A stretch of 36,857 nt of DNA from positions 115,973 to 152,829 of the forward strand of contig JAWXAT010000003.1 in assembly GCA_034439615.1 (NCBI GenBank). Reading direction: 5' to 3'. Position numbers and translations under genes: made by a program. Source of the stretch: Oligoflexia bacterium (GTDB lineage Bacteria > Bdellovibrionota > Bdellovibrionia > JABDDW01). A model generated the notes under the pieces. That model saw only the letters and a program-made list of their open reading frames with translations, was not told the origin of the DNA and ran no database searches. Positions 1 through 36,857 of the stretch are shown here, piece by piece. How positions within the stretch are numbered: position 1 is the stretch's first letter; each line of letters opens with the position of its first letter.

Positions 1-206
1 ATCGTTTGGGAATTGCCGTCGGGGTCGATGCTGTGAAGCTTGAAACTCAATTGATGGAAGTTGTGTCTAAAAAAAACTGGACAGATTTTTCACATTTACT
101 TATCAGTCATGGTCGAGAAATTTGCGTCGCACGCACTCCACGGTGTAAGATCTGTAAGATATTTCGTTTATGCTCTAAAAAGGGTGTAACAAAAATGGCG
201 GATTAA
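1..206 (+). CDS. nth: Endonuclease III, C-terminal end (5' truncated by window)
   Basis: Only the last part of the gene is in the window; the reading frame is open from base 3 and ends with TAA at 204-206. The sequence contains HGR followed by four cysteines spaced C-X6-C-X2-C-X5-C, the 4Fe-4S cluster signature at the C-terminus of endonuclease III. This DNA glycosylase/AP lyase removes oxidised pyrimidines in base excision repair. The residues N-terminal to it (LGIAVGVDAVKLETQLMEVV) fit the segment after the family's catalytic VDTHV region, which lies outside the window. The TTG at position 6 is not a real start. The next gene, def, begins 11 nt downstream on the same strand, so the two are probably cotranscribed. 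Confidence 0.9.
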   Translation, partial: RLGIAVGVDAVKLETQLMEVVSKKNWTDFSHLLISHGREICVARTPRCKICKIFRLCSKKGVTKMAD

Positions 207-217
207 AAGGAAAGTAA

Positions 218-766
218 ATGGCAATTCGAAAAGTAGCTCAACTTGGTCACCCGGTTTTACGACTTGTGGCTAAAAAAGTTCCAGAAAATAAAATCAAAAC
301 TCCTGAGATACAACAACTCATCGACGATTTGATCGAAACCATGCACGAATACAGTGGTGTGGGTCTCGCTGCCCCTCAAGTCCATGAGAGTCTTCAAATT
401 GCGGTGATGGAAGTAAACGAGAATCCTCGATATCCAGATGAAGATGAGATTTTGATTACTGTTTTTATAAATCCTGTGATCACCCCTTTGACAAAAGAAA
501 CCATGGAATTTTGGGAGGGTTGTTTAAGTGTCGAGGGCCTCAGAGGTGCAGTGAGCAGACCTAAAAAAATAAGGCTTCAAGCCCTTGATCGCGATGGAAA
601 GAAAATTGATAAAGAATTCGAAGGTTTTTCGGCCATTGCTATACAACATGAAGTAGATCATCTTTTTGGTAAAATCTTTATTGATCGAGTCGAAGACACA
701 ACCAAACTAGCCTTTGTAGAAGAATTTCGTAAGTATCATTTAGAAACCGCGAAAGAGCTCGATTAA
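218..766 (+). CDS. def: Peptide deformylase
   Basis: This 182-residue protein is a typical-length peptide deformylase, the metalloenzyme that removes the formyl group from the N-terminal methionine of new proteins. All three family motifs are intact: GVGLAAPQ at residues 47-54, EGCLS at 100-104 with metal ligand Cys102, and QHEVDH at 143-148 with ligands His144 and His148 and catalytic Glu145. AAGGAAAG lies 4-11 nt before the ATG and serves as ribosome binding site. In many bacteria def is followed by fmt; here it follows nth, and the next gene is on the opposite strand. Its stop codon is the first part of an inverted repeat that probably ends transcription. Confidence 0.97.
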   Translation: MAIRKVAQLGHPVLRLVAKKVPENKIKTPEIQQLIDDLIETMHEYSGVGLAAPQVHESLQIAVMEVNENPRYPDEDEILITVFINPVITPLTKETMEFWEGCLSVEGLRGAVSRPKKIRLQALDRDGKKIDKEFEGFSAIAIQHEVDHLFGKIFIDRVEDTTKLAFVEEFRKYHLETAKELD

Positions 767-800
767 CAAAAAGTAACGGCGTACCTTTTACTTTTTGTTA
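764..800. terminator. Bidirectional terminator containing both convergent stop codons
   Basis: A perfect 13-bp inverted repeat, TAACAAAAAGTAA (764-776) and TTACTTTTTGTTA (788-800), surrounds an 11-nt loop. The stop codon of def is its first three bases and the complement of the M14 peptidase stop is its last three. The stem is AT-rich and its 3' arm supplies the T-run in each direction, so it may work as a weak two-way terminator. Function is inferred from the structure and the convergent genes. Confidence 0.6.
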
Positions 801-1697
801 ATCTTTTACTTTGTAAATTACTAGGGCGTGTGTGCCTTTTTTCAGGCGTTCAAAATATGATTTTGCTTTTGAGGCATCGGTTGTTGGGAGCTCTAAAGTT
901 AAAGTCGGTATACCGCGCTCTTTGCCTGCGTAATTTCCGAGGCTTCCAGGGTAATAACCGTAGCGAGAGAAATTATAGTTCTCACTTTCTTTTTTAACGA
1001 CTCCACGAAGTTCATCACATGATTTGATATACTCTTTAGTAAAGGCCTTCATGCCGTCATGTTCCGGGCCATCATAATCATAAAAATTAAGTGGTGAATG
1101 AACAGTTAAAATTTTTGAAGGTTTAAATTCATCAATAAGCCATTGTTGAAATTTTGTTTCAGGCTCTGATCCACCAGTTGTGCCGGGGTTACGACGTGCC
1201 TCAGATTTTTGTTCAGTCTTCCAAAGCTTTACGGCTTGTGAATCAAAATCTTTGGTAGGAAAATTACGATTAAGATCAATTCCATTGGCATTTGTGCGTT
1301 TTGGCTTTTCAGAAATATAGCCATCAGGATTAACTAATGGCGCAATTATCACGCGATGATCTCGACACAAGTCGGGTTCACCCTTTATCCAAGAGACCAG
1401 ACGAAAGCCGTAATATATGGGAGTGATCTCATCTCCGTGTACACTTGAGAGCATCAAGGTCGTGTTTTTATTATTTTCACCACAGATAAAATATATCAGC
1501 GGGCGACCTTGAACGCTTTTACCGCCAATACGCCAGCCCTCGGGGTTGTAGATGCTCTCATTCCATTTGGTTTTCTTATTGGAAGCTTTGAGTTCATCCA
1601 TGAGCTTTTTGACCTCGTTAATATTAGTCGAGGGCGCTGGCCCTTGAGCGAGAGCTAGGGCTGAGCTGAATATTAATAGTAATAAAGAGTGAATCAT
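798..1697 (-). CDS. Exported M14 peptidase, murein peptide amidase A (MpaA)-like
   Basis: The 299-residue protein begins with a signal peptide (hydrophobic core about residues 4-17, ALAQ-like cleavage site). M14 metallopeptidase features follow: zinc ligands His87 and Glu90 in HGDE, NPDG at 123-126, LNRNFP at 142-147, SEPE at 177-180, the third zinc ligand His200 in HSPLN, and catalytic Glu269 in TLELPTT. The HGDE/LNRNFP/HSPLN pattern is closer to the MpaA group, which cleaves the gamma-D-Glu-diaminopimelate bond of murein peptides, than to digestive carboxypeptidases. E. coli MpaA is cytoplasmic, so the signal peptide here suggests action on cell-wall peptides outside the cytoplasm, either its own or another cell's. 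That role is inferred. The gene stands alone, convergent with def. Confidence 0.8.
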   Translation of the reverse strand: MIHSLLLLIFSSALALAQGPAPSTNINEVKKLMDELKASNKKTKWNESIYNPEGWRIGGKSVQGRPLIYFICGENNKNTTLMLSSVHGDEITPIYYGFRLVSWIKGEPDLCRDHRVIIAPLVNPDGYISEKPKRTNANGIDLNRNFPTKDFDSQAVKLWKTEQKSEARRNPGTTGGSEPETKFQQWLIDEFKPSKILTVHSPLNFYDYDGPEHDGMKAFTKEYIKSCDELRGVVKKESENYNFSRYGYYPGSLGNYAGKERGIPTLTLELPTTDASKAKSYFERLKKGTHALVIYKVKD

Positions 1698-1729
1698 AAT
1701 TGATTGTCCGTATCTGATTGAATTTTAGA

Positions 1730-1758
1730 TTAGCAATAATAACTGGCAAGCGCATTAT
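1730..1758 (+). promoter_or_regulatory. Possible sigma-70 promoter for the doxX-like gene
   Basis: TTAGCA (1730-1735) and CATTAT (1753-1758) are separated by 17 nt. This would place the transcription start near 1765, about 13 nt before the ATG. Each box matches the consensus at only four of six positions. Confidence 0.35.
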
Positions 1759-1777
1759 CTTTTTGAGATCATAAGTC

Positions 1778-2257
1778 ATGCTAATAGCGTTTCTTGAAAG
1801 CATGAAATATATGGGGCATCTCTGGCCCATAGCGTTGCTTAGAATATATATTGGCTATTATTTTCTTTCCGAAAGTCTCACTAAATTTAAGAGTGATTTT
1901 TTAGAACAATCTTTTCTTCAAGATATTTTACAACGCTGGTGGGTAGAGGGAATGCCCCCAGAGACAGTCACTTTTATACAAAGTTGGATTTTACCACATT
2001 GGCAAATATTTAATTATGTCGTTGTTATCGGCCAATTATTAGTAGGAATCGCTTATATCGCTGGTTTCGTGGTGAGACCCGCAGCAATACTAGCTATATT
2101 ACTAAACTCGTGTTTCATAGTAGCTGGAGCATCGGAGTATCTCTTGACCAATAAATTATTAATCGCAATGCATCTTACATTTCTTTTCATTGGTGCAGGA
2201 CGATGTTTCGGTTTTGATTATTATTTTTATAAACGTGTCCGAGGTCTCTGGTGGTAG
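1778..2257 (+). CDS. DoxX-family membrane protein
   Basis: This 159-residue integral membrane protein has four hydrophobic segments, at about residues 14-34, 76-96, 100-120 and 125-145. The N-terminal LRIYIGYYFLSESLTKF segment is typical of DoxX/DoxD proteins, where a conserved helix start carries R-x-x-x-G and the loop ends in K-F. Family members include the small subunit of thiosulfate:quinone oxidoreductase and several poorly understood redox-associated membrane proteins; no specific substrate can be assigned. ATGs at codons 9 and 12 are alternative starts, and no strong ribosome binding site separates them. Its 3' end overlaps the next gene by 7 nt, so the two are probably translationally coupled. 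Confidence 0.75.
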   Translation: MLIAFLESMKYMGHLWPIALLRIYIGYYFLSESLTKFKSDFLEQSFLQDILQRWWVEGMPPETVTFIQSWILPHWQIFNYVVVIGQLLVGIAYIAGFVVRPAAILAILLNSCFIVAGASEYLLTNKLLIAMHLTFLFIGAGRCFGFDYYFYKRVRGLWW

Positions 2258-2946
2258 TACTTCCGATTTTCGCACTTCCGAATTCAATATTATTCCCTGG
2301 GGTCTATGTTCCCTTGCATATTTTTGAAGATCGTTTCAAGGCAATGCTCAAGAATATTGAGCGTGAAGGTACAGAAATGGCCTTAAGCTACGCGCCAGAA
2401 TTACAGGCGGGTAAAAATTTTCCGTCAATGATTTGTGGTGCTGGAATTGTGCGAATAATTAAGCGTTATGATAATGGCGCAACAGATATTCTCGTATTCG
2501 GAACAAAGCGCGTGAAATTTAATAAGTACGTTCAAGAATTGCCCTACCTAATAGGAGAGGGTGAGATTTTACAACTTGATCGCGAGATGCCAAAAACCAC
2601 AGAGCAGCAATTACTTACTGAATTAAGGGAAATGCTGATCAACTGGATCTTCATGAACTTTGATGAATCATCGCGAGCCATTTCGTTTTTTAAAAATGTC
2701 GAAGATTTAGAGCCCATCTGTAATTTTGTGGCCTATTACTTCATCACTGATTATGAGAAAAAACAAAAGTTACTCGAAGAAAACAATCTCGAAGTTAAAG
2801 CGCAAAGTATTTGGAAATTCTTAAAAGACATGGATTCTATGAGTAAAGGTCCAGATAACAAGATGATATTTTTCCCAGGTACAGGTGGTGGCCCAGGGGG
2901 CGGATCCGGCGGCGGTAGTACTGATGACGGTGAAAGCATTAATTAG
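2251..2946 (+). CDS. LON N-terminal substrate-binding domain protein
   Basis: The first ~190 of 231 residues form a stand-alone Lon N-terminal (PUA-like) domain, recognised by LPIFALPNSILFPGVYVPLHIFEDRF at the start and the following alpha/beta pattern; no ATPase or protease domain is present. Such proteins are common but of unsettled function, probably binding polypeptides. The start is GTG and lies inside the last codons of the doxX-like gene, which suggests translational coupling. The last ~20 residues are an unusual Gly/Pro/Ser-rich tail with several GGG runs, likely disordered. The stop overlaps the stop of the EamA gene on the other strand by 4 nt. Confidence 0.85.
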   Translation: MVVLPIFALPNSILFPGVYVPLHIFEDRFKAMLKNIEREGTEMALSYAPELQAGKNFPSMICGAGIVRIIKRYDNGATDILVFGTKRVKFNKYVQELPYLIGEGEILQLDREMPKTTEQQLLTELREMLINWIFMNFDESSRAISFFKNVEDLEPICNFVAYYFITDYEKKQKLLEENNLEVKAQSIWKFLKDMDSMSKGPDNKMIFFPGTGGGPGGGSGGGSTDDGESIN

Positions 2947-3869
2947 TACTGTTTATTAGCCCGCGCAAAATTAATATTAATCTTATAAACCGCAACTAAG
3001 AGTAAAATGCCGGCGAAGACTTGAACTGAAGTGAGCGGTTGCCCCAACACGCCCCATGTTAGAAGTAGTGCAATAAAAGTCTGTGTGAGTTCACAAAACC
3101 CCGCAACACTAGCAGATGTTTTTGAAAGCCCTTTGAAATAAAAAAACAAGGGTATAACTCCCGCAACAAAACTTAAAAGTAAAAAGTTTTGCAAAATAGA
3201 ACTCTGACTAAGCAGTGGCCAGTTAAGATTCTCGCTCGTTAATTTCCCTTTAATGGCTAGGCTAACAAATAAAGTAAATGCCCCAATTATGAATCTTCCA
3301 GCTGTTGCTACTGTTAAAGGAATATGAATCATGGCTCCACGACCCGCCACTGTGCTAAATCCCCAAGCGAGTGCTGTGATTGTGATGTAGAGAAGTCCTA
3401 TGCTCCAGGTGAAATCAGAAATGTTAAAATTATTTGTGGCAATTACTCCACCGCATAACAAAGCAAAAATCGCCCAAAAACTAAATCCACGGCCCGGTTT
3501 TTCTTTTAATAAAACCATAGCAAATAGAACACACACGATGGGTTGAAAATTCAAAAGTACATTTGCTACAGAGGGGTTTAGTTCTTTTAAACTCATGGTG
3601 AAAAATGTTGTGCCGATAGCGCTCCCCACAGAGCCACTTAAAATAAGATAAATCCAAGCTTTACGCGGAATTTTTTTAAGCGAAACTTTATTTAAAAATA
3701 AAAGGGGCAGTGTGAAGGCGATGCAAAATAGATGTTCAATGAAAACTAAAATTTCAGGATCATAGCTTCGATTAAGATTAACTCTGAAAAAAGATTCTGT
3801 GCCCCACATTCCGGCACCTAAAATAACGAAGAGCGGGCCAAGAATGATCCATTTGTTTTTAAGTTTCAT
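2943..3869 (-). CDS. EamA-family (drug/metabolite superfamily) transporter
   Basis: At 308 residues with about ten hydrophobic helices, this is a standard DMT-superfamily permease with two EamA halves (about residues 10-145 and 155-295). The WGTESFFRVNL start and the LNFQPIVCVLFAMVLLKEKP segment at the end of the first half are characteristic. The substrate cannot be predicted; relatives export amino acids, metabolites or drugs. No ribosome binding site precedes the ATG. A TTGACA box followed 18 nt later by AACAAT ends only 5 nt before the ATG, so the message may be leaderless. Its neighbours, a LON-domain protein and an M23 peptidase, give no clue to its job. Confidence 0.88.
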   Translation of the reverse strand: MKLKNKWIILGPLFVILGAGMWGTESFFRVNLNRSYDPEILVFIEHLFCIAFTLPLLFLNKVSLKKIPRKAWIYLILSGSVGSAIGTTFFTMSLKELNPSVANVLLNFQPIVCVLFAMVLLKEKPGRGFSFWAIFALLCGGVIATNNFNISDFTWSIGLLYITITALAWGFSTVAGRGAMIHIPLTVATAGRFIIGAFTLFVSLAIKGKLTSENLNWPLLSQSSILQNFLLLSFVAGVIPLFFYFKGLSKTSASVAGFCELTQTFIALLLTWGVLGQPLTSVQVFAGILLLVAVYKININFARANKQY

Positions 3870-3874
3870 ACTTT

Positions 3875-3904
3875 ATTGTTTGCGGGTGGGAATCAAAGTG
3901 TCAA
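3875..3904 (-). promoter_or_regulatory. Possible promoter giving a leaderless EamA mRNA
   Basis: On the minus strand TTGACA (complement of 3899-3904) and AACAAT (complement of 3875-3880) are 18 nt apart, and the -10 box ends 5 nt before the ATG. The -35 is perfect and the -10 is weak. It overlaps the end of the M23 peptidase gene. Confidence 0.4.
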
Positions 3905-4578
3905 GAACAACGACCCTGAAGTTCAGGTATAAAAAGGGCAGGATGCATTGGCATAACCATATCTGATAAATGCCCACGGGTTCGCTTTACGGTTTCTTGC
4001 ACACTACCAGCAGTCAAACCCGGGCGTAAGAGTTTAAATTCCACATGTAGATGGGGGCCGATGACACAGCCACGTTTTGAGGCTTCTTGGCTACGTAGAA
4101 GTTGTCGTCCTGACGACCCCGAATAGGCAATCATTTGACCGGGGCGAACTTGTTGACCAACTTTGACTACAAAGTTTTTAAGATGTTTATAAAGTGAATA
4201 GACGACAGCACGATTCTTTAATCGATGTTGAAGAATAATAACATGACCTGAACACCCAACAAAACCAGTCCACAAAACTTTTCCAGAAGCTACAGCGTGC
4301 ACAGGTGTGTTGGTAGCAGCGCCGTAATCAATTCCCTCATGAAAATCGGCAAATTTATTAAGCAGGCGTCTTGGTCCATAACAAGATGTCACGGGTATGT
4401 TTTTAACAGGCGATTGCCACCTAGCTAGGGGTGCTAGGGGTATAAGTTGATTAGAAAAATCTCCACGAGTAGCTAGAACTTTCAGAGTCGTAGACTCAGA
4501 AACAAATGCAGACGCAGCTGAACAAATGACTACGCTAATAAGGGCTAAACCCAGTTTAAGCACTACTCTTCTCCTCAT
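3901..4578 (-). CDS. Exported M23-family (LytM) peptidase
   Basis: The 225-residue protein has a basic, hydrophobic N-terminus (signal peptide or anchor, residues 1-24) and a complete peptidase M23 domain at about 60-185. Zinc ligands His80 and Asp84 (HEGID), catalytic His132 (YKHL) and His176/His178 (GPHLH) are all present, so it should cleave peptidoglycan cross-links. The start is uncertain. The ATG at 4578 has no ribosome binding site, while AGGAGAAG directly after it would serve the GTG at 4563 (codon 6), leaving the signal peptide VLKLGLALISVV intact. A sigma-54-like element just upstream predicts transcription starting only a few bases before 4578, which favours the GTG or a leaderless ATG. 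Confidence 0.88.
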   Translation of the reverse strand: MRRRVVLKLGLALISVVICSAASAFVSESTTLKVLATRGDFSNQLIPLAPLARWQSPVKNIPVTSCYGPRRLLNKFADFHEGIDYGAATNTPVHAVASGKVLWTGFVGCSGHVIILQHRLKNRAVVYSLYKHLKNFVVKVGQQVRPGQMIAYSGSSGRQLLRSQEASKRGCVIGPHLHVEFKLLRPGLTAGSVQETVKRTRGHLSDMVMPMHPALFIPELQGRCS

Positions 4579-4591
4579 GAGGTATGCTTAG

Positions 4592-4607
4592 AGCAAAATC
4601 TCTGCCG
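4592..4607 (-). promoter_or_regulatory. Candidate sigma-54 promoter of the M23 peptidase
   Basis: The minus strand reads CGGCAGAGATTTTGCT, with GG and GC separated by 10 nt as in the TGGCAC-N5-TTGCW sigma-54 consensus. It fits GGCA and TTGCT and differs at the first T and the last C of the -24 box. The start site would be near 4581. Confidence 0.45.
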
Positions 4608-4615
4608 TAATTGTG

Positions 4616-4644
4616 TTGATTCTTGTGAATTGCACATGTAAAAA
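4616..4644 (+). promoter_or_regulatory. Possible sigma-70 promoter of the M14 carboxypeptidase
   Basis: TTGATT (4616-4621) and TAAAAA (4639-4644) are 17 nt apart and 20 nt before the ATG at 4665. The -10 box is a partial match. A good GGAGG ribosome binding site lies between promoter and start. Confidence 0.35.
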
Positions 4645-4664
4645 GTTCATATTGGAGGGTACCT

Positions 4665-6140
4665 ATGAAAATTACTAAATTTACGATTCAATCATTTATT
4701 GCGGCTTTAGTTGTACTGAGTTTGGGACAAGTGGGTTTCACAACACTTGCACCTGAAATGCCCAGCACTAAAATTTTTCGTTATAAAGTTCAAGTTCCAC
4801 AAACTGTCGATACCGTTCACTTGAGCAAGCAACTTGCAGCTCAGGGTTTTGACGTTGCCGGCGTTAACTTAAGAAAAAATATCGTAGAAGTTATCACAAA
4901 TGATGCTGGAGTTGAGTACATCAAAACTCTTGGTTATCAAGGCAATGCTTTTGGTGCTGCTCCTTTTGATCGTGCAGCTGGGCCAGACCCACGGTTTTTG
5001 AATCCAACAACTTTGGCTCAAAAATTAAAAGCATTAAACGCGGCTTATCCACAATTCACACGCATCGAACAGATCGGCACATCCATTCAAGGTCGCCCGA
5101 TTTTAGCGATGCTTGTTTCATCTACACCGCAAGCAAATGATGCTCGTTCACTAGCTAAACCTTCAATTATTTTTGACGGTTTACATCACGCGCGCGAAAT
5201 TATGACTCCTGAAGTGGTACTCGATGTTGCAGAAACCTTACTTAAAAGTGCATTCGTTGATAACGAAGCTCGTGCTAAAGAAATCATTGCAGGCTGGAAC
5301 GTTTGGGTGATCCCAATGTTAAACTTAGACGGATCAAACATCGTCTGGAGTAGCAATAGCATGTGGAGAAAAAATGCCCACGCTGATCAAAATCGCGTGT
5401 TTGGCGTCGATCTCAATCGTAACTATGTTTACAAATGGAATGCATGTAACGGATCTTCAGGTTCATCCTGGAGTGAAACATACCGTGGCGCAACAGCTGG
5501 TAGCGAACCTGAGACACAAGCGCTCATGAAACTTGCTGAGGCAGTTCGACCAACAGCATATTTATCTTATCACTCATATTCTGAATTAATTATTTATCCC
5601 TACGGATGTCGCGGACAATACTCTGCTGAAGCATTGTTAGAAGACCGTGTGGGTAAAGAACTCGCTAAACGTTTGCCTGGTGATACTGGTGGAAATTATG
5701 CCGTTGGTACACCTTGGCAGCTTCTTTATGATGTAGACGGAGATTCCATGGATCATATCCATGCTAACTACGGATCCCTTGCGTTTACATTTGAAGTAAA
5801 CGAAGACTTTCATCCTCCGTATTCATTAAGAGAGCAAACACTTGTTAAGCACAGAGCTGCTTGGATTTACCTGCTCAACGTATCTGATCAGAATCTCCTC
5901 ACAGTAAATGTTGTTGATCAAAAATCAAATCGACCTGCAGCAGCTGCGGTTGTTGATGTGAACACCATCGTGCTTAGCCATGGTGAAATGCCATTTCGCA
6001 CAAATGCGATCGGCAAATTCTTCAAGGTTTTGGACCCTTCAACATACGTTGTAACTGCTAAACTGCCTGATGGTCGTAGTGCGAAGTTACAAGTTCAAAT
6101 GAGTGGACGTCCTCAACAGGTTACGATCAGTATTCCTTAA
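4665..6140 (+). CDS. Exported M14 zinc carboxypeptidase (carboxypeptidase T-like)
   Basis: This 491-residue protein begins with a signal peptide (residues 1-29) and a propeptide-like segment to about 110. The peptidase M14 domain covers about 115-405, with zinc ligands His175, Glu178 (HAREIMTPE) and His303 (SYHSYSE), LNRNY at 250-254, SEPE at 280-283 and catalytic Glu377 (FTFEVNE). The pattern matches carboxypeptidase T/A-type enzymes that remove C-terminal amino acids from proteins. A small beta-sandwich of the carboxypeptidase-regulatory type follows from about 411 to the end. GGAGG lies 8 nt before the ATG. The gene is monocistronic, with its own terminator. It is likely a secreted protein-degrading enzyme that feeds amino-acid uptake; that role is an inference. 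Confidence 0.93.
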   Translation: MKITKFTIQSFIAALVVLSLGQVGFTTLAPEMPSTKIFRYKVQVPQTVDTVHLSKQLAAQGFDVAGVNLRKNIVEVITNDAGVEYIKTLGYQGNAFGAAPFDRAAGPDPRFLNPTTLAQKLKALNAAYPQFTRIEQIGTSIQGRPILAMLVSSTPQANDARSLAKPSIIFDGLHHAREIMTPEVVLDVAETLLKSAFVDNEARAKEIIAGWNVWVIPMLNLDGSNIVWSSNSMWRKNAHADQNRVFGVDLNRNYVYKWNACNGSSGSSWSETYRGATAGSEPETQALMKLAEAVRPTAYLSYHSYSELIIYPYGCRGQYSAEALLEDRVGKELAKRLPGDTGGNYAVGTPWQLLYDVDGDSMDHIHANYGSLAFTFEVNEDFHPPYSLREQTLVKHRAAWIYLLNVSDQNLLTVNVVDQKSNRPAAAAVVDVNTIVLSHGEMPFRTNAIGKFFKVLDPSTYVVTAKLPDGRSAKLQVQMSGRPQQVTISIP

Positions 6141-6155
6141 TTTCGCTTATATGAC

Positions 6156-6192
6156 ACGCCGCAGAGTTGTCTCTCTGTGGCGTTCTTTATTT
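6156..6192 (+). terminator. Rho-independent terminator after the M14 carboxypeptidase
   Basis: An 11-bp stem, ACGCCGCAGAG (6156-6166) paired with CTCTGTGGCGT (6173-6183) with one G-U pair, has a 6-nt loop and is followed by the T-rich TCTTTATTT. The -35 box of the next promoter starts inside this T-run. Confidence 0.9.
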
Positions 6193-6219
6193 GACCCAAA
6201 ACTTAACACCTCCTAAACT
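6191..6219 (+). promoter_or_regulatory. Sigma-70 promoter predicted to give a leaderless corC-like mRNA
   Basis: TTGACC (6191-6196) and TAAACT (6214-6219) are separated by 17 nt. The -10 ends 8 nt before the ATG at 6228, so transcription should start at or within two bases of the start codon. No Shine-Dalgarno sequence is present. It may drive the whole run to 15597. Confidence 0.6.
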
Positions 6220-6227
6220 CGGCGCTC

Positions 6228-7556
6228 ATGGGAACTGGTTTTTTCGGCGCAATCACTATAGACATTTTATTTGCCTGCCTTTGTGTAGTTTTTAACGCTT
6301 TTTTCGTTATGGCAGAGTACTCGCTCGTTAAAGTGAGATTTTCTCGCATTCAAGAACTTGCTGAGGGTGGTGATGAGCGTGCGCCGCTGGTTTTAAAACT
6401 CTTAGAAGATATCGAAGGCTACTTAGCAGTCACCCAGTTGGGTATCACGCTTATGAGTTTGAGTTTGGGTTGGATAGGCGAGCCAGCCATTGCGTATACT
6501 ATTGAGAGCCTCATTCCTATAAACATAAGTATTGATCCTGTTATTATACATACGGCAGCGGTCATCATTGCGTTTATGATCATTTCGTTTTTTCATATTG
6601 TACTAGGCGAATTAGTTCCCAGAACCTTGGCAATTCGCTCTGCTGAAAAAGTAGTTTTAGCAATGGCGCCTTTTCTCTATTGGGCGAGAAACTTTTTTAG
6701 ACCACTTTTATGGTTATTTGATTCGAGCGCAAAATTTCTCTTAGGTCTTTTGGGTGTGCGCACGGGGGTTCGACTTCACGAAAAACTTACTGAAGAAGAA
6801 TTGCGTTTAGTTTTAACTGAAAGTTTAGGTAAAGGTGCGCTCACTGACGCAAAACTTGATTTAATTGATAATGTATTTGATTTTTCAAAACGGACTGCAA
6901 AACATGCGCTCATTGCTCGTGACGGTATCGTGAGTCTTGATATTAGCCAACCGATTGATGTCAATCTCACAACAGCAAAACAAAATAATCATACAAGATA
7001 TCCGCTCTGTGATGGCTCAATTGACAATGTCATCGGACTTATTAATTTTAAAGACGTGCTTTGGCAAAGTGAAGCGAGTCGTGAGCATATGGAACTAAAA
7101 AACATACGTCGTGATATTCTTTTTGTGCCGGAGAATAAACCCCTAACTAAGCTGCTTAAAGATTTTCAAAGAAACAAAATTCATATGGCCATTGTAATTG
7201 ACGAATTTGGTGTGACAATTGGTCTTGTTACCTTAGAAGACGTTTTAGAAGAACTTGTTGGTGAAATTCAAGATGAGTATGATCAAGAGGCCTCACGTAT
7301 TCAACTTTTGCGTGATGGTACATACCTTATTGAAGGTGGCACACTTATAGATGAGGTTGAAGATAAACTCAGCATTCGCATTGATAAACTTAATAATACC
7401 ACCATTGGCGGAGCCGTACTTTCTAAAATAGGACGTTTACCAAAAATTGGTGACGTTGCTGATTTTGATAACTTTAGCTTTGTTGTGAAACTGCTAAAAG
7501 GTCGTCGCATTTCATCTATTCAAGTTATCAAAAAAGTAAAAGGCCAAAACCAGTAG
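6228..7556 (+). CDS. CorC/HlyC-family membrane protein (CNNM + CBS pair + CorC_HlyC domain)
   Basis: The 442-residue protein has the usual UPF0053 layout. An N-terminal CNNM (DUF21) membrane domain with about four hydrophobic segments runs to residue ~190, a pair of CBS domains covers about 210-335, and a C-terminal CorC_HlyC domain about 350-435. The membrane-domain signatures NAFFVMAEYSLVKVRFSRI and GELVPRTLAIR, and the second-CBS motif IVIDEFGVTIGLVTLEDVLEELVGEI, are clear. Proteins of this family take part in magnesium or cobalt efflux; many are mislabelled hemolysin. The start codon has no ribosome binding site and lies 8 nt after a promoter, so the mRNA is probably leaderless. Its 3' neighbour thiB starts after a 10-nt gap. 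Confidence 0.9.
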   Translation: MGTGFFGAITIDILFACLCVVFNAFFVMAEYSLVKVRFSRIQELAEGGDERAPLVLKLLEDIEGYLAVTQLGITLMSLSLGWIGEPAIAYTIESLIPINISIDPVIIHTAAVIIAFMIISFFHIVLGELVPRTLAIRSAEKVVLAMAPFLYWARNFFRPLLWLFDSSAKFLLGLLGVRTGVRLHEKLTEEELRLVLTESLGKGALTDAKLDLIDNVFDFSKRTAKHALIARDGIVSLDISQPIDVNLTTAKQNNHTRYPLCDGSIDNVIGLINFKDVLWQSEASREHMELKNIRRDILFVPENKPLTKLLKDFQRNKIHMAIVIDEFGVTIGLVTLEDVLEELVGEIQDEYDQEASRIQLLRDGTYLIEGGTLIDEVEDKLSIRIDKLNNTTIGGAVLSKIGRLPKIGDVADFDNFSFVVKLLKGRRISSIQVIKKVKGQNQ

Positions 7557-7566
7557 TTAGGATTTT

Positions 7567-8460
7567 ATGAACTCATCAGCACTTATTACTCTTGTCATTT
7601 ATGCTTATAGTTCTTTTACTTCGTCGTGGGGAGTCGGCCCCGGGCTTGTTAAAAAATTTGAAGAATCATGCAAATGTAAAGTTGTACTCGTCGATGCAGG
7701 TGATGGTGGCGCTATGCTTGGGCGCTTAAAGCTTGAGGGAAATAAAACTGAAGCTGATATGATTATAGGAATTGATGAGACGTTGATTCCAAAAGTACAA
7801 AAAGATTTAAAATGGGCTTCAAAGTTTTTGGCTTTTGATAAGGGCCCTTATGCATTTGTGTACAATTCAAATTATGTTAAGGCCCCACCTAAATCTCTTG
7901 ATGATCTGCTTGACCCTCAATGGAAGGGCCAAATTGTTATTCAAGATCCAAGGCTCTCAACTGTAGGGCTTGGACTTCTGCTTTGGATTATAAAAGAAAA
8001 AGGTGAAGATGGTGCCTGGGAATATTTAAAAAAACTAAAATCACAAGTAAAGCTCGTAACCCCGAATTGGGATTTAGCTTACGGTCTTTTTAAAAAAAAT
8101 CAGGCAAAACTTGTATTTAGTTATTGGACTTCACCGGCCTACCATATTCAAGAAGAGAAAAAACAAGAGTTCAAAGCGGCAGAATTTATTCGTGGTCATT
8201 ATGTGCAAACAGAATATCTAGTGGTGAATCCAAATTCTAAAAAACACGAGTTGGCTCAGAAATTTTCTGATTTCATGTTGAGCACTTTTGCACAAGAAGA
8301 GATTCCTAAAAAGAATTTCATGTACCCAGTTAATGCAAAGGCAAAACTCACCCCTGCCTTTAAGCAATTGGGAGTAGTGAAAGAGATTGAACCTTTAAGT
8401 GCGCAAGAGCTTGAAAAATTAGATGTCTGGCTCAAAAAATGGCGTGAGATTTTTTCATAA
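7567..8460 (+). CDS. thiB: Thiamine ABC transporter, substrate-binding protein (no signal peptide visible)
   Basis: The 297-residue protein resembles E. coli TbpA/ThiB along its whole length. Shared stretches include YSSFTSSWGVGPGLVKKFE, the IQDPRLSTVGLGLLLW segment, SYWTSPAYHIQEEKK and FMYPVNAKA near the end. The binding protein should deliver thiamine or its phosphates to ThiP. Oddly, the ATG at 7567 starts only about 7 residues before the segment that begins the mature E. coli protein. An in-frame TAG at 7558-7560 rules out an upstream start, so no cleavable signal peptide is encoded. AGGA lies 5 nt before the ATG. The stop overlaps the thiP start by one base (TAATG). Thiamine specificity is inferred from similarity. 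Confidence 0.85.
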   Translation: MNSSALITLVIYAYSSFTSSWGVGPGLVKKFEESCKCKVVLVDAGDGGAMLGRLKLEGNKTEADMIIGIDETLIPKVQKDLKWASKFLAFDKGPYAFVYNSNYVKAPPKSLDDLLDPQWKGQIVIQDPRLSTVGLGLLLWIIKEKGEDGAWEYLKKLKSQVKLVTPNWDLAYGLFKKNQAKLVFSYWTSPAYHIQEEKKQEFKAAEFIRGHYVQTEYLVVNPNSKKHELAQKFSDFMLSTFAQEEIPKKNFMYPVNAKAKLTPAFKQLGVVKEIEPLSAQELEKLDVWLKKWREIFS

Positions 8461-9896
8461 TGAATTTTTTAATAGTGCTCATTAGTTTTAATGCGCTTTT
8501 GTTTTTGATTTTTAAAATCAACTTCCATGAGATCTTACATAATTTAGAGTTAGTAGTGTTTGCCCGTTCTTTGGTTTTCACCCTGCTTCAAGCTGTGCTC
8601 AGTGCTACGGCGAGTGTGTTCTTGGGGTTAATTGCAGCTCCTGGTTTTGCGAGATTAGGATTGTTTAAGAAACCAGCAAGTTGGATATTTCTTCTTCCCA
8701 ATATTATGTCATCAGTGCTCGCTGTTTTATGTTTGCTTTTAACATTTGAAAACTTCCCATACGGACTCTGGGGAATAGTATTGGGACATGTTTTTATTAA
8801 TAGTGGGTTATGCGCAGTTTGGCTTGGAGCAAAATGGGCTGAGCTTGAGAATCGTTGGGAACCAGTAGGTAGAGTTGTGGGTGCAAAAGAAATGTTTTTA
8901 TTCAGTCGTGGCATACTGCCTATGATGATTCCACAAATTCGAAATACGTTTGCAGTCGTGTTTGCACTTTGTTTATCAAGTTTTGCTATTCCACTGGTCT
9001 TAGGTGGAGGGCCTCAAGCCAGCACCTTAGAGGTTTTGATCTATGAGAGTATTCATACAAGTGGAGATGTATCTTCAGCCTTAGCACTCAGTATTATTCA
9101 GTGTTTACTGCAGTTTGTCGTTTATTTGGTGATTTTAAGGCCGTTACTCTTAAAAACAGAGTATTCAAAATTTCAAACCAACTCACCCTGGTTTTCGCTC
9201 TGGACCCTATTAACCCTTATAGTTTTAAGCATCTCACTTGTTCCTCTTTTGAAACTCGTGAGTCTGGCAATTGCACATTTGAGTGAATTCAAAAATCTAA
9301 TCAAATCACCAGAATTTATAGTTGCCGCTAAAAATTCTTTAATTGTTTCTAGTGTCGTTGGAGTTTTAACATTTTTACTTTTAGCTTTATTAGCGGGTTG
9401 GGGTTGGAATAAAAAACTGACTTGGCTGCCCACACTAAGTGGTGTTGTTGTGGGTTTGGCTGGCGTTTTAATTTTTCGTACTTCGGGGGTTGTGTCTTCA
9501 TGGCGCCTTATAGAGGTGCTGGTTTGGGGGCACATGGCAGTAATTTTTTTATCAGTTTTTAGACTTTCAGCCCCTCGGCTTGAAGCTTTGCGAAATAGAT
9601 ATGATCTTGTTTTAAAACAAACCGGTGCTGACAAATTACTAGGTTTTAAGAAAGTTTATTTAAAACTTGGTGCAAAGGTTTATTTAGCAGGTGGTGTATT
9701 AGCTGCGTGTTGGTCTATGGGGGAATTTTCTGTTTCTCGCCTTGTTGGAGCTTCTCAGTCAACACTTCCATTGTATGTACAAAGTCTTTTGGGCCATTAC
9801 CGGCTTGAACAAGCGGCCTTAAGCGCACTTATACTCTTAGTATTGAGTATTGTTTCAATGACAATGTTGGAGGTCATTACTGATGGCTTGGGCTGA
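8460..9896 (+). CDS. thiP: Thiamine ABC transporter, permease
   Basis: The 478-residue protein has about 11-12 hydrophobic helices and two internally related permease halves. Each half carries a cytoplasmic loop of the EAA type: the first around GAKEMFLFSRGILPMMIPQIR, the second around GADKLLGFKKVYLKLGAKVYLAGG. This fused two-domain build is that of ThiP, the membrane channel of the thiamine/thiamine-phosphate importer; the E. coli protein is somewhat longer at 536 residues. The start overlaps the thiB stop by one base and the 3' end overlaps thiQ by 14 nt, so the three are translationally coupled. Substrate is inferred from the neighbouring binding protein. Confidence 0.85.
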   Translation: MNFLIVLISFNALLFLIFKINFHEILHNLELVVFARSLVFTLLQAVLSATASVFLGLIAAPGFARLGLFKKPASWIFLLPNIMSSVLAVLCLLLTFENFPYGLWGIVLGHVFINSGLCAVWLGAKWAELENRWEPVGRVVGAKEMFLFSRGILPMMIPQIRNTFAVVFALCLSSFAIPLVLGGGPQASTLEVLIYESIHTSGDVSSALALSIIQCLLQFVVYLVILRPLLLKTEYSKFQTNSPWFSLWTLLTLIVLSISLVPLLKLVSLAIAHLSEFKNLIKSPEFIVAAKNSLIVSSVVGVLTFLLLALLAGWGWNKKLTWLPTLSGVVVGLAGVLIFRTSGVVSSWRLIEVLVWGHMAVIFLSVFRLSAPRLEALRNRYDLVLKQTGADKLLGFKKVYLKLGAKVYLAGGVLAACWSMGEFSVSRLVGASQSTLPLYVQSLLGHYRLEQAALSALILLVLSIVSMTMLEVITDGLG

Positions 9897-10944
9897 GAAA
9901 ATTTATTTTGAGTGTCCTGGTTTTAAATTAGATATTCCTAAATGGGATTTTCCAGAGCATGGAATTACTTGCGTCTGGGGTGCGAGTGGTTCTGGTAAAA
10001 GTACACTCTTACAAATCATGGCGGGGCTTATTGATGCTCCGGGGTTTAAACTTTCTGTGGGCGGAGAACTTCTCAGCGAATTACCGGCTCGTGAGCGAAA
10101 TTTTGGATTTGTATTTCAAGACTATGCACTTTTCCCACACATGACAGCGTGGGAGAACATAGCTTTTGCTGCCGAGGCAAAAAAGTTACCTGTTGATATT
10201 TGGGTTGATCACGCTGAAAAACTTCTTAAGCATCTTAGTTTAGAACGCGTAAAAAATTCGTATGCCCGTGTTTTATCTGGTGGTGAACAACAGCGAGTCG
10301 CCCTTGCCCGGGCCCTTGTGACTAAACCACGCATGGTTTTATTAGATGAACCACTCAGCGCACTTGATGAAAATAATCGCGACGAAGCGCGAAGTTTGAT
10401 TGCACAATTAAGTGAAGAGTATCGCGTTCCATTTATTTTTGTGACCCATGACATAAGAGATGTACGAGCTGTAAGTAAAAATCTTTTGGTGCTTTCAGAG
10501 GGGCGTTGTGTTGGTCAAAATACCACAAATGAAATTCTCAATACCCCTGAGAGTCTTGAATTGGCGCGATTGATTCCTGAGAACATAATTTTAGATGTGA
10601 GCTTTCAAAATACAAATTGTCAATTGGCTGAAATCTTACTGACTCCAAAAATCCATCGCACCAAGTCAGTTTCAAGTAAATTAATTGCTAAGAATTGGAG
10701 TTTTGAAGGAATTAACGCGGCAATGACAAATCGAGTTATTGCTAGCAAGACTAACTTAATTTTAAAGGCTCACATTCTGAGCGCTCATGATGAAGGGGCA
10801 AAACGTGTTGGTATTGCAGTGCTATCTGATAGACAAAAAGTAAAGTTTTGGAGTGAAATACCTATTGGAGATTTAAAGGGCGCTATTGATTTGCAGGTTG
10901 ACCCGACAAGTCTCCTTTTGCTACTTCAAGAAGTAGCTTCTTGA
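9883..10944 (+). CDS. thiQ: Thiamine-type ABC transporter, ATP-binding protein with extra C-terminal domain
   Basis: A complete ABC ATPase: Walker A GASGSGKST (33-41), Q-loop Gln79, signature LSGGEQQ (131-137), Walker B LLDE (153-156) and switch His189 (VTHD). It should power import through ThiP. At 353 residues it is about 120 longer than E. coli ThiQ. The extra C-terminal part (about 235-353) is where ModC/PotA-type ATPases carry an OB-fold/TOBE regulatory domain, and it is probably one too, though no strong motif is visible. The gene starts inside thiP. Its last codons form a perfect inverted repeat that runs into the ribosome binding site of the next gene. Confidence 0.82.
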   Translation: MAWAEKIYFECPGFKLDIPKWDFPEHGITCVWGASGSGKSTLLQIMAGLIDAPGFKLSVGGELLSELPARERNFGFVFQDYALFPHMTAWENIAFAAEAKKLPVDIWVDHAEKLLKHLSLERVKNSYARVLSGGEQQRVALARALVTKPRMVLLDEPLSALDENNRDEARSLIAQLSEEYRVPFIFVTHDIRDVRAVSKNLLVLSEGRCVGQNTTNEILNTPESLELARLIPENIILDVSFQNTNCQLAEILLTPKIHRTKSVSSKLIAKNWSFEGINAAMTNRVIASKTNLILKAHILSAHDEGAKRVGIAVLSDRQKVKFWSEIPIGDLKGAIDLQVDPTSLLLLLQEVAS

Positions 10945-10946
10945 AG
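10924..10946 (+). promoter_or_regulatory. Inverted repeat overlapping the thiQ stop and the next ribosome binding site
   Basis: CTTCAAGAAG (10924-10933) and CTTCTTGAAG (10937-10946) are perfect 10-bp arms around a 3-nt TAG loop. The thiQ stop (10942-10944) lies in the 3' arm and the AAGGAGG of the next gene (10944-10950) overlaps its end. Ribosomes finishing thiQ would open the hairpin, so it may couple translation of the two genes. There is no T-run, so a terminator is unlikely. Confidence 0.45.
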
Positions 10947-10956
10947 GAGGAACTCC

Positions 10957-11565
10957 GTGGTATTAACTCGTTTAGTCATGATTTTAAGTTTAATATTTTC
11001 TGCATTTCCAACTCAGGCTGAACAAACAGGTCTATACGTTAGTCAAAATCTTTTTGGTGTCTCTTTAAGATTCAACACGGGGCCAAGCTCTGTTCAAGAT
11101 AAAACACTAATATCGTCAGAAACAGGCTTGGGTTACATTCTTGGTGGCTGGGCATATCTGGGTGGCGTTTTTAATTATACAATGGTTAATGAAAAAACTA
11201 CTGACAGTGGAAGTAACGCTGTCACACATCAAGAAACATATCAGTATTACGGCCCAGCATTGGGCTACATGGGTGAGAGTTGGATGTTCATTGTTCACTA
11301 TTATGCCTTTGCAGAAATGCGTGACAATGTGAGTGGCTACAATGTAAATCCCTACACAACAAATCGCACGGGTAGTGGTTATGGTGTAAACGTAGGTTAT
11401 CGATTTTTGTTTGGAGATTTTGAATTAGCTCCCGTGATTTCATATAAAGCGATTTCTTACATTAATTGTAAAGATCCAAACTCTGGTGCCACGAGCGCTT
11501 GTAGCCCTGATGTTGTTCAAAATGACATTATTCCTTATTTCTCTATTTTGTTTAATTTTAAATAA
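10957..11565 (+). CDS. Predicted outer-membrane beta-barrel protein
   Basis: The 202-residue protein starts at GTG, supported by a perfect AAGGAGG 6 nt upstream, and opens with a signal peptide ending at TQAEQ (about residue 21). The rest alternates short hydrophobic and aromatic stretches rich in Gly and Tyr (GLGYILGGWAYLGGVFNY, GPALGYMGESWMFIVHYYAF, GYGVNVGYRFLFGDFELAPVISY), as in small outer-membrane barrels. It ends ILFNFK, close to but not exactly a terminal-Phe barrel signal. Two cysteines near residues 171 and 182 could form a disulfide in a loop. Its place between thiQ and the molybdoenzyme suggests a channel for a substrate of one of them; this is only inferred. No specific family is recognised. 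Confidence 0.65.
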   Translation: MVLTRLVMILSLIFSAFPTQAEQTGLYVSQNLFGVSLRFNTGPSSVQDKTLISSETGLGYILGGWAYLGGVFNYTMVNEKTTDSGSNAVTHQETYQYYGPALGYMGESWMFIVHYYAFAEMRDNVSGYNVNPYTTNRTGSGYGVNVGYRFLFGDFELAPVISYKAISYINCKDPNSGATSACSPDVVQNDIIPYFSILFNFK

Positions 11566-13800
11566 ATGAAAAATGTTGGCCGTAATCTTCCTAAGAAAGA
11601 AGCTGTCGAAAAGGTAAATGGTCAAGCTATTTACGTTGAAGACATAAAGCTTAAAGGTGCTCTTTGGGGCCAGACAATTCGTTCTACCATTGCCCATGGT
11701 AAAATTAAAAAAATTACTTTTGACCCAGTAATTCCTTGGAATGAATTTGTAATTGTAGATTACAAAGACATCCCCGGTAAAAATCAAGTTGCCCTTATCG
11801 AATACGACCAGCCTTTTTTGGTTGAAGAAATCATTCAACATGCTGAAGAGCCGATTTTACTTATTGCACATGAAAATCGTGAGATGATTATCAAGGCTCA
11901 AAAATATATCAATATTGAATATGAAATTTATAAGCCACTCTTAAACATCGATGAATCCGGGCACGTTCAAAAAAGTTTTCATATTGAAAATGGCGATTTA
12001 AAGCTTGGGCATAGAGAATCATTTATGATTCATGAGGGTGTTTACCGGGTTCCTCATCAAGAACATATTTATATTGAAAATAATGGAATGCTCGGTTGGG
12101 TAACAGACGACGGTGTTGTAACAGTTCAAGGTTCACTCCAATGCCCATATTATGTGGTTAAGGCTTTAAAATATTTATTTGATTTGCCTGAAGAAAAAAT
12201 CAGAGTCATGCAGACTGTCACTGGTGGTGGTTTTGGGGGCAAGGAAGAGTATCCGTCGCTACTCGCAGGGCATGTTGCACTATTAGCTTTAAAGGCCAAG
12301 CGACCTGTAAGAATGATTTATGATCGCGCTGAAGATATTGCCGCGACAACAAAAAGGCATCCCGGTTTAACTAAAGTTAAATTAGGCTGTGATGAAAAAG
12401 GAAAACTCACATTTGTTGATATAGAGTTTGTTCTTGATGGTGGAGCCTATGTCACACTTTCACCGGTTGTTTTATCTCGAGGAACTCTTCACGCAGGTGG
12501 AGCTTATGCGAGCCCGAGTGTGCGCATCATATCGCGTTCAATAAAAACCAATACACCGCCTAATGGTGCATATCGGGGTTTTGGTGCTCCACAATCACTT
12601 TTTGGTATTGAATGTGCTGTAACAGAACTTGCACATAAAATGAAAATGGATCCTGCACAATTTCGAAAACTCAATGCTTATAAAATCGGCGATGTGATGC
12701 CCACAGGACAAGTTCTTGGCATGAGCGTAAGCACTGATAAAGTTTTAGTGCGCACGCTTAAAATTTCAGATTATAAGAAAAAACGCAAAATGTACGACGC
12801 TTTTAATAAAAAATCTGAAACACAAGGTATGAATTTACGAAAAGGCATTGGTGTTTCATTAATTCTTCATGGTGCTGGGTTCACAGGTTCTGGTGAAGTG
12901 TATCTTAATTCAAAAGCAGGCGTTGAACTCGGTAAAGACGGCCGCATACGTGTATTATCAGGAAGTACAGAAATCGGCCAAGGTACAAACACGGTTTTTT
13001 CACAAATTTGTTCTGACACTCTTGGTTTGGGATATGAAGACATAGATGTCGTGGTTCCTGATACCCATGTTGTTCCAGATAGTGGCCCCACTGTAGCGAG
13101 TCGTACATGCATGGTAGTTGGTGGGCTTGTACATAAAGCTGCTCTTGAATTAAAACAAAAACTTGAAGAACTTAATAGTTCACCGTTTTTTAAACCCAGT
13201 GGTGCCAAAGTAAATTTTAAAAAAACAATTCAAAAACTTTATGAAAAATATGGGCCTCTCACTTGTTATTCAGTTTATGAAAAGCCAACTCACGTGCAGT
13301 GGGATGATAAAACATATAAAGGTGACGCCTATGCAGTATATGCTTGGGCCGCAGTTGTTGCCGATGTAGAGGTTGATCTTTTAACTTTTGAAGTAAAATT
13401 AAAAAAACTTTATTCAAGTGTTGATGTGGGTAAAGCCATTCATCCACTTTTAACTGAAGGGCAAATCGAGGGTGGAATGCTTCAAGCAGTTGGCTATGCC
13501 CTGACTGAAGAGCTTGTCTGGAAAGACGGACGAATACAAAATAACAGTCTAACAAATTATATTATTCCTACTTCAATGGACACCCCAGACATTATCGTCA
13601 ATCTTGTTGAGAATCCGTACAAGTATGGGCCTTACGGTGCAAAAGGTGTGGGCGAATTACCAATGGATGGTCCAGCCCCTGCAATAGTTGGAGCGATTTT
13701 TCACGCAACAGGTAAATTTATTGCAGAAATACCAGTGACACCTGAAAGACTTTTAAAGTATACAAGCAATCAAAAATTGGGGATGCCCAATGAAATTTAA
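11566..13800 (+). CDS. Xanthine dehydrogenase-type molybdopterin-binding subunit
   Basis: This 744-residue protein is the large subunit of a xanthine dehydrogenase/aldehyde oxidase-family enzyme. The molybdopterin-binding TGGGFGGKEE is at about 219-228. Glu227 corresponds to the substrate-orienting Glu of xanthine dehydrogenases, Arg337 in AYRGFGAPQ to the Arg that distinguishes purine hydroxylases, and Glu697 in GVGELP is the catalytic base. Together with adjacent guaD, ada, mocA and xdhC this supports xanthine or hypoxanthine oxidation. No VAYRCSFR-type active-site loop of CO dehydrogenases is seen. The ATG follows the previous stop directly (TAAATG) with no ribosome binding site. Naming of xdhA/B/C differs between species, so no symbol is given. 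Confidence 0.9.
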   Translation: MKNVGRNLPKKEAVEKVNGQAIYVEDIKLKGALWGQTIRSTIAHGKIKKITFDPVIPWNEFVIVDYKDIPGKNQVALIEYDQPFLVEEIIQHAEEPILLIAHENREMIIKAQKYINIEYEIYKPLLNIDESGHVQKSFHIENGDLKLGHRESFMIHEGVYRVPHQEHIYIENNGMLGWVTDDGVVTVQGSLQCPYYVVKALKYLFDLPEEKIRVMQTVTGGGFGGKEEYPSLLAGHVALLALKAKRPVRMIYDRAEDIAATTKRHPGLTKVKLGCDEKGKLTFVDIEFVLDGGAYVTLSPVVLSRGTLHAGGAYASPSVRIISRSIKTNTPPNGAYRGFGAPQSLFGIECAVTELAHKMKMDPAQFRKLNAYKIGDVMPTGQVLGMSVSTDKVLVRTLKISDYKKKRKMYDAFNKKSETQGMNLRKGIGVSLILHGAGFTGSGEVYLNSKAGVELGKDGRIRVLSGSTEIGQGTNTVFSQICSDTLGLGYEDIDVVVPDTHVVPDSGPTVASRTCMVVGGLVHKAALELKQKLEELNSSPFFKPSGAKVNFKKTIQKLYEKYGPLTCYSVYEKPTHVQWDDKTYKGDAYAVYAWAAVVADVEVDLLTFEVKLKKLYSSVDVGKAIHPLLTEGQIEGGMLQAVGYALTEELVWKDGRIQNNSLTNYIIPTSMDTPDIIVNLVENPYKYGPYGAKGVGELPMDGPAPAIVGAIFHATGKFIAEIPVTPERLLKYTSNQKLGMPNEI

Positions 13801-14278
13801 ATTCAAACTCAATAAAAAACAAGTCTCAGTAGACGTTGCTCCCATGTCTCGACTTCTAGATGTTTTGCGCAATGAACTAAAACTCACGGGTAGTAAAGAG
13901 GGGTGTGGTGAAGGTGAATGTGGAGCTTGTTCAGTTATAATTGATGGAGAAGTGGTCAATAGTTGTTTGATTCCTATTTGCCAAACTGAAGGTGCCCAAA
14001 TCACAACAATTGAAGGTTTAGCAAAGGGGAGTGTAATTTCACCTCTTCAAAAAGCGTTTACTCAGTGGGGTGGAGCCCAATGCGGAATCTGCACACCCGG
14101 AATGTTGATGGCTGCACAAGTATTGCTTCATGAAAAAAAAGGTAAAGTACCAACGGATTTTGAAATGCGAGAAGCATTGGCCGGAAATCTTTGTCGTTGC
14201 ACGGGCTACACGAAAATATTTTTATCAATTAAAAAAGCAGCCCTTGCACTTAAGAAATCTAAGGGTCGAGGTATTTAA
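13790..14278 (+). CDS. Xanthine dehydrogenase-type 2Fe-2S subunit
   Basis: This 162-residue protein is the small subunit that carries two 2Fe-2S clusters and passes electrons from the molybdenum site to FAD. The N-terminal plant-ferredoxin-type cluster uses Cys39, Cys44, Cys47 (GCGEGECGACSV) and Cys59. The C-terminal helical cluster uses Cys98, Cys101 (CGICTPGM) and Cys135, Cys137 (LCRCTGY). All eight ligands are present and the length is normal. It starts 11 nt inside the end of the molybdopterin subunit gene and is followed after 3 nt by the FAD subunit, the expected set for a three-subunit enzyme. Confidence 0.95.
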   Translation: MKFKFKLNKKQVSVDVAPMSRLLDVLRNELKLTGSKEGCGEGECGACSVIIDGEVVNSCLIPICQTEGAQITTIEGLAKGSVISPLQKAFTQWGGAQCGICTPGMLMAAQVLLHEKKGKVPTDFEMREALAGNLCRCTGYTKIFLSIKKAALALKKSKGRGI

Positions 14279-14281
14279 GTT

Positions 14282-15163
14282 ATGCGTGGACTTGTTTCTG
14301 AAATTGAAATCATCACACCTAAAAATCTTAACGAAGCATTGCTAATTTTAGAGCGTGAGAACTCACAGGCCCTAAACTTCAAAATAATTGCCGGCGCTAC
14401 TGATCTAGGTGTGGAATTTAATGCCGGACATTTGAAATTTAAAAAACTATTAAATATATGGAATTTGAGAAAAGAAATATCTGGAATCAAAAAAGAGAAA
14501 ACTGGAATAAGAATTGGTGCACTCACAAGTTTTACACATATTCGAAACAGTAATATAATTCAAAAACAGTTCTCTAATCTCAGTGATGCTGCAAATCTTG
14601 TGGGTGGGGTGCAAATTCAAAATCGAGGTACGATTGGTGGTAATATCGCCAATGCGTCTCCTGCGGGGGATAGTCTACCCGCATTGTGCGCCTATGACGC
14701 TGTTCTCACCATACAAAATAATTTAGGAAAGCGCTTTGTAAAGATTAACGATTTTTACAATGGTTATAAAAAGTTTGATTTAATGCCCGATGAAATCATT
14801 GTTGATATTTTTCTACCTTTTCTTGCAAAGAATACGAAGCATTATTATCGCAAAGTAGGTACGCGCCAAGCACAAGCCATCAGTAAAGTTGTAGTGGCTG
14901 GAACCGCTGAAGTAAGTAGGGGTGTAATAACTAAATTTAGTTTTAGTCTTGGTTCTGTTGGGCCGCATACATTGCGTTGTCCGCATACAGAGAAATTTTT
15001 AATGGGTGCAACACTTAATAAAAAAAATAAAACAACGTTAATACAAAATGCCCAAGAACAATTAAAAAAAGATATAACACCTCGGGATGATATTCGTTCT
15101 ACTAAAATTTATCGCGAATTTGTCAGTCGCCAATTACTAGGAGAATTTATTAAATGGCTATAA
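14282..15163 (+). CDS. Xanthine dehydrogenase-type FAD-binding subunit
   Basis: The 293-residue protein has the FAD-binding PCMH fold of molybdopterin dehydrogenases. ATDLGVEF (about residues 39-46) and NRGTIGGNIANASPAGDSLP (about 118-137) are its two flavin-contact signatures, and a C-terminal CO-dehydrogenase-flavoprotein-like domain follows from about 185. It should pass electrons to NAD+ or another acceptor. Length and order (Mo, Fe-S, FAD) fit the family. Its last 10 nt overlap the next gene, a YdcZ-type transporter, so that transporter belongs to the same operon. Confidence 0.92.
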   Translation: MRGLVSEIEIITPKNLNEALLILERENSQALNFKIIAGATDLGVEFNAGHLKFKKLLNIWNLRKEISGIKKEKTGIRIGALTSFTHIRNSNIIQKQFSNLSDAANLVGGVQIQNRGTIGGNIANASPAGDSLPALCAYDAVLTIQNNLGKRFVKINDFYNGYKKFDLMPDEIIVDIFLPFLAKNTKHYYRKVGTRQAQAISKVVVAGTAEVSRGVITKFSFSLGSVGPHTLRCPHTEKFLMGATLNKKNKTTLIQNAQEQLKKDITPRDDIRSTKIYREFVSRQLLGEFIKWL

Positions 15164-15597
15164 ATTCATGGATGGTACTTGCACTCCTTGCTGGAGTTTT
15201 TACGACCTTTCAATCTGCAAGTAACGGCAGCCTTGCCCGCGTTGTCGGTGCACCCGCAGCAGTTACGCTCAATACATTTATCTTTTTACTTTTAGCAATT
15301 GTTTATCTTGCTTTTGAGTGGTCACGGGGCAACGTAAGTCTTGAGCGTTGGCGCGAGCTCTCGTGGTGGCAATATCTGGGCGGCATTTTTGGTTTTGGTG
15401 TTGTTTTATTTCTAACGATTTCGTTTCCAAAACTCGGTGCACTTATGGCCATTGTGCTTGTGATTTTGGGTCAAAGTTTAGCAGCCCTTTTTGTTGATCA
15501 CCATGGTTTGTTTAACATGCCACAAGTTGCTGTGAGCCTGCAGCGTGTATTTGCTGTTGTTTTGATTTTGTCTGGAGTTTTTTTACTGCGCAGATAG
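15154..15597 (+). CDS. YdcZ-family (DUF606) DMT-superfamily transporter
   Basis: The 147-residue protein has about five transmembrane helices and the family's short single-domain build. The first helix carries ALLAGVFTTFQSASNGSLAR and the second NTFIFLLLAIVYLAF, both typical of the YdcZ/DUF606 group. Function in this family is mostly unknown. Because it is translationally coupled to the FAD subunit of the molybdoenzyme, it may move a purine or its oxidation product; this is inference. Its 3' end overlaps that of the convergent mocA-like gene by 15 nt. Confidence 0.82.
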   Translation: MAINSWMVLALLAGVFTTFQSASNGSLARVVGAPAAVTLNTFIFLLLAIVYLAFEWSRGNVSLERWRELSWWQYLGGIFGFGVVLFLTISFPKLGALMAIVLVILGQSLAALFVDHHGLFNMPQVAVSLQRVFAVVLILSGVFLLRR

Positions 15598-16200
15598 ACC
15601 ATCAAGTGGAGTATTAATATTTGTAACAACATTCATATCTGTGACGGGAATATCTAATACTCTGGGTCTGTTTTGACGTAAAATTTCATCTAAGCGACTC
15701 ACATCAGGATCTAATGTTAAAAGCTCACGACAAAATGAAACTTTAAGAAAAACTGGATGCCCGCGATGTTGTGTTCGTACAAACATGGGCTGCGAAGCAA
15801 TCACTGGATCTTCTAATAAGGTAGAGCGTACTTTATCGACTAATCTGTGCATTGTTTCTTGATCAGGTGGCAATACATCAACGGGTGTTAGAAGTGTTCC
15901 ATCATCTAAAAGTTTTGAATCTGTGAGACCTTCAATGCCTTTTTGTATTGAAGAAAATTGAGCAGACTCAGGATCATCTTGATAAACCCATAAAATTTGA
16001 ACTGAAGTATCACCCACTGCGGCTCGAATTACTTCACTGTTTTCTTTATTTACAACAATACCAATTGCCGAACAACCTGCAAGGGTGAGTGTATCAACCC
16101 ATTGTCGTACTAATGTTTTACCATTTAATTCGGCAAGTGCTTTGATTGAACCGTAACGACTTGAAAGACCACCAGCTAATATAAGACCTGAAAATTTCAT
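15583..16200 (-). CDS. mocA: MocA-like molybdenum cofactor cytidylyltransferase
   Basis: The 205-residue protein is a MobA/MocA-type nucleotidyltransferase. Its N-terminal LILAGGLSSRYGSIKAL is the nucleotide-binding signature, TPVDVLPPD the metal-binding region, and GHPVFL is conserved near the C-terminus. Enzymes of this type attach CMP (MocA) or GMP (MobA) to molybdopterin; xanthine dehydrogenases use the CMP or unmodified, sulfurated form, which favours MocA here. The gene overlaps the xdhC-like gene by ATGA, so the two maturation factors are coupled. They face the structural genes tail to tail. Confidence 0.8.
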   Translation of the reverse strand: MKFSGLILAGGLSSRYGSIKALAELNGKTLVRQWVDTLTLAGCSAIGIVVNKENSEVIRAAVGDTSVQILWVYQDDPESAQFSSIQKGIEGLTDSKLLDDGTLLTPVDVLPPDQETMHRLVDKVRSTLLEDPVIASQPMFVRTQHRGHPVFLKVSFCRELLTLDPDVSRLDEILRQNRPRVLDIPVTDMNVVTNINTPLDGLSAQ

Positions 16201-16961
16201 GATTCCCCCTCATCAACCCATTGAAGTATTTGAGCGGCAATACTAATTGCAATATCTCGGGGCTCTTTACTTTTCCCCTTAAAGACACCTACGGGACATT
16301 GCACCTTTTCAAGCATCGATTCAGTTAAACTCGCATTACCTAATCGATGTTTAAAACGCCGCCATTTGGTATCGCTACCAATAAGGCCGATATGTTTGAA
16401 ATCGCTTTTAGAGGCTAAAGTGTCAATCAATTTTTCATCTAGATCGTGAGAGTGGGTCATAACCACGGCTATATTGGCTTTGGTGGAAATATCACTTAAG
16501 TTATGGTTTAAAAATTTTAATGGTTCTATCAAGTGACCCTGACTGCCTAGGGGGAGTTGATTTATCCATTCAGATCTTTCATCAACGATGTGAAGTTCAA
16601 TGGTAGTGCCAACTAAAACGGATGCTAATTGTTGGGCAACATGCCCCGCCCCAAAGCAAAGTACTTTTGTGAGTGGCATTTGTTTTTCAAAATACACTTC
16701 AACTTTTCCGCCACAACACTGCTTAAGATCAGTTGATAATTTATACTCTTCAACATGGGTTTTATCTGAACTTTCAAGTAATAATTCTGCACGTTTAAGA
16801 ACTTCAAACTCAAGTTGTCCACCGCCTAAAGTGCCCCAAAAACCACCTTTCCAGATAAGCATCTTTGCTCCTGGAGTTTGGGGTGCAGAGCCCCAACGCT
16901 TTGTCAAAATAGCCATCACTTGGGGTTTGGAGGTGTCTTGATTTTTTAAGAAGTGATTCAT
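16197..16961 (-). CDS. xdhC: XdhC/CoxI-family molybdoenzyme maturation factor
   Basis: The protein (254 residues from the ATG at 16961) has an N-terminal XdhC/CoxI domain with ILTKRWGSAPQTPGAKML and GGGQLEFEV, the LKQCCGGKVEVYFE segment whose Cys pair is a hallmark, and a C-terminal NAD-binding-like domain with CFGAGHVAQQL. It binds molybdenum cofactor and is needed to sulfurate and insert it into xanthine dehydrogenase. The frame stays open to a TTG at 16997, but that TTG is the first three bases of the -35 box TTGACC. Also, the N-terminal length from 16961 matches the family, so 16961 is the start. The -10 lies 8 nt upstream, predicting a leaderless mRNA. The 3' end overlaps mocA. Confidence 0.88.
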   Translation of the reverse strand: MNHFLKNQDTSKPQVMAILTKRWGSAPQTPGAKMLIWKGGFWGTLGGGQLEFEVLKRAELLLESSDKTHVEEYKLSTDLKQCCGGKVEVYFEKQMPLTKVLCFGAGHVAQQLASVLVGTTIELHIVDERSEWINQLPLGSQGHLIEPLKFLNHNLSDISTKANIAVVMTHSHDLDEKLIDTLASKSDFKHIGLIGSDTKWRRFKHRLGNASLTESMLEKVQCPVGVFKGKSKEPRDIAISIAAQILQWVDEGES

Positions 16962-16969
16962 ACAAGAGA

Positions 16970-16997
16970 AGTATAAAAACTTAAGAGATTTGGTCAA
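16970..16997 (-). promoter_or_regulatory. Sigma-70 promoter predicted to give a leaderless xdhC-mocA mRNA
   Basis: On the minus strand TTGACC (complement of 16992-16997) and TATACT (complement of 16970-16975) are 16 nt apart, and the ATG at 16961 comes 8 nt after the -10. There is no ribosome binding site. The promoter sits in the short gap after the exported-protein operon, separating control of xdhC-mocA from it. Confidence 0.65.
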
Positions 16998-17012
16998 TTT
17001 TTATTAAAATAA

Positions 17013-17816
17013 TTAATTATTTGTCCAGGGCCAGCCCTTACGCGCCTTAAGATGCATTAATAATTGTGGGCCAAAATATACCGTGCTGTATTGAATCCAG
17101 TTTTGATAAAATTCAAAAAATCTTGGAGGATCAACTCGTTTGGGATTTTGCCTATTCAACGGGGCAAAATATTGTACTTCCCAGAGGTCTTGGTGCTTAC
17201 GAATGGCTAGTATGTCCATTTTCCCACTACTTCCGTGACCTTGATAGTAAGCCGTATACTGTCTGAAAACTTTATGTGAATCGCGGTAGTCGATAATATT
17301 AATTTTAGAATCGCCAAATTTAAATTCAGCCCTACAATTATCGGTTGAGTTATTAAATGAAATGCTAAATGGAAAATTGTTAAAGCGAAGTATGTATTCT
17401 TGAGCTGAGGTGGGATTTGGAAATTTGAAGTTTAATAGATCTTCATTGGGAGTAGGTTCAAGGCTACGCCCAGTAATGCTACCATTTCGCTGAATAGTGA
17501 TTACCTCAGTTTTATCGTTATTAGATAATGTAATGATTTCCTCAATGGAGTTCTCTGAAATCACTCTGGTAATTTTTTGTGAAAATATAATGCGCACAGG
17601 ATGTGATTTTGAGCCAAATGAACGCTCACTCCTATCTTGGTTGATTGAAAGTAATGGAAACTGGAGTTCAACTTTCTGGATATACTGAGAAAAGGTGCGT
17701 ATGAACGTTTGAAAAATAACTTCGGGTGATAATAATTTTTCTGAGATCTGCGCCATGCCCACTTTAGGTGATAAAAATATCATGAAACAGAAAATAGCTT
17801 TCATGAAGGTTTTCAT
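17013..17816 (-). CDS. Exported protein of unknown function (third gene of exported operon)
   Basis: I do not recognise this 267-residue protein. It opens with a signal peptide (MKTFMKAIFCFMIFLSP, ending near GMAQ at about 24). The mature part looks mostly beta-stranded, with alternating segments such as SHPVRIIFSQKITRVI and EYILRFNNFPFSISF, and has one cysteine (NCRAEF). The C-terminal third is rich in aromatic residues (RFFEFYQNWIQYSTVYFGPQ). Its start overlaps the stop of the 344-residue gene upstream by ATGA, so the two are coupled and their products probably work together in the periplasm or outer membrane. Confidence 0.75.
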   Translation of the reverse strand: MKTFMKAIFCFMIFLSPKVGMAQISEKLLSPEVIFQTFIRTFSQYIQKVELQFPLLSINQDRSERSFGSKSHPVRIIFSQKITRVISENSIEEIITLSNNDKTEVITIQRNGSITGRSLEPTPNEDLLNFKFPNPTSAQEYILRFNNFPFSISFNNSTDNCRAEFKFGDSKINIIDYRDSHKVFRQYTAYYQGHGSSGKMDILAIRKHQDLWEVQYFAPLNRQNPKRVDPPRFFEFYQNWIQYSTVYFGPQLLMHLKARKGWPWTNN

Positions 17817-18847
17817 TTTTGCTTTCCCCGTCGATCATCAATGACTAAATCACCATTTTTAATTGCAGAAATTATATCTCGAATAATTGTCTTTACCTGT
17901 TGAATGGGTCCATTTGTGTTAAGTATGAATTGCACAAGTGTTAGTTCTTCAAAGAATTTTGATGTCTGCTCTCCACTGCTAATTAATTCAGTGGCAGGAA
18001 AATCTTTAAGCAATAGATTGATAATTGAATTCATTGAACCTATCACTGCTGTAATAACTGGTCCGTTAGCAGCATTTTGAAATGCTTCAAGTGAAGTTTC
18101 ACTGACGGGGCCGATTGAATATATAATTCTGCCAGTAGGCAATGCCAGCGCTCTTAAATTTCTTGTTCCTTGGCTAAAATGCGCTTCTCTTTCAAATTCA
18201 TTACCTAGAAAGTGAAAATCAATGTCAATGTGTTCTGGTAGCTCATATGACAGCACCGAGGCTTCAATACCTGGTGACTCGATCATTGTTAAGGCTAATT
18301 TATCTTTAAGATAAAATCGTGTAATCACACGCTCACCAGTGCGAAGAGTGTCAAATTTCATAACTGAAAATTTTTTAATTCTATCATTCACAATGTAACT
18401 AATTGTACGACGTGTTTCGTTGAGGCTCAGTTCAAATTCACGTTTACCTTTAAGTACCAAACTCCAACTAGGTGTAAGGCTGATACCTTCAGTAACTATG
18501 TTTTCACTAAAAGTAATCTTCCCGCGACAACCAACGTAATCAACTTGTTCTATGAGCCCTGTTTTTGTTGGTGAATAAGTGTACTGAATGGCAGCTAGTG
18601 GTTTTTTGGGTTGCACTTCGTCGCCCGAATTACAGGCGACTTCATTGTTTGAGGAGAACTCAACACGGTTATCGACAACTTTGGCGATATAGTTATTTGA
18701 AAGGTCTTGCACTTTTTGAGAGAGGATATCGCGAAATAATGTACTAAGTGTTTTCACGGTGAATACTACGGGCATAGGAACATTTTGAGCAAAGACCTGA
18801 GATGAAAATGCTGTGAGAGTAAAAATTAAAAACCATTTCATTTTCAA
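17813..18847 (-). CDS. Exported protein of unknown function (second gene of exported operon)
   Basis: I do not recognise this 344-residue protein. It has a clear signal peptide (MKMKWFLIFTLTAFSSQVFA, cleavage after about residue 20). Two cysteines (in EVACNSG and YVGCRGK) may form a disulfide. The middle, about 90-240, is predicted beta-rich (ITFSENIVTEGISL, REFELSLNETRRTISYIVND, RVITRFYLKDKLALTMI). The last ~90 residues are helical, ending in a basic RRGKQK. It begins 8 nt after the 490-residue gene and overlaps the 267-residue gene, forming a three-gene operon. It may share a general fold plan with the 267-residue product, but no sequence similarity is evident by eye. Confidence 0.75.
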   Translation of the reverse strand: MKMKWFLIFTLTAFSSQVFAQNVPMPVVFTVKTLSTLFRDILSQKVQDLSNNYIAKVVDNRVEFSSNNEVACNSGDEVQPKKPLAAIQYTYSPTKTGLIEQVDYVGCRGKITFSENIVTEGISLTPSWSLVLKGKREFELSLNETRRTISYIVNDRIKKFSVMKFDTLRTGERVITRFYLKDKLALTMIESPGIEASVLSYELPEHIDIDFHFLGNEFEREAHFSQGTRNLRALALPTGRIIYSIGPVSETSLEAFQNAANGPVITAVIGSMNSIINLLLKDFPATELISSGEQTSKFFEELTLVQFILNTNGPIQQVKTIIRDIISAIKNGDLVIDDRRGKQK

Positions 18848-18855
18848 ATACTCAC

Positions 18856-20328
18856 TTAATTTGGGTTGGTCGAATTAACACAAGCGGGTTTATCGCTAGG
18901 TATTAGACCTTTACGTGTGAGTAAATTATTTTGCGTGTTATAGTTTAAATTGATTTTACGCTTAGCTTGAATAAAATTTCCGTCATGCATGTTTGCAGAT
19001 TCTAGCGTTACTTGAAATTCAACTATTGGTTTATCTTTTATTTTTTGCGGCAGAGTTTTAAATAAAAAACCACCATTGAGCATAAGATTTTCGACTTGTC
19101 TTTGCCCTTGTTGTTTAAACCCACTGGAACTTTCAATGGTGATATTCACATATTGTTGATAAGTATTAAGTGTCGCAAGGTTCGGATTTAGTTTAAAGCC
19201 AAGTACAGGTACTCCATTGGGTGTTCGTAGATAATAGGGTTCAAGACTGTTGAGCACTTCATCTAAATTACCTTGGTGGCATAGATTGCGTTTATAATCA
19301 TCAGTGAATGTTGCGCGCGATTGGTTTGTGTCATCAGTAGCGAGTTGTTCAATATACTGCATCCAGGGCATAGCATTGGCTCGTATTGTAACGAGAAGTT
19401 TTTTACGTACCATTTCTTTATTTTTACCAAAAATGAACAAGCCGGTCGTTTTTTTAGTGGCTACTTCAGCTGAGTCTGCACTGACAATGTAGTATGTAAC
19501 GCCCGTTGGTAAATCTATTTGGGGGGAAGACACTTGAAGTAGAATGATATTTTCAGAATTTTTAAAATCTTTAACGCCGTAATTAATATTTAAATTTTTG
19601 ATACGAATTAAATCCTGTTGTTCGTGTGACACACTCACTTCGCCACGAACATCAATGCCTAGATTATTTGTTTTTATTTCACTCACATTGGGAAAACTAG
19701 TGTGATGGGGTGATGTATGTGCAAAATGAAAACTTTCGAGATTTGGTACTGGTATGCGAATTGTATTTTTAAATTCAATTTCGCGAGAGGTTCGCAGTGC
19801 AAGTAATGATGCTGACACCTTTGAGGTCTTTAAAAGCATTAAACTATCTTTAAGTGAAACTTTAGATTTTCCATTTCCTGATGAATTAATGCCTAGCGAA
19901 GCTTCAAATTCAGAAATACCTTCATCAGTGGCTTCGAATACCTCGATGATGATTGGTACTACAACTGGCGGAATGAAATGTTCAAAACGATCAGCTTCTT
20001 TAATAAAAAACTTCATACGTGCTAGTGTTGTTTCGTCGTGATGCCAATAAGAAATATAACCTGCGTTGGGAACAGAAAGATGATCCCCATTGATGTTTCC
20101 GTTTAGGGGAATTCCTCCAAAAATTTCATCGCGCATACGAGAGATGATTGCAGTAGCGCTAGAATTTTGTACGAGATAAGTGCAAGTTTTTAAAGTTTCA
20201 TTACAAACTGGTTCACCAGGGTTACGCTCAATATGTACGGGTTGAGGTTCTTGATCTGCATAAATTATGGTGGGTTGTGTGATGCTAAAAACCAACGCAA
20301 AAAATATATTAAGGTATGCTGCCGACAT
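18856..20328 (-). CDS. Exported protein, possibly secretin-like (first gene of exported operon)
   Basis: The 490-residue protein has a signal peptide ending near IIYAD (residue 25) and GGAG 5-8 nt before the ATG. Residues about 88-150 (GYISYWHHDETTLARMKFFI, then VPIIIEVFEATDEGISEFEA) resemble the secretin pattern in which a ring-building repeat leads to a strand with E-V and then S-x-x-x-G. The following SLKDSLMLLKTSKVSASLLA and NLGIDVRGEVSVSHEQQDLI could be the start of a degenerate secretin beta-domain. This is a by-eye resemblance without a diagnostic motif. Four cysteines lie in the mature protein, near both ends. About 160 C-terminal residues match nothing I know. It heads an operon with two other exported unknown proteins. 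Confidence 0.6.
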   Translation of the reverse strand: MSAAYLNIFFALVFSITQPTIIYADQEPQPVHIERNPGEPVCNETLKTCTYLVQNSSATAIISRMRDEIFGGIPLNGNINGDHLSVPNAGYISYWHHDETTLARMKFFIKEADRFEHFIPPVVVPIIIEVFEATDEGISEFEASLGINSSGNGKSKVSLKDSLMLLKTSKVSASLLALRTSREIEFKNTIRIPVPNLESFHFAHTSPHHTSFPNVSEIKTNNLGIDVRGEVSVSHEQQDLIRIKNLNINYGVKDFKNSENIILLQVSSPQIDLPTGVTYYIVSADSAEVATKKTTGLFIFGKNKEMVRKKLLVTIRANAMPWMQYIEQLATDDTNQSRATFTDDYKRNLCHQGNLDEVLNSLEPYYLRTPNGVPVLGFKLNPNLATLNTYQQYVNITIESSSGFKQQGQRQVENLMLNGGFLFKTLPQKIKDKPIVEFQVTLESANMHDGNFIQAKRKINLNYNTQNNLLTRKGLIPSDKPACVNSTNPN

Positions 20329-20388
20329 GGAAACTCCTTCAATTGTTATGAAGGGCGAACCTACCGCATCGCAATATACTAAGCTAGA

Positions 20389-21672
20389 TTATTTAGACTC
20401 GTAGCGACATTTTCCTTGAATATATGTGGCTCTTACCGTGGGTTCTCCACCCAAGAATAAGAGTGCCGATAATAGATCATCAGGGGAGTCGCATTGTTTT
20501 ACGCGATCAGCAACAAGGCTACGGCCTTTTAAATCATGAACCACAAAATCGGCTATGTAATTTTTTTCAAAAACACCTAAGCGATCTCCATCCCCTAAGG
20601 CAAGTGCACCAGCTCGTGTTGCCAAATAAAGTAGTTCACTTGGCTTCATGAAATATTTTTGTAGGGCCTGAGCTTCGTAGCAACATCGAGCCGTACTATG
20701 CATTGAGAGATCCCAACCCCCGCCCACATCAGAACCCAGGGCAATTGATAAGCCTTGATTGCGCATTTTCTGATACGGAAACAATCCACTTCCTAAAAAG
20801 AAATTACTACTCGGGCAGTGTACTAAATGACTCTTTTGTCGTTTTAAAATATTCACTTCTTCGTTTTTTAAATAAATGCAATGACCCAAAAGACTTTTGT
20901 CATCGATTAATCCATGTTGCGCGTATACATCAGTATAGTTTTTAGATTTTGGAAACAGATCTGCAACCCATTTTATTTCTTCAGGTGTTTCTCCTAAATG
21001 AGTTTGTACCAAAAGGTGAGGGTGTTCTTTGCGAAGCTGACTTACACCTTCTAAAAGCTCATTCGTAGATGTGGGTGCAAAGCGAACAGTGATGGCGGGT
21101 TTTACACGCTCAGTTTTTTTCCACTTTTTAATTAGACCTTCAAGTTCAATGAGTGCTTCATCGGCGGGTTGCAAAAGATTTTCAGGGGCATTGCGATCCA
21201 TGAGAACTTTTCCTACATGGGCTCTCAGGCCTGATTTCTCAGCTACTTCCATGAGTTTTAATGTCGCGGGTGTATGTGATGTTGCATAAATGGCAGCGTA
21301 AGTGGTGCCGCAACTCAGTAGCCCGTTACAAAACTCTTTCCACCTTTTAGTGGCGTAAGTGGCGTTCGCATATTTTGCTTCTACTGGAAAAGTATGATTG
21401 TTAAGCCATTCTAAAAGACTGTATCCGGCCGAGGCCATCATCTCCATTTGTGGTGCATGCACATGACAATCGATAAAGCCCGGAGTGATGACAGAGTGAG
21501 GACCATGATCAAATACTTTAGCCTTGGGATATAATTTTCTAAGTGTGGTGAAGGGGCCGAAATCTAATATTTCGCCTTCATCGTCGATAGCGAGTGCTCC
21601 TTTTTCAAAATACCTGAGCATATCAGGTGAAGGAGCATCAAAGAGCCACTGCGCTCTGTGGAGAACGATCAT
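20389..21672 (-). CDS. guaD: Guanine deaminase
   Basis: This 427-residue amidohydrolase is guanine deaminase, which turns guanine into xanthine. Visible features are PGFIDCHVHAPQ with zinc ligands His70 and His72, QTHLGE with His225 and Glu228, GHC with His264, the family-specific CPSSNFFLGSGLFPY, and ALGSDVGGG with Asp315. The APQ after the HxH and the SNFFLGSG stretch separate guanine deaminases from related TrzA/AtzB enzymes. Its start overlaps the preceding small exported-protein gene by ATGA. Xanthine made here is the expected substrate of the molybdoenzyme encoded at 11566-15163. Confidence 0.93.
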   Translation of the reverse strand: MIVLHRAQWLFDAPSPDMLRYFEKGALAIDDEGEILDFGPFTTLRKLYPKAKVFDHGPHSVITPGFIDCHVHAPQMEMMASAGYSLLEWLNNHTFPVEAKYANATYATKRWKEFCNGLLSCGTTYAAIYATSHTPATLKLMEVAEKSGLRAHVGKVLMDRNAPENLLQPADEALIELEGLIKKWKKTERVKPAITVRFAPTSTNELLEGVSQLRKEHPHLLVQTHLGETPEEIKWVADLFPKSKNYTDVYAQHGLIDDKSLLGHCIYLKNEEVNILKRQKSHLVHCPSSNFFLGSGLFPYQKMRNQGLSIALGSDVGGGWDLSMHSTARCCYEAQALQKYFMKPSELLYLATRAGALALGDGDRLGVFEKNYIADFVVHDLKGRSLVADRVKQCDSPDDLLSALLFLGGEPTVRATYIQGKCRYESK

Positions 21673-22028
21673 CTCAGGTAATAAATTTCCACAGTTTGTA
21701 GTAAACTTTCAACGCCGTTGTCTTTACCAAATATAAATATATCAAGTTTTTTAACGGGTTGTTCAGTAGGCATCTGAGGAGCGGTATAACATGGTACTAA
21801 GAAATTATAAGTGCAGCTACCAGCACCATCGCAAAGTAATTTCAGCGCTTTAATTTTTGTTGGAAGTTTACAGGTGAGGCCAAATTTTTCAGCAGTTGCA
21901 TTTACAGAGGCAAGCATCACCGTATCTGCGATGATGCGCTTGAACTGGGGATCTTCTTCGGTGGCAGATGCTGTATTAAAAGCAACTACTGTTAACAAGA
22001 GAGCGAAGATAAAAATAACTTTGTTCAT
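21669..22028 (-). CDS. Small exported protein of unknown function
   Basis: A 119-residue protein with a clear signal peptide (MNKVIFIFALLLTVVAFNTASA, cleaved after about residue 22). The mature part has four cysteines (LTCKL, LLCDG, SCTYN, PCYTA), suggesting two disulfides, and a C-terminal beta-looking stretch (KLDIFIFGKDNGVESLLQTVEIYYLR). No family is recognised. It is translationally coupled to guaD and follows ada on the same strand, so it belongs to the purine gene run, but a link to purine metabolism is not shown by sequence. GGGGGA before the ATG serves as ribosome binding site. Confidence 0.7.
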   Translation of the reverse strand: MNKVIFIFALLLTVVAFNTASATEEDPQFKRIIADTVMLASVNATAEKFGLTCKLPTKIKALKLLCDGAGSCTYNFLVPCYTAPQMPTEQPVKKLDIFIFGKDNGVESLLQTVEIYYLR

Positions 22029-22113
22029 AGAAATCCCCCAAAAAGAATGGTGAACAATATTGCATGTCTTACTTAGGTGTTAGCATGGGGTTTGTGGTTT
22101 TTATAGAAAACTT

Positions 22114-23127
22114 TTAAGGTGCTGCGTCCCAAGCTTTTTTGATTTTTTCTGGAGAAATAAACGAGGCTTTAAGTGCAATAGAATTCAATAGGTTAAACTC
22201 TTCTACACCCATGCCGTGATGCGTTGCCATTGTCTCATATTCATGGGTAAGATCGATGCAAAACAGGTGAGGATCATCAGAATTCAGGGTTACTTTCACT
22301 CCCATATCCAAAAGCTTTTTAAGGGGATGTTCTAAAATATTACCAACAGCTTTAGTTAAAAGATTACTCGTTGGACAAAGTTCTAGTACCACACCTGATT
22401 GTTTTACAAATTCGATAATCTTTAAATCATTAATCACTTGAACACCGTGGCCGATGCGCGCGGGTTGAAGTTCTTCGATAGTTTGTCTTAAGAGTTGAGG
22501 TGCGTTTAAAACATTTGCCTCACCGCTATGAACGGTAATTTTGATTCCGCTGTGTGCGACTTTTTTAAATAGAGGAGCAAAAACACTCGAAGAAATCGCC
22601 TCATCACCTGCGAGATCAAAACCCACAAAGGTATCTTTATTTTCAATAGCAAAATCTGCGGTTTTTTCTGCCTCAGTGAAGGGTTGATCTCGAGTAATAA
22701 TACAAATCAAACCTACTGCAATTTTGTCTTTAAGTTCTTTCTGAGCTCGAGAAACTCCAGCTAACACGGCTTGATGAATTGAATCATAAGTTAGTTCAGG
22801 GTGATTCACGCTCATAAAACTTGGGGAATAGCGTAGTTCTAAAACTCGTATTCCGTCGTTAAAGGCATCGATACAATTTTCGTAAGCAACACGTTCAATA
22901 ATGCCGGGTGTTGCGAGAACGGATTGCACCAACCAAAACTTATCTAAAACAACTGCGAGGTTTTCCATGGGGCTTGTGACACAAGCATATTTTCTTAAAA
23001 CCTCAATGTTTCGAGAGGGAAGCACCACGCCAGCCTCGGAGGCTACATCTAAGACGGTTTGAAGTCGTACAGAGCCCTCCATGTGACGGTGAAGCTCAAC
23101 TTTTTTAAACGATCGCCATTTTGACAT
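22114..23127 (-). CDS. add: Adenosine deaminase
   Basis: This 337-residue protein is an adenosine deaminase of the metal-dependent hydrolase family, converting (deoxy)adenosine to inosine. Zinc ligands His13 and His15 (ELHRHMEGS), the TVHSGEA active-site stretch with His200 and catalytic Glu203, His227 (IGHG) and Asp284/Asp285 (LNSDDP) are present. The MEG after the HxH is slightly unusual, as LEG or LDG is more common. Adenine deaminase is a less likely alternative because of the TVHSGEA and LNSDDP pattern. No ribosome binding site precedes the ATG; TACATT lies 7 nt upstream, so the mRNA may be leaderless, although the -35 is weak. It heads the minus-strand purine run. Confidence 0.9.
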   Translation of the reverse strand: MSKWRSFKKVELHRHMEGSVRLQTVLDVASEAGVVLPSRNIEVLRKYACVTSPMENLAVVLDKFWLVQSVLATPGIIERVAYENCIDAFNDGIRVLELRYSPSFMSVNHPELTYDSIHQAVLAGVSRAQKELKDKIAVGLICIITRDQPFTEAEKTADFAIENKDTFVGFDLAGDEAISSSVFAPLFKKVAHSGIKITVHSGEANVLNAPQLLRQTIEELQPARIGHGVQVINDLKIIEFVKQSGVVLELCPTSNLLTKAVGNILEHPLKKLLDMGVKVTLNSDDPHLFCIDLTHEYETMATHHGMGVEEFNLLNSIALKASFISPEKIKKAWDAAP

Positions 23128-23173
23128 GTTTTTAAATGTAAACCATTTCTTCGAAAAATCTAAGGGAAAATCA

Positions 23174-23201
23174 TTGACGAAGTAAGAGACCTGGATATTA
23201 T
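23174..23201 (+). promoter_or_regulatory. Sigma-70 promoter predicted to give a leaderless transketolase mRNA
   Basis: TTGACG (23174-23179) and TATTAT (23196-23201) are separated by 16 nt; both match the consensus at five of six positions. The -10 ends only 6 nt before the ATG at 23208, so transcription should begin at or next to the start codon. Confidence 0.65.
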
Positions 23202-23207
23202 GCAGGC

Positions 23208-24029
23208 ATGCAAAAACTCAATACTAGTCAATTACAAGCTCGAGCCAAAGACAGCCGCAAACTAATTTTGAAAATGCTAGCTGAAGCAGGTTCTGGGCAT
23301 CCCGGCGGAAGTCTTTCCGCTATTGATATTATAACCACACTTTATTTCAACGAAATGAATCATGATCCTAAAAATCCACTATGGATTGATCGCGACCATT
23401 TTGTTTTGGGTAAAGGTCATGGAGTTCCTGCTGTGTACGCATCACTTGCGGCTGCAGGATATTTTTCTGAAGAAGAATGTATGAGTTTAAGAAAACTTGG
23501 TTCACGACTTCAAGGTCACCCTGATCGCGTTAAACTTAATTCAATGGAAGCGAGTACGGGTTCGCTCGGGCAAGGACTCTCTATTGCTCAAGGTTATGCA
23601 ATGGCGGCTCGCATGGATGGTCGCAAATCAAGAGTTTATTGCTTGATTGGTGATGGTGAAATGCAAGAGGGGCAAATTTGGGAAGCAGCACTTTCAATTG
23701 GCCATTATAAACTTTCAAATCTTGTTGTGATCTTAGATCAAAATCGATTTCAAATTGATGGTGCCGTAAAAGATATTATGGATATCGATCCTGTAATGGA
23801 TAAATGGAAAGCTTTTAAATTCAATACTCTTGAAACCGATGGTCATGATGTTGAGCAAATTCAAAAAGCATTAGCTACCGCACGCAAAGAAACTTCAAGG
23901 CCCACATTTATATTAGCGCATACTACAAAAGGTAAGGGTGTGAGTTTTATGGAGAACGTTAATCACTGGCATGGAGTTACTCCAAATCCTGATGAACTTA
24001 AACGCGCACTTGCAGAATTGGGAGCTTGA
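23208..24029 (+). CDS. tktN: Transketolase, N-terminal (thiamine-diphosphate-binding) subunit
   Basis: The 273-residue protein is the N-terminal half of a split transketolase. AGSGHPGGSLSAIDI (27-41), GKGHGVPAVYASLA (69-82), the TPP/metal-binding GDGEMQEGQIWEA (148-160) with Asn179, and a conserved HWHGVTPN near the end are visible. With the C-terminal subunit it exchanges two-carbon units between sugar phosphates in the non-oxidative pentose phosphate pathway. It needs thiamine diphosphate, which ties in with the thiBPQ genes. A promoter ends 6 nt before the ATG and there is no ribosome binding site. The C-terminal subunit gene follows 2 nt after the stop. Confidence 0.93.
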   Translation: MQKLNTSQLQARAKDSRKLILKMLAEAGSGHPGGSLSAIDIITTLYFNEMNHDPKNPLWIDRDHFVLGKGHGVPAVYASLAAAGYFSEEECMSLRKLGSRLQGHPDRVKLNSMEASTGSLGQGLSIAQGYAMAARMDGRKSRVYCLIGDGEMQEGQIWEAALSIGHYKLSNLVVILDQNRFQIDGAVKDIMDIDPVMDKWKAFKFNTLETDGHDVEQIQKALATARKETSRPTFILAHTTKGKGVSFMENVNHWHGVTPNPDELKRALAELGA

Positions 24030-24031
24030 TC

Positions 24032-24967
24032 ATGGCTGGTAAAGCAACACGTGCAAGTTTTGGTGAGTCGTTAGCTGAACTTGGACAAGAATTTAAAAAT
24101 GTCGTGGTTCTCGATGCTGATTTAAGCAAGAGTACAAAATCAGAAAGCTTTGCTAAAAAATTTCCTGAACGTTTTTTTCAAATGGGAATTTCTGAAATGA
24201 ACATGATCGGCGTAGCCGCGGGTCTTGCGTTTTCAGGAAAAGTTCCATTTTTGTGTTCATTTGGTTGTTTTTTAACAGGAAGATTCGACACCATCAGACT
24301 TTCAGTTGGTTACAGTAACGCCAATGTTCGTTTAGTGGGAACACATGCTGGTATCGGTATCGGTGAAGACGGTTACAGCCAAATGGCATTAGAAGATATT
24401 GGTTGTATGCGCACATTGCCCGGTATGGCAGTGCTTCAACCTGCAGATGATATTGAAACAAAACAGATGATGCAGTTTTTAATGAAACATCAAGGTCCGG
24501 TATATTTACGTTTAACTCGACAAAACCTTGAGCCTGTAAATGGCGCTGATTATAAATTTCAATTTGGTCGCGGTGTTGAATTAAAATCCGGCAAAGACGC
24601 CGTTGTGTTTGCCACGGGCGGATTAACAGCTCATGCACTCAATGCTGCTAAGCAATTAGAAAAAGAAGGCATGTCAGTGGGTGTTGTAAACATTCACACC
24701 ATTAAGCCTTTAGATGTTGAACTTGTTCAAAAATTATCAAAACAAGTGAAGCATGTATTCACCGCTGAAGATCACAATATTATTGGCGGACTTGGTTCCG
24801 CAGTTTGTGAAACATTATCTTCTGCTGGAATCGGAACACGGGTTACACGCCTCGGTGTTCAAGACGTCTATGGTGAGAGCGGAAGCCCTGAGGGTTTGTA
24901 TGAAAAACACGGACTCGATGCTCAAGGCCTAGCACGCTCGATCAAATCAAATATCAACGCGAATTAA
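24032..24967 (+). CDS. tktC: Transketolase, C-terminal subunit
   Basis: The 311-residue protein (from the ATG at 24032) has the pyrimidine-binding TPP domain (ASFGESLAELG, the D-A-D-L-S segment, FQMGISEMNMIGVAAGLA with the catalytic Glu of the ISEMN motif) and the transketolase C-terminal domain (VVFATGGLTAHAL, FTAEDHNIIGGLGSAV). Together with TktN it makes one full transketolase. The frame is also open to a TTG at 24026, but GGGAG (24020-24024) spaced 7 nt before the ATG and the family's usual N-terminus favour 24032. Transcription probably ends in the hairpin region at 24991-25059. Confidence 0.92.
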   Translation: MAGKATRASFGESLAELGQEFKNVVVLDADLSKSTKSESFAKKFPERFFQMGISEMNMIGVAAGLAFSGKVPFLCSFGCFLTGRFDTIRLSVGYSNANVRLVGTHAGIGIGEDGYSQMALEDIGCMRTLPGMAVLQPADDIETKQMMQFLMKHQGPVYLRLTRQNLEPVNGADYKFQFGRGVELKSGKDAVVFATGGLTAHALNAAKQLEKEGMSVGVVNIHTIKPLDVELVQKLSKQVKHVFTAEDHNIIGGLGSAVCETLSSAGIGTRVTRLGVQDVYGESGSPEGLYEKHGLDAQGLARSIKSNINAN

Positions 24968-24990
24968 TTGTAGAACATATTATAAAACCC

Positions 24991-25059
24991 AAGCTTCTCC
25001 GGAGCAGTGGCGCAACCGCGCCAGCGCGGAAATCAAGTTACTCGCCCGAAGCTTTTTTT
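24991..25059 (+). terminator. Possible terminator of the transketolase operon containing repeat copy A
   Basis: AAGCTTC (24991-24997) and GAAGCTT (25048-25054) are 7-bp arms around a 50-nt interior that itself holds the GC-rich hairpin repeat; the 3' arm continues into seven Ts (25053-25059). The outer stem plus T-run could end transcription. The stop codon of the antitoxin gene on the other strand lies inside. Confidence 0.5.
24997..25030 (+). repeat. GC-rich hairpin repeat, copy A
   Basis: First of three direct copies (A, B 25560-25593, C 26793-26826). It begins CTCCGGAG and contains TGGCGC-AACC-GCGCCA, a perfect 6-bp hairpin, then GCGCGG. Copies A and B differ at two positions over 34 nt. 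The element is much richer in GC than its surroundings. Confidence 0.8.
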
Positions 25060-25274
25060 GATCTTTGATCCACTAACTCACCTGTCGCGTATCGATGGAG
25101 TACGCTATTAATAAAAGTTTGGTAGGGAAGTCCCATTCGGCTAGCTTCAATTTTAATATCGTTAAGTACGGTGGCATCCAAACGAATGTTGATGGCAACC
25201 TTTTCAGCCTCTGGATAGGCTTTAGCACGGCCTGGACGTTTCTTGAGTGATTTTAGATCATATTCCTTCTTCAT
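25038..25274 (-). CDS. BrnA-like ribbon-helix-helix antitoxin (orphan)
   Basis: The 78-residue protein has a basic N-terminus (KSLKKRPGRAK) and a C-terminal ribbon-helix-helix pattern (VAINIRLDATVLNDIKIEA, then GLPYQTFINSVLHRYATGEL) of the CopG/BrnA antitoxin type, which binds DNA and represses its own operon. GGAGAAG lies 7-8 nt before the ATG. The gene directly follows, and overlaps by 17 nt, the end of a decayed brnT toxin frame, the usual toxin-then-antitoxin order. The antitoxin frame is intact, but without a whole toxin it is an orphan. It may be a leftover, or it may still regulate something or protect against a BrnT elsewhere. Confidence 0.75.
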   Translation of the reverse strand: MKKEYDLKSLKKRPGRAKAYPEAEKVAINIRLDATVLNDIKIEASRMGLPYQTFINSVLHRYATGELVDQRSKKASGE

Positions 25275-25395
25275 AAATTTTCTTCTCCTTTGCAGTTACT
25301 TTGCGTGCCGAAATAATTCGTATGCTTTCTCCGTCACGCTCACAAAAAATAAGCAATAATATGTTCATTCAAATCGCAAAGCTCCTCCAATACAT
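25258..25395 (-). pseudogene. Decayed BrnT-like toxin (C-terminal remnant)
   Basis: Reading the minus strand, the 36-codon frame from 25368 to 25258 encodes CERDGESIRIISARKVTAKEKKIYEE near its end, the C-terminal signature of BrnT ribonuclease toxins (ERDG...RIISAR..T..E...YE). The same frame continues upstream with RSFAI and then a TGA (25369-25371) where the family has a Gly, plausibly a GGA-to-TGA change. A TAA lies at 25396-25398, and no N-terminal half is recognisable beyond. The ~90-residue toxin is therefore truncated and interrupted by a stop. Confidence 0.65.
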
Positions 25396-25559
25396 TTACA
25401 CATACTAATACATAGTATATACATTAGCAACTAAACACCGATAAGGTCGATAGTTTTTTACATACTTAGTGTCGGTACCAAGGGAAAGTGTCCTAGTCTA
25501 ATTACCAAGCGATTATGTCCTATTCGATAGTCATGTGGTTTCCTGAGTTTTCAATAACC
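25396..25559. other. Non-coding stretch with possible insertion-sequence relic
   Basis: No gene or convincing promoter is seen here. The heptamer TGTCCTA occurs twice in the same direction, at 25489-25495 and 25516-25522, a 27-nt period that recalls the multiple transposase-binding repeats at some insertion-sequence ends. No transposase or flanking target duplication is visible, so this stays a suggestion. Confidence 0.25.
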
Positions 25560-25593
25560 CTCCGGAGAAGTGGTGCAACCGCGCCAGCGCGGA
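25560..25593 (+). repeat. GC-rich hairpin repeat, copy B
   Basis: Second copy, differing from copy A at two positions. One of these changes a G-C pair of the central 6-bp stem to G-U, so the hairpin can still form. It separates the toxin-antitoxin remnant from the beta-propeller gene. Confidence 0.8.
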
Positions 25594-25655
25594 ATTTGAC
25601 AGACTTTGTAAGCTGTCGCGCGACCAGGTAAGCATTTGATTGACATGAATAACAC

Positions 25656-26696
25656 ATGGCTTATCCTGACTTTGTATTGGAAAAATTTAGGATATTTTTA
25701 TTTTTAAGCTTTTATTCGTTGGCTGTTTTCCAAGCAAGCTGTGGCGCAATTAAATATAACGTCAATGGCATCAAATCCCCTTATTTTGTGGTGACTGAAT
25801 TTAGTAATAACCGTGTACTGATTTTTCAAAGTTTCCCCGTCGGCAATCAGAGTGCGGACATTGTTCTTGGTCAATCAACGATGACGACAAGCGGAACAGG
25901 TCTTTCTGCAAGTACCTTGAATGGTCCTATCTCTGCCGTTAGCGATGGTCAGAGATTATATGTTTCAGATTTCTCAAACAACCGTGTCTTAATTTGGAAT
26001 TCAATTCCTACTCAAAATGGGCAGCCAGCTGATCTTGTTTTAGGGCAGCCTAATATGACTACAGGTACGATCGGTGGAGGTTCGCAAGGCCTTCAAACAC
26101 CAGTCGGAATTACAATTGCGCAAAATAAACTCTTTGTTACCGACTATGAAAATAGCCGTGTTTTGATTTGGAACTCTTTACCAACACAGAATCAGCAACC
26201 CGCTGATGTTGTCGTGGGGCAAACTACGATGGCCGGCGTGGCGAGTGCGGGCACCAGAGTGCGGTTCAATCATCCCACGGGTACCGCATTCGATGGCCAA
26301 CGACTTTATGTAAGAGACCGACTCAATAATCGGATTCTTATTTGGAATTCTCTGCCAACAGTATCTCAACAGGCGGCGGATCTCGTTTTAGGACAGTCAA
26401 ATTTTTCTTCAATAACTGCAAATGCTGGAACAACTGTAAATGCTTTAGGTTTTGATAATCCTATTGCCCTAACAAGTGTCGATGGAAAAAGATTAATGGC
26501 CGTCGACGCAAATAATAATAGACTGCTCATATGGAATTCTATTCCAAGTCAAAGCTCTCAATCGGCCGATGCAGTTATCGGTCAAGTTAATTTGACTTCG
26601 AAAGTTGCGGGTACCACAGCTCAGAATTTTTCGGTTCCTACAGAAATATATAGCAATGGCTTAGAGTCTGGGGTGTGGCGGCCAAGTGGGTACTAA
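25656..26696 (+). CDS. Exported NHL-like beta-propeller protein, C-terminally truncated
   Basis: The 346-residue protein has a hydrophobic leader ending FQASCG (Cys29), possibly a weak lipobox, then five repeats of about 60-65 residues. Each repeat has a strand like RLYVSDFSNNRVLIWNS, an SxxADxVLGQ strand and a P(V/T)G-type turn, as in NHL-type beta-propellers. Such proteins are secreted or surface-anchored and usually bind partners; no activity can be assigned. The fifth repeat ends abruptly at EIYSNGLESGVWRPSGY where a sixth blade would be expected, so the gene looks broken at its 3' end. No ribosome binding site precedes the ATG; an in-frame TTG nine codons later gives a better signal peptide. 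Repeat copies B and C flank it. Confidence 0.7.
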   Translation: MAYPDFVLEKFRIFLFLSFYSLAVFQASCGAIKYNVNGIKSPYFVVTEFSNNRVLIFQSFPVGNQSADIVLGQSTMTTSGTGLSASTLNGPISAVSDGQRLYVSDFSNNRVLIWNSIPTQNGQPADLVLGQPNMTTGTIGGGSQGLQTPVGITIAQNKLFVTDYENSRVLIWNSLPTQNQQPADVVVGQTTMAGVASAGTRVRFNHPTGTAFDGQRLYVRDRLNNRILIWNSLPTVSQQAADLVLGQSNFSSITANAGTTVNALGFDNPIALTSVDGKRLMAVDANNNRLLIWNSIPSQSSQSADAVIGQVNLTSKVAGTTAQNFSVPTEIYSNGLESGVWRPSGY

Positions 26697-26792
26697 CTAC
26701 TCATTCGCCAGCGGTTGACCGGAATCCTCAGCTTAGAGTTTGTTCTTCGATAGTGGCTGCGATTTTTGAAGTAATGCAAAACGTGGGCGCTT

Positions 26793-26826
26793 TTCTGGAG
26801 AAGCTGCGCAACCGCGCCGGCGCGGA
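26793..26826 (+). repeat. GC-rich hairpin repeat, copy C (diverged)
   Basis: Third copy, about seven differences from A. The outermost pair of the central stem changes from T-A to C-G, a compensating change, while the second pair is broken. The alternative palindrome CCGCGCCGGCGCGG becomes perfect in this copy. It lies ~100 nt after the truncated beta-propeller gene. Confidence 0.7.
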
Positions 26827-26853
26827 TGCCGACTCACTATGTAAACGTTTCTA

Positions 26854-26883
26854 TTGAAATCAAAAATTAATTAAACTTATACT
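26854..26883 (+). promoter_or_regulatory. Sigma-70 promoter of the beta-barrel gene at 26922
   Basis: TTGAAA (26854-26859) and TATACT (26878-26883) are 18 nt apart. The start would be near 26890, leaving a ~32-nt leader with AGAGGTG as ribosome binding site. Confidence 0.5.
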
Positions 26884-26921
26884 CCTGCAAGTTAATCACT
26901 AGATCTTAGAGGTGCTGAATT

Positions 26922-27434
26922 ATGAAAAAACTATTACTTGTACTTTGTATTTCTTTACTTTCATTTCAAGCCAAGACGGAAGAAACTCCAGGTGATGGAC
27001 GTTTTGGTTTAGGCCTTCAACTTGGTTTTCCCACAGCAATCACTGGCAAATATTGGGTGAATAATACCGATGCCTTTGATGTGGCCATTTCATTTTCTTC
27101 AAATTATTACACTTTGATTTATGGTGATTATCTCTGGCATTTTCCTCGTGCATTCAAAGAAAATTCAAAATTCATCAGTCAGTTAATGCCTTATGTGGGT
27201 GTGGGTTTGGGATTTTACTCATGGAGCTCTGGTTATTATTATAAAGATCGTCCCAGCAGATGGAGAGATTCAAGTACAGATCTAGGAGTCTATGCACGGG
27301 TCCCGTTTGGGATTGAGTGGTATCCTGTGCGACCGCCGCTTGGTATCTATGTGGAATTAGCTCCAGGCATAGCCGTGTCTCCAGGATTATGGATCAATTT
27401 TGATTTCGGAATTGGTGGCCGTTTTTATTTTTAA
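26922..27434 (+). CDS. Predicted outer-membrane beta-barrel protein
   Basis: The 170-residue protein has a signal peptide (MKKLLLVLCISLLSFQAKTE, cleavage around residue 18-20). It then shows alternating amphipathic strands rich in Gly and aromatic residues (FGLGLQLGFPTAITGKYW, LMPYVGVGLGFYSWSSGYYY, GVYARVPFGIEWYPV, GIYVELAPGIAVSPGLW), ending GIGGRFYF. A terminal Phe preceded by alternating hydrophobic residues is the classical signal for insertion by the Bam complex. It probably forms a small eight-stranded barrel; no ligand can be named. A promoter and a moderate ribosome binding site are present. Its stop overlaps that of tatA by 4 nt on the other strand. Confidence 0.72.
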   Translation: MKKLLLVLCISLLSFQAKTEETPGDGRFGLGLQLGFPTAITGKYWVNNTDAFDVAISFSSNYYTLIYGDYLWHFPRAFKENSKFISQLMPYVGVGLGFYSWSSGYYYKDRPSRWRDSSTDLGVYARVPFGIEWYPVRPPLGIYVELAPGIAVSPGLWINFDFGIGGRFYF

Positions 27435-27682
27435 GAGTTTGTTTTGTTGTTAGTTGAATCTTTTTGAACAGTAGAAACGCGATCAGTGGGTGGCAAAGAT
27501 TCACGGGTTGTTTGAGCGGGGCGTTCGCTGTTGGTTTCATCATTTAGACCGCTGAGGCCTTCTTTAAAGCCACGAATCGCTTTACCTAGTGATGCTCCAA
27601 GACCGGGAAGTCTACCTGGTCCAAAAACGATAAGAACGATTCCTAAAACTAAAAGTAAATGCCAAAAACTAAATTGACCCAT
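27431..27682 (-). CDS. tatA: Sec-independent translocase subunit TatA
   Basis: The 83-residue protein has the TatA/E layout: a short periplasmic N-terminus with FWHLL, one transmembrane helix (LLVLGIVLIVFG), the FGPGRLPGLGASLGKAIRGFKEG hinge and amphipathic helix, and a polar Ser/Thr-rich tail. TatA multimers form the pore that carries folded proteins across the inner membrane. No tatB or tatC is nearby. GGAG sits 8 nt before the ATG, but both lie at the end of a 12-bp inverted repeat that could hide them. TatB is unlikely because the hinge has the TatA-type FGPGRLPG and the tail is short. Confidence 0.92.
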   Translation of the reverse strand: MGQFSFWHLLLVLGIVLIVFGPGRLPGLGASLGKAIRGFKEGLSGLNDETNSERPAQTTRESLPPTDRVSTVQKDSTNNKTNS

Positions 27683-27730
27683 GGTCTAAACTCCTTGTGC
27701 TCAAGTGAGCAATCTGGTGAGTTTAGACCA
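27682..27730 (-). promoter_or_regulatory. Hairpin sequestering the tatA ribosome binding site
   Basis: On the minus strand TGGTCTAAACTC (from 27730 to 27719) and GAGTTTAGACCA (27693 to 27682) form a perfect 12-bp inverted repeat. The 25-nt interior contains a second hairpin, TGCTCA-AG-TGAGCA. The 3' arm contains GAG of the ribosome binding site and ends at the A of the tatA ATG. No T-run follows, so it is not a terminator. It should reduce tatA translation or act as a protein operator. Confidence 0.6.
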
Positions 27731-27755
27731 CAGGTTGAGAAAAATCGCAAGATCT

Positions 27756-28094
27756 CTAATTTCTACAGTTTGGAGTGTAATCCACACCGTGTTGAGCTAA
27801 CCATGACTGCCATCGGCGCCATGAGGGATCAACCGCTTGATTACCTAAAGTACAAAGGCGATTTTGTGTGTCTTGGTTGTCATAATAAAAGTCCACCTGA
27901 CTGTATGATTGATAACCGCGCTGAAGTTGACGTTGAATAACATTTCGTTCTTGATAACTAATCTGAACATAATCGGTAACGTATTCAAGTCCGTTTGCTC
28001 TTCTTTCAAACTCTAAACATGTGCAGGCTTTGTAACCAGCAAAAGCTGGAGCAGCAGATAGTAAAACTACAAGACTCAAAATAAAATTTCTCAT
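27756..28094 (-). CDS. Small exported Cys protein, paralogue A
   Basis: A 112-residue exported protein of a family I do not recognise. The start is taken as the ATG at 28094, because AAAGGG lies 7 nt before it; an in-frame ATG at 28109 would put that sequence inside the gene. A clean signal peptide (MRNFILSLVVLLSAAPAFAG) follows. The mature part opens with the CTC motif, has a helix-like ERNVIQRQLQRGYQSYSQ and ends with NQAVDPSWRRWQSWLAQHGVD before a last Cys. It is clearly paralogous to the gene at 28338-29030. The conserved cysteines (CTC, one in the middle, one at the end) suggest disulfides. A sigma-54-like element lies about 50 nt upstream, and tatA follows on the same strand. Confidence 0.75.
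   Translation of the reverse strand: MRNFILSLVVLLSAAPAFAGYKACTCLEFERRANGLEYVTDYVQISYQERNVIQRQLQRGYQSYSQVDFYYDNQDTQNRLCTLGNQAVDPSWRRWQSWLAQHGVDYTPNCRN
27796..27824. repeat. 29-nt block identical to 28654-28682
   Basis: This segment encodes part of the SWRRWQSWLAQ stretch of paralogue A and is identical, base for base, to the same position in paralogue B, although the rest of the two genes is much more diverged. Confidence 0.85.
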
Positions 28095-28142
28095 TGGTGG
28101 CCCTTTCATAAAATGTTTTTTAACTTACCCAGTGTTGATGTG

Positions 28143-28158
28143 AGCAAGCGATATACCA
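28143..28158 (-). promoter_or_regulatory. Candidate sigma-54 promoter of paralogue A
   Basis: The minus strand reads TGGTATATCGCTTGCT, with GG and GC 10 nt apart. It matches TGGCAC-N5-TTGCW except at two positions of the -24 box. A related element lies at the same distance before paralogue B, which raises confidence that it is functional. Confidence 0.6.
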
Positions 28159-28283
28159 GTAAAAAATTTTGTCAGATCGTAATTAAAGATAGTATAAATT
28201 TATTGTTAAGATTTTCAGAGCTAATATGGCACTGGACCATGATGGTCTAGGAGCATTTGGTGACTGTTGTTTATTTGCAGCAA

Positions 28284-28317
28284 TCAAAAAAAAGAGGCGT
28301 CATAGACGCCTCTTTCA
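28284..28317 (-). terminator. Rho-independent terminator of paralogue B
   Basis: AAAGAGGCGTC (28291-28301) and GACGCCTCTTT (28305-28315) form a perfect 11-bp stem with a 3-nt loop. On the minus strand it is followed by eight Ts (complement of 28286-28293), ending transcription of the gene at 28338-29030. The plus-strand side has only TTT. Confidence 0.9.
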
Positions 28318-28337
28318 TCATACAAAACTAATCAGGT

Positions 28338-29030
28338 TTACTCCACCTGACAACTATAACCTCGCCTACAAACAAATCCGTAACATCCAGATCGTGTTTG
28401 AAACATTTTGTACTTTCTAATTTCGCGTGGACCAACCCTCATAGCAAGAGCACGTTCTGCGCGACGTTCATTTCTCCAGGCATTGCGTTCACAACCGCGA
28501 TCGCCATTTCTGGGGAAGTTATTATTCCAACCGTCGTTATCACGGTCACGGTCACGATCACGATCACGATCACGATCTCTGTCACGGTCATGGTGGTCGT
28601 CATAATTATCGTCGCGACCATCGCAATATACTTCACGATCAACACCACGTTGTGCTAACCATGACTGCCATCGGCGCCATGAATTATCAACAGCTTGATT
28701 AGCCAGTGAGCAATATCTGTTTTGTTGATCATCATTAGAATATTGTTGGGCTTGATTATAAAGGTGAATACCTTGTTCAAGCTGTCTTCTAATTTCATTA
28801 CTTTCTTGGTTACCAAGATTCCCGCGATTCAAAACATATGTAAGACCATTATGTCTTCGTTTATATTCTTTGCAGGTACAAGCTTGGGCGGCTGCCGTAT
28901 CAGATGTTATTCCAAACGTCAGTGCCTCTGTAGAATCTAAATTCCCCAGTGCAGCATCGATTGAAGTATCATCTGCAGATGTAGTTACTCCAGCGAAGGT
29001 AATTAAAAATCCTAATAAGATTTTTTTCAT
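28338..29030 (-). CDS. Exported Cys protein with Arg-Asp repeat, paralogue B
   Basis: A 230-residue exported protein that shares its domain (about residues 50-135) with the 112-residue paralogue next to it. Both have CTC, an R-x-N-G-L-x-Y-V segment, a QRQLxxG/RRQLEQG helix, NRxC and NQAVDxSWRRWQSWLAQxGVD. The signal peptide is MKKILLGFLITFAGVTTSA and AGGAG lies 8 nt before the ATG. After the shared domain comes a hydrophilic linker of alternating Arg and Asp, encoded by hexamer repeats, then a C-terminal segment with Cys pairs (RGCERN, RSGCYGFVCRRGYSCQVE). The charged linker may be length-variable between strains. The function is unknown. A strong terminator follows. Confidence 0.75.
   Translation of the reverse strand: MKKILLGFLITFAGVTTSADDTSIDAALGNLDSTEALTFGITSDTAAAQACTCKEYKRRHNGLTYVLNRGNLGNQESNEIRRQLEQGIHLYNQAQQYSNDDQQNRYCSLANQAVDNSWRRWQSWLAQRGVDREVYCDGRDDNYDDHHDRDRDRDRDRDRDRDRDNDGWNNNFPRNGDRGCERNAWRNERRAERALAMRVGPREIRKYKMFQTRSGCYGFVCRRGYSCQVE
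28541..28594. repeat. Hexanucleotide tandem repeat (Arg-Asp codons)
   Basis: About nine units of CACGRT on the plus strand (CACGGT or CACGAT, with one CTCTGT and one CATGGT variant), read on the minus strand as alternating Asp and Arg codons. Pure hexamers of this kind can change copy number by slippage without shifting the frame. Confidence 0.85.
28654..28682. repeat. 29-nt block identical to 27796-27824
   Basis: This is the copy in paralogue B, in the same orientation and coding position, about 0.86 kb from the other. Confidence 0.85.
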
Positions 29031-29078
29031 TTTAGTGCTCCTTTCAAAGAGATTATATGGATATCTGGCAATGAAATG

Positions 29079-29094
29079 AGCAAGTCATGTACCA
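29079..29094 (-). promoter_or_regulatory. Candidate sigma-54 promoter of paralogue B
   Basis: The minus strand reads TGGTACATGACTTGCT, with GG and GC 10 nt apart. It matches TGGCAC-N5-TTGCW at all but one position. The predicted start is about 39 nt before the ATG, as for paralogue A, and both elements are preceded by a T-run. Confidence 0.65.
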
Positions 29095-29162
29095 ACGAAA
29101 AAAAAATCTCCATGGCTTTAAGAGGATCTCAAATAAAAAATTTCATGCTCGAGAAAATGTGA

Positions 29163-30452
29163 CTAGCGAGGTTTGGGGCGCGGGGGCATTTTGGCTCGAC
29201 GTGACGGTGCTTTGCGTCGAGAGCGATGCTGTTGTGAGCCATGACGTTGTGGTTTTGGTGGTGGAGCAGAAAGAATTTGTTCATTCGCGAGAGATAATTG
29301 TGCATCCCAATAATCTAAAGTTTCAGGATCTAAAACCGCATCGATATGAGCGAGATCAACTGCTAATGGAAATGCTTCAGAAAAAATCACAGCATTTCGG
29401 CGTCGTTGTCCGCGTTTTTGAAATTCATCAGGTGATGAAAGTAATCTTTGAAGTGAAAGAGCTTTGACGATGCGACCTAACTCCCAATTGTGAAGGCCCA
29501 GTTGATCTTTTGCTAAATTTTGAAGTCGCTCGTTTTGGTGAAGATCACTTGTCTTAATGAGATCGTCACTAGAACTATGTGATGAAGCGCGTAGCCAACC
29601 CAAAACAAGTGTGCCAGACAACAGTGCTGTATCAGACGGGTCAACTAATCGTGAGTCAAGGCGGCGCAGTTTTTCTTCGAACAAATCTACATGTTCATCT
29701 TTCTCATAAACCTTGTGAAGTTCTGGTGCAATTTTTGACCAAAGATTTAAATCAAACCCTTCTCTAAAAGTTGCAGCAGGATCATGAAGCCTGAGTAATT
29801 TCATAAACTCTTCACGACGTCGGGGTAAAACAGAGAGTGCTAAATTATCAGAGAGTTCACAAATATGGTGTCTGAGTGTTGGTTCAATACGAAAATGAAG
29901 TTTGTGAGCAAAACGTAATGCGCGCAAAATTCGAATAGGATCTTCAACGAGGCGAACTTTTGGATCTCCGATCATGCGAATGACATGATCTTCAATGTCT
30001 TTTTGACCATTTACGTAATCAATAACTTCATTTGATATTGGATCATAAAAAAGCGCGTTACATGTGAAGTCGCGGCGAAAGGCATCTTGTTCGGGAGTGC
30101 CAAAAATATTATCTCCAAATGGAATTCCTTCTGGAAATTCATTTTCTTTTGGTTCGCGTCTGAAGGTTGCGACTTCATATTGTTTGTCTTCGCGTTTTAC
30201 CAACACAAGGCGAAATCTGCGGCCTATAATAAAGGCATAACTTAAAAATCGTCGGACTTCTTGAGGCAGTGCATTTGTGCTGATGTCAAAATCTTTTGGA
30301 ACATGACCTGAAAGTAGATCACGCACGCATCCACCGACAAGGTAAGCTAAAAAGCCTGCCTTTTGAAGGTGCTTCACCATACCAACAGCATGGTAATCGA
30401 GAAATTCTTGACTCAGCCTCGGAGGGCCAAGTTCTGTCATCGGGCCATTCAC
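29163..30452 (-). CDS. pcnB: Poly(A) polymerase / CCA-adding-type nucleotidyltransferase
   Basis: The 429-residue protein is a class II nucleotidyltransferase: YLVGGCVRDLL (38-47), the catalytic DFD (54-56), RRDFTCNAL (126-134) and RILRALRFAHKL follow in the usual order. The last ~35 residues are a highly basic Arg/Lys/Pro/Gln tail, as in E. coli poly(A) polymerase I and unlike CCA-adding enzymes. The enzyme probably adds poly(A) tails to RNA to promote decay. The start is a GTG (30452); TAAAAT ends 8 nt before it, the same spacing seen for the leaderless corC-like and xdhC genes, which supports this GTG over the ATG four codons later. No ribosome binding site precedes either. Confidence 0.88.
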   Translation of the reverse strand: MNGPMTELGPPRLSQEFLDYHAVGMVKHLQKAGFLAYLVGGCVRDLLSGHVPKDFDISTNALPQEVRRFLSYAFIIGRRFRLVLVKREDKQYEVATFRREPKENEFPEGIPFGDNIFGTPEQDAFRRDFTCNALFYDPISNEVIDYVNGQKDIEDHVIRMIGDPKVRLVEDPIRILRALRFAHKLHFRIEPTLRHHICELSDNLALSVLPRRREEFMKLLRLHDPAATFREGFDLNLWSKIAPELHKVYEKDEHVDLFEEKLRRLDSRLVDPSDTALLSGTLVLGWLRASSHSSSDDLIKTSDLHQNERLQNLAKDQLGLHNWELGRIVKALSLQRLLSSPDEFQKRGQRRRNAVIFSEAFPLAVDLAHIDAVLDPETLDYWDAQLSLANEQILSAPPPKPQRHGSQQHRSRRKAPSRRAKMPPRPKPR

Positions 30453-30460
30453 AATGATTT

Positions 30461-30488
30461 ATTTTAACAGAAGCCCTTGAGATGTCAT
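30461..30488 (-). promoter_or_regulatory. Sigma-70 promoter predicted to give a leaderless pcnB mRNA
   Basis: On the minus strand ATGACA (complement of 30483-30488) and TAAAAT (complement of 30461-30466) are 16 nt apart. The -10 ends 8 nt before the GTG start. Confidence 0.55.
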
Positions 30489-30492
30489 CTCA
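30478..30492. promoter_or_regulatory. Palindrome between divergent pcnB and hydrolase genes
   Basis: TGAGATG-T-CATCTCA is a perfect 7+1+7 palindrome. It covers the pcnB -35 box and touches the hydrolase ribosome binding site (CAGGAG, 30491-30496), so a bound regulator could control both divergent genes. Its role is inferred from position. Confidence 0.4.
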
Positions 30493-30507
30493 GGAGTGTC
30501 AAAATCC

Positions 30508-31299
30508 ATGCTTATGGAGCTGGAAAATTTTCATTATTTGATCTCAGGTGCACAAAATCGGCCCTGGCTCGTATTTATACATGGTCTAGCTGGTTCGAGC
30601 TCTAACTGGCGAAAGATTATTCCTCACTTTGAGGGCGACTATAGAGTCTTAGTTTATGACCAGCGAGCTCATGGCAAAAGTTTCGCCCCAGAGTCAGGGT
30701 ATGCCCCCGAAGACTATGCGGGGGATCTTAAGTTTTTACTCGATTCGTTGAAAATTTCTAAAGCAAGTATTGTGGGTCACAGCATGGGTGGACGCACGGC
30801 CCTTTGTTTTGCAAACTTGTATCCTGAAATGACTGAAAAATTAGTGATTGAAGATATTGGCCCGGGCAAATCGGAAGTAAATGGAAGCCAATTAGCAAAG
30901 CGTTTGAAATCTATTCCTGTTCCATTCACTGATAAAATAAGAGCTAAACAATATTTATTAAATGATTTTGGCGACTCAAAACTTGGAATGTTTCTTTACA
31001 CAAATATTGTCGAAGATGAAACAGGTCGAGGTGTATGGCGCATTCGAATGGATAAGATCATTGAAACTTTAGAAAATGGCCGAAATAAAGATCGATGGTT
31101 TGAACTCGAGAAATTAACGTGTGCAACACTCGTAATTCGTGGCGAGTTAAGTGAAGAGTTATCAGCGCAGGAATTTACGAAGATGCAGGCTAAAAACCAC
31201 GTTATAAAAGGTGTAGAAGTATCGGGCGCAGGGCATTGGGTACACTTTGATCAACGACTGGTATTCATTGAAATTTTGCAAAAATTCTTACAAGCTTAG
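30508..31299 (+). CDS. Alpha/beta-fold hydrolase
   Basis: The 263-residue protein is an alpha/beta hydrolase of the YbfF/esterase type. It has the oxyanion-hole HGLAGSSSNW, the nucleophile elbow GHSMGG with the catalytic Ser, and the catalytic His in GAGHWVHFD; the acid is probably the Asp/Glu in the RGELSEEL region. Natural substrates of such enzymes are small esters or thioesters and cannot be read from sequence. The frame is open to a GTG at 30496, but CAGGAG is directly next to that codon and correctly spaced only for the ATG at 30508. It is transcribed away from pcnB. Confidence 0.85.
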   Translation: MLMELENFHYLISGAQNRPWLVFIHGLAGSSSNWRKIIPHFEGDYRVLVYDQRAHGKSFAPESGYAPEDYAGDLKFLLDSLKISKASIVGHSMGGRTALCFANLYPEMTEKLVIEDIGPGKSEVNGSQLAKRLKSIPVPFTDKIRAKQYLLNDFGDSKLGMFLYTNIVEDETGRGVWRIRMDKIIETLENGRNKDRWFELEKLTCATLVIRGELSEELSAQEFTKMQAKNHVIKGVEVSGAGHWVHFDQRLVFIEILQKFLQA

Positions 31300-31396
31300 C
31301 TGATTTTAATGCCCATTTTGAAGCTGCTTTTTGTCGTAATGGCTAAAATATTGGCATCTCACACGTATTATAAAGCGGTTTAAATAGCTGAGTTTG

Positions 31397-31412
31397 CGGC
31401 ACATTCATTGCT
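31397..31412 (+). promoter_or_regulatory. Candidate sigma-54 promoter of the M48 protease
   Basis: The sequence CGGCACATTCATTGCT matches TGGCAC-N5-TTGCW at every position but the first. GG and GC are 10 nt apart, and the start would be near 31423, leaving a ~26-nt leader with GGAG before the ATG. It is the best match to the consensus in the window. Confidence 0.6.
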
Positions 31413-31448
31413 CTAGTACTTGTTCTAATCTTTATTGGAGTACAAGCG

Positions 31449-33578
31449 ATGCAAAAAATGATGTCTCAAACTTTGGTTTTTTTACTCACACTCACTATCG
31501 GCTTTTCACAGAGCTTTGCAGCTGACCCAATGGATGATCGAAAACTCTATTTTGCCGAAGAAAATATTTTTAGAAAATTGATGAATAATCCTGCGTTGGC
31601 TGAAGAATATCAAAACCTTCAGAGCAGTATGCTTTCAACTCGTACTGATAGAAATCTTCGCGGATTTTTTATGACTCAACCACTCATGCAGCCCTTACTT
31701 GAAATTGCCAGTATGCTCAATGATTCTACTGTTGAAACCTACGTAGCCCAAGGCTCAATTAACATGTTGGGTATACAAGGTGAAAAATCAACTCCACAAC
31801 ATGAGATGATTGATAAACTTGTAATTGAAGTGGCCCGTGAACTGGGTTTTAGCGATGGAGCTATTCAAAACCGAAAAGTATTCGTAGTCGCTGGTGACGC
31901 TAATGCTGCAACTGTAAGTGCATCTAGTGATAATATTTTTATATTGCTCCATTCTGGACTTATACATTCAATGACCCCAGATCAATTGCGAACTGTTTTA
32001 GCCCATGAACTCATGCATATCAGGCTTAAACATAATATCGTTTCATTTATGAATGAAACATTACTCTCGGCGATAGCTTCCGAGATTGGTGTGGGTGGTT
32101 CTGGTCTTTCGCTTAACGTTAAAGAAGAATTATTTAAAAATAGAATGAAGCGCGTTGCCTTTAAAACTATGAATCCTCAAAAAGTATTTGGAGTCGGTAA
32201 AAAACATATTGCAAATTCTGAAGCTGAGTTTGAAAAATTCTTCACGTCAAACTTTATCAGTAACGGGCAGTTTGCAAAAATCCTTCAACAGATTCAAATT
32301 TATTTTGCCAAAATGCCCGAGCAGGAGCGTGACTTGTTATTTAATAGTTATCTAGAAATTATTGACCTTGCTGTGGAGCGAGCACAAAGACCAGCACATA
32401 TAGTTGAATTCACAAAAGGTATGAGGGCGGCATTAAATAGTAAAAACTCAGCACAGGTATTAGACATAAAACAATTTTCACGTTGGTCTGACGATGTTGG
32501 TAACATGATTTCACGTGAGAATGAACTTTCTGCTGATCGTGGCGGTGCCACTACGGGGCGACACGAAGATGTGGCCGCTGCATTTGCGAAGCTTTTTGGT
32601 ATTCAATTTGAATCAGAGCACCAAGAGGCTGTTCTTGAGCTGGCTATTAAACGGGCTACTGAATTTTACATGAAATATGGCCCTCAAGTAAGAGCTCAAT
32701 TGATTTCGGGTTCACATCCGCCATTGATTTTGAGAATGGCCACGATTCTAAATCTTGATAAATTTTCAACACGACTTTTTGGCCATGAATATTTAAAACT
32801 CTTAACTTTTGAGCAAACGCTTCGTGAAAAAGTTGAAGTAATAGACATTGCCTTAGTGGGAGAAAAAGATATCGAGTTCAAAATTATTTTAGGAAAAATA
32901 AAAGCCGATATAGCTCAGGGCCTTGAAATACTTCAAAATGCACTGCTTGATCTCATGGTTAGAGAGGTTGCAAGCTCTGGGGGTGTGCCACGTATTAAGT
33001 ATTTTTTAGAGTACCAACTTGCAATGCGTGAAATTAAAATCAATGTTTACAATTCTTTAATTTCTCATAGGCGCCAAAGTATTAAGTCCTTTAAAGACCA
33101 AATGCCCGAAGATGCATTTAGCGAGCAATTACGACAAACCGATATGTTAGAAGTTCAATTACGTAACAGCTTGAGTAAAGAAGATTCATTTGCACAAAAA
33201 CTTCGTAGTCGTTTGTTTGAGGTCGGAAAATCTACTGAGATCACAAGTGATTCTAAAAAAATGATTCTTCAAGCCATACTTAATTTAAATTTGATTAATA
33301 CCAGCCGAAACATTGAAGATGTTCATCAGATTAAATTGCTTTTACCTTATCGCGATGGACAACCTTCAATATTACCAACAGATCTGCAGAGTCGATTAGA
33401 TATACCTGGATCAGGGCTTCTACACAAAGGGCCGATTACCAAAGCAAAATTAGTAGATGATAATATCAAAAATCAAACTCCAGCTGAAGCACTTCTTATG
33501 AAACAAGATGTGACTATGCGCTTAAGTTGCGAAGCAATATTGGGTGCAATCAAGACAAAATTAAAAACTCAGCCGTAA
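31449..33578 (+). CDS. Exported M48-family metalloprotease with long C-terminal extension
   Basis: The 709-residue protein has a signal peptide (residues 1-25, ending SFAAD) and an M48 peptidase region with the zinc motif HELMH at 186-190 and a third ligand Glu359 in ENELSAD, the M48 arrangement. The stretch between these two motifs (~170 residues) is longer than usual for the family, so it holds an inserted segment. After the peptidase, about 300 residues (400-709) are predicted helical and match no domain I know. Related periplasmic M48 proteins such as BepA act on outer-membrane proteins; that role is only suggested here. GGAG lies before the ATG and a sigma-54-like element upstream. Its 3' end overlaps that of the next gene by 10 nt. 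Confidence 0.85.
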   Translation: MQKMMSQTLVFLLTLTIGFSQSFAADPMDDRKLYFAEENIFRKLMNNPALAEEYQNLQSSMLSTRTDRNLRGFFMTQPLMQPLLEIASMLNDSTVETYVAQGSINMLGIQGEKSTPQHEMIDKLVIEVARELGFSDGAIQNRKVFVVAGDANAATVSASSDNIFILLHSGLIHSMTPDQLRTVLAHELMHIRLKHNIVSFMNETLLSAIASEIGVGGSGLSLNVKEELFKNRMKRVAFKTMNPQKVFGVGKKHIANSEAEFEKFFTSNFISNGQFAKILQQIQIYFAKMPEQERDLLFNSYLEIIDLAVERAQRPAHIVEFTKGMRAALNSKNSAQVLDIKQFSRWSDDVGNMISRENELSADRGGATTGRHEDVAAAFAKLFGIQFESEHQEAVLELAIKRATEFYMKYGPQVRAQLISGSHPPLILRMATILNLDKFSTRLFGHEYLKLLTFEQTLREKVEVIDIALVGEKDIEFKIILGKIKADIAQGLEILQNALLDLMVREVASSGGVPRIKYFLEYQLAMREIKINVYNSLISHRRQSIKSFKDQMPEDAFSEQLRQTDMLEVQLRNSLSKEDSFAQKLRSRLFEVGKSTEITSDSKKMILQAILNLNLINTSRNIEDVHQIKLLLPYRDGQPSILPTDLQSRLDIPGSGLLHKGPITKAKLVDDNIKNQTPAEALLMKQDVTMRLSCEAILGAIKTKLKTQP

Positions 33579-34279
33579 GATTCTGTGTGGATATCTGCTA
33601 GTGGAAAACCTTTACCAAGCAATAGTTCTTTTACAGACTTAATCATGGCAGGATTTCCACAAAGATAAAATTGTGTAGGCCTTTTAATATCTAATTTATC
33701 AATGGGCTCAGTAACGCGACCTTTGGAGCCTTTCCAGCTTGCATCAGGTGAATCCAAAACATAATCAACGTGCAACCTGGGGAGAATTTTTTGAAGTTCT
33801 TTTAATTCTTTATCGTAAAAAATTTCTTTTTCATTCCACACACCCATAAAAACTTTGAAATCAGTATTTTTAAGGGTCTGTGCTTTACTGGCGAGCATGC
33901 TGTAAAAGGGAGCAAGGCCCGTACTTGTGCAAACAAAAACTACTTGTTCAGCCGGCGGTTCTTTTAAAAGAAATTTTCCAAATGGTCCGGTGAATGGAAT
34001 TTCTTCGCCACCTTTAAGGGTGCGTACCCAATTTGAAGCAATACCTAATTCATAATGTTTAATAACCAGTCGAACGTCAGTTTTATTTTGCTCAGCTGAG
34101 GCGATAGAATAAGCGCGAGGTGAGGGTTTTCCATCAACAGGTGGAAGTTGAAGCATTACAAATTGACCAGCTTTAAACTCAAGGCCTGGAGAATCCATGG
34201 GCTGCAAGTAGAGCTCTTTTACAGAGGGTGTGATGTCAGTAATTTTGGTGAGCTTGAATTTTAGATCTTTGCGCGGCAT
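33569..34279 (-). CDS. Ferredoxin-NADP reductase-like flavoprotein
   Basis: The 236-residue protein has an FAD-binding beta-barrel with RAYSIAS, the R-x-Y-S flavin motif, and a nucleotide-binding domain with CTSTGLAPFYSML and FYLCGNPAMI. The C-terminus ESYG ends with an aromatic residue next to the end, as in bacterial FNRs where that residue stacks on the flavin. It lacks any iron-sulfur domain, so it should exchange electrons between NAD(P)H and a separate partner such as a ferredoxin or flavodoxin; the partner is not identified here. AAGGGA lies 8 nt before the ATG. It is convergent with the M48 gene and divergent from nadA. Confidence 0.88.
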   Translation of the reverse strand: MPRKDLKFKLTKITDITPSVKELYLQPMDSPGLEFKAGQFVMLQLPPVDGKPSPRAYSIASAEQNKTDVRLVIKHYELGIASNWVRTLKGGEEIPFTGPFGKFLLKEPPAEQVVFVCTSTGLAPFYSMLASKAQTLKNTDFKVFMGVWNEKEIFYDKELKELQKILPRLHVDYVLDSPDASWKGSKGRVTEPIDKLDIKRPTQFYLCGNPAMIKSVKELLLGKGFPLADIHTESYG

Positions 34280-34376
34280 TGGGTATCCCTTGTTAAAGCC
34301 AAGATAATCGCTTAGTTAACGTACGGGCCCATAATCTATTGGCGCATACGTTCTGTCAATATTTTTGGGCTTTGAG

Positions 34377-35489
34377 ATGAATGATGTTGGTGCTAAATTA
34401 CGGCCGATTATGCAGTATGATGTTTTACCAACCTTAGAAGATTACGAGAGATTTTCCGAAGAACATCTCATAGAGCGCATTCGCTTTCATAAACAACGCG
34501 CGGGGTCAGACCTTGTTATTCTAGGGCATCATTATCAAAGACCCAAGATCACACAGCTAAGTGATTATGTCGGAGACAGTTACGGCCTTTCTGAAAAAGC
34601 GGCACATTCACCCGGTAAACAAATTGTTTTTTGTGGCGTAAGGTTCATGGCTGAGAGTGCCGCCATATTATGTAAACCAACCCAAAGTGTTTATCATCCT
34701 GACCCTGACGCTGGTTGCCCCATGGCTGATATGGCCAATATAGATCAAGTCAAAAAAGCGTGGTCCACAATTCATCAGTGGTTAGATAAATCTCAAAAAG
34801 TAATTCCTGTAACTTATATGAATTCTACTGCAGATCTCAAAGCGTTTTGCGGTGAGCGTGACGGCATTGTATGTACATCATCAAATGCAGAAAAAATTTA
34901 TAAATGGGCGTATGAACGAGGAGAGAAGATTTTCTTTTTTCCGGATGAACATTTAGGTCGCAATACGGGTAAAAAACTAGAAATACCATTAGAGAAAATG
35001 ATTTTGTGGGACCCAAAAAAGGTAGATGGTGGTTTAACAAAAGAAGAAGTGCGCCAAGCAAAAGTAATCTTGTGGGCTGGGCATTGTCCGGTGCATATGG
35101 AATTTAAAGCGCGCGATATTAAACATGTGCGCAAGTTTTTTCCGGGTTGTAAGGTGGTCGTTCATCCTGAGTGCGAAAAAGAGGTGGTTGATTTAGCCGA
35201 TGCCTCAGGGAGTACAGAATTTATCGTGAAATATGTAGGCGAGCTACCGCCAAAATCTACTGTATTTGTCGGTACTGAAGTGAACTTAGTTACAAGGCTT
35301 CAGCAGATGTTTTCGGATCGGCGGGTTTTTAAGCTTCAAAGAAGTCTTTGTCTCACCATGTATCAAATCAATCTGTCAAATCTCTGCTACACCCTTGAAC
35401 ATCTAGAAAATTTAGAAAAAGTGGAGTTAAACCTAGATATTAAGCTCAACGCTAAAATAGCCCTTGATCGCATGTTGGCCCTTAACTAA
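34377..35489 (+). CDS. nadA: Quinolinate synthase A
   Basis: The 370-residue protein (from the ATG at 34377) is quinolinate synthase, the 4Fe-4S enzyme that condenses iminoaspartate with dihydroxyacetone phosphate in NAD synthesis. GHHYQRPKITQLSDYVGDSYGLS is the family's first motif. Likely cluster cysteines lie in DAGCPMADMA, AGHCPVHMEF and QRSLCLTMYQINL. FPDEHLGRNT is also characteristic. The frame is open to a TTG at 34365, but the ATG is more likely. No strong ribosome binding site or promoter is seen. nadB and nadC are not in the window. Confidence 0.93.
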   Translation: MNDVGAKLRPIMQYDVLPTLEDYERFSEEHLIERIRFHKQRAGSDLVILGHHYQRPKITQLSDYVGDSYGLSEKAAHSPGKQIVFCGVRFMAESAAILCKPTQSVYHPDPDAGCPMADMANIDQVKKAWSTIHQWLDKSQKVIPVTYMNSTADLKAFCGERDGIVCTSSNAEKIYKWAYERGEKIFFFPDEHLGRNTGKKLEIPLEKMILWDPKKVDGGLTKEEVRQAKVILWAGHCPVHMEFKARDIKHVRKFFPGCKVVVHPECEKEVVDLADASGSTEFIVKYVGELPPKSTVFVGTEVNLVTRLQQMFSDRRVFKLQRSLCLTMYQINLSNLCYTLEHLENLEKVELNLDIKLNAKIALDRMLALN

Positions 35490-35575
35490 GTAAAAAAGCC
35501 ATCATGGGTTGAATTGAGGGAAGTATTCAAAAAGATTTGGCTTTTTAGGTGGTTCCTGGCATAAATAAGGCTGAA

Positions 35576-35593
35576 ATGATGAGTGAATATTGA
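35576..35593 (+). CDS. Five-codon leader ORF (MMSEY) in frame before the helicase
   Basis: ATG ATG AGT GAA TAT TGA, preceded by AAGG 5 nt upstream, is a minimal ORF whose stop (35591-35593) is in the same frame as the following helicase. It ends 24 nt before the only possible helicase start, a TTG. It could be a regulatory leader, or the old start of the helicase cut off by a nonsense change. Confidence 0.4.
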   Translation: MMSEY

Positions 35594-35617
35594 TCACTAA
35601 GAAAACGAGTTTCGACA

Positions 35618-36857
35618 TTGAAGTTTGCTGAATTTGATTTACGACCCGAACTTTTAGAAGCGTTATCGGCAATTGGTTTCACCGAGTGTACACCTATCCA
35701 AGAAGCAGTCATACCCTCAGTTCTAAAAGGCAAAGATGTCTCAGGCCTTGCACAAACAGGTACAGGCAAAACGGGTGCTTTTGTTATTCCTTTGATGGAT
35801 CGCATCTTAAGATTGCGAGCTGGTGAAACAGGCGAGCGTGTTCCTACAAATTGGAAGAAAAATAGTTTTGTTTTAGTTTTGGTTCCAACACGTGAACTTG
35901 CTGCACAAGTTGAAGGTGCTGTTTCTCAATTTGGTAAAAACGCGAGCATGCGTTCAGTGGTCATCGTGGGTGGCAGCGCGTACGATGATCAGAAAAAAGC
36001 ACTTCATCAAGGTGTTGAGTTTGTTGTCGGAACACCTGGCCGAATTTTAGATCTTTATAAATCACATGACCTTGATCTTAACGGTGTTGCCGCTATTGTT
36101 TTTGATGAAGCTGATCGTATGTTTGATATGGGCTTTAAAGACGACATGACTTTTATCTTAAGGCGTGTGCCACGAGACAGACAGTTTTTATTATTCAGTG
36201 CTACCCTTAATTTTGAAGTTTTAAATACATCTTATCAATTTGGTGCTGAGCCCGTTGAATTTAATATGAGTCGTGATTCAGTTACGGCTGAAGGTATTGA
36301 TCATTCTATCTTGCATGTTGGCCAAGAAGAAAAACCCATGTTTTTGTTAGCACTCCTTAAAAAGTTTGATCCAAAACAATGCATCGTATTTAGTAATTTT
36401 AAACACAACGTTACTCGCATCGCAAAATTTCTAAAAAATAATGGTATTGAAGCTATGGAGATGAGCTCACTTTTGAGTCAAGCTCAGCGCAACCGTGTGT
36501 TTGAATCTTTTCGTTCAGGTAAAAAACAAATCCTCGTTGCTACAGATGTTGCCGCTCGTGGCCTAGATGTTAAAGGAATTGATCTTGTCGTTAATTATGA
36601 TCTTCCTGATGAAGCAGAGGGCTATATTCATCGCATAGGTCGTACAGGGCGAGCGGGTGGAAGTGGTCGCGCTGTAGGTATGGTTAGTGACCGTGATGTC
36701 GATGCACTTGGGCGTATAGAGGCTTATTTAAAAGATAAAGTAAAAGTAGATTGGCTTGAAGAATCAGAGTTGATCAAAGAATTTAAACCATTTCCAACAG
36801 AGTTTGAGCGTGATGATAAAGGCCCGCAATCAGCAGGGCGACGACCTGCTCTTCGGC
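35618..36857 (+). CDS. DEAD-box RNA helicase, RhlE-like (3' truncated by window)
   Basis: The protein is cut by the window end after 413 codons. It shows all DEAD-box motifs in order: Q motif GFTECTPIQ (20-28), AQTGTGKT (45-52), PTRELAAQ (90-97), TPGRI (139-143), DEAD (163-166), SAT (194-196), then TDVAARGLDV and HRIGRTGRAGG. It unwinds RNA during decay, ribosome assembly or cold growth, and the compact core fits RhlE. After the in-frame TGA at 35591-35593 the only start codon before the Q motif is the TTG at 35618, with weak upstream GAG. A TTG start after a short in-frame leader ORF suggests low or regulated translation. Confidence 0.9.
   Translation, partial: MKFAEFDLRPELLEALSAIGFTECTPIQEAVIPSVLKGKDVSGLAQTGTGKTGAFVIPLMDRILRLRAGETGERVPTNWKKNSFVLVLVPTRELAAQVEGAVSQFGKNASMRSVVIVGGSAYDDQKKALHQGVEFVVGTPGRILDLYKSHDLDLNGVAAIVFDEADRMFDMGFKDDMTFILRRVPRDRQFLLFSATLNFEVLNTSYQFGAEPVEFNMSRDSVTAEGIDHSILHVGQEEKPMFLLALLKKFDPKQCIVFSNFKHNVTRIAKFLKNNGIEAMEMSSLLSQAQRNRVFESFRSGKKQILVATDVAARGLDVKGIDLVVNYDLPDEAEGYIHRIGRTGRAGGSGRAVGMVSDRDVDALGRIEAYLKDKVKVDWLEESELIKEFKPFPTEFERDDKGPQSAGRRPALR

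What the first reader, a model, noticed from the sequence alone, without database searches (positions are those of the whole stretch)
17013..20328. Three-gene exported operon of unknown function, first protein possibly secretin-like
Three adjacent genes (gap 8 nt, then ATGA overlap) all encode signal-peptide proteins that I cannot assign. The first has, around residues 88-150, a pattern like the ring-building repeat and following E-V strand of secretins, then segments that could be a degraded secretin beta-domain, and a further unknown C-terminal part. No other secretion genes are adjacent. This could be an unusual outer-membrane pore or assembly with two dedicated periplasmic partners.
Basis: inference. 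Interest (0 to 1): 0.6.

Follow-up and report, generated by a model that had tools for sequence, protein, structure and literature searches.

The report
Orphan secretin cassette of Bdellovibrionota
Three neighbouring genes in a Bdellovibrio-relative genome form a self-contained, horizontally moving cassette that encodes a very divergent outer-membrane pore protein of the secretin type and two sister proteins exported with it, a combination that is in no protein-family library searched here and that has no known secretion machine beside it.

Summary
Observation confirmed: three same-strand genes for exported proteins (490, 344, 267 aa). No library recognises it, but a profile of its relatives matches secretins over about 270 columns, N-domain to barrel (hhalign 94.7%, E 6e-8; score 64 against at most 24 in 200 permutations), and with a template-free AlphaFold2 model all 33 PDB hits with E below 1e-3 are secretins (best 2e-9).

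The trio is a real unit: gene 1 was found in 49 of 369 Bdellovibrionota genomes, gene 2 beside it in 48 (the 49th is cut by a contig end). All 42 loci examined in full keep the order 1-2-3. Genes 2 and 3 are paralogues (97.3%, E 2e-11). Here the cassette splits guaD and xdhC, which overlap in a sister genus; that genus carries a distantly related trio at a site uninterrupted here.

Best reading: a stand-alone outer-membrane secretin channel lacking N0 (the domain that docks secretins to inner-membrane machines), with two dedicated exported partners. Homology and unit status are shown; pore formation, partner role and cargo are inferred. A new variant of a known kind.

The parts
18856..20328 (-). 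Gene 1: divergent secretin, 490 aa (signal peptide, one N3-type ring-building domain, secretin domain, extra C-terminal beta domain)
   Evidence: hhalign to a secretin profile; AlphaFold2 model and Foldseek
19990..20208 (-). Gene 1 residues 41-113: beta-alpha-beta-beta-alpha ring-building (N3-like) domain with conserved Cys42/Cys49, Tyr51 and Asp113
   Evidence: secondary structure of the model; conservation in 43 members: C42 and C49 98%, Y51 and D113 100%
19378..19968 (-). Gene 1 residues 121-317: secretin domain
   Evidence: hhalign columns and model strands E122-134 to E299-317
18904..19251 (-). Gene 1 residues 360-475: extra C-terminal beta-rich region; the two complete short members (L018, L052) end before it, and L053 is cut by a contig end
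   Evidence: model, length distribution, alignment
17813..18847 (-). Gene 2: exported partner, 344 aa (start TTG 18847 or ATG 18841); helix, long antiparallel beta-meander, C-terminal helices ending in a conserved D-x-R
   Evidence: model pLDDT 72; conserved C72, C107, E115, P284, D338, R340; beside gene 1 in 48 of 49 genomes
17013..17816 (-). Gene 3: exported paralogue of gene 2, 267 aa, without the C-terminal helical tail
   Evidence: hhalign gene 2 against gene 3, 97.3%, E 2e-11; third in all 42 loci examined
20329..20388 (-). Upstream junction: from the guaD stop (20389-20391) to the gene 1 start, with AAGGAG upstream of the ATG; one edge of the inserted cassette
16962..17012 (-). Downstream junction: gene 3 stop to the homologous xdhC start (ATG about 16961); other edge of the cassette
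   Evidence: promoter-like site 16997-16970

Best explanation
The trio is a self-contained secretin module. Gene 1 makes a strongly diverged secretin that would be exported by Sec and assemble, through its single N3-type ring-building domain and its secretin domain, into a gated ring in the outer membrane. It has no N0 domain, the domain that docks other secretins to an inner-membrane machine. The paralogous exported proteins of genes 2 and 3 would be dedicated partners in the periplasm, either as a hetero-oligomeric collar/assembly factor or as the periplasmic part of the channel. The module would move a Sec-exported substrate across the outer membrane. It passes between lineages as one cassette, so it probably needs nothing encoded beside it. 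Shown: homology to secretins, order, co-occurrence, paralogy of 2 and 3, signal-peptide-like N-termini, cassette-like insertion. Inferred: pore formation, partner role of 2 and 3, cargo.
For: Secretin homology: 13 relatives against 31 secretins, 94.7%, E 6.4e-8, 269 columns; core score 63.9 against at most 24.0 in 200 permutations, while genes 2 and 3 score at background. The Bdellovibrionia-only subset repeats it (91.7%); the other two subsets are weaker. AlphaFold2 gives beta-alpha-beta-beta-alpha plus a secretin-type strand order; Foldseek's 33 hits with E < 1e-3 are all secretins. Unit: gene 1 in 49 of 369 genomes, gene 2 beside it in 48; 42 loci in order 1-2-3. Genes 2 and 3 paralogous. 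Insertion: in sister genus G001 the guaD stop overlaps the xdhC start where the trio sits here, and the acs-omp site that holds G001's own trio is uninterrupted in this genome. Both gene trees place the window copy among Bacteriovoracaceae and G001's with other families. Canonical secretins of the genome sit at other loci. In phage pIV, N0 contacts the inner-membrane partners (PMC8563730).
Against: The AlphaFold2 model is of modest confidence (pLDDT 61.6, pTM 0.43) and global TM-scores are low (0.2-0.3), so topology is supported but geometry is not. No family library calls it a secretin. The G-G and P-x-L-G-x-I-P-x-L-G motifs of canonical secretins are not evident. Nothing shows oligomerisation, location or transport. 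The gene 2 fold has no significant PDB or viral match. Trees have long branches. One early null run gave spurious scores up to 135 on 7-15 columns; restricting both sides to well-filled columns removed them.
Confidence: 0.62

Rival explanations
1. Gene 1 is a secretin relative that supplies an alternative or extra secretin, with two accessory proteins, to a type IV pilus, Tad or type II machine encoded elsewhere in the genome.
For: The genome has GspD, PilQ and two Tad-type secretin loci; of the per-type profiles PilQ scored best (59.8%); secretins are often co-opted between systems (PMC6668835).
Against: The resident systems already have their own secretins, and relatives examined without the trio (G002, G003) carry about the same number. 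There is no N0, and no pilus or secretion gene was seen beside any of the trios examined.
Confidence: 0.2
2. The secretin domain has lost its pore role: gene 1 forms or anchors a periplasmic or outer-membrane-associated ring scaffold built with genes 2 and 3.
For: Canonical barrel and amphipathic-lip motifs are eroded; the gate region and the last strands have low model confidence; sequence turnover is high.
Against: The domain keeps the usual length (about 195 residues) and strand order and aligns through to its end; G224 and G229 are 95% and 86% conserved.
Confidence: 0.15
3. Genes 2 and 3 are cargo: secreted or surface-displayed paralogues exported through the gene 1 channel, as in a minimal self-secretion or surface-antigen cassette.
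For: Exported, paralogous and fast evolving (window copies 15-30% and 10-21% identical to relatives), and in a horizontally moving cassette.
Against: Gene 2 is present wherever gene 1 is and carries strongly conserved residues (P284 100%, D338 and R340 93%), which fits a structural partner better than a variable cargo.
Confidence: 0.2
4. The secretin resemblance is accidental and gene 1 has an unrelated beta-rich fold.
For: No library hit with single sequences.
Against: Two methods (profile comparison and predicted structure) agree far above controls.
Confidence: 0.04

Closest known systems
Secretins GspD (T2SS), PilQ (T4aP), RcpA/CpaC (Tad), SctC/InvG (T3SS)
   Same: Signal peptide, ring-building N-domain followed by a secretin domain; profile and Foldseek matches
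   Different: No N0, one N-domain only, Cys pair in the N-domain, extra C-terminal beta region, canonical end motifs eroded, no inner-membrane platform, ATPase or pilin genes nearby
Filamentous-phage secretin pIV
   Same: Small secretin encoded outside a large secretion system; N3 plus secretin domain (PMC8563730)
   Different: pIV has N0, which contacts the inner-membrane pI/pXI; no phage genes beside the trio, and no relative of the close group A10 in viral contigs
Secretin assembly partners: pilotins, TsaP, BfpG; DotC/DotD for DotH
   Same: Exported proteins dedicated to an outer-membrane ring component (PMC2951367); possible analogy for genes 2 and 3
   Different: Genes 2 and 3 are paralogous to each other, mostly not lipoproteins (2 of 42 and 0 of 42 lipobox-like), and match none of these in Pfam or, for gene 2, in PDB sequence searches

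Membership tests
Secretin superfamily (gene 1) | C-terminal secretin domain by profile-profile comparison | tested here: met
   94.7%, E 6.4e-8, 269 columns; 63.9 against at most 24.0 in 200 permutations; 64.4 against at most 24.3 with 43 members
Secretin superfamily (gene 1) | Secretin fold | tested here: met
   all 33 PDB hits with E < 1e-3 are secretins, best 5w68 at 2e-9; model pLDDT only 61.6
Secretin superfamily (gene 1) | Ring-building (Secretin_N/N3) domain before the secretin domain | tested here: met
   beta-alpha-beta-beta-alpha at residues 48-112, then E122-134; hhalign includes it
Secretin superfamily (gene 1) | Match to the Pfam Secretin model PF00263 | tested here: not met
   no hit at E up to 1 in single members nor at the trio in genomes G000, G001 and G010
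Secretin superfamily (gene 1) | G-G and P-x-L-G-x-I-P-x-L-G motifs at the end of the domain | tested here: inconclusive
   eroded in most members; at best partial in a few such as L032
Secretin superfamily (gene 1) | Multimeric gated pore in the outer membrane | not testable with these tools
   needs expression and microscopy
T2SS / T4P / Tad / T3SS secretin | Encoded with, or docked by an N0 domain to, an inner-membrane machine | tested here: not met
   no such genes seen in the flanks examined; the region before the N-domain is too short for N0 in the alignments
Filamentous-phage secretin (pIV) | Phage context (Zot/pI, coat proteins) | tested here: not met
   no phage genes apparent in the flanks; no viral contig for A10; no significant PHROG match
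Pilotin / TsaP / BfpG (genes 2 and 3) | Sequence or fold match, lipobox where the family is lipidated | tested here: not met
   Pfam, PDB sequences for gene 2, Foldseek for gene 2, lipobox count

The most novel reading that the evidence does not exclude
The trio is a complete minimal outer-membrane translocation system of its own type: an N0-less secretin plus two paralogous periplasmic proteins that together gate and load the channel without an inner-membrane motor, spreading as a three-gene cassette among Bdellovibrionota.
Probability: 0.35. Interest if true: 0.88.

Novelty: new variant of a known kind. Interest (0 to 1): 0.72.

Why it matters
Secretins are described in type II and III secretion, type IV/Tad pili and filamentous phages (PMC7545093, PMC6668835), where an inner-membrane machine drives them. 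A phylum-wide family that lacks the docking domain, travels with two exported paralogues and sits beside no machine would make it testable whether a secretin can work alone. It also gives a handle on 'hypothetical' exported proteins of a phylum that includes predatory bacteria, and shows that Pfam-style annotation undercounts secretins.

Tried and rejected
Single-sequence searches of relatives and of genome contigs found nothing convincing; only the weak class-wide hits, checked by gene order, opened the family. Two later weak hits, L055 (a YidC-like protein) and L056, were false. Profile search of PDB sequences: no hit. A column-shuffle null gave spurious short matches with scores up to 135; repeated with well-filled columns only, it behaved. 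A LolA-like fold for gene 2 was considered from its secondary structure and not supported; weak YD/MORN-type meander similarity is not significant. A Dot/Icm-like DotC/DotD/DotH trio was considered and not supported by any family match. A purine-related role, suggested by guaD and xdhC, is rejected because neighbours differ elsewhere. Flanking repeats or a mobile element at the insertion: only imperfect 22-mers, nothing convincing. Viral contigs (one group) and plasmids: none. 'Orphan secretin' searches found no prior report in the library held.

Full report
Observation. Gene 3's ATG overlaps gene 2's stop. Gene 2 could start at TTG 18847 or ATG 18841. Pfam knows none of them.

Finding the family. 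The protein of gene 1 finds no relative at ordinary thresholds in 60 genomes or in the genome-contig collection. A class-wide search at E up to 0.1 gave weak hits. Two of them, L008 and L009, are followed by ORFs similar to gene 2, and their regions also hold gene 3. A profile of three sequences found seven more loci, a profile of ten found three more, and a profile of thirteen searched over the phylum gave 49 of 369 genomes with E below 1e-10. An independent phylum search with gene 2 hits 46 of these 49 genomes. Two more (G288, G292) have gene 2 beside gene 1 when read directly, and the last (G044) is cut by its contig end. All 42 loci examined in full, the window included, have 1-2-3 in order on one strand; in one of them (L130) gene 3 reaches the contig end, and in about eight the third gene was first assigned by position and length only. 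Thirteen further loci, not used to build the enlarged profiles, all matched the gene 3 profile at E below 1e-13. Four loci were named through genome contigs as Bacteriovoracaceae, Bacteriovoracia or Bacteriovoracales, which identifies family f12. The genus g10 genomes listed, with many species in the class, had no hit.

Gene 1 is a secretin. Secretins of 13 genomes were collected with PF00263. The 13-member profile of gene 1 matches their alignment with 83%, and 94.7%, E 6.4e-8 over 269 columns once signal peptides are removed. Null: 200 column or block permutations reach at most 24.0 against 63.9; with 43 members, 64.4 against at most 24.3 in 120. Genes 2 and 3 score at background. Run separately, the Bdellovibrionia members give 91.7%, four f15/f26 members 58%, and Bacteriovoracaceae alone 34% (E 4e-4), so the strength of the match depends on the mix of sequences. 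AlphaFold2 without templates gives beta-alpha-beta-beta-alpha, then the strand-helix-strand order of a secretin domain, and Foldseek finds GspD, PilQ, InvG, BfpB and other secretins only among hits with E below 1e-3. The model's confidence is modest, so geometry should not be over-read. Conserved residues: Cys42, Cys49, Tyr51, Asp113, Gly224, Gly229. There is no room for an N0 domain before the N-domain.

Genes 2 and 3 are paralogues: 97.3%, E 2e-11 without signal peptides; core score 73.9 against at most 21.2 in permutations. Gene 2 has an extra helical tail with conserved Pro284 and a D-x-R near its end. Its model (pLDDT 72) is a long antiparallel meander with helices and has no significant structural match. 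Neither is generally a lipoprotein.

The cassette moves. In sister genus G001, guaD and xdhC overlap (the xdhC start codon lies within the last codons of guaD), with add and the mobA-like gene in the same order; in the window the trio lies between guaD and xdhC. G001 has its own trio between acs and an outer-membrane-protein-like gene (name by eye); in the window's genome acs and that gene are neighbours without a trio. Gene 1 and gene 2 trees both place the window copy among Bacteriovoracaceae, and G001's copy with families f15 and f26 at 100/100. Long branches make exact placement uncertain, but the two reciprocal uninterrupted sites do not depend on the trees. Loss in the sister cannot be excluded for each site taken alone. 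G+C of the trio (0.37) is slightly below the window's 0.398.

Mechanism. Known secretins serve type II and III systems, type IV/Tad pili and filamentous phage (PMC7545093, PMC6668835). In phage pIV, N0 residues mediate contact with the inner-membrane partners (PMC8563730). This family lacks N0 and a neighbouring machine, while the host keeps its canonical secretins at other loci. I therefore favour a stand-alone outer-membrane channel with two dedicated exported partners, at 0.62. What drives it and what it carries are unknown; Sec-exported cargo is the simplest guess. That genes 2 and 3 bind gene 1 is inferred from their strict linkage, not shown.

Limits. No oligomer was modelled; pore, location and transport are untested; genomes outside Bdellovibrionota were not searched with the profiles; 'not described before' rests on family libraries and on the open-licence papers searched.

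Noticed in passing
window 16961-16997: xdhC is listed from TTG 16997, but its relative in G001 starts at a residue matching ATG about 16961; a promoter-like TTGACC-16-TATACT (16997-16970) lies just upstream, perhaps a replacement promoter after the insertion.
   Followed up: partly
window 21669-22028: A small exported Cys-containing protein lies between add and guaD; a similar small exported ORF sits at the same place in G001 (L154 about 1375-1720).
   Followed up: partly
L013, L014, L015, L016 (window's genome): The genome holds four canonical secretins: GspD-type, PilQ-type and two short ones beside CpaF- or CpaE-like genes (Tad type).
   Followed up: partly
L133 and L135 (G181, G268): Two genomes placed in different genera (g82, g115) give identical profile scores for all three genes and may be the same species.
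   Followed up: no
L035, L053, L054 (genus g11): In three species of one genus the trio stays beside the same dipeptide-transport ATPase gene (metG near it as well), so there it is inherited vertically.
   Followed up: partly
L115, L116, L122, L129, L142-L144: In several Bacteriovoracaceae the trio lies near thyA/folA-like genes and in some near TPM-domain-like exported genes (names by eye).
   Followed up: no
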